Source: a virus
Reading direction: 5' to 3' (one strand)
IMG/VR virus record: IMGVR_UViG_3300009008_000022
Coordinates: 1 to 64,000 of that record
Length of the DNA stretch: 64,000 bases
The position numbers and the translations under genes were made by a program. The notes under the pieces are model-generated. The model did not search any database. It had not been told where the DNA came from and saw nothing but the letters and a program-made list of their open reading frames with translations. Each line of letters opens with the position of its first letter. Position 1 is the first letter of the stretch. Positions 1 to 64,000 of the stretch are shown in pieces.

Positions 1-2
1 AC

Positions 3-323
3 CGCACCGACAAGGGCGCCGCCGCGGCCACCGCGCGCCTCATGACCAGGGTTCCGCGGGACGCCAGCGGCGTGACCACCATCACCGACGCCAACGCCGA
101 CCTTCCCGGTTGCGCGGACGCCTACCTTATCCAGCAAAACCGAGAGTTTATGGTGTGGCACCGCCTGCTGAAATTCCTCAAGCTGCCCCTCGCGCGCATT
201 GACACCAGCGACAGGTTCCTCTTGCTTTTGTTCGGAAACCTCGTAATTCACGCAAATCGGAAGGGAATCCGGCTGAAAAATGTGGGCCGCGCGTCCCGTA
301 CCGTCACCATCCCGCTGCCGTAA
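3..323 (+). CDS. C-terminal part of a virion protein, probably major capsid protein (5' end outside window)
   Basis: The frame is open from the first bases of the window, so this is the last ~106 residues of a longer protein; the ATG at 42 is internal. The visible part has a hydrophobic, Trp-containing helix (MVWHRLLKFLK), a PLARIDTSDRFLLL segment and a beta-like C-terminus. Capsid proteins of Mu-like and related phages often end in a comparable 'PLA..GDS.kfLl' segment, and the gene opens the head/tail module. The capsid assignment is inference from this weak resemblance and position; another head protein is possible. Confidence 0.45.
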   Translation, partial: RTDKGAAAATARLMTRVPRDASGVTTITDANADLPGCADAYLIQQNREFMVWHRLLKFLKLPLARIDTSDRFLLLLFGNLVIHANRKGIRLKNVGRASRTVTIPLP

Positions 324-348
324 CCAGGCGGCATGACACCATAAACTT

Positions 349-371
349 GGCCCGCGTGGGGGGCGCGGGCC
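349..371 (+). terminator. GC hairpin between capsid-end gene and next gene
   Basis: Perfect 8-bp inverted repeat GGCCCGCG (349-356) and CGCGGGCC (364-371) around a 7-nt loop, in the 70-bp gap after the first stop. No U-tract follows, so it may be a weak or factor-assisted terminator that lowers transcription after a very highly expressed gene, or an RNA-stabilising 3' hairpin. Confidence 0.5.
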
Positions 372-393
372 GGAGTTTGGAGGGCGCACTTAA

Positions 394-912
394 ATGCCAG
401 CTTCACCGACGAAGAAAGAGGAAAAGAGAGGGCCTGCCAAGGCCGCGGCGTGGGTTAAACTACGCAACGAATCCATGTGCGGCGACCCTCATCATAGCGT
501 GGGCGATACCTGCTATCAGGTAAGCCCCACCGGCGAGATCGTGGTCCCATTGGCGCAAGCCGCCTGGCTGGAGTCCGCCGGATGGATCAGGGTGGGAGAG
601 GTGGAGCGACCGCCAGAGGGATCCTTCTGGCCCGTGAGCGAAACCAGCGTGCCGCGGGACATGGACGAGGCGTATCAGACGGTGCGCGGCCTGGGCCTGT
701 CGCCTGACGAGCTGCGCAAGCTGGCAGACCGGATGGAAAACCACCCGGCCGCGCCGCCGCCGGAGAAGCCGAAAGACACCATGGAGCTGAGCCTGGATTC
801 GCCGCTGGAAGATCTGATCAAGGCGGCCAAGTCCCTGGGCCTGGACCCGCCCGAGAAGGCGGATCAGCGCACGGTGTTTAACATGATCGTGCAAAAAACC
901 AAGGTGGGATAA
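394..912 (+). CDS. hypothetical protein next to capsid gene
   Basis: 172 residues. A charged, Lys/Glu-rich N-terminus (1-20) is followed by a compact central part (about residues 30-75, GDPHHSVGDTCYQVSP...) and two predicted helical stretches (90-115 and 135-170). I recognise no family. The start is supported by the leader GGAGGGCGCA at 379-388. Being the first gene after the probable capsid gene and before small virion-type genes suggests a head role such as head completion or decoration; that is position-based only. Confidence 0.7.
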   Translation: MPASPTKKEEKRGPAKAAAWVKLRNESMCGDPHHSVGDTCYQVSPTGEIVVPLAQAAWLESAGWIRVGEVERPPEGSFWPVSETSVPRDMDEAYQTVRGLGLSPDELRKLADRMENHPAAPPPEKPKDTMELSLDSPLEDLIKAAKSLGLDPPEKADQRTVFNMIVQKTKVG

Positions 913-934
913 CCGCCTGGTAGTGAGGTGAAAG

Positions 935-1249
935 ATGAAGGCAAGCCGACAGTTTCCGTACTTCTACCAAGAGGGCATCGACTACATCTCGGCGGCCGGC
1001 AAGCGCGGCGAGGGCGTTACCTCGTTCCTGGTCACTTCCACTGGCACCCCCGACGCGGTTGTTTTCGCGGAGCTGGGGCTGCCGGACATGGAAACCGCGA
1101 GCTACGTCGTGATCGCCCAGGCCGAGGGCTCAACCTGCACGGTGGACGAGAGCACGAAGGCGACCACCGGCTTTTCCATCCTGGGCGCCAGCGCCGCGGA
1201 CGTGATCAACGTGATCGTGGGCGGTCAGTTCAAGGGCCAGAGGCGCTAG
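935..1249 (+). CDS. small virion-type protein
   Basis: 104 residues, mostly beta-prone (SFLVTSTGTPDAVVF, SYVVIAQAEGSTCTVD) with Thr/Ser/Gly richness typical of phage head or tail accessory proteins. GTGAGGTG lies 9 nt before the ATG as a Shine-Dalgarno site. It sits between the head genes and the fibre and is followed 3 nt later by the next gene, so they are probably translated together. No specific family recognised. Confidence 0.7.
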   Translation: MKASRQFPYFYQEGIDYISAAGKRGEGVTSFLVTSTGTPDAVVFAELGLPDMETASYVVIAQAEGSTCTVDESTKATTGFSILGASAADVINVIVGGQFKGQRR

Positions 1250-1252
1250 ACC

Positions 1253-1549
1253 ATGGTGGGAACGATCTGGAAACGCGGCGGACGGCCGCACCACCAGGCC
1301 GGCACAACCAAGGCCGCCACGGTGGAGGAGTGGGAGCTGGGCGCTCCTACCATGCACCTGTACTTCGCCAACACGCACGCCAGCGAAAGCATCAAGATCA
1401 CCTTGACCAGCAAGGCGGACGCCGACGCCGGCCTGGGGATCACGGTCGAGCCGCGCACCACCTGGGCGCTGGACGTGGAGTGCACGAGCGTGTGGACGCA
1501 GAGTACAAACCCCGCGACGTTTGAGATCACCACCACGGCCAGGGGTTAA
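1253..1549 (+). CDS. small virion-type protein
   Basis: 98 residues of beta-rich sequence (MHLYFANTHASESIKITLTSK, FEITTTARG), a pattern expected of a small beta-sandwich decoration or fibre-associated protein. It begins 3 nt after the preceding stop and ends 2 nt before the next start, so it belongs to a tightly coupled run of small genes before the DHxH-repeat fibre. Function unknown. Confidence 0.7.
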   Translation: MVGTIWKRGGRPHHQAGTTKAATVEEWELGAPTMHLYFANTHASESIKITLTSKADADAGLGITVEPRTTWALDVECTSVWTQSTNPATFEITTTARG

Positions 1550-1551
1550 GC

Positions 1552-1788
1552 ATGGGCGGCGGGGTCAGCTCGCTAGATGCAGCCTGGCAGCGCCAGGAAT
1601 GGACAGCAACGGGCGGGCAGACCGTGTTTACTCTCAACCGGACGCCAAACCAGCCGTTAAGCGTGGAGGTAACACGCAACGGTGTAGAGCAGCATGAAGG
1701 CACCGATTTTTCCCTATCGGGCCTGACAGTGACATGGATAGGGCCGGCGCTGGACGCTGGCGAACAGATCATCATTCGGTATTTGTAA
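1552..1788 (+). CDS. small protein related to the C-terminal domain of the downstream fibre
   Basis: 78 residues. From about residue 15 it follows the same pattern as the last ~70 residues of the fibre encoded at 1816-3549: both have 'NGV.Q..G.D(F/Y)..SG.T.TW' followed by an acidic turn and a terminal RY. The shared pattern suggests a common small beta domain present once as a free protein and once as the end of a fibre. It may be a trimerisation or attachment module; this is inference. Confidence 0.7.
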   Translation: MGGGVSSLDAAWQRQEWTATGGQTVFTLNRTPNQPLSVEVTRNGVEQHEGTDFSLSGLTVTWIGPALDAGEQIIIRYL

Positions 1789-1815
1789 CCAGCAAGAAAA
1801 AGGGAAACAGGAACC

Positions 1816-3549
1816 ATGCTCATTCGTACCAAACAGCTCAACGCCGGCATTCTCGCCGCAAGCGCCGCCGGTCGCGCGCTCATGGCGGACAACTTCTTCG
1901 ACAGCTCCACCGCGGGTGCCAAGTTTGAGGCCAGCTCAATCGCCCTGGCGAAGCTGGCCGAGGCCGTGCTCCAGGCGGACGGCGGGCAGGCGCTCACTGG
2001 CGATCTCCCGGCCGGCAGCAACAAGATCACCGGCCTGGCCGCGGCCACCACGAACGGGGACGCGGTGCGCTACGAGCAGGGGATCCTGGCGGACGGAACC
2101 AACGCCTTCAGCGCCGATCAGAGCATGGGCAGCAACAAGCTCACCAACCTGGCCGCCCCGACCGCGGACGCGGACGCCGCGCGCAAGGTGGACGTGGACC
2201 GCGCGCAGGAAGGTCTGGACGCCAAGGACAGCGTTGCGCTGGCAACCGACACCGCCCTGGCCGCCAACACGCAGGCTGGCACCGGCGTGGGCGCCACCCT
2301 GACCGCGGACGCCAACGGCGCGTTGACCGTCGATGGTGTGGCAGTCGCTTCTGCCGACCGGATTCTGGTCAAGGACGAGTCCTCTGCCCCGAATTGCGGT
2401 ATCTACACCGTCACGCAGACCGGCGACGGCAGCAACCCGTTCATCCTGACCCGCGCGGCGGACGCAGACGGCGACCAGGATAACGTCACCGGCGGCATGT
2501 TCTGCTTTGTCGAGAAGGGCTCGACCAACGCTGACACCGGCTGGGTGCTGACCACCAATGGCGTGGTTTCGGTGGACTCCGACGATCAGAACTTCACGCA
2601 GTTCTTCGGCGCCGCCTCCGTCAACTACGAGGACGGCGACCCGACGCAGATCGGCGCGGACAGCGCCGCCGCACCGGGCTCCAACATGACCGCGGCCCGC
2701 GGCGATCATCAGCACGCGATTGCCACCGGCGCCCCGGATTCCACCCTGGACGGTGCGAGCAGCAACGCGCCTGGCACCAGCAACAACCTGGCTCGTGCGG
2801 ACCATGTGCACGCGCTGGACGTGGGCGCTGTGGCCGACGTTATCCAGCCGGATGATGTTGCGGCCGAGGGCACCGACGACACCCTGGCCCGTGCGGACCA
2901 CACCCACGGGATCTTCTGTGCGGCCCCGACAGCCACCCTGGACGCCGCGAGCACCAATACCGAGGGCGCCGGCACCAGCTTCGCCCGCAACGATCACACG
3001 CACGCTCTGGACGTGGGCGCCGCCGGTTCCACCGTGGACCCGGACGTGGCCGCAGCTCCCGGCACCGACGACACCCTGGCCCGCGCGGATCACGTTCACG
3101 ACATCGGCGTGGCCGCTCCCAGCTCCACCCTGGACGGTGCGAGCAGCAACGCCGAGGGCTCCAGTTCCAACCTGGCGCGGGCCGATCACGTTCACGCTCT
3201 GGACGTGGGCGCGGCGCCGTCGAATCCGGCGGCCACCCCCGTCGAGGGCACCGACGACACCATTGCCCGTGCGGATCACCAGCACGCGCGTGACGTGGAA
3301 GCCCAGGAGAACATCACCACCGAGGAGATCACCGGCAGCGACACCGCGCTGTCCATGACCCTGGGCAGCACCCCGACCGTTGCCGGCAGCGTGCAGCTCT
3401 GGCTCAACGGCGTGTTTCAGGTGCAGGGCGCTGGCAAGGACTACACCGTCAGCGGGACCACGATCACCTGGCTCGCCAGCTCCGGCACGGCGGTGGACAT
3501 GGATACCAGCGACGTGCTGGTGGCGCGCTACAGCAGGGCGTATGCCTAA
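1816..3549 (+). CDS. fibre/appendage protein with DHxH repeats
   Basis: 577 residues, Ala/Asp/Gly-rich, with almost no Lys in the repeat part. Residues 1-200 resemble the head-binding part of phage fibres, with repeated 'G.NKI.nLa.P' turns near 55-110. Residues 297-490 carry seven DHxH motifs in units of about 25-33 residues. His-x-His rows in phage long fibres (for example T4 gp37) coordinate iron along a trimeric needle, so a metal-stabilised trimeric stalk is likely. The last ~70 residues match the preceding 78-residue protein. Its place between head and neck genes fits a head or collar fibre as well as a tail fibre. Confidence 0.75.
   Translation: MLIRTKQLNAGILAASAAGRALMADNFFDSSTAGAKFEASSIALAKLAEAVLQADGGQALTGDLPAGSNKITGLAAATTNGDAVRYEQGILADGTNAFSADQSMGSNKLTNLAAPTADADAARKVDVDRAQEGLDAKDSVALATDTALAANTQAGTGVGATLTADANGALTVDGVAVASADRILVKDESSAPNCGIYTVTQTGDGSNPFILTRAADADGDQDNVTGGMFCFVEKGSTNADTGWVLTTNGVVSVDSDDQNFTQFFGAASVNYEDGDPTQIGADSAAAPGSNMTAARGDHQHAIATGAPDSTLDGASSNAPGTSNNLARADHVHALDVGAVADVIQPDDVAAEGTDDTLARADHTHGIFCAAPTATLDAASTNTEGAGTSFARNDHTHALDVGAAGSTVDPDVAAAPGTDDTLARADHVHDIGVAAPSSTLDGASSNAEGSSSNLARADHVHALDVGAAPSNPAATPVEGTDDTIARADHQHARDVEAQENITTEEITGSDTALSMTLGSTPTVAGSVQLWLNGVFQVQGAGKDYTVSGTTITWLASSGTAVDMDTSDVLVARYSRAYA
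2701..3290 (+). repeat. DHxH-coding repeat tract in the fibre gene
   Basis: Codes for seven DHxH motifs (DHQH, DHVH, DHTH, DHTH, DHVH, DHVH, DHQH; residues 297-490 of the fibre). Two unit types alternate: a 'STLDGASSN.(P/E)G...LARADHVHALDVGA' type and a shorter 'DVAA.GTDDTLARADH.H' type. The DNA is also repetitive, for example GGCACCGACGACACC recurs, which gives material for length change by recombination. Confidence 0.75.
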
Positions 3550-3558
3550 ACTGGTGCG

Positions 3559-3588
3559 TTGACGCACTAGCTGACTTGCGCTGACAAT
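3559..3588 (+). promoter_or_regulatory. possible sigma70 promoter
   Basis: TTGACG (3559-3564), an 18-nt spacer and GACAAT (3583-3588) in the 94-bp gap after the fibre gene. The -10 is a 4/6 match only. Transcription would start about where the long UUCG hairpin begins. Confidence 0.3.
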
Positions 3589-3592
3589 AGTT

Positions 3593-3622
3593 CCGGCGCC
3601 TGGGCTTCGGCCTGGGCGCCGG
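3593..3622 (+). terminator. 13-bp hairpin with UUCG tetraloop
   Basis: CCGGCGCC at the outside and GGGC-TTCG-GCC at the tip form a continuous 13-bp stem (two G-U pairs) closed by the exceptionally stable C(UUCG)G tetraloop. No U-run follows. It lies between two co-oriented genes, so it could terminate, act as a 3' barrier for the fibre mRNA, or protect the 5' end of the downstream message. Confidence 0.55.
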
Positions 3623-3643
3623 GATCACTAACTGGAGGGCACC

Positions 3644-4222
3644 ATGAGCGATACCGCGGGGCCGATCCAGATTGGCGGCGCCGGCACCACACCACCGCAG
3701 CCACCTGGCTCGCACCAGAGAACACAACTACCACCGAAACAGGTACGCGGCATGGAGTCCCCCGCCGTGGTCATGCTGCATCCGGCCCAATGGAACGGTA
3801 ACAGCGGGTGGTGGAGCCATGACGGCATCCTGCTCGGCGGCATTGCCATTGACGGGCCGTTCCCAGGCGAGGGCCAGGAGCCGCCAGAGGGGCCGCACAA
3901 AACGCTGCTGGCCTACTCTCCGACGCGGATCCCGCGCGTGTGGGACGGCAAGAAATTCGGCATCACCGTCGAGTATGAGTCCGAGAGGCCGGAGTCGCGG
4001 TTTAAGTTCCGCGTGTACTACTCCTGTGGCGACCCTTCGGAGCGCAAGCTGTGGGAGGCGCGCTACATGGAGGGCCAGAACAACGGCAAGCGCCGGTTGA
4101 CGTTCAATTTGGCGCCGCAATTCGTGGTGGGCGACGAGCTGTTTTGTTGCACGCTGGAGATCATCCGAGTGCAGCCCGATCCGGTGCTCATCTATGGATC
4201 CTGGCTAGAGATCGGGGTTTAA
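3644..4222 (+). CDS. virion-associated protein, unknown family
   Basis: 192 residues. A low-complexity Gly/Pro/Thr N-terminus (1-35) precedes a beta-rich globular part (about 37-192, with aromatic strands such as FKFRVYYSC and LIYGSWLEIGV). The leader GGAGGGCACC lies directly before the ATG; an internal ATG at 3752 would give only the globular part. It follows the fibre and precedes the neck genes, so a fibre- or neck-associated role is likely. No named family recognised. Confidence 0.65.
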   Translation: MSDTAGPIQIGGAGTTPPQPPGSHQRTQLPPKQVRGMESPAVVMLHPAQWNGNSGWWSHDGILLGGIAIDGPFPGEGQEPPEGPHKTLLAYSPTRIPRVWDGKKFGITVEYESERPESRFKFRVYYSCGDPSERKLWEARYMEGQNNGKRRLTFNLAPQFVVGDELFCCTLEIIRVQPDPVLIYGSWLEIGV

Positions 4223-4224
4223 CC

Positions 4225-4401
4225 ATGGGGGAGCACCGGCCGGAAGTAACCACCTCTGAAGGGCGGCCGGAGGCCACCTCTGAAGGGCGAGCGCGGCCGG
4301 AAGCGACCGCGGAAAGCCAGCAACCAGAAGCCACGGCAGAGCAGGCCGCGCCGGAAACCACCGGCCAGGGCGAGCTGCGACCAGAAGTAGCGGGAGGCTG
4401 A
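4225..4401 (+). CDS. 58-residue Pro-Glu-Ala-Thr repeat protein
   Basis: Nearly the whole protein is built of irregular 9-12-residue units of the form (R/Q)PE(V/A)T followed by Ser/Glu/Gly/Ala. There are six PE(V/A/T) units, and the DNA repeats too (ACCTCTGAAGGGCG twice). No hydrophobic core is possible, so it should be extended. It is 2 nt after the previous gene and ends 1 nt before the connector gene, suggesting translational coupling. A flexible virion linker is a guess. It could also be a spurious frame, but spacing and context favour a gene. Confidence 0.5.
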   Translation: MGEHRPEVTTSEGRPEATSEGRARPEATAESQQPEATAEQAAPETTGQGELRPEVAGG

Positions 4402-4402
4402 A

Positions 4403-5842
4403 ATGGCCCTGATCAAATTGCATGTTGCCGTCAACAGCCTGGACGAAGTGCTAAAACGGTATGATCAAGTCAAGGTCTACCGGAGCACAACCGGCGTGAC
4501 TGGCACCTACTCTGAGATCACCACCGCGGACACCCGGATCAAGCTCCTGGCAGGCCAGGCGCTTTACACGTTCCATGACGCCGCAGGCGACCGCACCTAC
4601 TGGTACAAGACCGCCTATTTCAACAGCGGCGACAGCTCTGAAAGCAGCCAGTCCGACCCCACCCTGGGCGACGACGCCGAGGTGTTGACCGGCATTTTGA
4701 CCATTCAAGAGCTGAAAGACACCTTCTTGTACGGCCTGGATTTGACCGATGATCGGGGCAACGAATACCCTGATATTATGTTTGAATTTGGCATCAGAGC
4801 GGCTATTCAATGGGTGGAAAAACAGCTTGATCTTTTCATCCGGCCCACTTCGAGGGTAGAGCGCCACGACTTTAATTTGCGCGACTATCAAGAGTGGATG
4901 TTTATCCAGCTCGACAAGTACCCCGCGATCAGTTGTGAGAAGGTCGAGATCATCTGGCCGTCTAGCTCTGAGAAGATCTCGTTTCCAACCGAGTGGATCA
5001 GCCTGCAAGCCGACCTGGGCCAGATCAACCTAGTGCCCACGCATGGCACGCTGGCGCAGGCGCTCATGGTGCTGTCCGGCGCTTGGCTGCCAGCTCTGAT
5101 CGGCGGCATGAGCTTCATTCCCAACGCGGTGAGCGTGGAGTACACCGCGGGCTTTCCGTTCGGCGCGCTGCCTTACGACATCAAAGAAATGATCGGGATG
5201 CGCGCCACAAACCCGATCCTAAATACGGCCGGTGATTTGATCGCTGGTGCCGGGATCGCCAACTATTCGATCAGCATGGACGGGATCAGTCAGACCATCG
5301 GCACCACGGCTTGCCTGGCAGGCTCCACCCTGGTGGACGCGCCTGGCGGCCAGGTGGCAATCGCGGAGCTGCACCGGCGAGTCCAGGCCGGCGAAGTGGT
5401 GGAGGTGTACGGCCTGAACGAGCGCACCGGCAAGCGGCGCGTGCAAGAGGTGATCGCGTCGTTTGATAGCGGCAAAAAACAAACGCACGAGCTGCGCATT
5501 GGCAACGGCGGCGTGGTCAGAATGACAAAGGACCACCGCTGTCTTACTGGCTCCGGCTGGCGCACCATGGGTGAGCTAAACCGCGGCACGTTGTTGATCG
5601 ACGGAAAGGGTATGTCCGCGCCGGTGGAGTCCGTTGGCCCTGGCGAGATGGAACAGACGTTTGACCTGGAGATAGAGGCGCCCTGGCACAACTTCAGTGT
5701 AGCAAATTCCTCAATGATTCTGCATAATTCGGCCACAAACGCCGGCTACGGAGCAAGAATATTAAACTACGAGAAACACATCAAGGCGCAGCTCCCGGTG
5801 CTCCGTAAGTTCTACAAGCGCGTCGGCCTGGCGGTGGGGTGA
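4403..5842 (+). CDS. head-tail connector (neck) protein interrupted by a mini-intein
   Basis: 479 residues before splicing, 340 after. Residues 1-85 look like a fibronectin-III-type domain (VKVYRST..G.Y, LYTFHD...YWYKTAYFN). Residues 90-303 plus 443-479 form a phage connector of the gp6-like type, with the usual 'YTAGFPFGALPYDIKEMIG' segment and the 'SISMDGISQTIGTTA / SATNAGYGARI' segment. The latter is split by the intein exactly at its Ser/Thr-rich loop. SD GGGAGG lies 5 nt before the ATG. A gp6-like protein bridges portal and tail, so correct splicing should be needed for virion assembly. Confidence 0.75.
   Translation: MALIKLHVAVNSLDEVLKRYDQVKVYRSTTGVTGTYSEITTADTRIKLLAGQALYTFHDAAGDRTYWYKTAYFNSGDSSESSQSDPTLGDDAEVLTGILTIQELKDTFLYGLDLTDDRGNEYPDIMFEFGIRAAIQWVEKQLDLFIRPTSRVERHDFNLRDYQEWMFIQLDKYPAISCEKVEIIWPSSSEKISFPTEWISLQADLGQINLVPTHGTLAQALMVLSGAWLPALIGGMSFIPNAVSVEYTAGFPFGALPYDIKEMIGMRATNPILNTAGDLIAGAGIANYSISMDGISQTIGTTACLAGSTLVDAPGGQVAIAELHRRVQAGEVVEVYGLNERTGKRRVQEVIASFDSGKKQTHELRIGNGGVVRMTKDHRCLTGSGWRTMGELNRGTLLIDGKGMSAPVESVGPGEMEQTFDLEIEAPWHNFSVANSSMILHNSATNAGYGARILNYEKHIKAQLPVLRKFYKRVGLAVG
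5312..5728 (+). mobile_element. mini-intein, 139 residues, no homing endonuclease
   Basis: In frame within the connector gene, residues 304-442. Block A is CLAGSTLV with Cys1. Block B has the TxxH motif (TKDH) in GVVRMTKDHRCLT. Block F is TFDLEIEAPWHNFSVAN, and block G ends in HN (penultimate His, terminal Asn) followed by Ser as +1 extein residue. All class-1 splicing residues are present, so it should be active. There is no room for LAGLIDADG blocks between B and F, so it cannot home by itself. Removal restores a continuous connector sequence. Confidence 0.93.
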
Positions 5843-6666
5843 TGGCTGAGTTTAAGCCTGAAATACTGACTGGACCGCCGGACGGCGAAAAGCCCACCGG
5901 CGGGCAGCGCGTCGATTACAAGGTCGGCAAGCTCGACAACTTCATCTATACCAAGGGCCAGCGCGCATGGTGGAGCCGCGCAGCTCTGTGCCCCTGCCAG
6001 GGCAACCCAAAGACAGATCAGCCGGCGCTGAATTGCTCGCTGTGCAACGGCAAGGGGTATTGGTACTTCACGCCGCAGCTCGGCGCGACGGCGCAAGAGG
6101 TGGACCTGGCCGGCAACCCGATTGAAGTAAACGAGGCCGCGGACGCCGTTGGCGTGGTGGTAATGATCACGTCTACCACGCAGGATCCGCAGATCTATGA
6201 GCACTTCGGCCAGTGGCACTTTGGCACCGCCAAGCTCACCGCGCAGAGCCCCAACCGCCTGGGCTACCGGGACAAGTTCTCTTGCCGGGACGCTGAAATG
6301 TGGGCAGGCCAGCTCATCACCTCAGACGGCGGATCCGAGATCTCGGTGGTAGGCGAGCAGAGCGACAAAGGGCTATGGAGTCCGGCCACGCGGGTGACGT
6401 TGCTGCGCAGCGTGGCGACGGTTTACCGCGAGGGAGATGATTTTGAGCTGACCAAGCAGGGCACGATCCGCTGGCTCGGCGCACCACCGGCCGCCGGTAC
6501 GATCCTGTCCTACTACGGCGCGTTTCATCCGGTCTGGGTCATTATCGAGTTTCCGTTTGCCTACCGTGACACCCTGGTGGAAAAAAAGCGGCAAGCTGAC
6601 AACCTGGCAGACCAGCACGCGCAGCTCCCCATGAGCGCAGTTGTTAAACTGGATTTTCTGGCATGA
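5842..6666 (+). CDS. neck/head-completion protein with zinc-finger cysteines
   Basis: 274 residues; the ATG overlaps the connector stop (TGATG). Four cysteines, C50-x-C52 and C65-xx-C68, in a 'CPC..NPKTDQPALNCSLCNGKGY' segment match a zinc-knuckle pattern common in phage neck proteins encoded after the connector. The rest is beta-rich, including a 'TLLRSVATVYREGDDFEL...TIRWLG.PPAAGTILSYYG' segment typical of virion proteins. It overlaps the next gene by 4 nt. The role as head-tail adaptor is inferred from order and pattern. Confidence 0.7.
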   Translation: MAEFKPEILTGPPDGEKPTGGQRVDYKVGKLDNFIYTKGQRAWWSRAALCPCQGNPKTDQPALNCSLCNGKGYWYFTPQLGATAQEVDLAGNPIEVNEAADAVGVVVMITSTTQDPQIYEHFGQWHFGTAKLTAQSPNRLGYRDKFSCRDAEMWAGQLITSDGGSEISVVGEQSDKGLWSPATRVTLLRSVATVYREGDDFELTKQGTIRWLGAPPAAGTILSYYGAFHPVWVIIEFPFAYRDTLVEKKRQADNLADQHAQLPMSAVVKLDFLA

Positions 6667-7583
6667 TCGACGTTGAAATAAGCGGCAAGGTGCCCGCCCT
6701 GTTTCGCGCCCTGGCGACAGACGACGTGATGGACAACGTGCTAGACCAGCTCGCCAGCGCGGCCCGTGCTCACTGGATCCGGCTGGCGACCACCGACTTG
6801 CACGCCAGCGGCGCCACGGTGGACGAGTACCAGGACGGGATCAGCGAGGTGGAGGTGGGCCATGGCACGCGATCCATTACCTTGCTCGGCTGGTTTCCCA
6901 ACGCGATAGAGGGCGGGCTCATGCCCTACGACATGCGAAAAACGCTGCTCAAGCCAGGCAGCAAGATCCGGCGCATGAGCAAGGACGGCCACGCCTACGG
7001 CTATGTTCCGTTCCGGCATTCCACGCCTGGCAGCCGCGGCAAGGCCGGCCCGCCCATGGGCAGCCCTTACGCTGAGCGGGGCGACCTGTCGCTGGCTGGC
7101 ACCGGCCGGCTGGGACCGCAGATAGCTCTGTCCGTACAGCGCGCCACGGCGCCCATGAGCCGCGAGCAGGCCCACAAGGTAGGCCAGCGCGTGCACCGCC
7201 AGGCGGCCCGCCTGGGCGGCACCGTGAGCGCCGGAGCTGTAACGATCTGGGGCGGGAGGCTGAAGGCTGGCTCCGGCAACGCTACGGCCAGGGCGAGAGG
7301 TGGCGTAAAGGCCGGCGTGCGCAAGCTGTACCGCCACCACACCACCGACATCTATCAGGGCATGGTCAAAAAGCAGCACGTCTACAAAAAGGCGGTGCAA
7401 AGCCAGTACATGACCTGGCGCACGATCTCGGAAAAAAGCAAGGTAGGCTGGATGCACCCTGGGATCATGCCGCGGCACCTGGCGCCCAAGGTGCAACAGT
7501 ACGTCGAGACACAGGCGCCGCGGGTCATCCGGCGCACCATCACCGCCGCGGTTAATCACCGCGGGTTGAAGCAGATCCTATGA
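6663..7583 (+). CDS. neck/tail-completion protein
   Basis: 306 residues, basic, with an 'SKVGWMHPGIMPRHLAPKV' motif. The W.HPGI pattern is typical of minor tail/neck proteins of the gp10 (HK97) and Mu gpG/P2 gpS class. There is a Gly/Arg-rich central stretch around residues 190-225. It overlaps both neighbours by 4 nt (ATGA), consistent with one translationally coupled neck operon of connector, zinc protein, this protein and terminator. Confidence 0.65.
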   Translation: MIDVEISGKVPALFRALATDDVMDNVLDQLASAARAHWIRLATTDLHASGATVDEYQDGISEVEVGHGTRSITLLGWFPNAIEGGLMPYDMRKTLLKPGSKIRRMSKDGHAYGYVPFRHSTPGSRGKAGPPMGSPYAERGDLSLAGTGRLGPQIALSVQRATAPMSREQAHKVGQRVHRQAARLGGTVSAGAVTIWGGRLKAGSGNATARARGGVKAGVRKLYRHHTTDIYQGMVKKQHVYKKAVQSQYMTWRTISEKSKVGWMHPGIMPRHLAPKVQQYVETQAPRVIRRTITAAVNHRGLKQIL

Positions 7584-8200
7584 TCGAGCGGACGATATAC
7601 GACATTTTGACCGATGGCCTGGCGTGGTTTCAGGCGGACACCCGGCGCGTGGTGAGCTTCTACGTTGACCATTGCGGGATCCCCGCGGCCGAGGCGGGAG
7701 AGATCGAGACTTATTTTAAGGCGCACCCGCCCAACATCGTGATCGGCTACCCGCGCGGGTCCGGCCCGTTTCCGGCCTGGGCAATCATCCTCGAAAGCGA
7801 CTCGATCCGGGATCGGTTCATTGGCGACCAGGGCGAGTATGCGCCGGACGATGAGCCGGAATACACCGACGAGGACGGGGAGCTGGCCGAAAAGGTTGTC
7901 ATGCGCGTATCAGCTCGGTACGGCGTTTACACCTACAGCCTGGGCAACCCCGACGTGGCGCTGCTGTACTACAAGCTGCTACGCCAAATCCTCTTGAAAA
8001 ACATTGATACCCTGATCGCAAACGAGGTGGGCGATCTGGACTTTAGCGGCGCGGACATGGCGCCGGATCCGCGGTATCTGCCAGAAGATATGTGGGTACG
8101 GCGATTGTCGCTGACCCTGGATCTTGAAGAAACAGCCTGGGAGGCCAAGCCCAAGGGCGCCAGCGTGACGGCCACTGTGACGGGCGTTTACACGACGTGA
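7580..8200 (+). CDS. probable tail terminator protein
   Basis: 206 residues, acidic. It contains an alpha/beta pattern with a central VVMRVSARYGVYTYSLGNPDVALLYYKLLRQILL segment, which resembles tail-terminator/tail-completion proteins that cap the tail tube. It starts inside the previous gene's stop and is followed by a small gene and the sheath gene, the usual place of a terminator. No direct motif proves the function. Confidence 0.6.
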   Translation: MIERTIYDILTDGLAWFQADTRRVVSFYVDHCGIPAAEAGEIETYFKAHPPNIVIGYPRGSGPFPAWAIILESDSIRDRFIGDQGEYAPDDEPEYTDEDGELAEKVVMRVSARYGVYTYSLGNPDVALLYYKLLRQILLKNIDTLIANEVGDLDFSGADMAPDPRYLPEDMWVRRLSLTLDLEETAWEAKPKGASVTATVTGVYTT

Positions 8201-8208
8201 GGTGAATC

Positions 8209-8460
8209 GTGCCAAAGACAGAGACAGAGAAGAAAGCAGCGCCAGAGAAGAAAGCAGCCGCGGCAAAGCCGGCGGCGCCCCTGGCGGCAGAGCTGGAACC
8301 AACAGAGCTGGTGGTGGACGTGGATCAGTTCTGCCAGGCGGCGGGGCTTCGGCCGGAGCATCGGGGCGGTTTCTGCGCCTGGCTGACTGACCGCGAGCCG
8401 CGGCCGATGGTACAATGGCGCGCAGCCTATGAAAAATACCTGAGCAGCCCCGTGATCTAG
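8209..8460 (+). CDS. small Lys/Ala-Glu N-terminal protein before sheath
   Basis: 83 residues from a GTG start preceded by GAGGTGA. Residues 1-30 are low-complexity Lys/Glu/Ala; residues 35-83 form a small helical part ending in a Trp/Tyr-rich helix (FCAWLTDREPRPMVQWRAAYEKYL). Small proteins of this kind often sit directly upstream of sheath genes in myoviruses with no known role. It ends 10 nt before the sheath start. Confidence 0.65.
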   Translation: MPKTETEKKAAPEKKAAAAKPAAPLAAELEPTELVVDVDQFCQAAGLRPEHRGGFCAWLTDREPRPMVQWRAAYEKYLSSPVI

Positions 8461-8470
8461 GAGAGGAACA

Positions 8471-10810
8471 ATGGCAGCTTCGACACTCTACTTTAATGGG
8501 CGGCTGTACCGGCGGCCTGGATCATACTCGACTGTGGACGCCAGCGCCCTGGACGCGGTTGGAATCAGCGCCACCGGGATCGTGGCCGTGGTGGGCACCT
8601 CGAAGGGCGGCAAGCCCTACAGCGCGGTGTCCAGCTCCGACGTGAAGGGCACGCTCCAGGCCAGCACCAGCCCCGGCAAGGCGAAGGGGTTTTTCCAGAA
8701 GGGCAGCCAGATGATCGAGGCTGAGAGCTTCCTCTTTAACCCGTCCGCGGACGAGGATATTGAAGGTGGCGCGCAGAAGGTGTTTTGGGTCAAGCCCAAC
8801 AAGAGCACCGCCTCGACGCTGGCAATGGCAAACGGTGACGGGCAGGCCATTGTCTACACGTCCGAGGACTACGGCTACCATACTCAGCAGATCTCCATTG
8901 CCCAGGGCGCCGGCACCTCCAAGGGCAAGCTGATCACAATCACCGGGCCGTACCAGGGCGTGCAGACCACCGAGGCGTTCGATAACGTGGGCGGTGACGT
9001 GCTGTTTACCTGGAAGTATCTCGCCACAGCTCCGGCCGGCGGGTTTACCACGATCACGGCCACCGCCAGCGCCACCGCGCTGCTTGCTGCTTTCACCCGA
9101 GACAGCGCCAGCCTGACCGGCGAGATCGATGCGCAGATCACCGCGGGCAACGCGATTGAGCTGTCCAGCGCCGACGCGGGCGACACACAGGTGGTCCGTG
9201 TTTACGGCATGGACAACGCCGCGACTCCGGCCGCGCAGACCGAGGAGATCACCCTGAACGGCACCACCGCGGTTTTGGGCACCGCGGTGTGGAGCAAGAT
9301 CCACGGGATCAGCATCCCGACCGCACCGGCCGGCACCGTGACCGCCAAAAACGGCGCAGGCGGCGCCACCGTGGCGACCCTGACGCCGGCAGCTCTGACC
9401 AAGGGCCTGTCGGTCTGTTCTGACTGCCCGGTGGGCAAGGGCACCCTGTCGGTCAAGGCCAGCGGCGCCTCCACCGACAAGGTTGGCGTCTACGGCCTGA
9501 GCGCCAGCGGCACCTTGCAGTACGAGGTGATCACCCTGGCAGGCACTACCCCGGTTGCGGGAACCTCCACATGGAGCCGGATCGATTATGTGGCAATGGG
9601 CGCGGTTGCCACCGTGACCGTGACCGTGAGCGGCACCGCGGCGGCCGTGTATTTCTCCGGCTACGACACGATCCAGAAGGCGGCGGATTACATCAACGGC
9701 TTGGGGGGCATGACCTTCACCGTCGTGACCGGCAAGACCGGCTACCTGCTAACCAACCTGGACCGGATCAGTACCGGCGTGAGCATCAAAACCACGGCGT
9801 ACAGCTTCTACGGCGATCTGTGGGCGATCATCGAGAAGATTAACGCGGAGTCCGGCCTGGTGACGGCGGCCCGCGGCAGCGTGGGCTCCGGCGTGCCGAC
9901 CAACGCGGCGGCGCAGTACATGGCCGGCGGCAATGAGGGCAGCTCCACGCCAGGGCAGGAAGGCACCCCGACCGCCACCGCGGCAGACTGGCAGGCAAGC
10001 CTGGATCTGCTCAAAAAGGTGTTCGTCAACACCGTGGTGGTTTTGACCCCGGACGCGGCGGTCCATGCGCAGCTCAAGGCCCACTGTGCCTATATGGGCG
10101 GCGCCGGCCAGATGGAGCGCGACGGGATCGTTGGCGTGATGAATGCCGCGAAAACCGGCATGGCGACAAAGACCGAGATCAAGAGCCAGATCGTTGCGAT
10201 CAACTCGCGGCACCTTCGCGTGGTGGCGCAGCGGGTCCAGCGTTACAACGCGGCCGGCAGTAAGGAAACATTCGAGCCCTACATGGCGGCGCTCCTGGCG
10301 GCCGGTATGCAGGCCGGGTCCGAGGTGGGCACCAGTTTGACCAACAAGCTGATGAGCACCTTGAAGATCGAACAGGACAGCTCGTGGAATCCCGCCGACG
10401 ACGCGGAGGAAATGCTGGAGGCCGGCTTGCTGTTTGGCGAGGTGGTTGACGGCCAGGGCATCCGGTGGGTCCGCAACGTCACGAGCTGTGTTAGCTCAAA
10501 CAACCTGAGAGACACCGACGCGAACGTCAACGAAGCGGTTAATGTTTTTGTCTACAACTTCCGTTCCGAGATGGAAAGGGCCGTGGGCGCCCGTGGCTTT
10601 GCTTCGACCGTAGCCGCCACCGATGGTGTGGCGCGGGAAAAGCTCCGCGTGCTCACCGGCGTGGCAATCGTGACCTGGCGGTCGCTGAACATCACGCTCA
10701 CCCTGGACGTGCTTGCCATCGACGTTGAGGTCGCGCCGGTTATCAGCATCAACTTTGTGCGAAACACGATCCATCTGGTGAGCGCACCGATCAGCAACGT
10801 CGCCAGCTAA
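8471..10810 (+). CDS. contractile tail sheath protein
   Basis: 779 residues, long for a sheath. Residues 1-45 are the classical sheath opening (FNGRLYRRPGSYS..D...ISATGIVAVVGTSKGG). The C-terminal half has the sheath core (MRVVAQRVQRYN region, NLRDTDANVNEAVNVF) and a terminal 'LAIDVEVAPVISINFVRNTIHLV' strand pair for subunit interlacing. The extra length is in the middle: two similar beta units near residues 235-300 and 330-395 (each '.V.VYG....TLQ.E.ITL.GTT.V.GT..WS.I'). These would decorate the tail surface. Next to tube and chaperone genes, as in other myoviruses. Confidence 0.9.
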   Translation: MAASTLYFNGRLYRRPGSYSTVDASALDAVGISATGIVAVVGTSKGGKPYSAVSSSDVKGTLQASTSPGKAKGFFQKGSQMIEAESFLFNPSADEDIEGGAQKVFWVKPNKSTASTLAMANGDGQAIVYTSEDYGYHTQQISIAQGAGTSKGKLITITGPYQGVQTTEAFDNVGGDVLFTWKYLATAPAGGFTTITATASATALLAAFTRDSASLTGEIDAQITAGNAIELSSADAGDTQVVRVYGMDNAATPAAQTEEITLNGTTAVLGTAVWSKIHGISIPTAPAGTVTAKNGAGGATVATLTPAALTKGLSVCSDCPVGKGTLSVKASGASTDKVGVYGLSASGTLQYEVITLAGTTPVAGTSTWSRIDYVAMGAVATVTVTVSGTAAAVYFSGYDTIQKAADYINGLGGMTFTVVTGKTGYLLTNLDRISTGVSIKTTAYSFYGDLWAIIEKINAESGLVTAARGSVGSGVPTNAAAQYMAGGNEGSSTPGQEGTPTATAADWQASLDLLKKVFVNTVVVLTPDAAVHAQLKAHCAYMGGAGQMERDGIVGVMNAAKTGMATKTEIKSQIVAINSRHLRVVAQRVQRYNAAGSKETFEPYMAALLAAGMQAGSEVGTSLTNKLMSTLKIEQDSSWNPADDAEEMLEAGLLFGEVVDGQGIRWVRNVTSCVSSNNLRDTDANVNEAVNVFVYNFRSEMERAVGARGFASTVAATDGVAREKLRVLTGVAIVTWRSLNITLTLDVLAIDVEVAPVISINFVRNTIHLVSAPISNVAS

Positions 10811-10822
10811 GCGAGGTCTATC

Positions 10823-11275
10823 ATGGCAACCAAGCCGACAACGAAAAGCATCACCGCGGCACGGTGCAGGATCCAGATCAACGGCAAGATCATCGGGTTT
10901 GGCACCGGCCTGCAATGCAACGTCACCTATTCTTACCAGCCGGTTGAGGTGATCGATAACCTGGAAACAGAGGAGCACGCGCCCGTAGGCTATACCGTGG
11001 ACGGGTCAATCTCCCTGGTGGAGATCAGCAAGCGCAGCTCCACCACCATGGGGCTCCGGCCGCCGCGGGGGAAGGACGCAGACGAGCATCTGCAAAACCT
11101 GCTGCTGATGGACGACGCCGTGATCGTGCTGATGGACAAGGGCGTGAACAAGAACTTCAGGCAGATCCAGGGCGTGCGGTTCAATTCGGACGGTTTCAGC
11201 GTGAATGCTCGCGGTATCGCGGGCGTCAACGTCGGCTTCCACGCGATCAGGGAATTGGACGTGAGCGAGCTGTAA
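10823..11275 (+). CDS. tail tube protein
   Basis: 150 residues, the expected size, immediately downstream of the sheath with SD GCGAGG. The pattern 'ITAARCRIQINGKIIGFGTGLQCNVTYSYQPVEVIDNLETEEHAPVGYTVDGSISLVEI' is characteristic of Mu/T4-like tube proteins (a beta-barrel of the gp19/Hcp fold with a central 'G.v.G.i' strand pair). It would form the inner tube ejected upon sheath contraction. Confidence 0.85.
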   Translation: MATKPTTKSITAARCRIQINGKIIGFGTGLQCNVTYSYQPVEVIDNLETEEHAPVGYTVDGSISLVEISKRSSTTMGLRPPRGKDADEHLQNLLLMDDAVIVLMDKGVNKNFRQIQGVRFNSDGFSVNARGIAGVNVGFHAIRELDVSEL

Positions 11276-11308
11276 CCACCACGCAGTACCAAAACGGAGG
11301 GCGCCACC

Positions 11309-11719
11309 ATGACCGAGGGCAATCGTGATCCCGGCAAGGACAGGAGCAAGAAAGAGTTTAGCTTCCGCCTTCGCCACGAAACCAACCGCGGGCGAGTCTA
11401 CGAGGGCAACTTTACAAACCGGATCCTGTCCAACGGCCAGCGATTGCAAGTCAAGGCGCTGGCAGCTCGGTACAGGGACAACGCACCGATCAGCTCGATT
11501 GATCGGGCCGCGTTTGCCTTTTCGGAAGCCTTGGCTCATGTGTCAGTCAGCTTGGACCCTGAAGATCTGCCGGCCTGGGCGGAAGATCTCGAAGCCCTGT
11601 TTGACGAGTCCGTTATCTATGCGCTCTATGAGGAGGTGGCCCAGCATGAGGCCATATTTCACGGACGCGCAGCGGATCCGGGAGCTGGCGATAGCGAGGG
11701 CGCAGAGGGAGAGGGATAG
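11309..11719 (+). CDS. tail assembly chaperone (gpG-like)
   Basis: 136 residues between tube and tape measure, the invariant place of tail assembly chaperones. The core contains FSFRLRHETNRGRVYEGNFTNRILSNGQRLQVK and an acidic helical end. The leader GGAGGGCGCC at 11296-11305 gives the start. Its last 74 nt overlap the next gene in another frame, which is preceded by a strong internal Shine-Dalgarno; see 11646-12035. Confidence 0.75.
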   Translation: MTEGNRDPGKDRSKKEFSFRLRHETNRGRVYEGNFTNRILSNGQRLQVKALAARYRDNAPISSIDRAAFAFSEALAHVSVSLDPEDLPAWAEDLEALFDESVIYALYEEVAQHEAIFHGRAADPGAGDSEGAEGEG

Positions 11720-12035
11720 CCTGTATTGCTGGTGGCGCGACCGCTACCAGCCGCAGGTTGCGCAGCCCTGGGAGGACCGCACGCCTGGCGGTCTGCTCGA
11801 AGAATACTATTACACTCTCGCGGTGGAGCTGGAGCGCGCCAGGGCGGACTGGCGGCGCGAGCCTACCCCTGAGTCGCGCGAGCGCGTGCAAGAGCTGGAG
11901 CGCGTGCTGGCGGGCCAGGGCGAGGCGGATACGGAGGACCGGCGCTGGCTGGACGACATGATGGATCGTTTGGAGGCAGGCGACGACGGCGAGCCAGGCG
12001 GTGACGAGCTGGAGTGGAGCAACCCCAATGGCTGA
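11646..12035 (+). CDS. second tail assembly chaperone, overlapping the first
   Basis: 129 residues, helical and charged (RDSLYCWWRDRYQPQ..., RERVQELERVLAGQ). The ATG lies 74 nt inside the upstream chaperone gene and has a near-perfect SD (AGGAGGTG, 11631-11638) 7 nt before it, so it appears to be independently initiated. In many phages this second product is made by a frameshift from the first. Here the frame relation would need +1 or -2 and I see no slippery run. It ends inside the tape-measure start. Confidence 0.7.
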   Translation: MRPYFTDAQRIRELAIARAQRERDSLYCWWRDRYQPQVAQPWEDRTPGGLLEEYYYTLAVELERARADWRREPTPESRERVQELERVLAGQGEADTEDRRWLDDMMDRLEAGDDGEPGGDELEWSNPNG

Positions 12036-14148
12036 TGTTGAAACTGGCGTAAAAATCACCTCCAAGGGCAACGCCCTACAGGGGATCAAGCGGGACATGG
12101 ACGCGGCGTTTAACCCGCGCTCTGTCAAGGAATTTACCAAAACCGCCAAAGAACTAGAGGCAGAGCTGAGCCGCGTCAACCGCGAGCAGTCCAAGATCGC
12201 TTTGCAGCTCCGCGAGGTGGACAAGGGGTCCGACGCATACGTCAAGCTCCGCGACCGAATGGCGGACGTGAAAGAGGAAGCCGCCCTAGTCAATACGGCC
12301 CTGTCGAACCTACGCCGCGAGCACAACGAATTTGCCCGCCAGATGGATCAGGCAGACCGCAAGGCGGCTACTCCGGCTGGCCCTGGCATGGGCCGCAGTT
12401 TTGTTGCTGGCATGGCCCAGGGCGTTGGCGTGGCGCAGTACATTCCCGCGGATCGGGGCATGGCCGGCCGAATGGGCGGCGCCATGGTTGGCGGCATGTT
12501 GCGCGGCGGGCTAAACCGCGGCATAGGCGCAGCCACCACCCCTGGCGTGGGCGGCCTGGCTGGTCTGTTAAATGCGGTCCCCTGGATAGGTCCAGCTCTG
12601 GCTGGCGGCGTGCAACAGGGCGCTTCGCTGGTGCAAGAGCGCATGGGATTCGACGCGCAGCGGTTGCAAAACCTGCCCTATGCGGTTGGTAGCGTGGAAG
12701 GGCTACAGCGTGCCGCGCAGCTCGCGGGCCAGTCCAGATCGACAAAGGTGCCAACTGCCAAGGTTGCAACGCCGGCCGGCCATGCTGCCAACCCTTTGGC
12801 ACCACCGCCGGGGTTGGGGCTAACGCCGGTTGAGGCGGCGTTGTGGCAGGGAATGATGGAAACGCGCCGGGAAAAGTCGATTGCCCACACGCTTGCAACG
12901 GGTGAAACGGGAATGACGGGTGATTGGGAGATCGACTCATATCGTCGCCACAAGAATCAGTCGTACCTTCAGAAATACGGCATGGCAAAGGCCGACGAGT
13001 CTAAGCAAATACAGGCCGCCATGGACAAAAAGAGCGCGCTAAAGACGCAGGCGGGAGCCATGACGGGCGCGTCACTTAACTGGACTCCAGGCGCCGGGTT
13101 TGGGGCTGACCTTGGGTTTGGAGCTTCGCAGGTACAGAGCGCCTGGGGTAGTTTCATGGGAGCCAGGGGAGGATCGGGCGGCGTGGGGCCGCGCGGTTTC
13201 AGGGAAGCGTTGTCGATACAGCGCCTATTCGGGATCGACACGGGGACTCAAGGCCAGTACGCGCGGCAGTTTATGCCAGGCGCGGGCGGCAAAAGCGGCG
13301 CGGGATCCAGTCTTAACTTCACCCTGGGCACCGCGATCATGCAGGGGTTGCAGGGCGCGCAGATTGGCGAGTACCTGCAAGGGATCCTCACGCATACCAA
13401 GGCCATGGAACAGGAAGGGATCAAATTCAGCGTCAAGAACTTGACCGGCACCGCGGCCATGATGAACGCCGTTGGTCTGCAAGGGCTACAGGCTCAGCGG
13501 GTGTCCGGCGGGCTACAGCAATCAGCGCGTAGCCTGTCGGCTGGCGGCGTGCAAAACCCGATTCAAGTGCTCATGGCACGGGCCGCGGGCTGGACGCCGG
13601 AAGGCGGCGCTGAGAGTTACGCCGGAGCCATGAACAAGCTCGCCGGGGGCATGACGCCGCAGATGATGGAAAAATTCCTGGGCATGATCATGCAAGGCAC
13701 GTCGTCGTGGGGAAAGCAAATGCGCACGCTGCTTGTCCGGCGGGCGTTGCGCCAGGCCGGCGCTGCAATCGGTCCAGACCAGGCCGAGATGTTCATTGAT
13801 AGCTTTCAGGACGGTCGGCTAACCGACGAGGCCAGGGAGGAGTTAGCCGGCTCCATGGGCGCGGCGGGGGAGATAGCGAAAAAGGGGTTTAGCGGGGCAG
13901 CTTCGGCCGGCACCGGCGCCCGCGGCGGCCTAACCACCACCGGAACAGCCATGGAGGCAGAGCGCCTAAAGAGCGCAAATCGCAAGATGGCGCGCGTTGT
14001 CCAGGCTTGGCAAACCTCAAGCATTGCCATGGCAAACGCAATGACGCCGCTTGCAGAGCAATTCAAAGAGCTGGCCGGACTGTCTAAGAGCTTTGCCGCG
14101 ATAATGGAGAAGGGGATAACCAAGCTGGCTGACGTGCTGAACGACTAA
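12028..14148 (+). CDS. tape measure protein
   Basis: 706 residues from the ATG that overlaps the previous stop (ATGGCTGA). Residues ~25-115 are a long charged coiled coil (KELEAELSRVNREQSKIALQLREVDK). Gly/Ala-rich hydrophobic stretches (about 120-205) follow, with helical segments to the end. This is the normal composition of a tape measure, which sets tail length and leaves with the DNA. By the usual ~0.15 nm per residue the tail would be around 105 nm (inference). Some family members are much longer. Confidence 0.85.
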   Translation: MADVETGVKITSKGNALQGIKRDMDAAFNPRSVKEFTKTAKELEAELSRVNREQSKIALQLREVDKGSDAYVKLRDRMADVKEEAALVNTALSNLRREHNEFARQMDQADRKAATPAGPGMGRSFVAGMAQGVGVAQYIPADRGMAGRMGGAMVGGMLRGGLNRGIGAATTPGVGGLAGLLNAVPWIGPALAGGVQQGASLVQERMGFDAQRLQNLPYAVGSVEGLQRAAQLAGQSRSTKVPTAKVATPAGHAANPLAPPPGLGLTPVEAALWQGMMETRREKSIAHTLATGETGMTGDWEIDSYRRHKNQSYLQKYGMAKADESKQIQAAMDKKSALKTQAGAMTGASLNWTPGAGFGADLGFGASQVQSAWGSFMGARGGSGGVGPRGFREALSIQRLFGIDTGTQGQYARQFMPGAGGKSGAGSSLNFTLGTAIMQGLQGAQIGEYLQGILTHTKAMEQEGIKFSVKNLTGTAAMMNAVGLQGLQAQRVSGGLQQSARSLSAGGVQNPIQVLMARAAGWTPEGGAESYAGAMNKLAGGMTPQMMEKFLGMIMQGTSSWGKQMRTLLVRRALRQAGAAIGPDQAEMFIDSFQDGRLTDEAREELAGSMGAAGEIAKKGFSGAASAGTGARGGLTTTGTAMEAERLKSANRKMARVVQAWQTSSIAMANAMTPLAEQFKELAGLSKSFAAIMEKGITKLADVLND

Positions 14149-15713
14149 TGATCGTCCCGCTAAATTACACCGGCATGAGCGCCACCGGCGAAAAGTCGGT
14201 GAGGTGCCACACGCGCGTGGGCATGGTGTTCTACCCGCAGTCCGATCCGATCCGTGACAGCTCGACCGGCGGCAACGGGATCAAGCGCGGGTCTGGGCTT
14301 TCCAAGCGGATCATTTGGGACGCCAAGCGCACCGAGGGCACGTTGCGGTCGCTGAGCTGGCAGAAGGCCGGCGGCCAGCCGTCCGGCCGGTGGAGCGCCA
14401 CGGTAAAGGACACTTCGCCTTACAAGCTGGACATTTCCGGCGGTGACATTCTGCCCGACGATTGGGTTGATATTTACATCGTGCGCAACGGCTACCCGAT
14501 CCCACTGTGCCGCGGGATCGTGGACACCGTGACAGAGCGGAAGGAATCGATCAGCGGCGCCACGGTGCGCACCTGGGAGCTTACCGGCCGGGATCATGGC
14601 GCCCCGATGGAGTTTCCGGTGGCCTACACGAATATGTGGGCGCGGAAGATCGAGGAAGTAGCCTCTGGCTTTCTCACGCAGCGCGTTGACGGGTCCATCG
14701 GCGGGGATCCGGCGACCATGTTCAAGAAGGTGCTGAAGGCGGCGCTCACTGGATCCGGCACTACAAGCCCGTGGGAGCTGCCAGGATCACTGACCGCGGC
14801 GGTCCAGGCCGCCGGTGGTGGGCTCGCCCTGGGCGTGCTGGACATGCTCACGTTCAAGACCGACAGCCCGACCCGCGGCGGCTACTTCAACGAGCCAATG
14901 CTCTGGACTCAGGCGGGCCAGAGCATCTTCGAGATGCTTAACCAGTGGTGCAATCCGCTACTTAACGAGATGTTTTTTGACGTGGAGCACGGCACCGCCC
15001 AGGCCGGCCAGCTCATGCCGTTCAAGCAGACCGCGGTGATCCGCGAGCGGCCGTTTGTGATCTCAACCCGCGCTCTGGAGTTTCTTGCTGCCAGTGGGCC
15101 AGGGGAGATCAAGAGCGGAGCGAACAGCCCGTGGTTCCAGCTCCCGCTGTGGAAAATCCCGCATTGGCTGGTTACGTCTAGCAGCCTGTCCCGTAGCAAT
15201 ACGGAGCGGTTTAACTTGTTCCAGCTCCTAGCGGACGTGGGCTTTGGCGGTGTGGAGTCAGAACAGATCGCGCAGGCGCCGCCTAGCTGGCTCAAGGACA
15301 GCGTGCGCAAGCACGGGCTGCGCTACTTTCAGCGCAACACCAACTATGTGGCAGGCGCCGCCCTGGGCGGGCAGGGCACCGGCAAGTGGGTACAGGAGCG
15401 CAAGGACTGGCAACGGCTGCTCGTGGATTGGTACTGCCTTAACCCGTACTTTTTGAGCGGGTCAGTGTCCGTCCCTGTCCCCCTGCCCGAGATCCGGTTT
15501 GGCGACCGGATCAGGGTGGAAACCGGCACCGCGTCCGAGGATTTAACCTGCTACGTCGAGGCCGTGGGCTTTAACTACCAGGCCAGCGAATCAGCTAATC
15601 AGCCGCCGCGGTGCTCTAGCAACTTCACCCTGTCTCGTGGCTGGAAGGGCACCGACAGCAGCTTGCTAGACGCCGTGCTGACCATGGGCGGCAAGCATGA
15701 GGTGGCGCTGTGA
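14148..15713 (+). CDS. baseplate hub protein
   Basis: 521 residues; ATG overlaps the tape-measure stop. The order after the tape measure, and segments 'SPYKLDISGGDILPDDWVDIYIVRNG..IPLCRGIVDTV...' plus the late 'PLPEIRFGDRIRVETG' barrel, fit hub proteins of the Mu gp44/P2 gpD/T4 gp27 type that join the tube end to the spike. It shares a GTGA overlap with the spike gene. Confidence 0.65.
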   Translation: MIVPLNYTGMSATGEKSVRCHTRVGMVFYPQSDPIRDSSTGGNGIKRGSGLSKRIIWDAKRTEGTLRSLSWQKAGGQPSGRWSATVKDTSPYKLDISGGDILPDDWVDIYIVRNGYPIPLCRGIVDTVTERKESISGATVRTWELTGRDHGAPMEFPVAYTNMWARKIEEVASGFLTQRVDGSIGGDPATMFKKVLKAALTGSGTTSPWELPGSLTAAVQAAGGGLALGVLDMLTFKTDSPTRGGYFNEPMLWTQAGQSIFEMLNQWCNPLLNEMFFDVEHGTAQAGQLMPFKQTAVIRERPFVISTRALEFLAASGPGEIKSGANSPWFQLPLWKIPHWLVTSSSLSRSNTERFNLFQLLADVGFGGVESEQIAQAPPSWLKDSVRKHGLRYFQRNTNYVAGAALGGQGTGKWVQERKDWQRLLVDWYCLNPYFLSGSVSVPVPLPEIRFGDRIRVETGTASEDLTCYVEAVGFNYQASESANQPPRCSSNFTLSRGWKGTDSSLLDAVLTMGGKHEVAL

Positions 15714-16912
15714 AAAACCCTTACAGCGTGCAGCAAGGCCGCGGTGGCGCCGTCGTGCAGTCCGGTGTGCCAAGCGGCGAGGCGCGGCCGGCCTGGGCAG
15801 GGCAGCCCATGGGGCTACTTTGCGAGGCCGTGGTGACGGCTGTTTACTACCCGGAAGAAGATACCAGGGCGGTGGTCAAGGGCACGCAAAAGGCCGTGAC
15901 ATGCGACGTGAGGCTGTTGCGCAGCGGCCAGCCAGTCTACCGTGTGCCCGTGCTGCAATGGCACCAGCTCCACGATCAGGACATCAAGATCCCGCGGCCG
16001 GCGGCGCTAAACACGGCCGGCGGCAAACTGGCCCCGTTTCAGAAGGGCTCCACCGGCGCAGCTCCAACGGTGGCCGATAAGATGGACGGCGACCGCGTGA
16101 TCGTCGGCTTCCTTGAGTCGAGCTGGAACCGGCCGGTGATTCTGCCGTTCTGTCAGCCGCACGGCGACACCCGGCAGAAGATCGTTAAGAGCGCGGGCCG
16201 CGTGCGCCGGATCCGGCATTCAGGCTCCATGCTGGAGATCAAGAGCGGGGGAGACATTGCCCTGGACGCCACCGGCGCGGCGAAGGAATCCCTTTCTGCC
16301 ACTGGCGCGGAGCAGAGCAACAGCGGCACGGGCGGCAAGATCACGATCCAGACACAGGACAGCTCCAAAGCGGCCAGCAGCATCGTACTGGATACCAGCG
16401 GCGGGATTAAGCTGCTCGACGCGGCCGGTGATTATGTCGAGCTAACCAAGTCCAGCAAGCAGATCAAGGCCGTGGCCGGACTGGCCCTTGACGTGACCGC
16501 CCCCACGGTGAAATTCAAGGCAACGTCAGCGTTTCAGGTAAACAGTGGGCCGGCGACCATTACCAGCACGGGCGCCGTGAGCGCCACCGGCACGTCGATC
16601 AGCGCCACCGCAACCGGGGCAATCTCGCTCACCGCCGCAGCTCAGGCAACGATTGCGGCCAGCTCCATCACGGGCAACGCCGGCAGCATCATTCTCGGCC
16701 TAACGGCGCCCCTGCCCCTGATCAAGCACACGCCGTGGGCTACCGTGTGGGGCGACCTAAACAGCGAAGCTACCAACCAGATCAAGCAGTATCTCGGCCC
16801 ACCGCCGATGCAGCAAGTTGCGGTTGCTGATTACATTAAACTGCTCCAAAAGGTGCTTGCCGTGGCCGGAGCATTTCCTAGCTTAACTACGGTGATCACA
16901 AAGGCAGGGTAG
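15710..16912 (+). CDS. baseplate spike (gpV/gp45-like) protein
   Basis: 400 residues from a GTG start with SD GAGGTGG, overlapping the hub stop. Residues 30-160 look like the OB-fold domain of spikes (VVTAVYYPEEDTRAVVKGTQK..., DRVIVGFLESSWNRPVIL). Residues 175-320 are short repetitive Thr/Ser/Ala/Gly strands (IQTQDS, ISATATGAISLTAAAQATIAASSITGNAG) typical of the trimeric beta-helix that pierces the outer membrane. A short helical tail follows. I see no HxH tip motif. Confidence 0.8.
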   Translation: MKNPYSVQQGRGGAVVQSGVPSGEARPAWAGQPMGLLCEAVVTAVYYPEEDTRAVVKGTQKAVTCDVRLLRSGQPVYRVPVLQWHQLHDQDIKIPRPAALNTAGGKLAPFQKGSTGAAPTVADKMDGDRVIVGFLESSWNRPVILPFCQPHGDTRQKIVKSAGRVRRIRHSGSMLEIKSGGDIALDATGAAKESLSATGAEQSNSGTGGKITIQTQDSSKAASSIVLDTSGGIKLLDAAGDYVELTKSSKQIKAVAGLALDVTAPTVKFKATSAFQVNSGPATITSTGAVSATGTSISATATGAISLTAAAQATIAASSITGNAGSIILGLTAPLPLIKHTPWATVWGDLNSEATNQIKQYLGPPPMQQVAVADYIKLLQKVLAVAGAFPSLTTVITKAG

Positions 16913-16914
16913 CC

Positions 16915-18789
16915 ATGCCAGGTATTAGCATCCGAAAGGCGCTGACCGAGTACTACCGGCAGCAAACAACCAAAGACGACCTTTGGCACAAGAAAAAGCC
17001 CTACGTCTTTTCGCTGGTCACTCTGCCTGGCAAGGGTCCAGCCGGCCCGACCGGCACGGCTTATTTCCCCCTGCCGCTTAACCCTGACAACCTGGAGATC
17101 AACTATCCCTTTGCAGGCCAGGTGACGCTCTGCCAGGACGGCGGCGTGGTGGTGGAGGAAAACGGGATCCTGACCGGCACGATCCGAATCAGCGCCACAA
17201 CGGGCTGGCACATGCGCAAGACTCAAGACACGTCTACCGGCCCTGGCGACGGCAAGCTAACCGGGCTCATGGCTACGTCTAACGCTTACCAGTCGCCGAT
17301 CAGTGGGCAAATGCACGCCTGGCGCCTGGTACACCGGCTGTTTGGCGCCTACGGCGCGCTGGTACAGGATCCGCAGACCAGCGCCAAAACCCACATGGAG
17401 TTTCACAGCCTGAAAGACCGGCTGCATCTGAAAGTCATACCGCGGAACGTAAGCATTCGACGGGACCGGAGCGAGGCGCGGCTAACCTACCGCCTCAACA
17501 TCGAGCTGGAGATCGTAGGCGCGGCCGAGAAGGCTAAATTCCTGGCTCCAGGGAAAACCGCGCTGCAAAAAATCAAGGACATGATCGCGGACGGCCGCAA
17601 GTACGCCAACATGCTGTCCGCCCAGGTGGACGAGCTAACCGCGGTGGCGGGGGAGCTGAAAGGCGAGATTGCCAAGATCAGCGGCATCATCGACAGCGCG
17701 GGTCAACTGGTGAGCGCGTGCAACGATTTTATTACTGGCGTCAAGTCGTTTGTCGATATTCCGGCCGGCACCGTGAGCAGCCTGACCGATCTCGTTGACG
17801 AGGCCGGCGCCCTGGCGGCCAACGTGACAGATTGGGATGCTCAGTATGAGGCGTTTCAATCCATGGGGGATCAGATCGACGGGCTCAGCGCGACGTTTGA
17901 AGGCCACTTTGACGAGGGGCTAGACGCCAAGACGGCCGCGGTGGACAACGTAGCCACCCGCAGCCAGGGGCTTAATCAGTCCTCGTGGAAGAAAGCCAAG
18001 GCAGCCAAGGATGCAGCCGCGAGCAGCGGCGGCGCCATGAGCAGCGCGAGCGCCTACGGCAGCGAGTTTAAGCCGTCCGACTATGACAAGCTGAAAGCCG
18101 AAACCGGCGCCGGCAGTAGCGCCGGGTACAACGCTTTCGCAGAGCACACCGTGAAGCAGGGCGATACGCTGCAATCAATCGCAGCTCAGCACATGGGCTC
18201 GCCGTCGAGCTGGATCGACGTGGCCCTGGCGAACGGGCTCAGACCGCCCTACGTCACGCAGGGCGCCAGGGTGCCCAACGCCGTGCGGCCTGGGGATCCG
18301 ATTCTAATCCCGATCCATAACCCGGCCGCCGCAGCGGACGTGAGCAGCACCGGCAACCCCGCCCAGGGCGCGAGCCAGATCGAGGATCAGCTCGGCGTTG
18401 ACTTACTGCTGGTCCGCCTGGACACCGGAAAATACGGGTGGGCCGTGGACAGCCAGCACGGATCCGAGAGCATTCGGCGCGTGAGAGGTGCAAAGAATCT
18501 CAGTCAAGCTCTGGCGAAGCGGGTGCGTACTGAACAGGGCACAAACGTGTCGTTTCCAGAGGTGGGGCTACCTCGACTGATCGGTGAGAGCATCTTTGGC
18601 GGCGCGGACAGCGGCAGCGCCTACGCCATGGCGAGCTACGAGCTGCACCGGCAAATTGAGGCAGAGGACCGGATTCAGCGCGTAGCAAACATGACCTTTA
18701 CAGTGGACAAGGACGCACTCACGGCCGTGATTTATGCTGTGCCCGTGGGGTATGATACCTCCAGAGCAATAAACGTCACGCTAACCTAA
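16915..18789 (+). CDS. fused baseplate protein: N-terminal domain, LysM, gp25-like wedge
   Basis: 624 residues. Residues 1-205 form a baseplate-type domain ('FPLPLNPDNLEINYPFAGQVT' and beta strands). Residues 210-400 are helical, coiled-coil-like. Residues 411-466 are a LysM domain (HTVKQGDTLQSIAAQHMGSP... to GDPILIPI). Residues ~500-624 match the gp25/gpW-type wedge domain ('FPEVGLPRLIG', 'ELHRQIEAEDRIQRVANMTF'). In T4 and Mu-like phages the LysM wedge protein (gp53-like) and gp25 are usually separate, so this is a fusion. Confidence 0.75.
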   Translation: MPGISIRKALTEYYRQQTTKDDLWHKKKPYVFSLVTLPGKGPAGPTGTAYFPLPLNPDNLEINYPFAGQVTLCQDGGVVVEENGILTGTIRISATTGWHMRKTQDTSTGPGDGKLTGLMATSNAYQSPISGQMHAWRLVHRLFGAYGALVQDPQTSAKTHMEFHSLKDRLHLKVIPRNVSIRRDRSEARLTYRLNIELEIVGAAEKAKFLAPGKTALQKIKDMIADGRKYANMLSAQVDELTAVAGELKGEIAKISGIIDSAGQLVSACNDFITGVKSFVDIPAGTVSSLTDLVDEAGALAANVTDWDAQYEAFQSMGDQIDGLSATFEGHFDEGLDAKTAAVDNVATRSQGLNQSSWKKAKAAKDAAASSGGAMSSASAYGSEFKPSDYDKLKAETGAGSSAGYNAFAEHTVKQGDTLQSIAAQHMGSPSSWIDVALANGLRPPYVTQGARVPNAVRPGDPILIPIHNPAAAADVSSTGNPAQGASQIEDQLGVDLLLVRLDTGKYGWAVDSQHGSESIRRVRGAKNLSQALAKRVRTEQGTNVSFPEVGLPRLIGESIFGGADSGSAYAMASYELHRQIEAEDRIQRVANMTFTVDKDALTAVIYAVPVGYDTSRAINVTLT

Positions 18790-18799
18790 CGGGTGATTC

Positions 18800-20191
18800 A
18801 TGCCGTTTTCAATTCAGCGCATGGCAGAGATTTACGACGGGATGCGCAACCGCGTGGTGGCGCGCAGCACGTTGACAGACCTAACCCCCACCAGCGACGT
18901 GGCGATAATGCTTGCGGCCGTCGCGCGAGGCATCGAGAAGGCTTACCTGGAGATGGTGCGCCTGCTGGATAGCGTGGATATGTCCAAGGCCCGCGGCCAG
19001 GATCTTGACGAGTGGGGCAAGAGAATGAATCCCACGTCAATCAGTCGCCAGAGCCCGCAGACCGCCACGTCTACCGTTGTGTTTGGGCGCACCGGCACCA
19101 CCGGCACAGTGACCATTCCCATCGGCACCACGGTGCAAGCTCCGGCGGCCGGTAAGAACGGCGAGGATCTTGTTTTCGCCTCCACCGCGGCCGGCAGCAT
19201 TGCGAACGGCAGCTCCACAAGCGCCGCGGTAGCCGTCAAGGCAGCGGCGGCCGGCGCGGAATACAATGTCTCGGCTGGCGCGATCAGCACCTTCCAAAAC
19301 AAACCGTCCGGTGTGGAGACAGTGACCAACGCCAGCGCAGTAACCAACGGCAGCGACGAGGAGAAAGACGACGCCTACCGGCGGCGAATGCTGGCCCGAA
19401 TGCTGAGCTTGCCCCGATCCACCATGACGGCAATCAAGGGCGCGCTGTTGGGCGTGACCGATGGTGCCACCGCCAAAACGATCCGCCAGGTAACGGCAAT
19501 CGAGGACAAATACAACCCTGGCAACGTCGAGATTTACATTGACGACGGCAACGGCACCGCCGAGTCAACGGCCACTGTCACCAGCCAGGGAGTGCTCACC
19601 GCGGTAGGTGGAGAGGTTGACTTTCCCCTGCCCCACAAGCCGATCAAGCCTGGCACGACGTTCAACCTGTACCGGGATTGGGGCGCCGGCCCCAGCCTCA
19701 TGGCGACGACGGAATACACGTTGCACTTGCCCAGCGGCAAGGTGCTGCTGGACTCGACGCTCTACCCAAGCGGGTTGACCGCAAGCCACGTCATCACCGC
19801 GGATTACACCTACTACACCGGCCTGGTGGCGCTGGCTCAAAAGGTGGTGGACGGTGATCCGCTTGATCGTGCCAACTATCCCGGCTATCGCGCGGCCGGC
19901 ATTAGCGCCCAGGTGAAGGTGCCTCAGATTCAATCCCAGACGGTAATGATCCTGCTTACCGTCAAGGTCGGGTTTGACCAGGCGACCGCCATAGCCGCGG
20001 TGAGCACCGCGGTGCAAGCCTACATTAACGGCCTGGGCATCGGTGACGACGTGATCCACTCCGAGATCGTGGAGCGCAGCATGGCGGTGTCGGGCGTGTA
20101 CGACGCCAAGGTTTTTCTGCCATCGGCAAACGTCGTCATTTCGAGCGAGCAGCTTGCGCGGGTGGCAGCCAGCCAGGTGACGGTGATCTAG
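18800..20191 (+). CDS. baseplate J-like protein
   Basis: 463 residues. The start (residues 1-85: IYDGMRNRVVARS..TDLTPTSDVAIMLAAVARGIEKAYLEM...GQDLDEWGKRM) and the 'IPIGTTVQAPA...LVFASTAAGSI' plus 'EEKDDAYRRRMLARM' segments are the hallmark of baseplate J / T4 gp6-type wedge proteins. These join the hub to the peripheral baseplate. Directly follows the gp25-type fusion, the canonical order. Confidence 0.88.
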   Translation: MPFSIQRMAEIYDGMRNRVVARSTLTDLTPTSDVAIMLAAVARGIEKAYLEMVRLLDSVDMSKARGQDLDEWGKRMNPTSISRQSPQTATSTVVFGRTGTTGTVTIPIGTTVQAPAAGKNGEDLVFASTAAGSIANGSSTSAAVAVKAAAAGAEYNVSAGAISTFQNKPSGVETVTNASAVTNGSDEEKDDAYRRRMLARMLSLPRSTMTAIKGALLGVTDGATAKTIRQVTAIEDKYNPGNVEIYIDDGNGTAESTATVTSQGVLTAVGGEVDFPLPHKPIKPGTTFNLYRDWGAGPSLMATTEYTLHLPSGKVLLDSTLYPSGLTASHVITADYTYYTGLVALAQKVVDGDPLDRANYPGYRAAGISAQVKVPQIQSQTVMILLTVKVGFDQATAIAAVSTAVQAYINGLGIGDDVIHSEIVERSMAVSGVYDAKVFLPSANVVISSEQLARVAASQVTVI

Positions 20192-20595
20192 TGACCATCA
20201 CGATCAACTCTGTAACGCCGGACGTTCTGCCCATGCACGGCGGAATGCAGCTTGAGATTCAAACGCCGCCCGCCGGCCTGGCGGCTGGCGTGGATTACGC
20301 GATCCACATCGGCCCCACCGGCACCACCGCGGACCTGGCTTGCTACTCCGGCGTTCCCGGCCAGGGCGCGGTGTGTCGCAGCTCGGACGGGGAGACAATC
20401 CTTTGCATTGCGCCCCCCATGGCCCGCGGCGCGCTTGTTCTGTCGATCCACGGCAACGGTGACAGCGGCACCTCCGCGGTGACAGCTCACGAGGAAAGCC
20501 ACCTTGATACCGTGTGGGATATGCGCCAGCACTATCCGCCCTGGTACGACACCGGGCCGCGGAGGCTGGACGTTGAGCCCAGGCAGGACGGCTAA
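20191..20595 (+). CDS. small baseplate protein with an IPT/TIG-like domain
   Basis: 134 residues from a GTG that overlaps the preceding stop. Residues 1-95 have the pattern of an immunoglobulin-like IPT/TIG domain (ITINSVTPDVLPMHGGMQLEI......ETILCIAPP). The last 40 residues are polar with paired aromatics (HYPPWYDTGPRRLD). Located between baseplate J and the gpI-like protein, it probably covers or extends the wedge; IPT domains often mediate protein or glycan contacts. Confidence 0.6.
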   Translation: MTITINSVTPDVLPMHGGMQLEIQTPPAGLAAGVDYAIHIGPTGTTADLACYSGVPGQGAVCRSSDGETILCIAPPMARGALVLSIHGNGDSGTSAVTAHEESHLDTVWDMRQHYPPWYDTGPRRLDVEPRQDG

Positions 20596-20598
20596 CCC

Positions 20599-22572
20599 AT
20601 GGTGGCAACACTCCGCAACCCGTTTCGGGCAGCTCTGAAGGCCGTAGGCGAGGCGCTAGGCGACCTGGCAGGAAAGCCCGTCACCCGATTAAAAGCTCCC
20701 CACGCCGTTGGAGCGACGACGCTGGACGTTGAATCGGTGTACCGGTTCAACACGGCCGGATCTCTGTGGGTTGGGGACGAGCCACGCGCGACGGCTTACA
20801 CCGGCGTGGTCGCTACGGCCAACGGGCAGCAGTTCACCGGGTGCACGCCGCTGACCAGGGCGCACCGCGAGGACACTGAGGTGGCGGACGCCAATCGGGC
20901 GTTTAGCGCCCTGGATCGGTGCTGGCGGGCTCTGCATGTTGCCTACGCGCTAGGGCGCGACCTGGATCGGGTGGGCGGCAACCAGGGGATTCATCGGCCG
21001 CGCGGCGTGGGGGATACGATCTACCGTGCCATGATCGAGGTTTTGTCTTACCTGCCCAGGGCGCCGGTGTATTCGCTAGAGGTGTTTCTGGCCGCTGTTT
21101 ACCCTGGCGGCGGCTGGACGATCTTTGAAGATCTGCAAAACAGCCCGTCCGAAGTGTTCATTACCGCCCCTGGCTACCTGGGCACCGCCGGACAGGGGCG
21201 GTCCTACATGGGGCACCGCGAAGCCGTTACCAGCTCCACCACTACCTCGATCACGCTGGCCGATGATCCCGCCCTGGTGCGGTCGGTCAAGCTGGTTCCG
21301 GTGCAGCACGCGCTGGCAATGGACGATCTGCCCAGCGCCGAAGGCTGGACGTTTGACGCGGACACCACCGGCCTTGAAGCAACCTATTTCAATATCGCCA
21401 CCGGCAAGCTCCACCATGCCCAGACGGCCGGTGACGCGCACGGCGGGCGCTACCTCGTGCAGCCTGCCCCTTCCAGCTCCCCAGGAAAGTTTCGGTTTGA
21501 GGTTTACTGGATGGTGGACACCATTTCCACGGCCAACGGCTACCCGTGGAAGTTGATCTTTGAGGACGGCGAGCGCGAAATGGGGCTTATCTGGAATGCT
21601 ACGCACGTCGCCCTGGGCCAGAGCAACGACACCGCCCTGGGCACGCCGGTAGCCTGGACTCCGGGGTCAACCATCTGGCATCACATGGTGCTAGAGCGCG
21701 AAGGAAACGAGGTGCGCGGGTGGGTTGACGGCCAGCTCATAGCGCAGTACGCGCCAGCCAGCTTTAACGCCAGCTCTAACCGCATGGCTCAGTTTGGCTA
21801 CTGGAACAACGGCGGCAATCAGAATTGGTCTGTGCTCTGGGATAACCTGACCCTGTACGTCACTGAGGACACCGAGTATTGGAACCTGAAAGGCGAGCAG
21901 GGGCAGACCAGCTCTGGCTCTGACAACTTCACCGACTCGACTGCCAACCCGTTCGTTGCCGGTGACGCAAACAAGCTCATCCGGGTGGTGGACGAAAACA
22001 CCGCCGGCTCGAAAGTCAACGGCCTGTGGAAAATCCTAGCTCACGTCAACCCCAGCACCGTGCAGCTCGGCGGGATAACGCGGATCAACGGATACACGTC
22101 GGTACTCAACCCCACGAGCTTTTACTCCAGCGACCCCGTGTTTACGCCGTTCGACGTGACCAAGATCATCACGGTGGCGACTGGCCCCAACGCTGGCCCG
22201 CATACCATCACGGCCTGGGTTAGCGAGCACGAGGTGGTTTGCGCTGGCAGCTCGTTTGTCACCGACACCGACACGTCATGGTCCTTTGACCCTGCATTCG
22301 CCACGCAAGGCGCGCTGAATTGGGAGCTGATAGCGGCCGGTGACGAGGCCGGCGGCGTGCTTACGCTGCGCGAGGGGCTGCCAGAGGCAAACTCCGCGGT
22401 GGTGGTGGATTACGCCGTGGTTAAATCAGCAGAGCTAATGAAGGATGAAAACATCGTCGCTCACACGGATCAGCGCCCACTGGCCCTGTGGGGTGTGGAT
22501 CAGTGGATACAGGATCTTGCCGCTGACATTACCGCGGCCGGCGTGATAGCGACCTGGAAGCGGCGCTACTAG
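20599..22572 (+). CDS. baseplate/tail protein with a lectin-like (LamG/ConA) insert
   Basis: 657 residues. Residues 1-180 resemble phage tail proteins of the P2 gpI class that attach fibres (LDRCWRALHVAYALGRDLDRVGG.., TIYRAMIEVLSYLPRAPVYSLEVFLAAVYP). Residues ~250-420 form a beta jelly-roll of LamG/concanavalin type (FRFEVYWMVDTIS, GLIWNATHVALGQ, HHMVLEREGNEVRGWVDGQLIAQY, WDNLTLYV). The C-terminal 220 residues are beta-rich. The insert suggests glycan binding at the baseplate edge; this is inferred from the strand pattern. Confidence 0.65.
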   Translation: MVATLRNPFRAALKAVGEALGDLAGKPVTRLKAPHAVGATTLDVESVYRFNTAGSLWVGDEPRATAYTGVVATANGQQFTGCTPLTRAHREDTEVADANRAFSALDRCWRALHVAYALGRDLDRVGGNQGIHRPRGVGDTIYRAMIEVLSYLPRAPVYSLEVFLAAVYPGGGWTIFEDLQNSPSEVFITAPGYLGTAGQGRSYMGHREAVTSSTTTSITLADDPALVRSVKLVPVQHALAMDDLPSAEGWTFDADTTGLEATYFNIATGKLHHAQTAGDAHGGRYLVQPAPSSSPGKFRFEVYWMVDTISTANGYPWKLIFEDGEREMGLIWNATHVALGQSNDTALGTPVAWTPGSTIWHHMVLEREGNEVRGWVDGQLIAQYAPASFNASSNRMAQFGYWNNGGNQNWSVLWDNLTLYVTEDTEYWNLKGEQGQTSSGSDNFTDSTANPFVAGDANKLIRVVDENTAGSKVNGLWKILAHVNPSTVQLGGITRINGYTSVLNPTSFYSSDPVFTPFDVTKIITVATGPNAGPHTITAWVSEHEVVCAGSSFVTDTDTSWSFDPAFATQGALNWELIAAGDEAGGVLTLREGLPEANSAVVVDYAVVKSAELMKDENIVAHTDQRPLALWGVDQWIQDLAADITAAGVIATWKRRY

Positions 22573-22581
22573 GAGCAGGCA

Positions 22582-24270
22582 ATGAAGCTGGTTAAATGGA
22601 CCCCGAACGAGCGCGTTGATCTGCCGGATCAAGAGGCCGGCATGGGCGGCCTGGCGCTGAAAGATCTGTTGCGCGTTAGCCGGCTGCGCATTCTGCCGGT
22701 GGGCCGCAACGGCGGCCAGGCCGGCACCGAAGCGCGGATCTTTGATGGATTCGATCTTTACGGCGCCGCGGGCGCGCTGGTTTACCTTCGCCGCGGCTCA
22801 GGGATCTTCCCGATCACGGTGGAGGGCGCGGTGCAGCTCGGCCTGGTCATGGGCGAGGTGGGCGACAGCTTCAAGACGATTGACTGCTCCGGCTTCAGCG
22901 ACGGTGATCATGCCGTGTATGTCCGCGGTCGGTTTGTGGCGAGCACGCGCGAAAATCGCGTGCTGGTAGACGCCAGCGGTAACGAGTATGTGAGCCACGT
23001 TGACACGCGGTCTGAACTGACATGGGAGTACGTTGCGCAGGAGTGGGCCGCAGCTTCGCCTGGCGCGGAGTACGTCAAGGTTGGAAAGATCACAACCACG
23101 TCGGGCGCCGTGACAGCGACAGAGGATTATCGGCACTTCTTTTTCGAGGGCGACGGGGCAGCCGGAGCTGGACAGTGGGCCGCGGAATGGGGCGGCGGCG
23201 CCAATGACCGCAACGCAGACCGCGCCGCCTACGGGATCAAGGACTTGCACAAGTTCGTGCAGTTCACCCGCACGCAGTTTCAAAGCATCCTGGGCTCCGG
23301 CAAGAAGTATTGGGAGATCCCCGACCCCGATCTGACCGACTTAGCCGCAGAGCACAATACCAACGGCACGCACGGCAACGTCAACGCCGATCAGGTGGAC
23401 ATCGGCACGCCTGGCACGCATGAGTACCGGATCATGGCCGGCAGCGACGGCAGCGAGCGGTGGACGTTCTTTCGCTGCCTGGACGCTGCCAACCAGGGCG
23501 ACATGGTGCTCACGCATGACAAGAGCGAAGTTTATGCTCGCGTAAGCATTCACCCCAAAGGGAACGGCAGCTCGCTTTCCAATGGCGATAACGGCGAGTT
23601 TTACGTCGGAGAGGACGGAGTAGGCGGCCCGCGCTACGGCTTCCGCGCTACGAAGGTGGGCGCCACGCAGACAGCTTACGCCCTGGGCAACCTGGCCGGA
23701 TCTCCGGCCGTGCTGATTAACGAGGGTACCGGCTACGGCGCGTCAGCTCGCGGGATGGTGCTGCAAGAGGGCAGTTACCATCTGCCCGCGAAAACCAAGA
23801 TGATCAGCTCGCCCACCATTGACTACTTGCCCAGCACAACCAACTGGACAAAGGGACTCAGGACACCGGGCGTACCGTCGATTTACATGGGCAGCCATGG
23901 CAACGGCACCGAAGTAGCCTATCTCCAGTCAAAGGAATTTCCATCGGATTGCACGTTGAACTATGTGCTGGTCAACCTGGCAATCAGTGGCGCGACCCCC
24001 ACCACGCCGCTGACCGTCGCGGTTTACCGCTGTCGCAAGGGCGCCGGTGCGACAATCTCCCGCACGCTGCTACAGTCAGCTACCTACGCCCTGTCAACCA
24101 CCGCAGGGGATACTCTCATGATCCTGACCACGGGGAGCAGTATGCTTGCCGAGACAGACTGGATCGTGCTGGAGATAACTCCGGCCGATGCGGCATCAAG
24201 TGTCACCACGCACGTTGACACCGTGATCGATCTGAATTGCACCTTTAACGAGGCAAGCAAGTACGCATAA
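22582..24270 (+). CDS. distal tail fibre/receptor-binding protein
   Basis: 562 residues, last large gene of the tail module. The N-terminal 180 residues (WTPNERVDLPDQEAGMGGLALKDLLR..., then strands) fit a baseplate-attachment part. The middle contains 'DPDLTDLAAEHNTNGTHGNVNADQVD' and beta-helix-like strands; the end (430-562) looks like a beta-sandwich (LNYVLVNLAISGATPTTPLTVAVYRC). Position and composition support an adhesin role. No chaperone domain is evident. Confidence 0.7.
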   Translation: MKLVKWTPNERVDLPDQEAGMGGLALKDLLRVSRLRILPVGRNGGQAGTEARIFDGFDLYGAAGALVYLRRGSGIFPITVEGAVQLGLVMGEVGDSFKTIDCSGFSDGDHAVYVRGRFVASTRENRVLVDASGNEYVSHVDTRSELTWEYVAQEWAAASPGAEYVKVGKITTTSGAVTATEDYRHFFFEGDGAAGAGQWAAEWGGGANDRNADRAAYGIKDLHKFVQFTRTQFQSILGSGKKYWEIPDPDLTDLAAEHNTNGTHGNVNADQVDIGTPGTHEYRIMAGSDGSERWTFFRCLDAANQGDMVLTHDKSEVYARVSIHPKGNGSSLSNGDNGEFYVGEDGVGGPRYGFRATKVGATQTAYALGNLAGSPAVLINEGTGYGASARGMVLQEGSYHLPAKTKMISSPTIDYLPSTTNWTKGLRTPGVPSIYMGSHGNGTEVAYLQSKEFPSDCTLNYVLVNLAISGATPTTPLTVAVYRCRKGAGATISRTLLQSATYALSTTAGDTLMILTTGSSMLAETDWIVLEITPADAASSVTTHVDTVIDLNCTFNEASKYA

Positions 24271-24289
24271 CCAACCGAAAGAGGGCGCC

Positions 24290-24565
24290 ATGAGTGAAGA
24301 AAACCCAACCAACAAACCCCCACCGCCAGAGCTGCGCCAGGTGACACCTGGGATGCAGGAGCTTGCCCAGGTCGAGGGCGTGCGGATCATGATGGACAGG
24401 TGCGCTCACAGTTTCGCGCTGGGCATTAACTCGCCGGTTGGTCTGGTGACGCAGGAGTTAGCCGGAGAGGCGCTGTGCCGGCTAGGGGTGGAACTGATAC
24501 GACAGAGCGGATACGTCCACGACTTTACGCGCCGCGTTGATCCGCCGCCTCCATCAGAAGGATAA
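24290..24565 (+). CDS. small protein ending the virion operon
   Basis: 91 residues: Pro-rich N-terminus, then a helical core (GMQELAQVEGVRIMMDRCAHSFALG...LAGEALCRLGVELIRQ). The leader AGAGGGCGCC precedes the ATG. The last 41 nt overlap the end of the convergent gene on the other strand, so this is the right border of the rightward structural block. It may be a tail-fibre accessory or assembly protein; unknown. Confidence 0.65.
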   Translation: MSEENPTNKPPPPELRQVTPGMQELAQVEGVRIMMDRCAHSFALGINSPVGLVTQELAGEALCRLGVELIRQSGYVHDFTRRVDPPPPSEG

Positions 24566-24710
24566 CCGCCATGTTGGCTCGGCTCCGGTGCTCTTGATCG
24601 GCCAGAGCTTGAATCCGTACTGACAGATCCACCGGAACAGTGATCGTCAACCGCGTGGTTTGCGGTGCGGGTGGTGGTGCGGTTTTTTTGGGCTTTCTCG
24701 CTGGTTTCAT
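24525..24710 (-). CDS. ribbon-helix-helix (CopG/Arc-type) small regulator
   Basis: 61 residues. A basic Pro/Lys-rich tail (1-20) leads into TTRLTITVPVDLSVRIQALADQEHRSRANMAVILLMEAADQ: a strand with alternating residues, then two helices, the RHH fold. SD AAAAGGAC lies upstream of the ATG at 24710. It is the last gene of the leftward operon and overlaps the end of the rightward gene. RHH dimers bind tandem direct repeats, so it is one of three candidates for the shared operator motif described in the findings. Confidence 0.7.
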   Translation of the reverse strand: MKPARKPKKTAPPPAPQTTRLTITVPVDLSVRIQALADQEHRSRANMAVILLMEAADQRGA

Positions 24711-24754
24711 AGCGTCGTCCTTTTTCAACAGCTTGCCGTTGCAGCGGGGCGGTG

Positions 24755-25474
24755 TCAAGTGCTGCTATCGTCGGCAAACAGCGCGCCCTGGTCACGGTGG
24801 CGCTTGACCACCACGATCCTGGCGGTGGGGCCGATCTTGTCGGCCAGCCGATGCGCCTTGTCCGGTATGTTGGCCGCGTCCGCGATTACCAGATCCACGC
24901 CGGTCGGCATGAAGGCTTCAAATATCCCGCGGGTGTAAAGCGCCTGGCCGTCTACCAGGCCGCGGTAAATCTCCCGGTGCGCCAGGTAGACCATGGTTTT
25001 TCCCACCTCAAACCCGTTGGGGATCGCGGGCAGTTTGCGCGACACGCCCATTTCGGCCGCTTCGGCTGAGAACTTCTCCGGCGTGGGGTAGTGCGAGCTG
25101 CCGATCCAGATCAGACCGTGCTTGCCCAGGGGCGGGTTGCCCACCGGACAGGTACAGCATTCCGGCCGGTGTGCCTCGGGCGCCTCGGTGTCAATGCCGG
25201 CCTGGGCGGCGGTTGCCTCGACGCAGCGCGTGGGCGCTCCCTGGAACAGCTTGAACGGCTCAATCCACGTCCAGCTCCGGGTGGGCTTAATGCCCTGGGA
25301 GCAGCACGGGCACACGTCCAGATCCCAGGGCAGGGCGCCGCAGTCCTCCCCGTGCGACGGGCCTACCAAGTAGATCCCAACGCCGCTTTTGTCGGGCTTG
25401 CGGTAGCCGCAGCCACGGGCCTTTTCAATGCTCGTGACAACCTGGCGAACCACCTCTTGATCGAGTGTTTCCAT
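24755..25474 (-). CDS. conserved phage protein with zinc-binding cysteines
   Basis: 239 residues if started at the ATG at 25474 (METLDQEVV), 6 nt after GGGAGG; the ATG 6 nt upstream sits too close to the SD. It contains CPCC near residue 55, a second cluster HRPECCTCP near 107-115, and a 'LIWIGSSHYPTPEKFSAEAAEMGVSRKLPAIPNGFEVGKTMVYLAHREI' segment. The segment recurs in hypothetical proteins of many phages of GC-rich hosts. The function of the family is not known to me. Confidence 0.75.
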   Translation of the reverse strand: METLDQEVVRQVVTSIEKARGCGYRKPDKSGVGIYLVGPSHGEDCGALPWDLDVCPCCSQGIKPTRSWTWIEPFKLFQGAPTRCVEATAAQAGIDTEAPEAHRPECCTCPVGNPPLGKHGLIWIGSSHYPTPEKFSAEAAEMGVSRKLPAIPNGFEVGKTMVYLAHREIYRGLVDGQALYTRGIFEAFMPTGVDLVIADAANIPDKAHRLADKIGPTARIVVVKRHRDQGALFADDSST

Positions 25475-25485
25475 TCTCATCCTCC

Positions 25486-25701
25486 CTAAAATGTGGGCTT
25501 TGGGTTGCACTTGCCAGGCGGCAGCGGTACGGGCTTTCTCGCTCGCTCCCACCGCTTTGGAACGAATCCCCCTTGGCACAGCCAGCGGTCCAGGTGCTCT
25601 ACCTTTTCGGCTAACTGCTCGGCGTCCGCGTCCGCGTCCGGCTCTGACAGGATCAGGTTTGCAAGCTCCAGCATTTCTTCCAGCGCGCGATCCGGGTCCA
25701 T
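25486..25701 (-). CDS. small conserved phage protein
   Basis: 71 residues from MDPDRALEEMLELAN. The pattern 'dP..AL.e...la..il...D.DA..LaE.ve.LD.WL..GGF.P..W' is one I know from many phage genomes and usually marks small early proteins of unknown function. Its ATG overlaps the stop of the upstream gene (TAATG), so the two are coupled. Confidence 0.7.
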   Translation of the reverse strand: MDPDRALEEMLELANLILSEPDADADAEQLAEKVEHLDRWLCQGGFVPKRWERARKPVPLPPGKCNPKPTF

Positions 25702-25916
25702 TAGCGGCACCACTGAGCTGGCGGCGGGTCCGGCCACACCACGCTGTGCTGCATGAACATCACGAAGGCGAGCCTGCCCAGGCAAAAATCCTTGCCCTGG
25801 AAACAGTTGGCCGGTCCCCAATGACCCTGCCCAGGGCGAAGCCAGAGAACAGAGATCGGGCCAATGTCGAACAGGTGGCGCCAGAGGCGGAAGCTGCGAA
25901 AGATTGGTTTCAGCAT
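25701..25916 (-). CDS. hypothetical protein, aromatic-rich
   Basis: 71 residues starting at 25916 behind GAGGAGA. The sequence is rich in Trp, Phe and Leu (FRSFRLWRHLFDIGPISVLWLRPGQGHWGPANCF) and could associate with a membrane, but I see no clear 18-residue transmembrane helix. It starts inside the end of the upstream SprT-like gene and is coupled to the downstream gene. Function unknown. Confidence 0.6.
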   Translation of the reverse strand: MLKPIFRSFRLWRHLFDIGPISVLWLRPGQGHWGPANCFQGKDFCLGRLAFVMFMQHSVVWPDPPPAQWCR

Positions 25917-26680
25917 CGTGTCTCCTCGATTAATTCGGCCAGGCGGCCGGTTGGGCTGCTTCCAAGCCAGGCGGCCAGAATCCGCCGGCCGGACTGGTAG
26001 ATCTCCCACTTGGTTCCGGCGCTCATGTCCGGCCTGGCGCCGCTGATCTCCTCGATAGCGGCGGCGTACAGATCGTGAAAAGCTGGACCGTGAATCTGAT
26101 CCTTGGGCACTTTGCCGCCGTTGGCTCTGAAGTGCGCCGAGTGCGCCAGCTCATGCACGGCCAGGTTGAGGTTTTCGACCGCGCCGTCGTCGGCTGCTGT
26201 GATGCGCAGGGCAACCTCCCACCTTCCGCCGAATCCGGTGCCATGGTGCCCGTCCGGGTCACGCCAGCTTCGCCGTGTATAGCTCATCCGAAAGGCGGGC
26301 GGGTCAAACCGTCGCCGGCCGTTGTGGTGTCGGCGCCAGAAGGCGCCCTCCCAGGCGGCCAGGTGGCACAGGTGACGCGCTACAGCTTCCCACATGACAA
26401 GGGGACGCTTGCGTGCCGCGGCGGCCTCTTGCGCGGCCTGGCGCTGCTTGGCTGCGCTCTTGCGCTTGCCTTTCTGCTGAGCTGCGCGCCGCTCTGCCTT
26501 GGCTGCGCGCTGGCGCTCCAGGGCGGGGCAAGTGCGCTCTACCAGTTTTCCGGTTGCCTCGGAGCACGGCAGGCAGTACCGCCGCACGTCCAGCTTGCGC
26601 GGCCGGCTTGGAGCCAGAACGCCCGCGTTACACCGGGGGCATTTCCACCGCTTCAAGGGCTGCTTTTTTGCCTGTTTCAT
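25910..26680 (-). CDS. SprT-like zinc metalloprotein with an N-terminal zinc ribbon
   Basis: 256 residues from the ATG at 26680 (SD AAGGGGAA). C14-xx-C17 and C36-xx-C39 form a zinc ribbon. Residues 50-90 are a basic Ala/Lys/Arg helix. HELAH (176-180) plus H198 in IHGPAFHDLY gives the SprT metallopeptidase signature. In SprT/Spartan proteins the ribbon is usually C-terminal; here it is at the front. Spartan-type enzymes cut DNA-crosslinked proteins, which would fit the neighbouring SNF2 ATPase, but substrate is inference. A perfect sigma70 promoter lies just upstream. Confidence 0.75.
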   Translation of the reverse strand: MKQAKKQPLKRWKCPRCNAGVLAPSRPRKLDVRRYCLPCSEATGKLVERTCPALERQRAAKAERRAAQQKGKRKSAAKQRQAAQEAAAARKRPLVMWEAVARHLCHLAAWEGAFWRRHHNGRRRFDPPAFRMSYTRRSWRDPDGHHGTGFGGRWEVALRITAADDGAVENLNLAVHELAHSAHFRANGGKVPKDQIHGPAFHDLYAAAIEEISGARPDMSAGTKWEIYQSGRRILAAWLGSSPTGRLAELIEETRC

Positions 26681-26708
26681 CTGTAATTCCCCTTGGTTGT
26701 TATAACCC

Positions 26709-26737
26709 ATTATATCACAGATGTTTGCAGCAGTCAA
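26709..26737 (-). promoter_or_regulatory. sigma70 promoter with embedded operator-like motif
   Basis: Read on the minus strand: TTGACT, 17 nt, TATAAT, then the ATG of the SprT-like gene about 29 nt later. The 17-nt spacer is GCTGCAAACATCTGTGA, which matches sequences in other early promoters of this phage (consensus GCTGCAW-N4-CTGTGW). Confidence 0.85.
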
Positions 26738-26757
26738 ATGCACGGTGCAGCGCCTTG

Positions 26758-27048
26758 CTACGCCCACCACGGATCGGCCGCCCAGGCTTGCCAGGCGGCC
26801 AGGCTTGCGTCGTCCATATATTTCAGGCGGTCCAGGTTCCAGCCGTGATAGGCATTCCAAACGTACAAGATGAAACGGGCCACCGCTTCGCTGCCGTGTG
26901 TTGGCTCCGGCCCGTCGAGCCACTTGAGCAGTAGCTCCACGTTCCACGGGTCCGCCCAGGGCTTGTCTCGCGCGCAGGGGAACGTCTTACACAGCTCAGT
27001 CATGCGCAGCTCTAGCGGAAAGATTGCTTTCAGTTCTGCCGGTGTCAT
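26758..27048 (-). CDS. hypothetical protein, Trp-rich
   Basis: 96 residues with eleven Trp, several in the last 30 residues (LAAWQAWAADPWWA). It is helical throughout, with SD AGGGAGG 6 nt before the ATG. It belongs to the leftward run of small genes between the divergent promoters at 31.3 kb and the internal promoter at 26.7 kb. I recognise no family; a protein-binding early protein is possible. Confidence 0.7.
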   Translation of the reverse strand: MTPAELKAIFPLELRMTELCKTFPCARDKPWADPWNVELLLKWLDGPEPTHGSEAVARFILYVWNAYHGWNLDRLKYMDDASLAAWQAWAADPWWA

Positions 27049-27057
27049 GGTGCCTCC

Positions 27058-27366
27058 CTATCCGGTGAAGTAGATCGAAGCGCAGGCCAGGGCTTCGGCG
27101 TGGCCGCCCTTCATTGCGGTGTCGCGACCATCCCACCCGTCGCGGTATTTCCAGGCGCCGTCTGGGTAGCGCAACATGGAGGGGCCGAAACCCTCGAAGT
27201 TGCAGCTCACGAACCAGATCTCTTGCCCGTCCTCGGTTTCCATGCGCGTGTAAACCGCCTCGTTAGCAAAGCTCGGATCTTCTGACCAATGCTCCGCGGC
27301 GTTCTTGAGCAGCGCCAGATGCACCTCCCGCACGTCCGCGGGCATGTTTTCAGTTGGGGCGCTCAT
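27058..27366 (-). CDS. hypothetical early protein
   Basis: 102 residues, acidic, with a beta-type middle (GQEIWFVSCNFEGFGPSMLRYPDGAWKYRDG) and helices on both sides. Its start overlaps the stop of the upstream gene by 4 nt (ATGA). Nothing in the sequence identifies a function; it is part of the leftward accessory operon. Confidence 0.7.
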   Translation of the reverse strand: MSAPTENMPADVREVHLALLKNAAEHWSEDPSFANEAVYTRMETEDGQEIWFVSCNFEGFGPSMLRYPDGAWKYRDGWDGRDTAMKGGHAEALACASIYFTG

Positions 27367-27671
27367 TCGTTGTCTCCAGTGGTGCCTTCCGGCACGATGA
27401 TCAGTTCATCCAGCGCCCCGCACGTACACCGGCCAGCCACCTCGTTAATTCTCAGATTGCGCTTCAGGTATCGGCGGTCACTGTCAGCCCACCGCTTCTT
27501 CAGCGCCTCCCGCTCTGCTACCGCATAGTGCGCCTGTCGGATGAAGTACCAGACCGCCTCGCGAATGGTCTTGAACGGGATCAGCGCCTCTGGAGACATG
27601 ACGGCCAGGACTATTTCCTCTAGTTCGGCCAGCGCCGCCTCAGCCTCAACCTGGACGGATTCAACGCTCAT
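27363..27671 (-). CDS. hypothetical helical protein
   Basis: 102 residues. Long amphipathic helices (VEAEAALAELEEIVLAVMS, FIRQAHYAVAEREALKKRW) are followed by a CTCGALDEL stretch. It overlaps the upstream gene by 11 nt and the downstream one by 4 nt. Similar small coiled-coil proteins are frequent in phage early regions. Function unknown. Confidence 0.7.
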   Translation of the reverse strand: MSVESVQVEAEAALAELEEIVLAVMSPEALIPFKTIREAVWYFIRQAHYAVAEREALKKRWADSDRRYLKRNLRINEVAGRCTCGALDELIIVPEGTTGDNE

Positions 27672-27993
27672 CGCCTGTGTCTCCTTGGGTGCTATTCAGC
27701 AACAGGATCCAACCAAACTGCTCGCACGCCACGCAGCAGACCACCCCAACGGGACGGCCGCCCATCCGATAGTCGAGCGTTAGCAGCTCGCCGCATTGCT
27801 CAGCTCGGCACACCGGGCACGGGTCCGCCCAGGGCGAACGGCCGGTGACGCTAACCTTGGCGCCGCCCAGCTCCGGCGGCAGAGTGACCCAATCCGGCCG
27901 ATCTGCAATGACCATGGAGGGCGCTCCGATCTCCTCGGTGGCATCCATCACGATCTGGTTTGGCAGTCTCCCGCCCGTGTAAGTTTTTTTCAT
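27661..27993 (-). CDS. hypothetical protein with zinc-type cysteines
   Basis: 110 residues. Two cysteine pairs (CPVC near residue 58 and CCVAC near 86) about 25 residues apart suggest a small zinc ribbon; between them is a Tyr/Gly beta turn. ATG overlaps the previous stop (ATGA). One of several zinc-ribbon-like proteins in this operon. Function unknown. Confidence 0.7.
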   Translation of the reverse strand: MKKTYTGGRLPNQIVMDATEEIGAPSMVIADRPDWVTLPPELGGAKVSVTGRSPWADPCPVCRAEQCGELLTLDYRMGGRPVGVVCCVACEQFGWILLLNSTQGDTGDER

Positions 27994-28349
27994 GCTGACA
28001 ACTCCTCTTTTTGGGCTTTCACCATGCGGTCAATTTCCTCGTCCAGCCCCGCGCGCACCACGCGGCTGGCGTGATAGGTTTTGCGCAGGTAGATGCTCAC
28101 CGCGAGCTGCACCGACAGCTTGTCCTCCGGCCGCCAGGGCACCATGATCACCCAATGCAGGTTGCGGGCGCGGTAGACGATCCGTGGCCGGCTGGTTTCG
28201 GACAGGCCCGTCACCAGCAGTCCGTCACCCTCAGCCAGCTCCATGCTGGTTTCGGCGCTCCAATCCTCCACAAGATCGGCCAGCCGATCCTGATTGCCGG
28301 TGACGCAGCGCAAATCAGCGGTGATCCAGTCCACCAGGCGGGGCTTCAT
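27990..28349 (-). CDS. hypothetical early protein
   Basis: 119 residues from the ATG at 28349 (MKPRLVDWITADLRC), preceded by GGAGAAAA. Alpha/beta pattern with an acidic N-terminal half and a strand-rich middle (RPRIVYRARNLHWVIMVPW). It overlaps both the SNF2 ATPase gene and the downstream gene by 4 nt, so the four genes form a strictly coupled set. Function unknown. Confidence 0.7.
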   Translation of the reverse strand: MKPRLVDWITADLRCVTGNQDRLADLVEDWSAETSMELAEGDGLLVTGLSETSRPRIVYRARNLHWVIMVPWRPEDKLSVQLAVSIYLRKTYHASRVVRAGLDEEIDRMVKAQKEELSA

Positions 28350-30406
28350 GCTGTTTTCTCCTTGGGGTCCAGGCTTAGCGCCTCCCAGATATGCGGCCCA
28401 AGCTGGCGCCGGTAGGTGCGCGCCAGGCGCGTGCACAGCCAAACCTGCCCATCGGTGAGCTTGCCGGCCGCGGCAACAGAGGCCAATTCGTGCCCGATCC
28501 GGGTGTCGATCTTGTTAAATCCGGCGCCGTCCTCGGTCTGGGCGCCGTCGCACCGGCCGGCCAGGGTCATAACAGCCTCACCGGCGGCCTGACGCTGCGC
28601 CTCAGAGGCTTTCGGGTATTGCCGGGGGCGTTGGGGCCGCTTGCGGCCAGAGGGCGACACAGGCTCGGTGATGAGGGGCGCGGCGGTGTCGTTGTCCAGG
28701 GCCTTGTCCGCCCATGCCTGTTTTTGCACCAGCGCCTTAGCCATTTTGGAGTCCAGGCTGCCGTCGAACACGAGGTGTTGCACCAGCACGGCGTTTTCCT
28801 GCCCGATGCGGTGGGCGCGGTCCTCTGCCTGGCTCATGTCGCCAGGGGTCCAGGCCAACTCGACAAACAGCACCGTGCTCGCCGCGGTGAGCGTGATCCC
28901 CACCCCGGCGGCCTTGATCTGGCCCACGAACACCCGCACGTCCGGGTCATTCTGGAACCGGTCGATTGATACCTGGCGCGCGTCCATGCCCATCCGGCCG
29001 TCCAGCTTCACGGCCTGGGCGCCGAAGTGCTCCATGAGCGCGTCGATTACGTCATGGTGGTGGGCAAAAACGATGAGCTTGTCCTCTGTCGCTTCCAGCG
29101 CGTCGTCAATGTGCCCGGTGGCCGCCTCGACCTTTGCCAGCGCCAGTTTGTGCCGCGCCTGGGAGATCTCGGTAAACGCGAGCTGCATACCGTCCTTCAA
29201 GCGCGCCACCGCGGCCTGATAGGCGTCCTCGTTACCCGCCGCCGCGGCCAGTTCCAAATCATCCCTGATTGCGTCGAGCTTATCCTCGTGGGCGGCCCAT
29301 GCGCGCTGCTCCTGCTCCACCAGGCCGGAGCTGCCATTGGGCGGCAGTTCGATAACCTGGCGGCGCTTGGGCGGCAGCTCGGTTAAAACGTCGGCTTTCA
29401 GCCGGCGCACCATGACCGTGGCGCGGAGCTTTTCTTGCAGCTCGGGCAGGTTGCTGGCGCCGTCCATGTCCCAGCCCCACCGGGTTTGCTGGGCGTTGCA
29501 GTACCGCTTGGCGAAGGTGAAGAAGTTGCGCCAGGTGTCCGGGTCCAGGGCGTTGATCAGCGGAAACATCTCTTTCGGCCGGTTGAGCATCGGCGTTCCG
29601 GTGAGCAGCACCACGCGGCCGGCGCGGTGCACCAGGCCGTCTTTCGCTGCGATCTTCTTTCGTGGCTTGGCGGTGCGGCCGAAGCAGGCGACGGTGCGCT
29701 TGGCTTCGGGATTCTTGCAGTAGTGCGCCTCGTCCATGACCAGCAAATCCCACTCGCGAGCCATGAGCGAGTCAAACACCTCGGACTTGAGCAGCCGCTC
29801 GTAGTTGACGATAACCAGGGTGGCCGCGGCCGGAACCGGCGCGGTTTCCTCCACGACGTAAGGCGCCCAATGATCATCGGTGAGCCAGCGACCCGCCTCG
29901 CGGAACCAGTTGATGCGCAGGCTGGCCGGCACCACGATCAGGGCGGTGCGCGCGTCGGGGTCCGCGTTGAGGATCCCAAGCGCCTGGATCGTCTTTCCCA
30001 GGCCCATTTCATCACCGATCAAGGTGGCGCGGCGGCCCATGGCGTAGGCGATACCAGCGCGCTGATACGGCAGGTAGTCGTAGCCCTCCGGCGCGGGAAT
30101 GTCCAAGTCGGTGGCGTCGGTGGCACGGGACGCCTCCACCGCGGCGGTGTGCTCGCCCAGGGCGGCGCGGGCACCATCGTCGGCATACTCGCTCAGGCGC
30201 GCGGCCTTGGCCGTGTCGGGGGTCCACCAGTGACCACCGGGCACGCCAGCCTCGCACGCCTTGCAGGGGTACTTTTTGCCGCGCCACTCCCGCTCGCCCG
30301 CGCAGCCCTTGGGGTGCCACCAGAAGCCGGCGTTTTTAACGGTTGCCTTTTCTTCAAAGTCGGACTCGGCGTAGAAGGCGCCGCCCTTGTGTAGTAGCAG
30401 CATCAT
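28346..30406 (-). CDS. SNF2-family ATPase, SMARCAL1/annealing-helicase type
   Basis: 686 residues. A short N-terminal part has a Cys pair (C48, C51). Helicase motifs follow: DEMGLGKT (132-139), DEAH (225-228), LTGTP (268-272) and QAEDRAHRIGQ (526-536). This compact layout without long inserts is that of the SMARCAL1-like branch, ATPases that remodel forks or rewind DNA. Residues 600-686 are a helical tail with a 'TDGQVWLCTRLARTYRRQLG' segment. Phage copies are widespread and poorly understood. It heads the larger part of the leftward operon. Confidence 0.9.
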   Translation of the reverse strand: MMLLLHKGGAFYAESDFEEKATVKNAGFWWHPKGCAGEREWRGKKYPCKACEAGVPGGHWWTPDTAKAARLSEYADDGARAALGEHTAAVEASRATDATDLDIPAPEGYDYLPYQRAGIAYAMGRRATLIGDEMGLGKTIQALGILNADPDARTALIVVPASLRINWFREAGRWLTDDHWAPYVVEETAPVPAAATLVIVNYERLLKSEVFDSLMAREWDLLVMDEAHYCKNPEAKRTVACFGRTAKPRKKIAAKDGLVHRAGRVVLLTGTPMLNRPKEMFPLINALDPDTWRNFFTFAKRYCNAQQTRWGWDMDGASNLPELQEKLRATVMVRRLKADVLTELPPKRRQVIELPPNGSSGLVEQEQRAWAAHEDKLDAIRDDLELAAAAGNEDAYQAAVARLKDGMQLAFTEISQARHKLALAKVEAATGHIDDALEATEDKLIVFAHHHDVIDALMEHFGAQAVKLDGRMGMDARQVSIDRFQNDPDVRVFVGQIKAAGVGITLTAASTVLFVELAWTPGDMSQAEDRAHRIGQENAVLVQHLVFDGSLDSKMAKALVQKQAWADKALDNDTAAPLITEPVSPSGRKRPQRPRQYPKASEAQRQAAGEAVMTLAGRCDGAQTEDGAGFNKIDTRIGHELASVAAAGKLTDGQVWLCTRLARTYRRQLGPHIWEALSLDPKEKTA

Positions 30407-30591
30407 TCCACCTCGGTCGGGTCCAGCTCGGACAGCTCGGTAACGTAGGTGTTCATGTTGCCCTGGCTCAGCTCATGGGCGAGCGCGCTTGCGTCGTCGG
30501 TGCCCATCTCCTCTAGGTGGTCCGCCAGATCCAACATGGCCGTGAGCAGCTTGTGGGCCGCGGATTGAACATCTCCGAACAGATCTTCCAT
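30403..30591 (-). CDS. small acidic helical protein
   Basis: 62 residues, net strongly acidic, predicted two helices (AAHKLLTAMLDLADHLEEMG and ASALAHELSQGN). SD GGAGACAC is upstream and the stop overlaps the SNF2 gene start by 4 nt. Such a small acidic partner next to an ATPase might modulate it, but there is no direct evidence. Confidence 0.65.
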   Translation of the reverse strand: MEDLFGDVQSAAHKLLTAMLDLADHLEEMGTDDASALAHELSQGNMNTYVTELSELDPTEVE

Positions 30592-30603
30592 GGTTCGTGT
30601 CTC

Positions 30604-30990
30604 CTAGACGTTGGGGAAGGAAAGTTGCTGTGCTCCGGCCGTGCTGCGCTTGGGGCGCTTACGCACCGCCTGGCCGCCCTTGATGGTGTGGCAGTCGCCA
30701 CAGAGCCAGTCGTCGCCCACCTTGCGCCAGTCCTCTGCATAAGCGGCATGGTCCGCCTGGCCGCAGTCGGGGCAAACGGCGTCAACCGGCGGGTAGTAGG
30801 CGGCAACTCGCCCTGGCGCGGGGTAGTAGCCGACAGAGTAAATCGACTCATCCTTGATCTCGGTGTCGCGCTGGCCGTTGGGGTGCTCCCAGATAATCGC
30901 CTGGTAGACGCGGCCGTGCACGGCGGCCTTGCCGCGGTAGACGATCTCCCGCGGTGGCCCTGGCGCTACTTCGCTGATTCGCCGGCCCAT
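30604..30990 (-). CDS. zinc-ribbon protein
   Basis: 128 residues. The N-terminal half is beta-type (REIVYRGKAAVHGRVYQAIIWEH), followed by C73-xx-C76 and, about 20 residues on, C97-xx-C100-H, a zinc ribbon with an HNH-like spacing but without the HNH catalytic histidines. The tail is basic (RKRPKRSTAG). DNA or RNA binding is plausible. The ATG overlaps the upstream stop. Confidence 0.65.
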   Translation of the reverse strand: MGRRISEVAPGPPREIVYRGKAAVHGRVYQAIIWEHPNGQRDTEIKDESIYSVGYYPAPGRVAAYYPPVDAVCPDCGQADHAAYAEDWRKVGDDWLCGDCHTIKGGQAVRKRPKRSTAGAQQLSFPNV

Positions 30991-31301
30991 TAGCGCACCA
31001 CCTTTTGAGCCCAGGCTGACAGGGGCGCGGCCGGAGCTTCGCCGCGGCGGTTGGCCTGGTAGTAGGCGCGCAGCTCAGCCTCGCGGCGCCAAACCGTGTT
31101 GCGGACGTGATCGTAGCTCTCGCCGGCCGGCTGATCTTCGGCGCCCTCGGTCCAGGCCGCGTCCCGCTTCGCGTGGCTCAGTCGGATGGTGGCGCCGTCG
31201 CCGTAGTTGGCGACCAAGCAAGCGGCGTCCTCGACGTGCTTACAGGCGGCAACATAGCGGCCTTCAGGGTTGAACACCTTGTATCTCGGAGCTGCTGCCA
31301 T
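30990..31301 (-). CDS. first gene of the leftward operon, hypothetical
   Basis: 103 residues from the ATG at 31301 with SD AAGGGAGG. It opens with a 'YKVFNPEGRYVAACKHVEDAACLVANYGDGATIRL' segment that looks like a small alpha/beta domain (known as a short conserved early-protein pattern in phages), then a charged helix. As the gene nearest to the leftward promoter it should be the earliest product of this operon. Confidence 0.7.
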   Translation of the reverse strand: MAAAPRYKVFNPEGRYVAACKHVEDAACLVANYGDGATIRLSHAKRDAAWTEGAEDQPAGESYDHVRNTVWRREAELRAYYQANRRGEAPAAPLSAWAQKVVR

Positions 31302-31334
31302 TTTGAGCCTCCCTTGCTCTGTCCTTTCACCCAC

Positions 31335-31363
31335 AATCTAATTGCTGCATTGTGCTGTGTCAA
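31335..31363 (-). promoter_or_regulatory. leftward sigma70 promoter
   Basis: Minus strand: TTGACA, 17-nt spacer, TAGATT, 34 nt before the first leftward ATG. The complementary strand of the spacer region carries GCTGCATTGTGCTGTGT (31344-31360), a match to the operator-like motif of two other early promoters. Confidence 0.8.
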
Positions 31364-31377
31364 GGTGCAATGTGATG

Positions 31378-31405
31378 TTGACAGCAGCTCTGGCGTGGCT
31401 ACATT
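31378..31405 (+). promoter_or_regulatory. rightward sigma70 promoter
   Basis: TTGACA (31378-31383), 16-nt spacer, TACATT (31400-31405), about 30 nt before the ATG at 31436. Its -35 is back-to-back with the leftward -35, separated by only 14 bp, so two polymerases could not bind both fully at once. Confidence 0.65.
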
Positions 31406-31435
31406 GTGGTTGAGGGGAAAGCCAAGGAGGCGAGG

Positions 31436-31756
31436 ATGAAAACCAAAACGGTCGGAGCAACGGATTACTACAACGCGCTGCCCAACTGGAAGCCCTGGAA
31501 AGACGGCGACGGCAACCCGGCGGCCTGGGCTGAGCTGGCCTGGAGCGGCGACGGCGAGCCCCCCGCCCTGGGCGAGCGGGTGAACATCAACTTCAACGGC
31601 CTGGGCGACGGCGAGGTGGAGGGCTACTTCGGGGAGCACGGCTTCCTCGGGGTGCTGGTCAAGCTGGACCGGCCGCCGGCCTGGTACACCCGGCAGAACG
31701 GCGCGGACGCGCCCGCTTACGCCTTCGGCGCCGAGTGCGCGCCGCCCACCAACTAG
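31436..31756 (+). CDS. first rightward early gene, hypothetical
   Basis: 106 residues behind AAGGAGGCGAGG. Aromatic N-terminus (YYNALPNWKPWKDGDGNPAAW), then a small SH3-like beta pattern (LGERVNINFNGLGDGEVEGYFGEHGFLGVLVKLDRPP) of the type seen in phage proteins of unknown function. It is the promoter-proximal gene of the replication block and so presumably very early. Confidence 0.7.
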   Translation: MKTKTVGATDYYNALPNWKPWKDGDGNPAAWAELAWSGDGEPPALGERVNINFNGLGDGEVEGYFGEHGFLGVLVKLDRPPAWYTRQNGADAPAYAFGAECAPPTN

Positions 31757-31768
31757 GGAGGTGACAAA

Positions 31769-32311
31769 GTGACCGCTTACAAGCTCGACAAGGTGCCGGA
31801 GGCCGCTTCGGTGCTCTGGATTCTCGGTGACGATCAGGACGCGGAGATCGGCGTGTGCAAGCTGGCGGCGTTCCTGGCGGACAACGAATCCATGGAGCCG
31901 GCCGAACTTTGGGCGCTGGCTTCCCTGGAGCCGGGGCAGCTCCACACCGGCGGCGGCGGCGCGGCGCCCATCTGGCGCGTGCTCCGGCTGACGGATGAGT
32001 CAGAGTGCATGGGAGTGACCACCTGGCCCACGGTGGCCCTGGTGGACGACAGCGCCGAAACGCGGTGGGTTTACCGCGGGTGGGATAGCGGCGGCGACGA
32101 CATGGAGTTTTACCAGGGCTACGGCGACCGGCTGTCTTACCCTGACTGGTCAGACGACGCGGCGGTCAAGACCTGGGCGCGCACGCTGGCCGCCCAGCTC
32201 GCCGGAGCCGGAGAGGCTATCTGGCTCGCCAAGATTAGAACCTGCCCCACTTGCGGGATGCACTACACGCCGGCCACCGGAACCTGCCCCCACGGCCAGC
32301 GCAGCAAGTAG
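31769..32311 (+). CDS. hypothetical protein with C-terminal zinc ribbon
   Basis: 180 residues from a GTG with SD GGGAGGTGA. The main part is acidic and Trp-rich (residues 1-155); the end carries CPTCGMHYTP..GTCPHG, a C2-C/H zinc knuckle. No family recognised. It is followed by a strong promoter, so the next genes have their own transcription start. Confidence 0.65.
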   Translation: MTAYKLDKVPEAASVLWILGDDQDAEIGVCKLAAFLADNESMEPAELWALASLEPGQLHTGGGGAAPIWRVLRLTDESECMGVTTWPTVALVDDSAETRWVYRGWDSGGDDMEFYQGYGDRLSYPDWSDDAAVKTWARTLAAQLAGAGEAIWLAKIRTCPTCGMHYTPATGTCPHGQRSK

Positions 32312-32315
32312 CCGC

Positions 32316-32344
32316 TTGACACTCCAGATTGCATCACCTATAAA
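32316..32344 (+). promoter_or_regulatory. sigma70 promoter
   Basis: TTGACA (32316-32321), exactly 17 nt, TATAAA (32339-32344), 4 bp after the previous stop codon. On the minus strand 32319-32335 reads GATGCAATCTGGAGTGT, a weaker (about 10 of 13) match to the shared operator motif. Confidence 0.85.
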
Positions 32345-32353
32345 TTGAATCCA

Positions 32354-32413
32354 GGCGCGCTGGCGCGGCTACCCATTGCCCCCCCCTCGATGGACCCGCC
32401 GCCCTAGCGCGCC
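32354..32413 (+). promoter_or_regulatory. mRNA leader inverted repeat
   Basis: GGCGCGCT (32354-32361) and AGCGCGCC (32406-32413) can pair at the start of the transcript from the promoter at 32316. They enclose a C-rich 44-nt loop (run of eight C) and are followed by ATTTTC 20 bp before the ATG at 32434. It could be a 5' stabiliser or an attenuator. Confidence 0.35.
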
Positions 32414-32433
32414 ATTTTCATAAGGGGCACGCC

Positions 32434-32901
32434 ATGACTCACATCCGAAACACAGAGCATTTGATCGCCTGGCTTGAAGCCAGCGGATACCGCAATATCG
32501 TGCTGGCGGTGGGCGACCTGTTGAACGTGCTGCCGGACTGGCAACGGATCGTCGCGGCAGAGGCCATGGGCGCGCACGCAGGCCGCTTGCCGGACGGCCC
32601 GCGGCCGGACGTTGACAGCCTGGACGGTGCCGCCCTGGGCGAGCTGCTGCGCAACCTGGCGGTGGACGGCTATCTGTGCCTGCCCGTGGATTACCTGGCC
32701 GGCCTGGACATGGATCGGCTGGCCGCGCTGCAAGAGGCGGTGTTTGCGTATCGCGAGTATCGGCAGGCCATGTTTAAGCCGACTGTTTGGGAGGTTTGCG
32801 GCTGCGACGATCCTACTCGCTGCCCCATGTGCGACGGCCGCGGAGAGGTGGAGGTTTGCGTGGAGCTGAGCGAAGCTGAGCAAGAGCTGGCCCGCGGATA
32901 A
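32434..32901 (+). CDS. hypothetical protein with cysteine knuckle
   Basis: 155 residues, mostly helical and acidic. Residues ~120-145 contain CGCDDPTRCPMCDGRGEVEVC, whose CPMCDGRGE part is like one DnaJ-type zinc-finger repeat. It is the first gene behind a strong promoter with a structured leader. No family recognised. Confidence 0.65.
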   Translation: MTHIRNTEHLIAWLEASGYRNIVLAVGDLLNVLPDWQRIVAAEAMGAHAGRLPDGPRPDVDSLDGAALGELLRNLAVDGYLCLPVDYLAGLDMDRLAALQEAVFAYREYRQAMFKPTVWEVCGCDDPTRCPMCDGRGEVEVCVELSEAEQELARG

Positions 32902-32945
32902 CTGTCCACAAGGCCGCGCATTCTAGCACTTCCCCGTCGAGAAAG

Positions 32946-32991
32946 CCTGTTGACAACCTGTTGACTTAAAAAAACTTGCCAACGGTTGCCA
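32946..32991. repeat. tandem operator-like direct repeats before RHH gene
   Basis: CCTGTTGAC occurs twice (32946-32954 and 32957-32965) with an 11-bp period, followed by TTGCCA twice (32976-32981 and 32986-32991) with a 10-bp period. Helically phased direct repeats directly ahead of an RHH gene suggest autoregulation. No clear promoter hexamer pair could be fitted here. Confidence 0.5.
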
Positions 32992-33012
32992 GCCTTTGCT
33001 AGTTTGGCCGGC

Positions 33013-33195
33013 ATGGCAATTTCAATCTCGTTATCCATTCCCGAAGATCTCAAAAAGAAGCTCGACGCAGCCCACGCCGCGGCGGTGAAAGACTTGCCGG
33101 ACGGCGCCACACTTTCATGGTCCGCGTTCGTGTGCTCCCACTTGCGTGACTCTCTGGGCAACGGTCACAAGGCCAAAAAACGCACCGCAAAATAG
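33013..33195 (+). CDS. ribbon-helix-helix small regulator
   Basis: 60 residues. It starts with an alternating strand (AISISLSIPEDLKKKLDAAHAAAVK), followed by a second helix (SWSAFVCSHLRDSL) and a basic tail (KAKKRTAK): the RHH fold of CopG/Arc-type repressors. It is placed upstream of the replication genes and behind phased direct repeats. A likely regulator of early promoters. Confidence 0.7.
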   Translation: MAISISLSIPEDLKKKLDAAHAAAVKDLPDGATLSWSAFVCSHLRDSLGNGHKAKKRTAK

Positions 33196-33204
33196 GGGGG
33201 AGTC

Positions 33205-34056
33205 ATGGCAAAGAAACGTCCGGCGTTTCAGTTCTACCCTGGCGACTGGCGGCGCGATCTGAGCTTGCAAAGCTGCTCGCTCATGGCTCGTGGGCTTTGG
33301 TTTGAGATCATGTGCCTGGCCCATGACGGCAAGCCGTATGGGCACCTGAAAGTCAACGGCCACGCGATCAAGGTGGAACAGCTCGCGCGCATGGTGGGCG
33401 AAGGGCTGGACAACGTGCGCGCCGGCCTGGCCGAGCTGGAGAATGCCGGGGTGTTTTCGCGCGCCGATGATGGAACGATCTACAGCCGGCGCATGGTGCG
33501 GGATGAGAAAACCAGGGAGGCGCGACGGCTGGCCGGCTTGAAGGGCGGCAACCCTGCTTTGCTTAACCAAGGGGATAACCCGCGGGATAAGCAATCCGTA
33601 GCAGATGCAGATGCAAATGCAGAAAGCAAGGGAGGGGGTGCAGGGGGAGGGAAGCCGAAACCCTGGGAGGATGAAGCCTGGCCCGGTCACGCGCTGGTCA
33701 AGCTCTGGTTTGAGGGACACCCGTATTTTGCCGGCAATGGGGGGCGGGTGACAGAGCCCGTGCGAAAGCGCGTGGTCAAGGCGGTGGACGGGCTGCTCCG
33801 GCTAGATGAGCGCGACCCGGAGCAAGTGTTCCTGATGTTTCGCTGGATATTCAGGGATGCGCCGCGCGGAGACTGGCAAGGGTGGGCGGCCGTCATGCGC
33901 AACCCGCAGAAGCTCCGCGAGCTGAGCAAGGACGGGATCAGTCGATATTGGGACGTGATTAAAGACCAGATGGATAACCCGCGGAAGCCGAGCGGGGGCG
34001 GCCGGCGCCACGAGCCGACCATGGAGGAACTGCGCCGTTCCTGGGAGGGTGAATGA
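33205..34056 (+). CDS. phage replication initiator/replisome organiser
   Basis: 283 residues. Residues 1-100 are the conserved N-terminal winged-helix part ('FQFYPGDWRRDLSLQSCSLMARGLWFEIMCLAHDGKPYGHL', 'LARMVGEGLDNVRAGLAELENAGVFSR'). A low-complexity hinge (about 118-152) contains VADADANAES, then a C-terminal helical domain. This is the layout of lambda O/DnaD-like proteins that bind the origin and recruit a helicase loader; the loader gene follows with a 4-nt overlap. In lambda the origin lies inside the O hinge, and here the hinge DNA is repetitive and has a second copy at 55.7 kb. Confidence 0.8.
   Translation: MAKKRPAFQFYPGDWRRDLSLQSCSLMARGLWFEIMCLAHDGKPYGHLKVNGHAIKVEQLARMVGEGLDNVRAGLAELENAGVFSRADDGTIYSRRMVRDEKTREARRLAGLKGGNPALLNQGDNPRDKQSVADADANAESKGGGAGGGKPKPWEDEAWPGHALVKLWFEGHPYFAGNGGRVTEPVRKRVVKAVDGLLRLDERDPEQVFLMFRWIFRDAPRGDWQGWAAVMRNPQKLRELSKDGISRYWDVIKDQMDNPRKPSGGGRRHEPTMEELRRSWEGE
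33558..33651. repeat. repeat copy A (in replication gene), candidate origin
   Basis: Shares with 55724-55820 the start TTTGCTTAACC, a colinear 15-codon spacing to GTAGCAGATGCAGATGCA (24 of 26 bases identical in the core), and GGGGTGCAGGGGG. Contains three GCAGAT/GCAAAT hexamer repeats and a G-run. Confidence 0.6.
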
Positions 34057-34826
34057 GCGACGATAAGCGCATAACGGCAGAGGAAGCGCAGCGCCAGTTA
34101 GACCAAGCCAGGGAGAACGCTGGAGTGTCTAGCGAGCCCGCGCCAATCTCCGAGCTGGTAACGCCGGACAAGGTAGGCCGCGGCCGGCCGCCGGCATTCG
34201 GGGAAGTGGTGCCGGTTTACCGCACGCGCGTTCCCTGGGAAGAAAGCGAGATCAAGCGCGCGGAGCAGAGCGGGGACGGTGACAAGATCCGCGCGGCCAA
34301 ACTGCGCACCATGATCCGCGCGAAGGGCATACCGCCGCGGCTGGCCCGCGCCCTGGTGGACGGCAAGAATGAGCACGGCGAGCCGTTAGACAAGCGCGAA
34401 CAGGACAAGCGCGTGTGGGCAGCTCTGAAAGGCGGGCGCAGTCCGATTGCCCTGTATGGTCCGCCTGGCACCGGCAAGAGCTTAACCGCGGCGCGCGTGG
34501 TGGCTAAGAATCGACGCGCGGTCTGGATTCGTGGCTACGACGTTAGCCGAGCCAAGCGGGAGGAGATCGACGCCTGGCGCGCGGCCGATATGCTGGTGAT
34601 CGATGAGATCGGCCGCGGCGCGGAGTGGGCCGGCCGGGAATCAGAGGAGCTTGTGCACCACCGCTGCGATTACATGCTGCTCACGATCCTGATAACCAAT
34701 TTCGAGCAACCAAGCGGGTGGATCATGCGACGGGCCAGGGCGTATGGGGAGCTGATCGGGTGCGATCACTTCTACTGCCCTGGAGTGACCCCAGCCGACA
34801 GAGGTAAGGGCGAGAGTAAGAAATGA
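34053..34826 (+). CDS. DnaC-like helicase loader (AAA+ ATPase)
   Basis: 257 residues. Walker A GPPGTGKS at 136-143, Walker B MLVIDEIG near 180, and a downstream sensor-type 'MLLTILITNFEQP' are typical of DnaC/DnaI loaders. The N-terminal 100 residues, which should contact the initiator or helicase, are charged and unlike E. coli DnaC. It overlaps the initiator gene by 4 nt and the nuclease gene by 4 nt. No replicative helicase is seen in the window, so it probably loads host DnaB. Confidence 0.85.
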   Translation: MSDDKRITAEEAQRQLDQARENAGVSSEPAPISELVTPDKVGRGRPPAFGEVVPVYRTRVPWEESEIKRAEQSGDGDKIRAAKLRTMIRAKGIPPRLARALVDGKNEHGEPLDKREQDKRVWAALKGGRSPIALYGPPGTGKSLTAARVVAKNRRAVWIRGYDVSRAKREEIDAWRAADMLVIDEIGRGAEWAGRESEELVHHRCDYMLLTILITNFEQPSGWIMRRARAYGELIGCDHFYCPGVTPADRGKGESKK

Positions 34827-35185
34827 GCATTTACACCTACAAGGCGCAGTCAACCAGGGTGGTAGACGGCGATACGATTGATTTTAGGGTGGATCTCGGC
34901 TTTGGGGTTTACATGGCGTTGCGCGTCCGCCTCCGCGGCGTTGACACGCCAGAGCTGCGCAGCCGCAACGCCGCGGAGCGCGCCCACGCGCAAGAGGCCG
35001 CCGCCCTGGTGCGCGCCGAGCTGGACAGCCGGCCGGACGTGACGCTGAAAACCTACAAGGACCGCACCGGCAAATACGGCCGCTATCTGGCGGACGTGAT
35101 CTTCAGCAACGGTGACAGCCTGGTAGAGATGCTGATCGCAGAGGGCATGGAAAAACGCGACGTTTACCCGGAGCCCGCGGAGTGA
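34823..35185 (+). CDS. staphylococcal-nuclease-like (TNase) endonuclease
   Basis: 120 residues, a minimal SNase domain without signal peptide, so it acts in the cytoplasm. Key residues are in place: VVDGDT (D15, D17), the RLRGVDTPE motif (R38, D41, E44) and the DRTGKYGRYLA motif with R87. The domain may degrade host DNA or trim phage intermediates. It overlaps the loader gene by 4 nt and is the last rightward gene before the reverse gene. Confidence 0.85.
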   Translation: MSIYTYKAQSTRVVDGDTIDFRVDLGFGVYMALRVRLRGVDTPELRSRNAAERAHAQEAAALVRAELDSRPDVTLKTYKDRTGKYGRYLADVIFSNGDSLVEMLIAEGMEKRDVYPEPAE

Positions 35186-35187
35186 GT

Positions 35188-35988
35188 TTACTTGAGGTTG
35201 AGCCCCACGGCGGAAAGCCAGGTGCCGGCATGGGTCTGGACCTGGCCGCTGGCCTGATCGGGACACCGGAAGTTGATCTCCAGCGTGTCACCGTTCGATA
35301 CATAAATCGCCCGCTGCATCATGTAGGTTTCCGCCGAGCCGGCCAGCCTCATGCGCGAGAACAGATCCGGCGCAGCTCCGTTGTGAGAGATACCCATCTG
35401 GTAGTTATTTACCTGGCTGGACCCGCCGAAAAAGTGGACCGTGATCAGCGCCCAGCACGGATCTGTGCCCTGGTAGGTCAGCGTTGCGTTTTTGGTTCCG
35501 CCATGCGTGAACAGATCGCTATCCACCGCGGTGCAAACCAGGCTGCCGGAGTCGTCAAGGGCGTACCAAGTGTTTTGGGTGGTCAGGGTCAGCGACCCGT
35601 CCGTTGTGACCTGGAACGCGCCGGAGACAACCTCTTGAGCCTTGTCAATGCGCAGGAACAGATCGGTGGCGTTGAAAGCAATCCCCACCCGTTGCTGGTT
35701 TGCTGGCGCGGTGGTAGTCAGCGCGCCGGACGTGCCCAGGAAATAGTTGTCGTCAAAGGTCATGCCCGTGGAGAAACCCTCAAACAGCCCACGGGTCTGG
35801 ACCCTGCACGTTGTGGAGTCGATCACCTCGCAGACCAGGCCAAAAACCCGGTGTCCGCTGCCGGCGCTGGCCGGCGCCACCTTGCCCGCCGCCACGAGGT
35901 AAACGGCGTCCTTAACCGCAACGGCGTCGGTGTCGTTCGTGCATTGATCGATGCAAAAGCTGTTGAGCTGCTTTCTCGTGATAGCCAT
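35188..35988 (-). CDS. reverse-oriented virion-type protein (decoration/fibre-like)
   Basis: 266 residues from the ATG at 35988; a TTG further upstream would add 11 residues. Residues ~20-100 (AVAVKDAVYLVAAGKVAPASAGSGHRVFGLVCEV...TGMTFDDNYFLGTSGALTTTAP) resemble the beta-barrel of decoration or fibre-base proteins. Residues 130-266 are beta-sandwich-like (TLTYQGTDPCWALITVHFFGG, TLEINFRCPDQ). It is the only leftward gene in the replication block, and its stop lies 2 nt after the nuclease stop, so it looks like an inserted moron. No strong SD or clear promoter. Confidence 0.7.
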   Translation of the reverse strand: MAITRKQLNSFCIDQCTNDTDAVAVKDAVYLVAAGKVAPASAGSGHRVFGLVCEVIDSTTCRVQTRGLFEGFSTGMTFDDNYFLGTSGALTTTAPANQQRVGIAFNATDLFLRIDKAQEVVSGAFQVTTDGSLTLTTQNTWYALDDSGSLVCTAVDSDLFTHGGTKNATLTYQGTDPCWALITVHFFGGSSQVNNYQMGISHNGAAPDLFSRMRLAGSAETYMMQRAIYVSNGDTLEINFRCPDQASGQVQTHAGTWLSAVGLNLK

Positions 35989-36005
35989 GGGCGGAATTGT
36001 ACCAG

Positions 36006-36341
36006 ATGAGGCGAGCTGCAAAAGTGGACGGGAACCAGTCGCAGATCGTGGCCGATCTCCGGCGGTGCTACCTGTCGGTGTGGCCCACGCACCAGTTAGG
36101 GAAGGGGTTTCCTGATATTGCGGTGGGCTACCAGGGCCGCAACTACCTGTTTGAGATCAAAGACCCTGCCCAGGAGCCAGCTCGACGCCGGCTTACCGAG
36201 GATGAGGCCGATTGGCACCTTGCATGGAGAGGCCAGGTGCACGTCATTGAAACGTCGCGGGACGCCATGATTATCCTGGGCATGGTGAAGGGTACGCCGG
36301 ACGATTTAGCCCGGATCAAATCGCAGCAAATTAAATCTTGA
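36006..36341 (+). CDS. VRR-NUC/PD-(D/E)XK small nuclease
   Basis: 111 residues from the ATG at 36006. The motif GFPDIAVGYQGRNYLFEIKDP gives D37, E50 and K52, the PD-(D/E)XK active site as in VRR-NUC and phage Holliday-junction-resolvase-like enzymes. The divergent gene starts only 17 bp away, so promoters for either must lie within the other gene. It precedes the RecT module. Confidence 0.8.
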   Translation: MRRAAKVDGNQSQIVADLRRCYLSVWPTHQLGKGFPDIAVGYQGRNYLFEIKDPAQEPARRRLTEDEADWHLAWRGQVHVIETSRDAMIILGMVKGTPDDLARIKSQQIKS

Positions 36342-36367
36342 CGCTGCAATATGCTGTGAACTATAAC
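36338..36367 (+). promoter_or_regulatory. sigma70 promoter of recombination operon
   Basis: TTGACG (36338-36343), 18-nt spacer, TATAAC (36362-36367). The spacer region 36343-36359 reads GCTGCAATATGCTGTGA, identical in 13 of 17 positions to the spacer of the promoter at 26.7 kb. Confidence 0.75.
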
Positions 36368-36398
36368 CAACGGTATGTCAAAGCCATGGGAGGGCATG

Positions 36399-37292
36399 AT
36401 GCCACCGAGGAAAAGCGCGAAGAAGGCTGTAAGCCAGGAGCTTGCGCCGCGAGAGAATCAGCAGCTTTCACAAGAACAGCGCGGTGGTTCTGCCGCGTTT
36501 ATGTCCATTCTTTCCAAGCACAAGGGGAAGATCGCAGAGGCCGCCGGCAAGTCCATGGACACCGACCGGTTGATCAAGATCGCCATGATGGCGAGCAGCC
36601 GTAACCCGCAGCTCTTGCAATGCACGCCGCTGTCCATGCTGGCCGCGGTGATCGACGCGGCGTTTCTCCAGCTTGAGCCGGTCGGCGCCCTGGCCCACGC
36701 CTACCTCGTGCCGTACCGCAATCGCAAGGCGGGAGGCTGGGAGGTACAGCTCCAGATCGGCTACAAGGGCATGATGGCCCTGGCGGTGCGGGCCGGCATT
36801 CGTACCGTGATCGCGGAGGTGATCCGTGAGGGCGAAGTGCTGGAGTACCAGATCGGCAGCGGCGCCGATGATCACTTCAAGCACGTTCCCGGCATGTACG
36901 ACAGCAACCCGCCGCCCATCATCGGCGCCTGGGCAAAGGCAATCTGGCCGGACGGAACCACTTTGCTGCGCGTGATCGACCTGGCCGAGATCAACAAGGC
37001 CAAGCAGAACAGCCAGAGCGGGCGCAAGGGTTTTGGCCCGTGGAAAGACCACTACGAGGCCATGGTGCGCAAGACCGCGGTGCGCCGCCTGTGCACGTTC
37101 CTTCCGCAAACCACCCTGGCAGCCCAGGCCGCTTCAATCGAGGAGTCCCAGGAGCAGTACGGCCGTGACCACGCCTCTTTCTCCGACCTGATCGGTGACG
37201 GCAGCAGCGTGATGGACATGGAGCCGGAGCCGGAGCCTGGCACCGATGGCGGTGAGCCGCCGCGGGAGCGCGAGCCTGGGGAGGATGGTTAG
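36399..37292 (+). CDS. recT: RecT-family single-strand annealing protein
   Basis: 297 residues from the ATG at 36399, 5 nt behind GGAGG; an upstream ATG at 36375 has no SD and would lie at the transcript start. RecT features: 'RLIKIAMMASSRNPQLLQCTPLSMLAAVIDAAFLQLEP', 'AYLVPYRN...VQLQIGYKGMMALAVRAG', 'GFGPWKDHYEAMVRKTAVRRL'. The C-terminal 40 residues are acidic low complexity. It anneals ssDNA during recombination and repair, together with the exonuclease encoded two genes later. Confidence 0.92.
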   Translation: MPPRKSAKKAVSQELAPRENQQLSQEQRGGSAAFMSILSKHKGKIAEAAGKSMDTDRLIKIAMMASSRNPQLLQCTPLSMLAAVIDAAFLQLEPVGALAHAYLVPYRNRKAGGWEVQLQIGYKGMMALAVRAGIRTVIAEVIREGEVLEYQIGSGADDHFKHVPGMYDSNPPPIIGAWAKAIWPDGTTLLRVIDLAEINKAKQNSQSGRKGFGPWKDHYEAMVRKTAVRRLCTFLPQTTLAAQAASIEESQEQYGRDHASFSDLIGDGSSVMDMEPEPEPGTDGGEPPREREPGEDG

Positions 37293-37294
37293 CC

Positions 37295-37552
37295 ATGGCA
37301 ACGCTGATACAGGTGGACGGCGTGCGGGTTGACGTGCTGGGGGAGGGCGAAAACGGCGCGCTAACCAATGAGCAAATCCAGGGGTTGATCGGCGGCTACT
37401 ACGCCCACACCTACTTGGACGCGAATCGGCTGGCGCTCTATGACGAGGAAGGCAACTTGAAAAAGCTGCCGGTCAACATGGCTGCATCGGAGATCGTTGG
37501 GTATCAGGTGGTTGGCCCGGTGCTGCTCGTTTCAATCAAGGAGATGCGCTGA
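37295..37552 (+). CDS. small protein between RecT and exonuclease
   Basis: 85 residues with a pattern 'LTNEQIQGLIGGYY...NRLALYDEEGNLKKLPVNMAASEIVG...VVGPVLLV', which I know from small phage proteins of the DUF3846-like type (predicted RNA- or nucleotide-related fold, function unknown). It starts 3 nt after recT and abuts the exonuclease start, so it is co-translated with the recombination pair. Confidence 0.7.
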   Translation: MATLIQVDGVRVDVLGEGENGALTNEQIQGLIGGYYAHTYLDANRLALYDEEGNLKKLPVNMAASEIVGYQVVGPVLLVSIKEMR

Positions 37553-38224
37553 ATGCCTGCCATTGTCTACATGAACGAGGCAGGGGAGCGCGTGCCGAGC
37601 GTTACCACGGTGCTGTCGGGCAACCTGGCTTGGAACAAGCGCCAGCTCATGATCTGGGCAAACAAGCTGGGCTTGAGCGGTCAAGACCTGTGGAGCGACG
37701 ACAAGACCGAGGCCACGGTGGGCACCGTCGCGCACGCCTACGTTACCGATGATGCGGCCGGTGATCCGCTGGACGTGGATCACATCACGCAAGGCAACTG
37801 GCCGGCGCTGAGCGAGGAACAGCTCGCCAAGGTGCGGTACTGCTGCAAGGCGTGGTTGCTCTGGAAGGAAATGCACGGGTTTGAAACCGTGGCCGATGAG
37901 TGCTCGCTGGTCAGCGAAACACACCAGTTTGGCGGCACGCTGGACCTTGCCATGGTGCAGGGGCGCCGGATGATCTGCGACCTGAAAACCGGCAAGGGCG
38001 TCTACCGGGACATGCTGCTCCAAATCGCAGCTTACGGAATGCTGTGGAACGAAACCCACCCCAATGAGCCCGTCGAGGGGTACGCGCTGCTGCTGCTGGG
38101 CAAGTACGACGGCGCGTTTCACTACCACGTTTGGCCGGAGCTGGAGCTGGAAAAGCTCGCGTTCATTCATTGCCTGGAGCTTCACAAGATCCATCAAACG
38201 ATCAAGCAACAGAGGGGAATCTAA
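37553..38224 (+). CDS. RecB/Cas4-like PD-(D/E)XK exonuclease
   Basis: 223 residues. Motifs in order: GTVAH with H61, FGGTLDLA with D131, DLKTGKG with D143/K145, and QIAAY (Q157, Y161). This is the RecB-type nuclease set used by phage exonucleases (RecE- and lambda-Exo-like role) that resect ends for RecT. No Cas4 iron-sulphur cysteine array is visible. Its stop overlaps the methyltransferase start. Confidence 0.88.
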   Translation: MPAIVYMNEAGERVPSVTTVLSGNLAWNKRQLMIWANKLGLSGQDLWSDDKTEATVGTVAHAYVTDDAAGDPLDVDHITQGNWPALSEEQLAKVRYCCKAWLLWKEMHGFETVADECSLVSETHQFGGTLDLAMVQGRRMICDLKTGKGVYRDMLLQIAAYGMLWNETHPNEPVEGYALLLLGKYDGAFHYHVWPELELEKLAFIHCLELHKIHQTIKQQRGI

Positions 38225-38880
38225 TGTCAGACCGCGAGTGCTTTTGCTTGAAACACCCGCCGATGCCTGGCCTGGCGAAGAATCACGACTTTTACCGCAC
38301 GCCGCAGGAAACCACGACGCTGTTGATCGACGGTAGCCCACCGGACCCTGCCAGCCTGCTAATCGAGCCGAGCGCGGGAGAGGGCCATATTTGCCGCGCG
38401 CTGGAGTGGCACGGCTACGTCGTCAGCCTGGCGGTGGAGCTGCGAGCGGAGGAGCGGGAACGGCTGGAGCAAGACGCGGTGACGGTGATCATTGGCGACT
38501 GGCTCAACCTCGTGCGCCAGGATTCGTTTCGCGACGATCTTCAAGTGCAAATGACGGACGCCGGGATCTCTATCGTGGGCAACCCGCCGTGGTCCTTGGC
38601 TTGCCAGTTTATCCAGGCGTGCCTGTCGCTTAACCCGGATTATTTAGCCCTGCTGTTGCCCTGGCAGCTCCCCGCCAGGCCGCCGAGCAAAAAGACCCGC
38701 GCCGCGGAGCGTGACGCCTGGGAGGTGGTGTTCTCAGGGCACCAGCCCACCGGGCTGCATCCGGTGCCCAGGCCGAGCTTCACCATGGACGGCAAGTCGG
38801 GCGTGAGTGAGTGCGGGTGGTTCGTTTGGCAGAAGGGCCAGAGCCGGGTCAACCTGCAACCTTGGATGGAGGGCAAGTAG
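38224..38880 (+). CDS. N6-adenine DNA methyltransferase
   Basis: 218 residues from the ATG overlapping the exonuclease stop. It has the SAM motif LIEPSAGEGHICRAL (47-60) and the catalytic NPPW (120-123) of N6-adenine methyltransferases; a small C-terminal part lacks a clear target-recognition domain. The N-terminal 'KNHDFYRTPQETTTLLI' is a common opening of phage Dam-like enzymes. It may protect phage DNA or regulate it; target sequence not deducible here. Confidence 0.85.
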   Translation: MSDRECFCLKHPPMPGLAKNHDFYRTPQETTTLLIDGSPPDPASLLIEPSAGEGHICRALEWHGYVVSLAVELRAEERERLEQDAVTVIIGDWLNLVRQDSFRDDLQVQMTDAGISIVGNPPWSLACQFIQACLSLNPDYLALLLPWQLPARPPSKKTRAAERDAWEVVFSGHQPTGLHPVPRPSFTMDGKSGVSECGWFVWQKGQSRVNLQPWMEGK

Positions 38881-38882
38881 CC

Positions 38883-39431
38883 ATGCCGGAGCAGATGAGC
38901 TTTTTTGACCAGCCGCCGGCCCGTGACACGCTGCAAGAGGCGCGGGACAAGGTGCGCGACGGGCTAGAGGACGGTGTTGAATGCCCGTGCTGTAAGCAGC
39001 TCTGCAAGCTGTACGCGCGGAACATGAACAGCGCAAGGGCCAGGGCGCTGATCTGGCTGGTAAACAAGCATGAGCTGGCCCTGTTGAGGCGATCTCCGCA
39101 TTCAATCGCCCATGGTCAGACGTGTTGGACGCATATCAGGACCGAGGCGCCGAAATGGCTAATCGCCCTGGGCGGCGAGTTTGCGAAGCTGCGCTATTGG
39201 GGATTCATCACCGAACGGCCCAACGACGACAAGCGCAAGCGCACGTCCGGCTACTGGAAGCCAACGCAGGCCGGCCGGGACTTTGCGCACGGCCGCGCCA
39301 TGGCAATCAAAACCTTCTACGTTTTCGACGGGGAGGTACAGCGCGCCTCGACTGAGCTAATCAGCGTGCGCGCCGCCCTGGGCGAGCAGTTTGACTACCA
39401 GGAGCTAATGAATGGCAAAGACAGCGTATAG
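38883..39431 (+). CDS. conserved phage protein with CPCC motif
   Basis: 182 residues from MPEQMSFFDQ. The opening MSFFDQPP resembles clamp-binding-type peptides (QxSLF-like), followed by 'VECPCCKQLCKLYARNMNSARARALIWLVN' and a winged-helix-like region (ALGGEFAKLRYWGFITERPNDD...SGYWKPTQAGRDFA). The family is frequent in phages near recombination genes; function unknown. A link to the sliding clamp encoded at 44.3 kb is speculative. Confidence 0.7.
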   Translation: MPEQMSFFDQPPARDTLQEARDKVRDGLEDGVECPCCKQLCKLYARNMNSARARALIWLVNKHELALLRRSPHSIAHGQTCWTHIRTEAPKWLIALGGEFAKLRYWGFITERPNDDKRKRTSGYWKPTQAGRDFAHGRAMAIKTFYVFDGEVQRASTELISVRAALGEQFDYQELMNGKDSV

Positions 39432-39627
39432 CGGCGACCTGGACGCGCTTGCTTGCGCGTGCGGACAACCGGACTGCCCAGAACAGGTGTACTTTCACAG
39501 CCGGTGCCACCCCAAGGCGCCAACGTGGGCGCGGTACGACAAAAAGACGCGGACCATCACCATCGAATGCAGCGTGTGCAAGCAGGAGTTGATCGTCGCG
39601 TCGGTGGCGGTCAGCCGTGAGAACTAG
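39412..39627 (+). CDS. small zinc-type protein
   Basis: 71 residues. Cysteine/histidine-rich: CACGQPDC, then H...CHP, then ECSVCKQE near the end, so one or two zinc sites with a short beta hairpin between them (TITIECSVCK). It overlaps the previous gene by 20 nt. Function unknown. Confidence 0.7.
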   Translation: MAKTAYSGDLDALACACGQPDCPEQVYFHSRCHPKAPTWARYDKKTRTITIECSVCKQELIVASVAVSREN

Positions 39628-39654
39628 GGCCACACGGCCAACATGGAGGGCGCC

Positions 39655-41148
39655 ATGGGAAACGATCCACTGACTATCAAGTCGTTAGAAATTTCAAACA
39701 TCAAAGCGGTGCGCCACTTTCGGCTGGTAGGCCGGCCGGGAGTGACCGAGATTGCAGGCGACAACGGTGTGGGCAAGACCACGATCTTGAGCGTGCCGCG
39801 CTGGCTCATGGAGGGCAAAAAAGCCCTGGGCAAAATGCCGATCACGCAGGGCAAGCAGCACGGCGCCGCGCGCATGGACCTGGGCGAGTATGTGATCACT
39901 CTCCAGCTCACCGAGGGCAAGCCGCCGCGGTGGGAGATCCGCAGCGCGGACGGTGGCAAGTACCCGCTGAAAACTACCAAGGGGTTTTTGTCCGCCTGGA
40001 CCTTTGACCCCCTGGCGTTTGCCAACATGCCCGCCAAGGATCAGGAGCGGACCTTTCGCGAGTTTGCCGGCGAGGAGTGGTGCGCGGAGCTGGACCGCTT
40101 GCAGGATGAAATGGAGGCCGCGGTTGCCAAGCGTACCGGCGCGTTCCACGACAAAAAAGCCCTGGGCAACCCGGAAGTGCCGGTCGAGGAAGTTGAGCCG
40201 GTGGACACCGCCGCCCTGGCCGACGAACTGCGCCAGATCGAGGACTGGAACGATTCTCAGGATCAGGTTGATGCGCAGCGCGTGGAGTTGTTTGCCGCCG
40301 CTGAGCAGGCAGAGCGGGAGGCAGAGCGCAAGGTCGAGACTGCCACGCGAGAGGCAGAGCTGAGCGAAGCCCAGGCCGAGGAGTTGGCCGAGACAGCACG
40401 CCTGGAAGTGGGCGACCTGGAGCGGAAGATCCAGAACCTACAAGCCAAGCTCAAGGGCGCTGAGCGCCGGCATGAACAGTCGGTTGACAACCTGGCCGCG
40501 GTGCGTATGCGGTTGCAGGGCGAGGTGCACGCCGCACGCGAGGCCGCCACGGAGGAACTGAGGGAGGCGCGAGATGCCGCCGCCGCCGCGCCGCGCGGAG
40601 CCGAGCGCCGGGATCCCGCGCCGGTGTTGGAGCAGCTTGACCAGGCCGGAGAGGCGCAGCTCCGCTATGTGGAGTATGAGCAGGCGTTGCAGGCGGTGGA
40701 GCGGGCGAACCTGGCCGCACAGCGCCACAAGGCAGCCGACAGCAAGGTCAAGTCGCTCAAGGGCCAGGTGGAAAAGCACTACCAGGGCGCCGATCTGCCC
40801 GTCGAGGGGATTGAACTGCGCGCCGATGGCATTTGGGTTGACGGACTGCCGTTTACCGAGCTGGCGCGAAGCCGGCAGATCCAGGTGAGCCTTGAGGTGG
40901 GCATGGCGCTTAACCCGCGGTTGCGGTGTGTGTTTGTGGACGACGCCGAAGCCCTGGGAGATACCCTGTACCGGGAGATCGAGGCCACCGCGGTGGAGCG
41001 CGGGTATCAGGTGCTCATGGCGACGGTGGGCAAGGGCCACACCGACGACGCGATCATGATCGAGGTGCAAGAGCCCGACGACGACGACGATGAGCTGAGC
41101 CCGGTTGACGTGGCCGGTGATCATGGCGTGATTGAGGTGCCGGAGTGA
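39655..41148 (+). CDS. SMC/Rad50-like ATPase with coiled coil
   Basis: 497 residues from the ATG at 39655 with the leader GGAGGGCGCC. N-terminal ATPase half with Walker A AGDNGVGKTT (35-43). A long charged coiled coil follows (about 195-300, EAERKVETATREAELSEAQAEELAE), then a C-terminal ATPase half with a FTELARSRQIQVSLEVGMALNP signature-like segment and Walker B RCVFVDDAEAL. The layout is that of RecF/Rad50/SbcC-type proteins, shorter than SbcC. No SbcD nuclease gene is adjacent; the neighbouring nucleases could be partners. Confidence 0.85.
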   Translation: MGNDPLTIKSLEISNIKAVRHFRLVGRPGVTEIAGDNGVGKTTILSVPRWLMEGKKALGKMPITQGKQHGAARMDLGEYVITLQLTEGKPPRWEIRSADGGKYPLKTTKGFLSAWTFDPLAFANMPAKDQERTFREFAGEEWCAELDRLQDEMEAAVAKRTGAFHDKKALGNPEVPVEEVEPVDTAALADELRQIEDWNDSQDQVDAQRVELFAAAEQAEREAERKVETATREAELSEAQAEELAETARLEVGDLERKIQNLQAKLKGAERRHEQSVDNLAAVRMRLQGEVHAAREAATEELREARDAAAAAPRGAERRDPAPVLEQLDQAGEAQLRYVEYEQALQAVERANLAAQRHKAADSKVKSLKGQVEKHYQGADLPVEGIELRADGIWVDGLPFTELARSRQIQVSLEVGMALNPRLRCVFVDDAEALGDTLYREIEATAVERGYQVLMATVGKGHTDDAIMIEVQEPDDDDDELSPVDVAGDHGVIEVPE

Positions 41149-41381
41149 GCAACCCCACGGTGCTGGAGATGGTGAAAGCGGCGTTGATAGGCGGCGGTTA
41201 TGACGGCCTGGTAGCATCGGCTGGCGAGTGCGCCTGCATCGTTACCGACCTGGCGCCGTGCGGTGAGATACAGGATAGCTGCATTGCGGGCTACCTGGCG
41301 CCCTGCCCCGATGATTGCCGGGATCATGACTTTCATATCGTGGTTAAAAAACCGATCTATGTGGAAAAGTCGAAGCTGTAG
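41145..41381 (+). CDS. small Cys-rich conserved phage protein
   Basis: 78 residues from a GTG overlapping the ATPase stop (GTGA). The pattern 'V...L...GYDGL....GECAC...DLAPCGE...CIAGY..PC' belongs to a small protein seen in many phages of GC-rich hosts, probably binding zinc or forming a small beta fold. Function unknown. Confidence 0.75.
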   Translation: MSNPTVLEMVKAALIGGGYDGLVASAGECACIVTDLAPCGEIQDSCIAGYLAPCPDDCRDHDFHIVVKKPIYVEKSKL

Positions 41382-41383
41382 CC

Positions 41384-41977
41384 ATGCCCCACCGATCCGA
41401 CAAAAAATGGTCCGCCTTGCTGGCAGAGGCGCGTGAGCTGGGGTTGCATTATCTCGGCAACGACATAGCCGAGCTGCGCAACATCGTGGACCAGGAGCGC
41501 GCGGTGCGCGAGGGCAAGCCTGACTGCTACAGCCAGAGCTACAGCCGGACAGACCCGCGGTGCGGACGGTGCGAGGCTTCGCAGGACTGCTCAGGGCTCA
41601 TGCTCCGGCCGCAAATCGGCCTGTTTGACGTGCCGGAAATGATCGGGTGCGACTGGTGCGACGGCGACCTGATCATGGAGCTGACAGACGACACCGGAGC
41701 GGTGATAGACCGCGCTTGCAGCTCGCCGGATTGCCATAACACGGCCCGTAACCAGCGCCGCCGCCGGACGGTGACAAAGTTTCTCAAGAGCAAGCCCACC
41801 GGCGCAGACCTGGCGGCGTTGCGCGAAGATCTCTGGGTAACGCTAGACAACCTGGCCGCGGTGCTGCAAGTGGACCGCGCCAGGCTTAAATCAGCCATTG
41901 CCAGGCCGGATGATCGGCTGAGCAAGGAAACGCGGGAGGCGTTTATAAAGTGGGTCAAGCGGACGACGATCTTATAA
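41384..41977 (+). CDS. hypothetical protein with CxxC clusters
   Basis: 197 residues. 'CYSQSYSRTDPRCGRCEASQDCSG' near residues 47-70 and 'CDWCDGDLIMEL...CSSPDCHNTARNQRRRRTVTKFL' later are two zinc-type clusters, followed by a helical tail with an HTH-like 'TLDNLAAVLQVDRARLKSAIAR'. DNA binding is plausible. The family is unknown to me. It lies between the ATPase and small genes of the replication block. Confidence 0.7.
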   Translation: MPHRSDKKWSALLAEARELGLHYLGNDIAELRNIVDQERAVREGKPDCYSQSYSRTDPRCGRCEASQDCSGLMLRPQIGLFDVPEMIGCDWCDGDLIMELTDDTGAVIDRACSSPDCHNTARNQRRRRTVTKFLKSKPTGADLAALREDLWVTLDNLAAVLQVDRARLKSAIARPDDRLSKETREAFIKWVKRTTIL

Positions 41978-42003
41978 TCACCCCAGGAATGGGGGAGGCA
42001 GAC

Positions 42004-42267
42004 GTGCTGAATTGGCTGGACGCTAAGCTGGCAGAGTTTGACGAGCTGGTAGACCGGCGGCCGGCCGATAACATGCCGATCAACGTCAACGCCGCGCGCT
42101 TGTGGCGCCACAAGATGATCCTGCTTTACGGTCGGATGGTGGGCGCGATTGAATCCCTGGCGACCTTTGGACACTTGGCGCCCAGGGCGGCCGAGATGAT
42201 GAACCACCGGATCAAGGGCGCGACGTACCGACACATAGCCCGACACCTAACAGGAGCGGATCAGTGA
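42004..42267 (+). CDS. small helical protein
   Basis: 87 residues from GTG at 42004, 5 nt after GGGGGAGG; the alternative ATG at 41989 lacks an SD. Helical throughout (VLNWLDAKLAEFDELVDRR, NAARLWRHKMILLYGRMVGAIES). It overlaps the next gene by 4 nt. Function unknown. Confidence 0.65.
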   Translation: MLNWLDAKLAEFDELVDRRPADNMPINVNAARLWRHKMILLYGRMVGAIESLATFGHLAPRAAEMMNHRIKGATYRHIARHLTGADQ

Positions 42268-42626
42268 GCAAGAAAAAGAGCGTGAGAAAGGCCAAGTGGC
42301 ACCGCCTGACTGAAATGGTCATGGTGGACGGCGAGATCGTGAGCGTGGGAGAGGATCAGGATCCCGTGCTGGTCAGCGAAAAGCTCTACACCGCGGACGG
42401 TGAGCCGGTGCTGCTCGTGGCGCGTGTGCCCATGGGCGCGGTGGCGCCGGGGCACCTGGAGATGCTGCGCCAGTTGATCAACGCCTCAATCAATGCCGAC
42501 GACGGGGTAGAAACCCTGATCACTGACTCCGCGGTGGAGATGATGAAGCTGGCGCCGATGAGCGACATTGACGCCAGGCGACTGATTGACCAGCTCCGGC
42601 GGCGCGAGCAAGAACAGGGCGCGTGA
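42264..42626 (+). CDS. hypothetical protein
   Basis: 120 residues from a GTG overlapping the previous stop. Basic start (MSKKKSVRKAKWHRL), central beta hairpins and a C-terminal helix rich in charged residues (DIDARRLIDQLRRREQEQ). No recognised family. Part of the coupled run of small genes 42.0-44.3 kb. Confidence 0.65.
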   Translation: MSKKKSVRKAKWHRLTEMVMVDGEIVSVGEDQDPVLVSEKLYTADGEPVLLVARVPMGAVAPGHLEMLRQLINASINADDGVETLITDSAVEMMKLAPMSDIDARRLIDQLRRREQEQGA

Positions 42627-42639
42627 TAGGATCGAACCA

Positions 42640-43122
42640 ATGACCGACGACAAAGACAACGTGCCTGTGCCGCCAGATCTTGAGCTGGACCCGAAAGAGG
42701 AAGCGGCAATCAAGGAAGCCCACCGGCTGTTTGAGCTGTGGCAGGAGCGCCGTGCGAAGCGTGAAAAGTCCGGCGTAAGGCTGCCACCTGGCGGTGCGGT
42801 GACGTGTCACCCGGTCGAGCTGGCCTATTGGGCGCTCAGGGTGGAACTACACGAGGAGCTGTGCTCTAAGCTCAACCTGCCAGGCCATGCGGTAAGCGTG
42901 GTGCTTGAGGCGAGCGGTAACGGCGTGGTTCCGCGGGTGGATTACCAGATCCCAAAGAGCTGGATCGCGCCGGCCGCGGCTGGAGATACCGAGGGTAAAA
43001 ACCGGGCGTATATCCAGCAGCAGACCGTCCTTCTCAGTGACCAGGCCAGCCGGATCTACAACCATCGGTTGCAGGAGCTTGGAAAGTGGCAGACGACAAC
43101 GGCGACGGCGACAAACGAGTAA
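42640..43122 (+). CDS. hypothetical protein
   Basis: 160 residues. Acidic N-terminus, then a helix-rich part (EEAAIKEAHRLFELWQERRAKREK) and a globular core (AVTCHPVELAYWALRVELHEELCSKLNLPGHAVSVVL). The end overlaps the next gene by 37 nt in another frame. No family recognised. Confidence 0.65.
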   Translation: MTDDKDNVPVPPDLELDPKEEAAIKEAHRLFELWQERRAKREKSGVRLPPGGAVTCHPVELAYWALRVELHEELCSKLNLPGHAVSVVLEASGNGVVPRVDYQIPKSWIAPAAAGDTEGKNRAYIQQQTVLLSDQASRIYNHRLQELGKWQTTTATATNE

Positions 43123-43793
43123 CTGTCACCCTGCCCGCGGCGCCGGAGAAAGAAACCGCCCTGGTGGACCGCGTAGCAGACCAGATCGAGGCGGTGGAGC
43201 CTGGCGACACCGAGGTGCACCTCGACGTGATGGTGCTCAGGGCGCAGATCGCTTACATGACGGATTCAGAGCGCCGGCCGCCGGACGCTTTCTACCCCGT
43301 GGTAGCGCGCCACATGACGATTACGGCCTACTACCACCGGGTAAGGGATGGTCGCTGGAGAGAGGCCAGGGAACAGCTCTGGGCCAGGGCGCAGCGCCGG
43401 TTGGTAGAGCGCCTGTCCGGCCAAGTGGTAGAGCAGCGCGTGCGGGAGATGGAACAGCTTACCAGCTTGCGGGAGCACTACCTGGACCTGATCACGCCGG
43501 ACGAGGTTGAAGTGGTAAACGAGGACACCGGCCTGGTGGAGCGCCACCGGCGATTCAAGGTCGAGCCCAAGTCGCTGGGGGAGGCGGTGCGGAGCTTCAA
43601 GGATCTGACCCTTCTGTTGGAAATGACCCGACGAAACGTGTTTGGCGAGCTGGATAACCACGTTCCCGCGGTGGAGATGCAAAACGCGGAGGAAGCCGGC
43701 GGTGCCGGGGACTACTTCTCCCAGGATGAGCTGGCAGAGTTGGCGCATGGGCTGCTCAAGCGCCGAAGTGGGCTGGACGATGGCAACAACTAA
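43086..43793 (+). CDS. helical DNA-packaging-type protein, possible small terminase
   Basis: 235 residues from a GTG. An N-terminal acidic part is followed by helices (FYPVVARHMTITAYYHRVRDGRWREAREQLWARAQRRLVERLSGQ), whose 'W..aReqlW' pattern is seen in some small terminase subunits, then 'SFKDLTLLLEMTRRNVFGELD'. No other small-terminase candidate is visible in the window. TerL is 10 kb downstream, which weakens the assignment. Also possible: an unrelated helical early protein. Confidence 0.4.
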   Translation: MADDNGDGDKRVTVTLPAAPEKETALVDRVADQIEAVEPGDTEVHLDVMVLRAQIAYMTDSERRPPDAFYPVVARHMTITAYYHRVRDGRWREAREQLWARAQRRLVERLSGQVVEQRVREMEQLTSLREHYLDLITPDEVEVVNEDTGLVERHRRFKVEPKSLGEAVRSFKDLTLLLEMTRRNVFGELDNHVPAVEMQNAEEAGGAGDYFSQDELAELAHGLLKRRSGLDDGNN

Positions 43794-43989
43794 CCAGGCC
43801 GGAGACATGGTGAGCTGTCAGCGGTGCGGCGTAGGTGGGCGCCTGTGGAGCGGGCCGTTCCTTCGCGGTGCGGCGGTGCGCGTTGAAACCGGAAATGACG
43901 CGCTGGTCATTCACCTGTGCTCAGGGTGCCGGGAGCGACTTTTCAACTGGCTTAACGGTGAGCAGAACGGCTACGGGATGGTGCACTAA
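43780..43989 (+). CDS. small zinc-ribbon protein
   Basis: 69 residues from the ATG at 43780; ATG 43807 or GTG 43810 are alternatives. C-QRC near the start and C-SGC near residue 56 form a zinc ribbon over a short beta segment (AAVRVETGNDALVIHLCSGCRERLFNWLNG). Function unknown. Confidence 0.6.
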   Translation: MATTNQAGDMVSCQRCGVGGRLWSGPFLRGAAVRVETGNDALVIHLCSGCRERLFNWLNGEQNGYGMVH

Positions 43990-43998
43990 TGGGGAGCC

Positions 43999-44325
43999 AT
44001 GCCGGTTGATAGGCCAGGGATAAACGAGCTGCTACCTGTCCGCCCCTGTACGGTGACGCGCAACCGCTGGCGGCGCCTGCTAACCACCATGGGGCCAAAC
44101 TGGACGCCGCTTAAAAAGCGCCTGCATCACCGCACGGTCTGGGCGCTGAAACGGCACGGATTGATAGAGTACAAGTCCGGCTACCACTTGGTAATGGTAC
44201 GCCTAACCCCGCGCGGGGTAGCAGTACGGGACCGCTGGCTAGAACTTGATGCCTGGCGGTTAGACAAGCGCATGAAACGAAAGTATCCAGGCCGGGAGAA
44301 CAGAAGGCCGAAGATTCAAATCTGA
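43999..44325 (+). CDS. winged-helix DNA-binding protein
   Basis: 108 residues, basic (many Arg/Lys). 'PCTVTRNRWRRLLTTM...LKKRLHHRTVWALKRHGLIEYKSGYHLVMVRLTPRGVAVRDRW' fits a winged helix: helices, then a two-strand wing and the usual 'LT..G' turn. It directly precedes the sliding-clamp gene and might regulate it or replication; inferred. Confidence 0.65.
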   Translation: MPVDRPGINELLPVRPCTVTRNRWRRLLTTMGPNWTPLKKRLHHRTVWALKRHGLIEYKSGYHLVMVRLTPRGVAVRDRWLELDAWRLDKRMKRKYPGRENRRPKIQI

Positions 44326-44350
44326 AGTGATAAAACTGGAGGGCGCCAAA

Positions 44351-45436
44351 ATGACTGTACTTTCCGATGCCGTGAAACTCGCGGCTACGTTTTCTGACAC
44401 GAAAAGCCCACACGAGGGATACCGCGGCGTGCAGCTCCGGCCGGATGGCCTGTCGGCTATTTGCAACGGCCGCGCGGTGACGGTGCGGCTGGACTTGGGA
44501 GAGGTGGAGGGCGTAGCCAACGCGACCGATCTCAAGCGCGCGGTGTCCGCCCTGGGCGACGACGTAGAGCTAGAGGTTGACGGCAACATGCTGTCGGTCA
44601 TTCGCGACGGTGGGCGCGGTGTGCTGTCTCTGCCCCTGCTGTCTCTGGCTCATGCGGTCAAGGTGCCGGAGCCGCCGGAGGATGCGACCTGGCACGAGGT
44701 GGAAGGGTGGGAGGCGGTCAAGCGCGCCTCGTGGTGCACAGGGTCCGACGTTAGCCGCCCCTGGCTTTGCGCGGTGCACCTTAGCCCGCTGGGCTGGGTT
44801 GAGGCGACAGACGGCCACGCGGGCGTGCGGGTGCGACTCGGTGACGTGCTGGAGGACAGCGGCGAAGTGGTGGCGGACCTGTCCAGCGTGTTTGGCTCTG
44901 GGATCTTGGTCCGGCCGGACGTGCTAGGCGGTGGGGAGTCGAGCAAGGCGCAGATCACGAGGGAGAAAGATTGGCTATTCGTGCGCGGCCTGGGCGACGG
45001 CGGTGTGAGGGGAATCAAGGTGGTGGACAGCAAGTTCCCGGCGGTCCAGCGCGTGTTTGAGGATCCGCGCGACTATCCCACCGTGAGCGTTGATCCCGCG
45101 GAGCTGCTAGACGTGGCGCGGGAGGCCGCGGTGGTGGGCGGCCCGGTGTCGCTGGGGTTGGAGGCGGGCATGGACATTTTGCACGTCGAATGCGAGGGGC
45201 CAGGGACCGAGGCGGGGCATTACAAGGGCGAGGTTGGCGTGGTGGGCATGGCCGGAGATCACGAATTGGGGTGGGTTGCCCTGGAATCGCGCCTGCTGAT
45301 CTCGGCTATCCAGGCGGCCGGAGAGGAAGTGATCAGGGTGGGCTTTAAGCTGGTGCCCAACGGATCACTTGAGCCGGTTTATCTGTCAGACGACAGCGGC
45401 GAATATGAGGCCGTGATCATGCCGATGAGAATGTAA
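44351..45436 (+). CDS. DNA polymerase sliding clamp (DnaN/beta-clamp-like)
   Basis: 361 residues, the size of bacterial DnaN (about 366). Recognisable clamp features: 'ATDLKRAVSALGDDVELEVDGNMLSV', 'LSLPLLSLAHAV', a middle 'LSPLGWVEATDGHAGVRV', 'KVVDSKFPAVQRVF', a third-domain 'VSVDPAELLDVAREAA', and the terminal 'AVIMPMRM', which mirrors the DnaN end VVMPMRL. The leader GGAGGGCGCC gives the start. Phages with their own clamp but no polymerase nearby may recruit host Pol III or other clamp-binding proteins. Confidence 0.85.
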   Translation: MTVLSDAVKLAATFSDTKSPHEGYRGVQLRPDGLSAICNGRAVTVRLDLGEVEGVANATDLKRAVSALGDDVELEVDGNMLSVIRDGGRGVLSLPLLSLAHAVKVPEPPEDATWHEVEGWEAVKRASWCTGSDVSRPWLCAVHLSPLGWVEATDGHAGVRVRLGDVLEDSGEVVADLSSVFGSGILVRPDVLGGGESSKAQITREKDWLFVRGLGDGGVRGIKVVDSKFPAVQRVFEDPRDYPTVSVDPAELLDVAREAAVVGGPVSLGLEAGMDILHVECEGPGTEAGHYKGEVGVVGMAGDHELGWVALESRLLISAIQAAGEEVIRVGFKLVPNGSLEPVYLSDDSGEYEAVIMPMRM

Positions 45437-45438
45437 CC

Positions 45439-46002
45439 ATGGGCGCTCAATACCAGTGGAACAAAGAGGTGCGGGGGATGCTCGTTAATTGGGACACGAT
45501 AGCGGCGCCCGCGTTGGGGAAGTTGCCCGCGGTGGTGGTGAAAGCGGGGGAGTTTGAAAGGATGCGTCCGGCCGTGTGGATGCACCACGACGGCCGGAGG
45601 CCAGAGTACGAAATAAGCCCACCGATGGCTGACACGGCGTGGGCTTTGGCGAAGTGCCAAGGATCGCAGGTTTTGCTGTCAATCGTTATGGGCTACGCCT
45701 ACGGCAGAAGGCACAGCCACAGCCGTTCTCCCGTGTGGCGCAAACTCCAGATTGGCGCGTCCGCGGCCTGGGAGCGGGACCAGCGGCAATCTCCCGCGGG
45801 GCATGTGGCCTGGTACTGGAACGGTAACGCGCGTCATGTTCTGCCCCCTGTCCCTGGTTTGCGGTCGGAGTCTTACAAGCTGGAGACTGATCCCATGGTT
45901 GCCTATGCCGATGCCGTGGCCGCCGCGGTGCGCTATTGGGAGGGCGTGCTCAGCGAATACAGGATCGAGCTGGGGCCGAGCGCAGCAAAGGAACTGGTGT
46001 AA
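45439..46002 (+). CDS. hypothetical protein
   Basis: 187 residues, starts 3 nt after the clamp stop. Trp-rich with a 'MADTAWALAKCQGSQVLLSIVMGYAYGRRHSHSRSPVWRKLQIGASAAWERDQRQSP' middle. No domain recognised. Close coupling to the clamp suggests a replication-associated role, but nothing in the sequence shows one. Confidence 0.65.
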   Translation: MGAQYQWNKEVRGMLVNWDTIAAPALGKLPAVVVKAGEFERMRPAVWMHHDGRRPEYEISPPMADTAWALAKCQGSQVLLSIVMGYAYGRRHSHSRSPVWRKLQIGASAAWERDQRQSPAGHVAWYWNGNARHVLPPVPGLRSESYKLETDPMVAYADAVAAAVRYWEGVLSEYRIELGPSAAKELV

Positions 46003-46004
46003 CC

Positions 46005-46550
46005 ATGGGCTTTCCAATAGTCGAAGGGCCGGAGGTGGAGCTGGTGCCCATGGAGCTGTTCCAGGCCGCCATGGTGGGCGTTTACCGCCGCCTGGACGCC
46101 ATGCGCAAGAATCGAAAGGACAAGGAACGGGACGCCGGCAAGTGTGACCATCTGTCGTTCTGGCAAAACGAGATCGAAGGGGCCGCGGGCGAGGCCGTGG
46201 TATCCAAGTACCTGGGCCTGTATTGGAGCGGTTCCCCTGGCGAGCTGTTCAAGCCGGACGCTGGCGGTTGCGAGGTTAAAACCACGCCGTATGAGTACGG
46301 CCGCCTGCTGATCAGGGACCGTGAAGCGAAGGAACGGCCGGACAAGATCCAAAAGCCGTGGATTCTGGTGACTGGCGGCTATGGCAGGTATGTAATCCGC
46401 GGCTGGCTCTGGCCCGAGCCGTATGTATCGGAGGGCAAGAGCAGCCCGTACTGGTGCGCGCCGGACGGCGTACAGTATTGCTGGGCGCTACCTCAAGACA
46501 AACTCAGCCCGATCTCCGAGCTGCCGAAAGACGAAACCCTGGTGCTGTGA
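46005..46550 (+). CDS. PD-(D/E)XK nuclease-like protein
   Basis: 181 residues from the ATG at 46005. 'EIEGAAGEAVVSKYLGLYW', then 'FKPDAGGCEVKTTPYEYGRLLI' with D85, E90 and K92, and a later 'PWILVTGGYGRYVIRGWLW' strand pair are the features of restriction-endonuclease-like phage nucleases. Substrate unknown. Its stop overlaps the next start. Confidence 0.75.
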   Translation: MGFPIVEGPEVELVPMELFQAAMVGVYRRLDAMRKNRKDKERDAGKCDHLSFWQNEIEGAAGEAVVSKYLGLYWSGSPGELFKPDAGGCEVKTTPYEYGRLLIRDREAKERPDKIQKPWILVTGGYGRYVIRGWLWPEPYVSEGKSSPYWCAPDGVQYCWALPQDKLSPISELPKDETLVL

Positions 46551-46789
46551 TGCCTCGTTACCTCGTGTCAATTCAACCCGAATACAGCTTGGATCCAGAG
46601 GACGCCTTACACGTCACGATCAAGACGGTGGACCTGGGCAACAAGTGGACCGCTTACCATGTAAGCCCCGAGGGGGAGGTGGGCTGGCGTGCGTTTGGAA
46701 AGACAGAGGCAGAGGCGGTGCTGGATCTGCTCCGGCGGGATGAGATACCCGACGTTCCCGAGCTGCCCACCGGTGAGTGGCCGGGATGA
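46550..46789 (+). CDS. small hypothetical protein
   Basis: 79 residues, beta-type N-terminus (RYLVSIQPEYSLDPEDALHVTIKTVDLGNKWTAYHVSPEGEVGW) and a helix with 'AEAVLDLLRRDE'. ATG overlaps the nuclease stop; stop overlaps the RlpA-like gene. Function unknown. Confidence 0.65.
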   Translation: MPRYLVSIQPEYSLDPEDALHVTIKTVDLGNKWTAYHVSPEGEVGWRAFGKTEAEAVLDLLRRDEIPDVPELPTGEWPG

Positions 46790-47280
46790 GCACGCTACAG
46801 CTCGTGCTGATTCTGGCGCTGGCCCTGGCCCAACCTGCCAGGCCGGTGGACACCGGAATAGCGAGCTTGTATCGCCCCTGGCGCAAGGGTCCGCTTGTTC
46901 CCTACGCGAGCTATCCAGGCCGGCCGAAAGTGGCGCCGAAGCCAAGCGATCTAGTCTGTGCTGCTCGCTACCGCTACGGCCGCCACCGGATCAGGTTTGG
47001 CACGGTGCTGCGCCTCGTGAGCGTGACCAGGGCGGGCAAGGTGCGCGGGATAGGGCTTTGCATGGTGCTGGATCGCGGCCCCTACGGCACTTGTGAGCCG
47101 TCGCCAGGCCACAAGGGGCGAAGGTGCCCAGAGGGGTATAAATGGGGCGTGAACGTCAAAGCGGCGCCGCCTGGTGGGTGGTATCGCGGCGTGGTGGACG
47201 CAACGCCGGACGTGCACAAAATGATGCGCAGCTCCGGCTGGACGCGCGTTAGAATGGAAATTCTCAAGGCGGGAAAATGA
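46786..47280 (+). CDS. secreted RlpA-like double-psi beta-barrel protein
   Basis: 164 residues from the ATG overlapping the previous stop. Residues 1-19 are a short signal peptide (LQLVLILALALAQPA). The mature part has the RlpA/expansin barrel pattern: GIASLY at the start, 'RIRFGTVLRLVSV', 'GIGLCMVLDRGPYG' (96-101) and 'VVDATPDVHKMM' with D138. Five cysteines may form periplasmic disulphides. RlpA-type barrels act on naked glycan strands or bind peptidoglycan, so this may assist lysis or wall access. It stands a few genes ahead of the endolysin. Confidence 0.75.
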   Translation: MSTLQLVLILALALAQPARPVDTGIASLYRPWRKGPLVPYASYPGRPKVAPKPSDLVCAARYRYGRHRIRFGTVLRLVSVTRAGKVRGIGLCMVLDRGPYGTCEPSPGHKGRRCPEGYKWGVNVKAAPPGGWYRGVVDATPDVHKMMRSSGWTRVRMEILKAGK

Positions 47281-47414
47281 ACGGCGTTACCTGGCATTGG
47301 TCAAACGTAAATCAGGCGTGGTTGATCCTGTGGAACGAAACCCTGTTGGCGGTCAAGAACACGGCAGCGGAGCGCGACGATTACTTGCGCGAGCTGGGGA
47401 TCGAGTCCCGGTGA
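47277..47414 (+). CDS. 45-residue protein
   Basis: Starts with ATGA overlap on the RlpA-like stop and ends with GTGA overlap into the next small gene. Sequence MNGVTWHWSNVNQAWLILW continues with a charged helix (AAERDDYLRELGIESR). The first 20 residues are aromatic and amphipathic but not a transmembrane helix. Translational coupling on both sides argues that it is real. Confidence 0.5.
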   Translation: MNGVTWHWSNVNQAWLILWNETLLAVKNTAAERDDYLRELGIESR

Positions 47415-47542
47415 GCTGGCGACTGTCAATCAGTGGGCCTTACCGGCGGCAAGGTTGCAGTCCGGCCGCGGCAAGCAGGGCCGCCGCGGTGTGTCTCGCC
47501 CTGGCCGCCATGATCGCGCTGTACTGGTGCGGGGGAGGATGA
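47411..47542 (+). CDS. 43-residue membrane peptide
   Basis: GTG start overlapping the preceding stop. A basic N-terminal half (SWRLSISGPYRRQGC) is followed by a single hydrophobic helix near the C-terminus (AAAVCLALAAMIALYWCGGG). This topology is like that of small holin-associated or signal-anchor peptides. Its place after the RlpA-like protein suggests an envelope role. Confidence 0.45.
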   Translation: MSWRLSISGPYRRQGCSPAAASRAAAVCLALAAMIALYWCGGG

Positions 47543-47544
47543 AA

Positions 47545-48087
47545 ATGGTTCTGTACTTCATTGGCAACGCAGCTCAGTTTGACCTGTTAGACGCCATGGC
47601 AAAGGGGCTGTTCAAGCCAGGAGAAAAGCAAGTCTGGGGCGCGCGGTGCCTTGAGGTGGAGCCGAGCCATAAGAAGGCAATGATCGGCTACGGGATGCTC
47701 CTGGGCTTCACCGTGACGGATGAGGCCGGAGATCTGCTGACCGACGCCGGCCACCCCATGTGGCGCAGCAAGCTCGACGAGAGCCCGTCCGAGGGCAAGT
47801 GCAAGTGCTCCGGGTGCTCCCAATTTGAGGCGCCCGCTATCGGGTACGGCGAAGGCGAGCCGCCCGATGAGGTGGTGGAGGTGTCTTATGCGGTTATGGA
47901 TCTATTGCGGAGCATGGACACTCCCTACGACGTTGGAATCAGCGCGCTGCTTTCGATTGTCGTTACCGCGCTTGCCAGGCCAGGACACACCCCCGAGCTG
48001 GTTCAACAGCTCCACGATGCGATTGATCGGGCGTTTGATGAGGCCGCCCCATGCCACCCCGCGCGGCCTGCCGGTGAAGCGAACTAG
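47545..48087 (+). CDS. hypothetical protein
   Basis: 180 residues from the ATG at 47545, 6 nt behind GGGGGAGG (ATG 47539 is too close to the SD). Alpha/beta; a CKCSGCSQFE knuckle near residue 85 and a helical C-terminal half (VMDLLRSMDTPYDVGISALLSIVVTALA). No family recognised. Confidence 0.6.
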   Translation: MVLYFIGNAAQFDLLDAMAKGLFKPGEKQVWGARCLEVEPSHKKAMIGYGMLLGFTVTDEAGDLLTDAGHPMWRSKLDESPSEGKCKCSGCSQFEAPAIGYGEGEPPDEVVEVSYAVMDLLRSMDTPYDVGISALLSIVVTALARPGHTPELVQQLHDAIDRAFDEAAPCHPARPAGEAN

Positions 48088-48331
48088 GTTTAGCGGTACG
48101 CCGGCCGGGTCCATGGTGGACTCGCACCAGCCAAAGCTAGACCTGGACCCGTTCATGCGACGGGTACGCCGGTTGATCGGGTGGGCTATCCTGAAAGGCG
48201 CCACGCCGCATAGCTGCATTCTCGCCCTGGACGGAGTGCGCGCCGAGCTGGAGAAAATGAACTGGCATTACAAGAGCAGATCCGCCGCGGTGGCGGACCT
48301 GCAATCCCACGACTGGCGCCGTCGCGCTTGA
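48038..48331 (+). CDS. small basic protein
   Basis: 97 residues from ATG 48038 inside the end of the previous gene; ATG 48113 is an alternative. Basic and helical (FMRRVRRLIGWAILKGATPHSCILALDGVRAELEKMNWHY). The overlap of 50 nt is unusual here, so the shorter form may be right. Function unknown. Confidence 0.5.
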   Translation: MRPPHATPRGLPVKRTRFSGTPAGSMVDSHQPKLDLDPFMRRVRRLIGWAILKGATPHSCILALDGVRAELEKMNWHYKSRSAAVADLQSHDWRRRA

Positions 48332-48375
48332 CAGCAAATCACAGCCGATCAAATGTAGTCGCTGTAAATAACAGC
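48328..48375 (+). promoter_or_regulatory. promoter/operator region before the lysis operon
   Basis: TTGACA (48328-48333) overlaps the previous stop; a 17-nt spacer leads to a poor -10 (AAATGT), so an activator may be needed. The minus strand of 48330-48346 reads GCTGTGATTTGCTGTCA, a direct repeat with 10-bp period resembling the early operators. Downstream, GCTGTaaataACAGC (48361-48375) is a perfect dyad. Confidence 0.45.
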
Positions 48376-48386
48376 GGAGATAGACC

Positions 48387-48620
48387 ATGGCAATGCTCAG
48401 CCTCACCCCGACACAGCTCGCACTTCTGGAAACCCTGGACGGCCGCCGGCTGACCCACTACAAGGATGCTGCTATCGCCATCGGCAAGGACAACGGCCCG
48501 GTTATGCGGTCGCTGCGCAGCCTGGAGGACAAGGGGCTGGCCGTCGCCAACGCCGCGGGTGACAGCTTCAAGCGCACGTCCGCCGGAAGCTCCGAGATCA
48601 AGGTGCGGCTGCATAACTAG
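48387..48620 (+). CDS. winged-helix regulator
   Basis: 77 residues. 'LTPTQLALLETLDGRRLTHYKDAAIAIGKDNGPVMRSLRSLEDKGLAVANAAGDSFKRTSAG' is a MarR/ArsR-like winged helix: three helices and a wing. It stands first behind a promoter/operator-like region and before the lysis genes, so it may control late or lysis transcription. Confidence 0.7.
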   Translation: MAMLSLTPTQLALLETLDGRRLTHYKDAAIAIGKDNGPVMRSLRSLEDKGLAVANAAGDSFKRTSAGSSEIKVRLHN

Positions 48621-48621
48621 C

Positions 48622-49359
48622 ATGGGCGCAGCTCAAGACATACGGCTGCGCAGCTCCGAGGATCTAGCCGCCCTGGCAAACCCGAGCTGTAGGCGGTGCT
48701 ACGGCCGCGGCTACACCGGCCGCAACGTGATCAACGGGGCGCTGCTCTGGTGTCGATGCGTGGTCAAGGCGGTGGAGGAAGGCAGGCAACCCACCGAAGA
48801 AGCGCGCCAGGCCGCCGCAGGCAAGCTCAAGCCGAGCGAGATAAACAAGGCCCGAGCCGAGCGCCTGTCCACCCTGGTGGAAGGGCTGGAAGCCAAGGCT
48901 GCGCAGTATGAGCGCGAAGTGGACGAGGAAACAGCCGACCTGGCCGCGGAGGTGGAGGATCTAGCCATGGCCGCGGAGTGGATCGAGGCCGAAGCCAGCG
49001 CCATACATGCGGCCGGATCGTTGCTCGAAACCAAGGCGGCCGAGCTGCTGTTTGACGTGGTAGCAGCTCAGCAGCGAATCGAGGATGAGCGGCGGCTAAT
49101 CCGGCAGCTTAAAGCGCAGGCGGTGGAGTGCGATACCGAGGGGGAGCGCAAGCGGCGTGAAGCCCAGGCTATGATCGATGAGTCCCGATACAATGGGGCG
49201 CACGCGCAGCTCGCGAGAGGCCAGCGCGACATGAGCCGGCAGAGCCGTAAGAAGCTACGCAAGGCAACCGAAGCCCGACGACGGGCGGACAAACTGCGCA
49301 AGCGGCTGCATGGCCTGCAAGCGCGCATAGATGGAGGGCAAGAGAATGGATCGGATTAA
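48622..49359 (+). CDS. coiled-coil protein with a DnaJ-type cysteine motif
   Basis: 245 residues. N-terminal C-xx-C-YGRGYTG...C-x-C (residues ~18-42) resembles one DnaJ CxxCxGxG zinc repeat. Residues 60-235 are a continuous charged coiled coil (AAQYEREVDEETADLAAEVEDLAMAAEWIEAEASA and on), ending basic. It overlaps the following RHH gene by 14 nt. Structural or scaffold-like; function unknown. Confidence 0.65.
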   Translation: MGAAQDIRLRSSEDLAALANPSCRRCYGRGYTGRNVINGALLWCRCVVKAVEEGRQPTEEARQAAAGKLKPSEINKARAERLSTLVEGLEAKAAQYEREVDEETADLAAEVEDLAMAAEWIEAEASAIHAAGSLLETKAAELLFDVVAAQQRIEDERRLIRQLKAQAVECDTEGERKRREAQAMIDESRYNGAHAQLARGQRDMSRQSRKKLRKATEARRRADKLRKRLHGLQARIDGGQENGSD

Positions 49360-49582
49360 CAACATTCTGAAAGGCGACAGCGCCGCGGGCAAGACCATCA
49401 CCTCGACGCTGCCGAAGCCGGACGTTGACAAGCTGGACGCGCTGTGCCGGCAGCTTAGCGTGCGGCGGTCGGAGTTTATCAAGGCGGCCGTGATGGACTC
49501 GGCGGACAAGATCGCGACCGAGCGCGGCGGGTGGGATGCGGTTGTCGCCGCGGACATGCCCGAGCCAGGCGACGACGAGTGA
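49346..49582 (+). CDS. ribbon-helix-helix protein
   Basis: 78 residues behind GGAGGG. 'KTITSTLPKPDVDKLDALCRQLSVRRSEFIKAAVMDSADKIA' is an RHH pattern (strand then two helices, RRSEFIK as second-helix start), with an acidic C-terminal tail. Third RHH candidate of the window, directly before the endolysin, with which it overlaps by 4 nt. Confidence 0.65.
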   Translation: MDRINNILKGDSAAGKTITSTLPKPDVDKLDALCRQLSVRRSEFIKAAVMDSADKIATERGGWDAVVAADMPEPGDDE

Positions 49583-50622
49583 GCAAGCTACCGCAGAGCC
49601 AGGCCGCGGCGCGTGACTTGCTGGAGGTGATGCGAGCCGCCAGCAAACCGATCCTTGCCGCCAACGGCATACGGGAGTCGCCAGGCCGGCGCGTGACAAC
49701 CTGGGAGGACGGCCGTGGGCCGGCTGGCATGGCGTACCACTGGACCGGCGGCTGGAGCTGGAAAGGGGCGGCCAACTGGCTTAACTTCCCCTGGACAATC
49801 ATCAAGGGCGGCGAGACAGAGCCAGGCAACCGTGGCAGCTCTGCTCAAGTACTGATCATGGACCGGGATTGCATCGGGGACGCCTGGCCCGCCGAGCTGC
49901 GCAGCCTGTTTCCTGTGCCCACCCTGATCCTGTCACCCTGGACCGCTTCAACGTGGTGCACGAATTGGGTAAACAAGCTATGCGTCGGGGTGGAGCTGCG
50001 CAACAGTGGCCCCTGGCGCAAGGGCGAAACCCACCTGGGCAAAGCGCCCATGATGGCTTACGGGCAGCAATTCGAGCCGTACACGCAAGAGCAGATGATC
50101 AGCGCGATCAACCTTGGGCGCCTCGTGCGACAGTGGCGCGGTGACAAGCTGGATCCCAAGTGGATCGTCGGGCATTCCATGATCTCGATCAACAAAGCCG
50201 ACCCTGGCCCGCTGTGCCCCATGCACCGCATGAGGTGGGCAATCTGGGATACCAAAGATCCGGCCGAATACTGGTGGGTCCAGCGGCTACCCGAGGCGCC
50301 CTCAAACGAGGGCGTAGATGAGCCTGTCGCCCTGGGCGACGATGATCGCAACGGGCCGGACCTGTCGGAAATGATCCTGGTACATGACAAGTTTGTCGGC
50401 CTGGACGATCCAGGGTTTGCCACCGAGGCGCTATGGTGGCTGGGCTGGCAGGTTGGGCCGGAGCAGTTGCCACCGGCCGCGCTGAAAGAGTTTGTCTCCT
50501 ACTACCAGCGCCACACCCGGTGCACTAAGAACAAAACGCTCCACCTGAAGGTTGACGGCGTACCAGGGCCGAAAACGTGCGCCAGCATGGACGCCAGGCT
50601 ACGGCGCCTTGGGTTGCGGTAG
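49579..50622 (+). CDS. endolysin: N-acetylmuramoyl-L-alanine amidase
   Basis: 347 residues from a GTG overlapping the RHH stop. An Amidase_2/PGRP domain spans about 35-235, with zinc ligands H54 (YHWTGG), H199 (VGHSMISINK) and C213 (GPLCPM), as in T7 lysozyme, and VGVELRN in the core. The C-terminal ~90 residues end in a peptidoglycan-binding-like segment (VDGVPGPKTCASMDARLRRLGL, as in PG_binding_1). No signal peptide, so release needs the holin encoded downstream. Confidence 0.9.
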   Translation: MSKLPQSQAAARDLLEVMRAASKPILAANGIRESPGRRVTTWEDGRGPAGMAYHWTGGWSWKGAANWLNFPWTIIKGGETEPGNRGSSAQVLIMDRDCIGDAWPAELRSLFPVPTLILSPWTASTWCTNWVNKLCVGVELRNSGPWRKGETHLGKAPMMAYGQQFEPYTQEQMISAINLGRLVRQWRGDKLDPKWIVGHSMISINKADPGPLCPMHRMRWAIWDTKDPAEYWWVQRLPEAPSNEGVDEPVALGDDDRNGPDLSEMILVHDKFVGLDDPGFATEALWWLGWQVGPEQLPPAALKEFVSYYQRHTRCTKNKTLHLKVDGVPGPKTCASMDARLRRLGLR

Positions 50623-50652
50623 CCCGTCGAGAACAGGTATCGTCGTGGGGCT

Positions 50653-51042
50653 ATGACAAATGACATTCCGAGCAGACTAGCGAAGCTAGAGCAGAGACAG
50701 GAGCACGTCGAAAAACAGACCGCAGAGCATGATGCTACAATGAATCAGCTCGCGCATTGGAGGGCGTCAACGGAGGGGCAATGCGCAGAGCACGGGGCGC
50801 GGATAACGGAGATTCTAGGGCGGGTGGGCGAAGTGGAGGCGCTAGTGGAGCGGTTCAAGGGCGCACGGATTATGCTGGTGCTGATCTTCACAGCTCTGAT
50901 GAGCATGATCGGGATGATGTTTTCCGCATACCAAATCTACCGCGAGAAGCCCAAGTCACCGGCTGCGCCGGCTGTTCAGCGTGTACCTTCACCCCGCGTA
51001 TCACAGACAGCTCCACCTCAACCCAAAGTGAGGCGAAAATGA
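50653..51042 (+). CDS. coiled-coil membrane protein of the lysis cassette
   Basis: 129 residues. Residues 1-70 form a coiled coil (LAKLEQRQEHVEKQTAEHDATMNQLAHW), residues 73-92 one transmembrane helix (IMLVLIFTALMSMIGMMFSAYQIY), then a Pro-rich tail. The first part resembles XhlA-type haemolysin/holin accessory proteins. It overlaps the holin gene by 4 nt. An i-spanin-like or holin-partner role is possible. Confidence 0.65.
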   Translation: MTNDIPSRLAKLEQRQEHVEKQTAEHDATMNQLAHWRASTEGQCAEHGARITEILGRVGEVEALVERFKGARIMLVLIFTALMSMIGMMFSAYQIYREKPKSPAAPAVQRVPSPRVSQTAPPQPKVRRK

Positions 51043-51287
51043 CAGAGAAGAAAAGCAGCCCCGGCTACAAAACAACGGAGTTTTGGCTCAGCCTGATCGT
51101 GGTGGTTCTGGGCGCGTTCATGGCGTCGGGCATGGTTCCCGGCGACCACGTTGCGATCAAGGTCGGCGGCATGGTGATGGCGGTGCTTTCCGGCATGGGT
51201 TACACGGCTGGCCGGAGCAAGATCAAGGCCGCGGCCGAGGTGAGCAACGGCAAGCATCCCCCCGTGGCAAAGGATGGTGAAAAATGA
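51039..51287 (+). CDS. holin, two transmembrane helices
   Basis: 82 residues. Polar start (TEKKSSPGYKTTEFW), helix 1 (LSLIVVVLGAFMASGMV, ~16-33), a turn with DHVAIKV, helix 2 (GGMVMAVLSGMGYTAG, ~43-58) and a basic tail: a class II holin layout. Between the coiled-coil protein and the lipoprotein, overlapping both. Confidence 0.8.
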   Translation: MTEKKSSPGYKTTEFWLSLIVVVLGAFMASGMVPGDHVAIKVGGMVMAVLSGMGYTAGRSKIKAAAEVSNGKHPPVAKDGEK

Positions 51288-51757
51288 GGCGGCCCCTGCA
51301 AGCAGCCGGCGCCCTGGTGCTGGCCCTGATTCTCTCCATGACCGTTGCCTGTGGCACGTCAACGCTCAAGAAGATCCACATGGCGAATGAAGGCGTGGCA
51401 GCTCTAACCAGGGCGGTTATCCCCGCCTGGGATCAAGCCTGCCAGGACAAGGCGAGCGAGTGCAACACGACGGCCAAGGCCGAGCTGGGCAAGTGCAAGG
51501 CCGGAGCTGCCGATGAGGCGGCCACCGCGGCGTGCGTCGAGGCGGCCAAGTCCGGCGCCCTGGCGTGCATCAAGCCGTGCAAGGAAGCCCGAGCGGCCTA
51601 CTACAAGGCGGCCAACGGCGCCCACGTTGCGTGCGCGTCCGCGGCCGTGCTGGCGACCCTGGAAAAAGAGGACGCCGCGATTGCCAAGCTATCCACCGCC
51701 CTGGGCGCGCTCAAGACAGCTCAGGAGCTTGCTACCAAGGCCGGACTGATCAAGTAG
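51284..51757 (+). CDS. lysis-cassette lipoprotein
   Basis: 157 residues. Signal peptide with lipobox (ALVLALILSMTVAC, Cys23), so the mature protein is lipid-anchored, probably to the outer membrane. Mature part is Ala/Lys-rich and helical with seven further cysteines in pairs (CQDKASEC, CKAG, CVEA, CIKPC), suggesting disulphides in the periplasm. It is a candidate o-spanin or other late envelope protein because of its place after the holin. Confidence 0.75.
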   Translation: MRRPLQAAGALVLALILSMTVACGTSTLKKIHMANEGVAALTRAVIPAWDQACQDKASECNTTAKAELGKCKAGAADEAATAACVEAAKSGALACIKPCKEARAAYYKAANGAHVACASAAVLATLEKEDAAIAKLSTALGALKTAQELATKAGLIK

Positions 51758-51770
51758 CTGGCCTAACCAA

Positions 51771-52091
51771 ATGACGTGGATCCCCTGCCATTGCGGTGAG
51801 TACTGGTGCACGGTGCACAAGTGCCACACTTTTGAGTGCTCGTGTCCGCCGATAGAAGAATGGGAAACAGACCCTTACCGGGAGGTTGAAATGGATTGGT
51901 CAAGCATCATCGGAACAGGTATCGGCGCGCTGGCTCAGGCCGCGGTCGGTTTCGCCAAGTCGGCGTTTGGCGTGGACGTAAAAGCGGACGACGTGATCAA
52001 GGCGGCCAACGGTTACATTGCAGCCAATACCAGCGCCCAGGCCGAAGCTGACAAGGCAGACGACGCAACCGCCACCGAAGGTCTGGAGTAG
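51771..52091 (+). CDS. Cys/His-rich domain plus hydrophobic C-terminal part
   Basis: 106 residues. Residues 1-40 are Cys/His-rich (PCHCGEYWCTVHKCHTFECSCPPIEEW), a pattern I know from small phage proteins. Residues 41-106 begin with an internal ATG (51891) that has its own strong SD (GGGAGG) and contain a hydrophobic helix (IIGTGIGALAQAAVGFAKSAF). So one frame may give two products: a full-length protein and a 66-residue short form. Confidence 0.65.
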   Translation: MTWIPCHCGEYWCTVHKCHTFECSCPPIEEWETDPYREVEMDWSSIIGTGIGALAQAAVGFAKSAFGVDVKADDVIKAANGYIAANTSAQAEADKADDATATEGLE

Positions 52092-52100
52092 CCCGCCGCA

Positions 52101-52415
52101 ATGCCGATCCGTGAGTACAAATGCCGGCGGTGCGGCCTGGTGAGTGAGCACCTCATCCTGTCCAGCTCAGACCGGCCGGAGGAGTGCCCCGGCTGCCCTG
52201 GGCTACCGGACGCGCTAGAGCTGGTGACGATAAGCCGGAGCAGCTTTGTCATGGGGCGGCCCAACGTGGGCAAGGTCTACACGTCCGACGCGCAGATGGA
52301 AGCGGAGCACGGCGCGGACTGGCGCGAAACACCCGGCAGTCGAGCCATGACGGACGGCAACCCCATACCAGAGCGGCAGCATTTTGACCAAAAGGCGAAA
52401 GCTAGGGCAGAATGA
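52101..52415 (+). CDS. FmdB-type zinc-ribbon protein
   Basis: 104 residues. MPIREYKCRRCG...CPGC (C8, C11, C29, C32) is the FmdB regulatory/zinc-ribbon opening, followed by a polar linker. Such proteins are common next to phage terminase and late genes, perhaps as regulators. Function unproven. Confidence 0.7.
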   Translation: MPIREYKCRRCGLVSEHLILSSSDRPEECPGCPGLPDALELVTISRSSFVMGRPNVGKVYTSDAQMEAEHGADWRETPGSRAMTDGNPIPERQHFDQKAKARAE

Positions 52416-52419
52416 TCGT

Positions 52420-52944
52420 ATGCCCGACGACGACGCCCCAAAGCCCCTGCCCCCGTCCGCCCGTTGGATTAACTACGCCAAGGCCGCGGCCATCTTGATC
52501 CCCGTCATTTACGCCGTCTACCAGGGCCACACCGGCAAGGAATCGGCGGACAAAAACACCGCGAAGGTGGGAGAGGCATGGGGACTGCTCCAGCCCACCG
52601 TCAACACGCAGACCGACGCGCTACATGATCTGTTTGAAAGGGTCCGGCGCCTGGAGAGCGCAGCCATGGCCGGTATGGGCATGGGAGGCATGGACTTGCC
52701 GCGGCCGGCGCGTGTGGTGGTGGAGGAATACAAGCCGAAGCCCAAAAAACCCAGGGTTAAAAAGCCAAAGCGGCGCCCAAGGCCAGGGGAGCCGGTAGCA
52801 GCCAGCCCCATGAGCCGGACGCCGCCCCCACCGAAGCCGGCGCCCAGGCCGGACGCCGGAGCACCGCCAACTCGCAAGTTCAAGCTGCGCAAGTTGCCAA
52901 CCAACCTCACGGCCCAACAGCGTGCGCCAGCAGCCAGTTTATAG
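52420..52944 (+). CDS. membrane-anchored Pro/Lys-rich protein
   Basis: 174 residues from ATG 52420. One N-terminal transmembrane helix (YAKAAAILIPVIYAVYQGH, ~18-36), a helical middle (ESADKNTAKVGEAWGLLQPTVNTQTDALHDLFERVRRLE), and a long Pro/Lys/Arg-rich tail (~100-160). The topology resembles an inner-membrane spanin (Rz-like) with an elongated periplasmic tail, but the tail is not coiled coil, so this is a weak call. Confidence 0.55.
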   Translation: MPDDDAPKPLPPSARWINYAKAAAILIPVIYAVYQGHTGKESADKNTAKVGEAWGLLQPTVNTQTDALHDLFERVRRLESAAMAGMGMGGMDLPRPARVVVEEYKPKPKKPRVKKPKRRPRPGEPVAASPMSRTPPPPKPAPRPDAGAPPTRKFKLRKLPTNLTAQQRAPAASL

Positions 52945-53113
52945 ACCGCCACCGGTTGCCCCTGCCACGCCTGGCGAGCCCACCTGGCACAAGTGCACAG
53001 CCTGTGGGGGGCTGACCCTGGACCCGCGGCCTGGCACCTACTCCTGCCCCCGATGCGACGGTACAATGGCAGAGGTGCCCGAGGATGAGATCAACCCGCA
53101 AGCTGCCGAATAA
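52922..53113 (+). CDS. small zinc-ribbon protein before TerL
   Basis: 63 residues from a GTG. C-TAC-G and C-PRC-D, 17 residues apart, form a rubredoxin-like zinc ribbon; Pro-rich start, acidic end. It overlaps both the preceding gene (23 nt) and TerL (29 nt) in other frames. Function unknown; small zinc proteins beside TerL are frequent. Confidence 0.6.
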   Translation: MRQQPVYRPPPVAPATPGEPTWHKCTACGGLTLDPRPGTYSCPRCDGTMAEVPEDEINPQAAE

Positions 53114-54851
53114 CTGCCTACGCAGGCACGATCCACCGGTACGCACGCCCGTTGTGGGCGGCCAAGTCCAGCGGTCGCTCAAGGACGTAATCAGCGAGAT
53201 CAAGGATCAGGGCGAGCTGCAATCTTCGCTCACGTCCGCCACAACTCAGGCCGCGCTGCATGAGCACATGCTCGTGGCGAGCTGCGCTTACTTCGCAGAG
53301 GCGACGATCAGCGGTCCTAACGAGGAGCCTTACAACGGCCGGTTTCTAATCGCAAAGCACCACCTGGCATGGGATGAGGCGCTGCTCAGCAACAAGAAGC
53401 TCTGCATTCAGGCAGCTCGTGACCACGGCAAGAGCCACTTTTGGGCGGTCGCTTTCCCAATCTGGCTTGGCGGGTGGCGAATGCCTGGCGGCCTGGGCTA
53501 TATGTTCAGCGCGAGCCAGGAGCTTGCCGAGGAAAAGCTGGAGCTGGTCAAGCGCGAGATCAAACAGAACGAGGCGCTGCATTGGCTGATACCCGAGAGC
53601 GGTGAGCGGTACTGGTCAAAGCGGGAGATCCGGCTGAGCACCGGAACCATCATCCGAGCCCGCGGTTGGGGCGTCCGCGTCCGAGGCGGCCACCCTCAGT
53701 GGATCATTGCAGACGACGTGTTAGACGACGACTGCTTGTATTCGGAAACCATCCGGCGCCGGTCGGTTGAGTACTTCTTCAGCGTGCCCGTCAACATGGT
53801 GGTGCCGAACGGCTGGCTCGTCGTGGTCGGTACGCCGTTTCACTTCGCGGACCTGTACCACAAGATCGCGGAAACCGGGAAATACGCCTGCTTAACTTTT
53901 GCCGCCCTGGACGGCGAAGATCCGCTATTCCCGCAGCGGTACAACGCAGCTCGCTTGCAGGACAAACGAGAGGAGATCGGAGAGATCCGGTTTGCTCGCG
54001 AGTTTCTGTGCCGGCCGCTATCCGATGAGGCGTCCCTGTTTCCGTCGCACCTGTTTGAAGGTGACGAGGTGCGCGTGCCGTACCGCCTGGGCATGGGCGC
54101 GGACCATTGGGAGGAGCGAAACATGCTCCGGTACACCGGCGTTGACCTGGCCTTTTCCGCCGAGACTGGCGCGGACTACACCGTGATCATCACGATTGCA
54201 GTAGACCCGCACGGCAACCGGTGGCTGGCAAACATGCGCAGGGGCCGCGGTTGGGGCTATTCCAGGCAGATCCAGGAGATGAAAGAGGAGTACGCGCTCA
54301 TGCGGCCTGATATGTTCCACATCGAGGCCAATCAGGCTCAGCGCATCCTGGGCGATTCAATCGCAGCTCAGTCCATTTTGCCCGTCCGGCTTTTCTTCAC
54401 GGCCGGCGCTCAGCCCAAAAAGCCCTGGACCCGCGGCATGACCAGCATTACCGCAGGCAAGCACAGCCTGGACCGCGGCGTACCGAGCTTGAGGCTGGCA
54501 TTCGAGCGCAAGAAGTGGCGGATCCCGCGCGGTGACGCGCACGCCATTGACATGACCGACACCTGGATCGCGGAGTTTAATTGCATTGCCTACGAAAACG
54601 GCAAGGTTGAGTCCGTGGGCGAGCATGACGATTGCGTGATGGCTACTTGGATGGCGGACACCGCAGCTCGCATGGGCGAAGGTGTTACGATGGTATTCGG
54701 AGGAGAGGAAGCAGAGCCGGAAAATGTTGATCCAGACGCGCCCGAAGCGGAGGATCTAGACTACTTCGGGCTAGGTGAGTACGATGCTGGGGAGGAACAA
54801 CCCCCGCAGTACAACCTGGGAAGCCTGATCGGAGACAGAACAGGAGAGTGA
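53085..54851 (+). CDS. terminase large subunit
   Basis: 588 residues. ATPase half: Walker A variant AARDHGKSHF (K116), Walker B WIIADDVLDDD, and GTP in the coupling motif VVVGTPFHF. Nuclease half: GVDLAFSAETGADYT with D354, a conserved HIEANQAQ segment, and EHDDCVMA with D515/D516 as the last metal ligands. Acidic tail of ~55 residues. This motor packages DNA into the prohead through the portal, which is not in the window. Confidence 0.92.
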   Translation: MRSTRKLPNNCLRRHDPPVRTPVVGGQVQRSLKDVISEIKDQGELQSSLTSATTQAALHEHMLVASCAYFAEATISGPNEEPYNGRFLIAKHHLAWDEALLSNKKLCIQAARDHGKSHFWAVAFPIWLGGWRMPGGLGYMFSASQELAEEKLELVKREIKQNEALHWLIPESGERYWSKREIRLSTGTIIRARGWGVRVRGGHPQWIIADDVLDDDCLYSETIRRRSVEYFFSVPVNMVVPNGWLVVVGTPFHFADLYHKIAETGKYACLTFAALDGEDPLFPQRYNAARLQDKREEIGEIRFAREFLCRPLSDEASLFPSHLFEGDEVRVPYRLGMGADHWEERNMLRYTGVDLAFSAETGADYTVIITIAVDPHGNRWLANMRRGRGWGYSRQIQEMKEEYALMRPDMFHIEANQAQRILGDSIAAQSILPVRLFFTAGAQPKKPWTRGMTSITAGKHSLDRGVPSLRLAFERKKWRIPRGDAHAIDMTDTWIAEFNCIAYENGKVESVGEHDDCVMATWMADTAARMGEGVTMVFGGEEAEPENVDPDAPEAEDLDYFGLGEYDAGEEQPPQYNLGSLIGDRTGE

Positions 54852-54855
54852 CACC

Positions 54856-55434
54856 ATGAGTAATCGCAGCGTATCGACCCCCGACCGCGCCGGCAAAACG
54901 CCGTCCGAGATCGCCAATCGCAACAGCAAGCTCTGCCAGGATCTTGAGGCGCTGCGCACCTTCATGCGCAACCATATCCAGGGCGGCTACCTCAAGGCGC
55001 CGACTACCAGCAGCGCGCAGCTCACCGGCAGCGGCAACACCACGTTCAATGTGAACTACGAGTCCGGCCTGGCCGTGGTCGATGGCGTGGCCGCCAGCGT
55101 GCCCCTGAAGGCGGACCTGTCGATCCATGCCGGCAGCAACATCGGTTGGGCAGCTCTGACAACCAAGTCGTGCGTGGCGGCCGTGGTTGCCAAGTCCGTT
55201 TCCGGCGTGATCACCCTGGTGGCGGTCAAGGGGACCGTGGACCTGGACGCCGACGCCGTTGGCCCGACCGACGCCGTGATCCAGGCGGCCGTGGGCGCTG
55301 GCAACCCGTGGGTCAAGGTGGGGGAAACCACCCTGGAGCGCACCGCGGACACCACCGTGGTCCAGACCTACGACAATACCAAGCGGCCGATCCTGTGCGT
55401 CAACGAGGACAGCCAGCTTGGGGACTGGAGCTAG
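54856..55434 (+). CDS. virion-type protein after TerL
   Basis: 192 residues. N-terminal helix (TPSEIANRNSKLCQDLEALRTFMRN), then Ala/Val/Thr/Gly-rich strands (FNVNYESGLAVVDGVAASVPLKADLSIHAG, CVAAVVAKSVSGVITLVAVKGTV) typical of decoration or fibre proteins. It starts 4 nt after TerL. Exact role unknown. Confidence 0.65.
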   Translation: MSNRSVSTPDRAGKTPSEIANRNSKLCQDLEALRTFMRNHIQGGYLKAPTTSSAQLTGSGNTTFNVNYESGLAVVDGVAASVPLKADLSIHAGSNIGWAALTTKSCVAAVVAKSVSGVITLVAVKGTVDLDADAVGPTDAVIQAAVGAGNPWVKVGETTLERTADTTVVQTYDNTKRPILCVNEDSQLGDWS

Positions 55435-55453
55435 AGCCCCGATACAGGGCACC

Positions 55454-55472
55454 GGCCGGCGCTAAACCGGCC
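55454..55472. terminator. GC hairpin after the TerL/virion-protein pair
   Basis: GGCCGG (55454-55459), 7-nt loop, CCGGCC (55467-55472), 20 bp after the stop codon. No U-run; further GGCC and GGCGCC inverted elements follow to 55521. May end the lysis-TerL transcript, or form part of the repeat-rich site. Confidence 0.4.
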
Positions 55473-55566
55473 GCGAATGGCGCCCTCCAAGCGCGGCCCA
55501 ATGGCCCGGCCGGCGCCCTGCTTTTGGAGCTGGATCGCGCATGGGCTACCCTGTTTCGCGTAGGTG

Positions 55567-55600
55567 GTTTTGCTTAACCACCACCTTAACTAGCAGCTTA
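55567..55600. repeat. direct repeat R1
   Basis: GTTTTGCTTAACC, 5 variable bases, then CTTAACTAGCAGCTTA. Pairs with R2 at 55722-55755 (28 of 34 bases identical; 5 of the 6 differences are in the central 5 bases). Confidence 0.7.
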
Positions 55601-55721
55601 ACTAGGTGCTGTCCCTGCCACCTGGACGCGAGCCGTCCGCCCCCGTCATTTTTGTCCGTCCGAAGCGGTGGAATTGTCCACCGATACGGTAAAGGTGCGA
55701 GATGATTGGGGGCGGCCTGTC

Positions 55722-55755
55722 GTTTTGCTTAACCTATGGCTTAACTAGCAACTTA
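55722..55755. repeat. direct repeat R2
   Basis: GTTTTGCTTAACC, TATGG, CTTAACTAGCAACTTA; second copy of R1, 155 bp downstream. R2 also overlaps the start of the longer repeat copy B shared with the replication gene. Confidence 0.7.
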
Positions 55756-55820
55756 TCCAATTCGTAGCAGATGCAGATGCAGATGAAGATCTGTTTTTAA
55801 GGGGGGGTGCAGGGGGGGAA
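55724..55820. repeat. repeat copy B (shared with replication gene hinge)
   Basis: Counterpart of 33558-33651. TTTGCTTAACC, then the same 15-codon distance to GTAGCAGATGCAGATGCA (24 of 26 core bases shared), then GGGGTGCAGGGGG 3 bases further away than in copy A. If read in the same frame there is a stop (TAG), so copy B is not coding. Confidence 0.6.
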
Positions 55821-55839
55821 ACCGGGAGAAGGATCCGCC

Positions 55840-58800
55840 ATGCCTATTTGGCTAAAACAACCGCCGCAGCCCGCGCCGATAATCCAGGCGAACAGCGCCT
55901 TGCTCACCATGCGCCAGGCAGAGCGCACGCCACCGGCCAGCCGCGGTGAGTTTGGGAACATGAAGCAGGCCAACAGTGTGCGTGACGTGCTGGACGGGCT
56001 AGGTCTGGGGATGGATCTTGAGCGCGCCCTGGGCGAGCGCGTTGAGCAATGGCTGGCCTGTCGTACCCAGGTTGAGATCATGGAGCGCGCACGGCACGAT
56101 CTGGCCGGAGCTGTGGCGGATCCCTACGTCCGGCGCGAGATCATGGGCCGCGCCATGAACCTGTGGCTGCGCACCGTGCAACCGGCCGAGCGGGCGCCGA
56201 ACCATGGGACCATGATCATCAAGGCCCAGGCTGCGCAGTTCGCACCGGACAACCGGCGGCGGTGGGGAGGTGGGAAGCCCTACGGCGGGCAACGTCCGCC
56301 CTTGAGCCGGACGGTGACAGGACAGCCGAGCGGTGGAGGGTGGGAGGAAGTAAAGAACAGCGCCCATGGAGGTTGGCGCAGGCCGGACGGCCGCGGTGGT
56401 TACGAATATTGGTATCCAGGGCAGGGCGGCCCCGGTGGCGGCCCTGGGGGAGCTGGGGGCGAAGCCAAGCCTCACCCGAATGAGGGCCAGGGCAAGGGCG
56501 ATCCAAAGCCACCTGGCGTAAGGTGGGCACCTGTGCCGCACCATGCGCCGGGAACATTCCGCCGGCCAGCCGAAGATCATTCCGCGGGCGGGCCAGCTCA
56601 CGCTTCACGCATGGAGGCGCAAGGGATTGCCTCAGAGCCGCACCGCGGGGCAGCGGAGGGGGAGAGTCAAGGCAACGAAACCCAGGGCGACAAGCCCGCA
56701 GAATCAGGAAAGGACTCCGGCATCCCGCCAGAGCTGCAAGCGCAGCTCGCCCAGGCCATTGAAGCCTACGGTATGGACGCGGTGAAAAAGGGGCTGGGGA
56801 GCGTGACAGAGGCCGCGGCGAAGGCGGCCGATGAGCAGTACCAGGCCAAGGCCGCGGAGCTGGGGAAACATGAGACAGTCCAGGCCGCGGTAAAAGAGCA
56901 CTTCGGCGGCAAGCTGCGCAGCAAGCCGAGCGAGCAAGAGGTTAAACAGCTCGCAAAAAAGCTGGGCAACGATCCCGAGATCCGCAAGCTGGCTGAAACG
57001 GCCATGCAGGGCGCCGATGGTGCGGTGGTGGACGCGATAGCCCAGGCCGCGGTGGACGCAGCCCCCAAGGCCGATCCTGGCCTGGCTAAAAAGCTCCTGG
57101 TAGGCGCCAAGGTCGCAGCCAAGGCAGCTCTGCCGAGCGCGGCGTTTGGTTTCGTGGACAACTTCATGCTGTACCTGGCAGGGGCGAGCATTGACACCAT
57201 GATCGCAGCCATGGGTTTCGGCGCCGCGGTGGTGGCCGGCCTGGGCAACGCAATCAGTGATTCAGTGGGCGAAGCCGTGGCTGACAAGATGGAGCGTTTC
57301 CTCGACAAACTGCCAGGGCTGAAAGAGGACGAGAAGGATGTTCTGACCCCGGAGCAGCGTCAGAAGATCGAGAGCAAGGCTAAGGTCGCGGGCGTGTTTG
57401 TTGGCGCGATCATCGGCATGTGCCCGTTGCTGGTAGGGATCGGGTTTGGGGGAGCGCCAGCCGCCAAGTCAGAACGGCTGGTATTTGCCGGCGGCCGGTT
57501 GCTGCTCAAGAGCGAGCCGGACCCGTTGCCCGCCCTGGACGGAGCGCCCGAGCTGGTGTTTGTCATGGTGGACACCGAGCCGCGCGACGGCCTGTTTCTG
57601 GTCAAGGGAGCGGGGCACAAGTACCTCAGACGGATCCGCAACCCGAGCCCACCGCCCAACTGGCGCTATCTGTACAAGTACCCAACCAGGAAGGGTTTGG
57701 TACACGACGATCACCTCGTTGAAGGGGCGAAATTCAAGGGCAAACACGGCGACCTGGAGGGCCACTTTGAAGTAACCGGAGTGGTCAAAAAGAAGGGCAA
57801 GCACGTTATCGCGCTGAAGCACGACGAGTCCGGCAAAACGATCTACGTTCACCGCAAGGACATTCAGGGAATGCTCACCCGCTATCACAAGGATGCGGGC
57901 ACGCATAAGGAGCCGCGCAAGCGCAAGCCCAGGGCGCCCAGGGCGCCGGCTAAGAGCTTTCCCGAGCCGGACAAGAGCAAGGCAACCGAGGGCACCTACA
58001 GCGGCGAGCTGCCGAAGATCGGGCTCAGGGACACTCACGCATGGGAGGAGATGAAAGGCTTTGCTGACGATGAGCAAGCCGCGCGGGAATTGCTGGCGAG
58101 CTGGGACACGCACGGCCAGGAGTACGGCCTGATACCGCAGCCCAACGGGGTGATGATTATGCGCCGGACAGCTCGCACCGGCAGCAAGGCGGTGAAAGAG
58201 GGCGCGTCTACCGTGGTGGCGTTCAAGGGCGACGGCAAGATAGAGCGCCAGCAAGGCGAGTACATGGTCATGGAAATGAGCGAGCTGATCCCGAGCCACA
58301 AGCCAGGGAGCTTTGCGCCGGACCCGCGCTACCCCGATGGTGTTCAGGAGCGCGTTTACCACGACGATCCAAACGAGCGCGCGAAGGTGGAGGAGATCGC
58401 CCGCGGCCTGGATCCTTTTTTCGTGATCAACACCAATAACGACGGCGTTGGAGGGCCGCCCGTGATCACTCCAGACGGGATCGTGCTAGGCGGCAACGGT
58501 CGCACCATGGGGATCATGACGGCATACACGCACTACCCGGAGAGCGGGCAGAAGTACAAGGATCACCTGGCAAGCCAGGCCAGCGACTTTGGTTTCAGCT
58601 CGCATGACATTCAGGGCATGAGCCAGCCGGTGCTAGTGCGGCGCGTGGCGGTGGACGCGAATAACACGCAGAAGGCTCGCATGTGGGCGCGCGTGCTGAA
58701 TGAGCCGTTGACGCAGGGCATGGACCCGCGCACCGAGGAAGTTGCGGTCGCGAAGAACCACATGAACGAGCGCGTGATCGCCGCCCTGGTGGCCGGCATG

Positions 58801-59790
58801 AAAGAGGGCGAGACAATCCACGCCTTTTTGAGCGGGGCACATAGCCGTGAGTTTGTGGACGGGTTGAAGCTGGCCGGCATCATCGACCGGTACAACGAAA
58901 GCAAGTATCGCCACGTTGACGCCACGGCCGGAGCTGACAAGCAAGGGCTGCTTAACGAGGAAGGGATCATGAGGATCCAGCGCGTGCTAATCGCCTCGCT
59001 TATCCCTGATTCTCGGCTGCTCAAGCGTATGCCGAAAAACATGATCACAGCTCTGGCCGGCAGCGTGCCGCACCTGTACCGCGCCCAGGCCGCCGGTTGG
59101 GATCTGTCCGGCGCGCTGGCCGCGGCGGCGGACGCCTGGCTTGACGCGAAACACCGGGAGTACAAGACAGCCGCCGCCTACCTCAAGGCCACCGAAATGG
59201 ACTACGGCGACGGCGATAACAAGATGGCGCCGTTGATGAAAGATCAGGCCGCGGAGTTTATGTTTCGGATCCTGTTCAAACCGCAGGCCACCGCGACGGC
59301 CACAAAGATGCGCGAGCTGGCAAACCGCGCGGGAATGGCGAAGCAAGCCCGAGAGGAGCAGGACAGCGGCGGCATGTTTGCCATGCTGGGCGAAACCGCG
59401 GACGCGCCAGAGCCGGAGAAGTTGACCGACGCGCTTGATACGATCTGGGGTATCACGGCAGAGGGGCGCGGCCGGCGCCAGGCGGAAAAGGACGCGGCCA
59501 GGGCGGAACAGCTCAAGGCGTACCAGGCGCGAGCCGATGAAATGGGAATGCACGTCGAGCAGTACGAGGCTTACCAGGATTGGGCCGCGGAGGACAAGAA
59601 GTGGCAGGACCGGCAGAACAAGCGCAAGCGCAAGGCGCGCAAGCCGGACCCGAGGCCGGAGAAGCCGCCGATCATCCAAGGGCTGAGAGTGGGACACCGG
59701 GAGCACAACATGGGGCTATTCCGCGAGCACGATGCGAAGCGACGGCGCGAGCAGATGAAAGACGACAGCCGGGAGCGGGAGGCAAGTTAA
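55840..59790 (+). CDS. polyvalent protein: EYWYP motif, TMEM65-like membrane domain, DdrB-type ParB domain
   Basis: 1316 residues from the ATG at 55840. Residues ~166-193 are the shared segment ending YEYWYP (GGWEEVKNSAHGGWRRPDG...). A Gly/Pro linker and helical part follow (195-425). Residues 425-535 resemble TMEM65: ALPSAAFGFVDNFMLYLAG, GLGNAISDSVG, 'LTPEQRQKIESKAKVAGVFVGAIIGMCPLL', with hydrophobic helices. Residues ~830-1000 are a DdrB-like ParB domain (VITPDGIVLGGNGRTMGIM, with GNGR at 885-888; VDANNTQKARMWARVLNEP). The C-terminus is long, helical and basic. Such mixtures mark proteins ejected with phage DNA. It may span the membrane after ejection. Confidence 0.8.
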   Translation: MPIWLKQPPQPAPIIQANSALLTMRQAERTPPASRGEFGNMKQANSVRDVLDGLGLGMDLERALGERVEQWLACRTQVEIMERARHDLAGAVADPYVRREIMGRAMNLWLRTVQPAERAPNHGTMIIKAQAAQFAPDNRRRWGGGKPYGGQRPPLSRTVTGQPSGGGWEEVKNSAHGGWRRPDGRGGYEYWYPGQGGPGGGPGGAGGEAKPHPNEGQGKGDPKPPGVRWAPVPHHAPGTFRRPAEDHSAGGPAHASRMEAQGIASEPHRGAAEGESQGNETQGDKPAESGKDSGIPPELQAQLAQAIEAYGMDAVKKGLGSVTEAAAKAADEQYQAKAAELGKHETVQAAVKEHFGGKLRSKPSEQEVKQLAKKLGNDPEIRKLAETAMQGADGAVVDAIAQAAVDAAPKADPGLAKKLLVGAKVAAKAALPSAAFGFVDNFMLYLAGASIDTMIAAMGFGAAVVAGLGNAISDSVGEAVADKMERFLDKLPGLKEDEKDVLTPEQRQKIESKAKVAGVFVGAIIGMCPLLVGIGFGGAPAAKSERLVFAGGRLLLKSEPDPLPALDGAPELVFVMVDTEPRDGLFLVKGAGHKYLRRIRNPSPPPNWRYLYKYPTRKGLVHDDHLVEGAKFKGKHGDLEGHFEVTGVVKKKGKHVIALKHDESGKTIYVHRKDIQGMLTRYHKDAGTHKEPRKRKPRAPRAPAKSFPEPDKSKATEGTYSGELPKIGLRDTHAWEEMKGFADDEQAARELLASWDTHGQEYGLIPQPNGVMIMRRTARTGSKAVKEGASTVVAFKGDGKIERQQGEYMVMEMSELIPSHKPGSFAPDPRYPDGVQERVYHDDPNERAKVEEIARGLDPFFVINTNNDGVGGPPVITPDGIVLGGNGRTMGIMTAYTHYPESGQKYKDHLASQASDFGFSSHDIQGMSQPVLVRRVAVDANNTQKARMWARVLNEPLTQGMDPRTEEVAVAKNHMNERVIAALVAGMKEGETIHAFLSGAHSREFVDGLKLAGIIDRYNESKYRHVDATAGADKQGLLNEEGIMRIQRVLIASLIPDSRLLKRMPKNMITALAGSVPHLYRAQAAGWDLSGALAAAADAWLDAKHREYKTAAAYLKATEMDYGDGDNKMAPLMKDQAAEFMFRILFKPQATATATKMRELANRAGMAKQAREEQDSGGMFAMLGETADAPEPEKLTDALDTIWGITAEGRGRRQAEKDAARAEQLKAYQARADEMGMHVEQYEAYQDWAAEDKKWQDRQNKRKRKARKPDPRPEKPPIIQGLRVGHREHNMGLFREHDAKRRREQMKDDSREREAS

Positions 59791-62183
59791 TGGCGAAGGC
59801 AGAGAAGAAGGGCGCCGCCGCGGCCGGAGTCCGGTACGTCATGGACTGCCTGCTGGTGGAGGCCAAATTCGAGGTACAAGGGGCGGTGCACCTGTCCATG
59901 ATTAAGGACCGGAGCGTGAGCGTTAAAACCTCAGAGATCGTCGCGCGCCTCAAGAAGTTCGCCCAGGCCAAGCTGGAGCTGGACCCGCGGTTTCGCGCCG
60001 GTTGGGGCAGCTCGCCAGTGACCGATGAGCAGCTACACGCAATCGTCGGGCCGTTGGTTGAAATGCGGGCCGGAAAGATCGTCAAGGGCGGTGAGCGGAT
60101 CTGGTGCCAGGGAGGGCCAGCTCCGCGCCCTTTCGTTAAGGGCGAGCGGCCGTCCGGCGCAGGCTGGCAGGCCGTACCAAATACCAAATTTGGCGGGTAC
60201 AGGCGCCGCGGCAAGGGCGGCAAGTGGGAGTATTGGTATCCCGAAAAGCACGCCAAGTTGGGCCATGGGTTTGAAGCTGAGCATGTGGAGCTGCGCGAAA
60301 AGCGCGACCGCGTTGCGGCCGACATAGAGCGCCGCGGCCTGGGGGTGGAGTACGAAACGAGCCCAGGCCGGTATCTGGTTGTCATGCCGGACCCGTCGCA
60401 CGCGGGCAAGGTCCGCACGCAGAGCTACGATGAGCACGGATTCTCTGGGCACCGCACCTATGACGATCTGCCAGCTCTGGCCGCGGACGTTGCCAAGTGG
60501 GAGTACAACGGGATCAAGCCAGCTCAGGCCGGCACGCTAGACAAGCTCGCCCAGGGCGAGCCATGGCGCCAGGCCGCCCTTCACCAGCAAGCGTTAAGGG
60601 AGATCGAAAGCCTGGAGAGGCAGGGGCAGGACGTGAGCGAGCTACACGCGGTCCTAGCTCGCAAAGGGTCAGAGGCGCTACTGGCGCACCTGGGCAAGTC
60701 GGAGGCGCCGCGGTTGCTCGCCCTGGGCGACCGGTTGGTCAAGGCTGGCGTTGGAGCGGAGCGGCAACAGATCATGTTTGCAGCTCGCCAGCGCAAGCAG
60801 TACCCGCCAGGTTACAAGCCGGAGCACAAGGTCAAGGGAAAGACGGTCAAGGTCCACACTAACGGCTGGCAGGCTATCCCCAAGGGGCACAAGGGAGGCT
60901 ATCGGCGCCGGACCCGCGGCGGGTGGGAGTACTGGTATCCAGACCATCACGCGCGGCCTGGGCTACACGCACCGAGCGTGGAGCCGCACGGCGGCACGTT
61001 GGCCGAAGCGGTGGAGCTGCGCGAAAAGCACGGCGTGCCGATCCATGTAAGCTGTGGCGCTGGGGTGGACAGTACCGGTTTGCTGGTAGGCATGTATCAG
61101 CAGGGGATCCGGCCGGATGCGGTTGTGTTTGCGGACGTGGGGAACGAAAACCCGCGCACTTATATGTTCCTTCCCCACCTGGACGCATGGCTGAGATCGG
61201 TTGGCTTCCCGCCCCTAACCGTGGTGCGAAACAAGCCGACCGTTAGCGCCTCAGAAATGGTGAGAGAGGCGCGCGGAAAGACTTACGCCACGTTGGAACA
61301 GAACGTGGTGCTGCATGAAACCCTGCCGTCAATCTCACTGGCCGGTGGCCGCGGTTGCAGCCAGAAGTGGAAACACCAGCCTCAAGAAGCCTGGGCAAAC
61401 CAGCGCGAGGATTGCCAGTCGGCATGGGAGCAGGGCTTCAAGGTCACGAAGCTAATCGGCTACAGCTCTGACCCGGCGGACAAGCGCCGGCCGGATATGC
61501 CGGACGATGAGAAGTATCACTATCAGTACCCGTTGCGTGAATGGGGGTGGGATCGGGAGCGGTGCAAGAAAGAGATCGCCGCGGCCGGTATGCCCGTACC
61601 AGTCAAGAGCGCGTGCTGGTTTTGCACAGCGACCAAGCCGCACGAGCTGCGCCGCATAGTGAGCGAGTACCCCGACATCGGCCGCCGGATAATCCAGATG
61701 GAGGCCGCCGCGGAGGACAACCTACGCAAGATCCGCGGCCTGTGGGGCACACCGGTGAAGGGGGCCAGGGGCGCGCTAAAGAAGCCGGGAACAATGGCAG
61801 AGTGGATCATCGGGGAGGAGTTGCTGCCGGAGTTTAAGGGCCAGGATATTGTTGACCCGTGGTGGCGCCAATCAGGCCAGGTGACGCCCGGTAACGAGCA
61901 CTTCAAGGTGGCGGACGTGATGCACCTTGTAGACGCGCCACCGCCGCCGGTGAGCCCGCTTGAGGATCTAAGCGGCCTGGCTCCGGTGGACACCGACGAG
62001 CTGCGCGAGCAGAGCAAGGCGCGAAAGCGAGGTGGTGCGGTTCAGACCAGCTTGTTTAAGAGCGCGCCCAGGGCGACGATGAGGGACGGAGATCAAAAGT
62101 TCTGGGCAGCCATGGCATTGATCCAGGCGTTTGATCAATTCGACAGCATGGGCAAGGACGGCAAGCGGCATGGATCTGAATGA
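59790..62183 (+). CDS. polyvalent protein: two EYWYP motifs and a PP-loop (PAPS-reductase-like) ATPase domain
   Basis: 797 residues; ATG overlaps the previous stop (TAATG). Shared segments end at WEYWYP near 151 and near 384. The PP-loop domain covers ~405-640: VSCGAGVDSTGLL (S421-D427) binds ATP, VVFADVGNENPRTY follows, with conserved cysteines C523 (GCSQKWKHQP) and CWFC (609, 612) and PLREWGWDRERC. PAPS-reductase-like phage proteins are known but their reaction is unclear; sulphur or nucleotide chemistry related to DNA or RNA modification is possible. The tail (650-797) is polar. Confidence 0.85.
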   Translation: MAKAEKKGAAAAGVRYVMDCLLVEAKFEVQGAVHLSMIKDRSVSVKTSEIVARLKKFAQAKLELDPRFRAGWGSSPVTDEQLHAIVGPLVEMRAGKIVKGGERIWCQGGPAPRPFVKGERPSGAGWQAVPNTKFGGYRRRGKGGKWEYWYPEKHAKLGHGFEAEHVELREKRDRVAADIERRGLGVEYETSPGRYLVVMPDPSHAGKVRTQSYDEHGFSGHRTYDDLPALAADVAKWEYNGIKPAQAGTLDKLAQGEPWRQAALHQQALREIESLERQGQDVSELHAVLARKGSEALLAHLGKSEAPRLLALGDRLVKAGVGAERQQIMFAARQRKQYPPGYKPEHKVKGKTVKVHTNGWQAIPKGHKGGYRRRTRGGWEYWYPDHHARPGLHAPSVEPHGGTLAEAVELREKHGVPIHVSCGAGVDSTGLLVGMYQQGIRPDAVVFADVGNENPRTYMFLPHLDAWLRSVGFPPLTVVRNKPTVSASEMVREARGKTYATLEQNVVLHETLPSISLAGGRGCSQKWKHQPQEAWANQREDCQSAWEQGFKVTKLIGYSSDPADKRRPDMPDDEKYHYQYPLREWGWDRERCKKEIAAAGMPVPVKSACWFCTATKPHELRRIVSEYPDIGRRIIQMEAAAEDNLRKIRGLWGTPVKGARGALKKPGTMAEWIIGEELLPEFKGQDIVDPWWRQSGQVTPGNEHFKVADVMHLVDAPPPPVSPLEDLSGLAPVDTDELREQSKARKRGGAVQTSLFKSAPRATMRDGDQKFWAAMALIQAFDQFDSMGKDGKRHGSE

Positions 62184-64000
62184 CCTGTTACAGCGAGGGT
62201 TGAGAAAGGCGGAACAGCTCGATCTGTTTGGGCCGGAGCAACTAACCTCAGACAGAGGGCCACGAGACACCGTGAAGCCGGCCACGCCGCGCCGAGTTGG
62301 TAAGCCAGGCCGCGGCAAGCGCCGCAAGAGCAAGCGCGTTATACCGCCGCACCAGGGCCACATGACGCCACCTGGCAAGGGTTGGCAGGCTATCCCGCGG
62401 GGCAAGAAGGGCGGTTTCAGACGCAAGGGCAGCAACGGCAAGTGGGAGTACTGGTATCCCAACAGGGGAATCACTCCCAGCCCGCACCATAAAGACATTC
62501 CCGACAGGCCCGATCCGGCGAAGGATCCGAAGGGCGCGCTGGCATGGTGGGGGATGCGCCTTTATGAAGGCACCGTCAACGACGAGGGGTTTTGGCAGGA
62601 CCACCGGAGGACAACCGGAGCCAGGCCGCGGGTTTACAGCTTGAGTTGGGATTATGGCCGAATGAGCCTGGCCCTGTTTGATGCAGTCGAGGGCATACCT
62701 CAACAGCAAAGGGCCGCCATTTTGGAGCCGACGCGGGAGCGAGCGCACTTCCCCCGCGATCAGTTCACCGACATGGCCGAAAGCTATCGCCGGTTGGAGG
62801 AATACCAAGTCGCGGTGCGATTGAATGCCGAGCGCCGGCCGGCCGCCCCCGTCGAGGACGTTGACGCCGCGGTGGACAGCCTGCAAGGGGTGGAGCCGGA
62901 GTCCGCCCAGGGCGCCGACGTGCCGCACCTGGAAGTTGAGGAGTACGACGGCCGCGAGGGCGATCCAAACCACCTTACGCGCAAGGAAACCGGCCGCGTA
63001 ACGCCGCAAAGCCTGGCTCACTTAAAGGGGGCCAGGAAAGAGCACGGCTACATGCGCTGGCACGACGGCAGCGCCATTGGAGCGAAGGATCCAGGGGAAT
63101 ACTTCGGCAGATATACCAGGGAAAAGTGGGAGGCGTTTGTTGCCGACATTAAAGCGCGCGGCGTTCAGGATCCGGTTTTCATCGTTAGGAACCCAGAGCC
63201 AGGCACGCGGCACGATCCGGCTGGAACGTGGGTGTATGAGGGCAATCACCGCATAGCCGCGGCATTGGAGGCGGGGGTTAAAACGATCCCGGTAGAGATC
63301 CGCTACTTCGGCCACACTGAGCGCGACGGCCAGGCTGCGCCAGGGTGGGATCGTATGCCCGAGAGTGAGCCCGCCCAGGGCGAGCCACACGAGCCGGGGC
63401 CGGATACGTTTCACGGCAAACTTACGGCGCTACGGGCCGAGGCTGAAAGGCTGGACTTGCCCACGGCCGCCAGGCTGCTTAACCCGGAAGGCTGGCCCAC
63501 GGACGATGAGAAGTTGGGCAGCGTGCTAATGGACGCCACCGCGGAGCTGGGCGGGTTGCTAGTAGGGGAGGATACGCCGGACAACCGCCGCCGCCGTGAG
63601 CTGCTAATCGAGGGGATCAAGGTCTGGACCAAGGATGGCGAGTACGAGCCGATCACGTCCCTGCATACCAGCCGCGAGGATCTTCAACGGCTGGGGTTTA
63701 GGACCATTGCCAAGTTCACTGATCTGAAAAAGCTGGGCTACCGTATCGTTCAGTGGGCGCGCGTGGTGGGCGAGGTGTACGGCGACAACAAGGACATGGC
63801 CGGTTGGGAGATCGTTCACGAGTATGACCCGATGCACCCCGACGCGGGCAGCGGCGCAGGGCTGGCCGGCAAGCGTGATCACAAGACGGGTGACGGGTTG
63901 GGCTATTGGGAGGCTCCAGCGCCCGGTGATGCGCCAGGGATGAGCCCCGAGGCGGTGCGCTACACGGCGCCGGCCGGACCCGCGACAAGCAAGGTCCATG
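62170..64000 (+). CDS. polyvalent-type protein: EYWYP motif and ParB-like domain (3' end outside window)
   Basis: Open from the ATG at 62170 (14-bp overlap with the previous gene) to the window end, 610 residues visible. Basic N-terminus (KPGRGKRRKSKR, ~46-56). Shared segment at 71-97: GWQAIPRGKKGGFRRKG then WEYWYP. ParB/sulfiredoxin-like domain at ~325-380: FVADIKARGVQDPVFIVRN and EGNHRIAAALEAG (G358-R361), the nucleotide-binding motif of ParB folds. After 400, acidic helices, then a beta part. Function likely DNA-associated NTPase or nuclease activity after ejection. Confidence 0.8.
   Translation, partial: MDLNDLLQRGLRKAEQLDLFGPEQLTSDRGPRDTVKPATPRRVGKPGRGKRRKSKRVIPPHQGHMTPPGKGWQAIPRGKKGGFRRKGSNGKWEYWYPNRGITPSPHHKDIPDRPDPAKDPKGALAWWGMRLYEGTVNDEGFWQDHRRTTGARPRVYSLSWDYGRMSLALFDAVEGIPQQQRAAILEPTRERAHFPRDQFTDMAESYRRLEEYQVAVRLNAERRPAAPVEDVDAAVDSLQGVEPESAQGADVPHLEVEEYDGREGDPNHLTRKETGRVTPQSLAHLKGARKEHGYMRWHDGSAIGAKDPGEYFGRYTREKWEAFVADIKARGVQDPVFIVRNPEPGTRHDPAGTWVYEGNHRIAAALEAGVKTIPVEIRYFGHTERDGQAAPGWDRMPESEPAQGEPHEPGPDTFHGKLTALRAEAERLDLPTAARLLNPEGWPTDDEKLGSVLMDATAELGGLLVGEDTPDNRRRRELLIEGIKVWTKDGEYEPITSLHTSREDLQRLGFRTIAKFTDLKKLGYRIVQWARVVGEVYGDNKDMAGWEIVHEYDPMHPDAGSGAGLAGKRDHKTGDGLGYWEAPAPGDAPGMSPEAVRYTAPAGPATSKVH

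Follow-up and report, generated by a model that had tools for sequence, protein, structure and literature searches.

A single open reading frame in the DNA of an uncultured phage joins the sequence of a virion neck protein to an internal segment of 139 residues, and this raises the questions of what the segment is, which part of the neck protein it interrupts, and how it came to lie there. The frame is found in the first 64,000 nucleotides (positions 1 to 64,000, hereafter the window) of the 81-kb IMG/VR record IMGVR_UViG_3300009008_000022.

The neck adaptor gene and its insert

The features of the locus are collected in Table 1. The extein matched the neck adaptor of phage 812 (8q01) by sequence (E=4.2e-15) and, when the AF2 model of the whole precursor was compared with the PDB, by fold (E=6e-14); a RecA mini-intein was found separately in the same comparison (E=5e-4). 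Together with the stopper-like and sheath genes downstream, these matches identify the gene as a neck adaptor of the type of phage 812 gp96 and SPO1 gp6.3 (PHROG 772), in agreement with the initial annotation, which had named a head-tail connector as the host of the insert. The sheath and neck genes form the head/neck/tail module of a myovirus, and the window derives from an uncultured contractile-tailed phage. A stopper with a tetra-cysteine loop has been described (PMC12886913); in the window this motif was located at +146 nt from the adaptor gene, and no endonuclease gene was present between the adaptor and stopper-like genes. The name of PHROG 772, "tail fiber protein", was rejected, being contradicted by the phage 812 neck structure, in which the same family is the adaptor. 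Herelleviridae RefSeq records (e.g. gp6.3 in NC_011421) are also labelled "tail fiber protein", a spreading misannotation.

Table 1. Coordinates of the features of the neck adaptor locus in the window
Feature	Position	Strand	Basis
Neck (head-tail) adaptor precursor gene, 479 residues, PHROG 772	4403..5842	+	PHROG 772, E=4.9e-43; phage 812 adaptor 8q01
N-extein, 303 residues	4403..5311	+	Alignment with homologues
Conserved beta-hairpin SISMDGISQTI, directly before the junction	5258..5305	+	AF2 strands 286-292 and 295-301
Predicted class 1 mini-intein, 139 residues, without endonuclease domain	5312..5728	+	Splice residues, PF14890, Mtu RecA match, AF2
Block A with Cys1 (CLAGSTLVDAPGG)	5312..5350	+	Alignment with the intein-like N half of the Brochothrix phage BL3 terminase
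Block B, TxxH = TKDH, intein residues 72-75	5525..5536	+	Sequence; Mtu RecA alignment
Block F (TFDLEIEAPWHNF; Asp118, His126)	5657..5695	+	Sequence
Block G, SSMILHN, ending with penultimate His138 and Asn139	5708..5728	+	Sequence
C-extein, 37 residues, from Ser+1 (SATNAGYGARI)	5729..5839	+	Alignment; stop codon 5840-5842
Neck stopper-like gene, tetra-cysteine motif CPCQGNPKTDQPALNCSLCNGKG	5839..6666	+	PHROG 1004 virion structural protein, E=7.4e-21
Contractile tail sheath gene	8471..10810	+	PF04984, E=1.2e-10; PHROG 279, E=5.2e-38

The insert is in frame, starts with C-L-A-G, and ends with L-H-N. The residue set of class 1 inteins that had been read from the sequence at the outset was complete within the 139 residues: Cys1 (codon TGC, 5312-5314), TKDH, the Asp and His of block F, and the terminal His-Asn followed by Ser+1 (HN|S at 5723-5731; Ser+1 is TCG). 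A split intein was ruled out by the one continuous ORF from 4403 to 5842. Hmmscan matched the insert to the Pfam Intein_splicing family (PF14890) with E=2.3e-6 and 28.0 bits, under the curated cut-off of 35.8; a search of the window's own record with the PF14890 profile had missed it through a limit of its first step. A stronger sequence match was obtained with the RecA mini-intein of Mycobacterium tuberculosis (Mtu; E=2.6e-10). No endonuclease family of Pfam was matched within the insert, which confirmed the initial reading in this respect and distinguishes the element from full-length homing inteins. GC3 was 0.755 in the intein and 0.749 in the N-extein, and the intein is therefore not compositionally foreign.

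Since the intein part was poorly resolved in the model of the whole precursor, a second AF2 run was carried out on the intein alone; the best of five models, based on an alignment of three sequences, was of moderate confidence, with a pLDDT of 73 (the others, 43-56) and a pTM of 0.53. This predicted structure had the HINT fold. Foldseek returned 57 PDB matches with E≤0.001, of which the 50 best were all inteins or bacterial intein-like (BIL) domains: the Mtu RecA mini-intein was first (E=3e-9, TM 0.73), and the Npu DnaE and gp41-1 inteins were also matched (TM 0.70-0.76 across the top inteins). The three Mtu RecA structures (the PI-MtuI splicing domain; PDB 2in0, 3igd, and 5i0a) shared the fold with TM values of 0.72-0.76 and E values of about 1e-8 to 3e-9, and this mini-intein, like that of the window, is of class 1 and has ~139 residues as crystallised. 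The crystallised form is, in fact, a cut-down version of an endonuclease-bearing intein in RecA, whereas the element in the window is naturally small, is located in a virion neck protein, and is followed by Ser+1.

From the splice residues, sequence matches, and modelled fold, we infer with high confidence that the insert is a class 1, cis-splicing, endonuclease-free mini-intein in the neck adaptor gene. By the standard steps of class 1 inteins, the precursor of 479 residues would be translated as a single chain, Cys1, aided by TKDH, would begin the N-S acyl shift, Ser+1 would accept the N-extein, and Asn139, aided by His138, would cyclise. The products would be a free intein of 139 residues and an adaptor of 340 residues (303 + 37), the spliced length already proposed in the initial annotation and predicted here from the exact junction.

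The junction in relatives and other insertions in the same loop

Single-sequence scans of IMG/VR with the N-extein or the intein as query returned no relatives, but an extein alignment as query did, retrieving 368, of which the best 80 were used for the alignment and tree. Intein-free homologues were thereby checked for joining at the predicted boundaries, and the boundaries held. Among the best 80, 76 were continuous exactly at the predicted junction, mostly as TT[S/A/Q]|SA.., and the remaining four were interrupted beside it by intron-like insertions; all 56 non-redundant intein-free homologues had zero residues between the junction columns. Cultured-phage records matching the adaptor numbered 619, most of them outside the junction alignment, which contained 11 cultured-phage homologues: ten (SPO1, BM15, LP-125, LP65, 812, Riverwalk, DAC19, LE1, A9, and SIOphi) joined without a gap, and the eleventh, Dolphis, was too divergent at the junction to judge. 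A window of 20 columns centred on the junction ranked 11th of 220 in conservation, in line with the early assignment of the insertion to a conserved loop. The intein was absent from almost all relatives (best 80 of IMG/VR); no close relative was found to share it, and the search for its close kin gave only Brochothrix phage BL3.

When IMG/VR was scanned with the junction pattern, a second intein was found at the identical junction in two records, G001 (locus L093:5609-5941) and G002 (L097), whose 99.97% identity over 36.8 kb makes them practically a single phage, and in which the adaptor was 40% identical to that of the window. This intein has only 111 residues (CLHPD...GIVHN). The intein of a third phage, G003 (L111:14058-14390), likewise has 111 residues; it is 52% identical to the G001 intein, and the adaptors are ~70% identical. 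The 111-residue inteins agree with that of the window in gene family, insertion site, Cys1, TxxH, HisAsn|Ser, and the lack of an endonuclease domain (C1, TxxH, and HN|S are kept in both G001 and G003), but differ in sequence (~24% identity) and length (28 residues shorter), and lack the F-block His as well as a segment located between blocks A and B. Their NG86 dN/dS was ~0.3, with synonymous sites near saturation. The gp41-1 intein has been described as among the shortest known (PMC11476470); its crystal chain has 127-128 residues, and the 111-residue inteins, which are smaller, are candidates for very small working inteins that could serve as minimal splicing domains. The C-junction patterns SATN and SAMYG revealed no further inteins; the N-junction pattern also matched three viral loci (L094-L096) that were discarded as other genes, and three matches in a junction-pattern scan of genome contigs were all due to chance.

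In the extein tree, the window, G001, and G003 were placed together with intein-free phages in one group of nine rows, within which no branching was resolved (88/83). For this reason, independent insertion of the window's intein and the 111-residue inteins was not adopted; one old insertion with losses and two insertions are both possible.

Two insertions of another kind lie next to the intein position. In L088, L090, and L091 (about 5603-6005), ~400 nt with frame-breaking stops are inserted between GGT and ACGACACAA, 9 nt upstream of the intein position, and L083 has the same allele without the insertion. In L089 (about 1455-1860), a different insertion of ~400 nt is found 8 nt downstream, within the Met codon (AT|G). 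Both, judged by eye, show the U preceding the 5' site and the G preceding the 3' site that mark group I introns. The L089 insertion, with a weak match to Rfam Intron_gpI (E=0.015; 18.8 bits against a gathering score of 50), is likely a group I intron, while that of L088, with no match, is only consistent with one. Rfam detected no intron in the window.

In Staphylococcus phage SA11 (NC_019511, Silviavirus; L012, 28-2584), the adaptor orthologue is also split, here ~27 codons upstream of the intein site. The inserted DNA encodes a TnpB-like protein (OrfB_IS605, E=1.6e-12; Cas12f1-like TNB), and no intron reached the Rfam gathering threshold there. In several other records, the match was confined to the last 28 residues, suggesting an interruption at that point like the one in SA11.

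The neck adaptor loop is a conserved target with more than one entry of inteins and introns: in different phages, a single stretch of 17 bp in a structural gene holds self-removing elements of at least two kinds. Inteins and group I introns are, as a rule, inserted at conserved sites (PMC2814812). The convergence of both on one essential phage gene has precedents in the ribonucleotide reductase of SPbeta and the terminase of Campylobacter phage IBB_35, each with an intein and an intron in one gene (PMC3322345); unlike these, the three elements described here occur in different phages, within 17 bp, in the neck adaptor.

Neighbouring endonuclease genes and the spread of the inteins

The intein probably arrived in this phage by homing, the endonuclease having since been lost or being encoded separately. 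The initial annotation had reasoned that an intein of this type cannot home and that its persistence argues for vertical maintenance or a conditional role; this was not supported, as intein phages with the same insertion site carry free-standing endonuclease genes nearby. In G001, an ORF for a NUMOD3+DUF559 nuclease is located 37 bp downstream of the intein-bearing adaptor gene, and in G003 a PHROG 3339 "homing endonuclease" (E=1.8e-30) is encoded two genes past the adaptor. In the intron-bearing relatives, as in L083, their intron-free near relative, the gene directly downstream encodes a GIY-YIG-type "homing endonuclease" of PHROG 314. At uninterrupted loci, the stopper is generally the next gene: its motif was within 167 nt of the adaptor in 28 of the 33 in which it was detectable.

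It is possible that the mini-inteins in the neck loop are mobile by collaborative homing, through free-standing endonucleases that cut the intein-free loop, as is established for group I introns without an endonuclease (PMC2814812, PMC10448857). This concerns the mode of spread and is compatible with a cis-splicing mini-intein. Because both of the other intein phages carry such genes nearby, movement of the window's intein with an endonuclease acting in trans is possible. On the other hand, L083 has the GIY-YIG gene and yet no intron, and the partial genome of the window, unlike those of the phages with 111-residue inteins, yielded no recognised homing endonuclease gene: Pfam homing endonuclease families were not matched (E≤0.01) in 51 further predicted proteins of the 81-kb record, no PHROG "homing endonuclease" appeared among the matches listed for this record (two hits, phrog_452 and phrog_93, are named only "endonuclease"), and tblastn with the nucleases of G001, G003, and the intron group gave nothing at E<0.9. 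The record is a linear fragment that may be incomplete, which bounds each of these absences. The broader proposal, that the neck adaptor loop is a hot spot whose mini-inteins, the unusually small ones of 111 residues included, are mobilised in trans by neighbouring free-standing endonucleases, extending collaborative homing to inteins, is made tentatively and with some doubt. Testable questions follow from this locus: why a single site attracts both inteins and introns, and whether a mini-intein that lacks an endonuclease can spread by means of a neighbour's nuclease.

The insertion site in the neck and comparison with known inteins

In phage 812, short loops of the adaptor (residues 265-272) are in contact with the DNA inside the neck channel, where Met269 and Tyr270 adjoin its sugars, and a beta-hairpin, of which Glu254 contacts the DNA backbone, lines the channel (PMC12886913). 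The phage 812 protein sequence reads T265-Q266-S267-A268-M269-Y270-G271-G272, so that the position of the intein corresponds to Q266|S267. In the AF2 model of the window's precursor, the junction is at 303|443 and the last helix begins at 449. By this alignment, the intein lies in the equivalent of the DNA-contacting loop, after the hairpin that lines the channel and before the last helix. With twelve copies left unspliced, the channel would be crowded or plugged, and splicing is therefore very probably required before a working neck can be assembled.

A dependence of this kind might be taken for a switch, in which a signal controls splicing and splicing in turn controls neck assembly or DNA packaging, since an adaptor left unspliced in a functional loop should be non-functional. 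The same logic fits any intein at a conserved site, however, and insertion-site preference explains the position (PMC2814812); with no conserved regulatory feature found and the intein missing from almost all relatives, we consider such a switch improbable, and nothing was found in favour of the conditional role in virion assembly suggested in the initial annotation. That the insert is instead a BIL or pretoxin HINT domain, which cleaves or processes without ligating, is very improbable: the weak PT-HINT match (E=6e-4) and the shared HINT fold are outweighed by stronger intein matches, the complete class 1 residue set with Ser+1, and a conserved position, 11th of 220 windows, at which relatives join exactly, while BIL domains occupy non-conserved regions (PMC2814812).

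The element is thus most likely an ordinary cis-splicing mini-intein, representing a new host gene and insertion site for a known kind of element. The neck adaptor had been called an unusual host. In the literature searched, mostly without subscription papers, no neck adaptor was found reported to contain an intein, which agrees with that view; inteins in the portal, as well as the terminase, of mycobacteriophages are already known (PMC5050341), and to this extent the claim is weakened. The mycobacteriophage inteins resemble that of the window in that they lie in morphogenesis proteins near functional centres and are thought to block assembly if unspliced, but they differ in host protein, and those in terminase include full-length inteins with endonuclease activity (PMC5050341). 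The virion neck adaptor now joins the intein-hosting proteins, and the function of the insertion site can be read from the structure of the phage 812 neck. New here are the second mini-intein family of 111 residues, the nearby insertions, the mapping to the DNA-contacting loop, and the nuclease genes beside or near the neck genes that hold the 111-residue inteins.

The closest relative of the intein in phage records was the intein-like N half in the terminase of Brochothrix phage BL3 (L103/L108; 35% identity over residues 1-97, E 3e-7), which differs from the window's element in its host gene and in that the frame ends. The BL3 terminase large subunit (from 1201 in L103) terminates ~121 residues after Cys1 (CVTGDTLVDTDEGQVPIKEL), and the element resembles the N-terminal half of an intein that is split or broken. 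A match to the minor capsid protein of Gordonia phage Vivi2 was rejected as an intein, having neither a Cys1 start nor a C-terminal splice junction.

Two further observations concern the rest of the record. Just upstream of the adaptor module, the window encodes a virion-protein-like ORF of 577 residues (1816-3549) with many ADHxH-type repeats (DGASSN..GTS..LARADHVHALDVGA). The end of the record, from window position 62131 to record position 81185, consists of four back-to-back, very long ORFs of 1642, 858, 1632, and 2208 residues.
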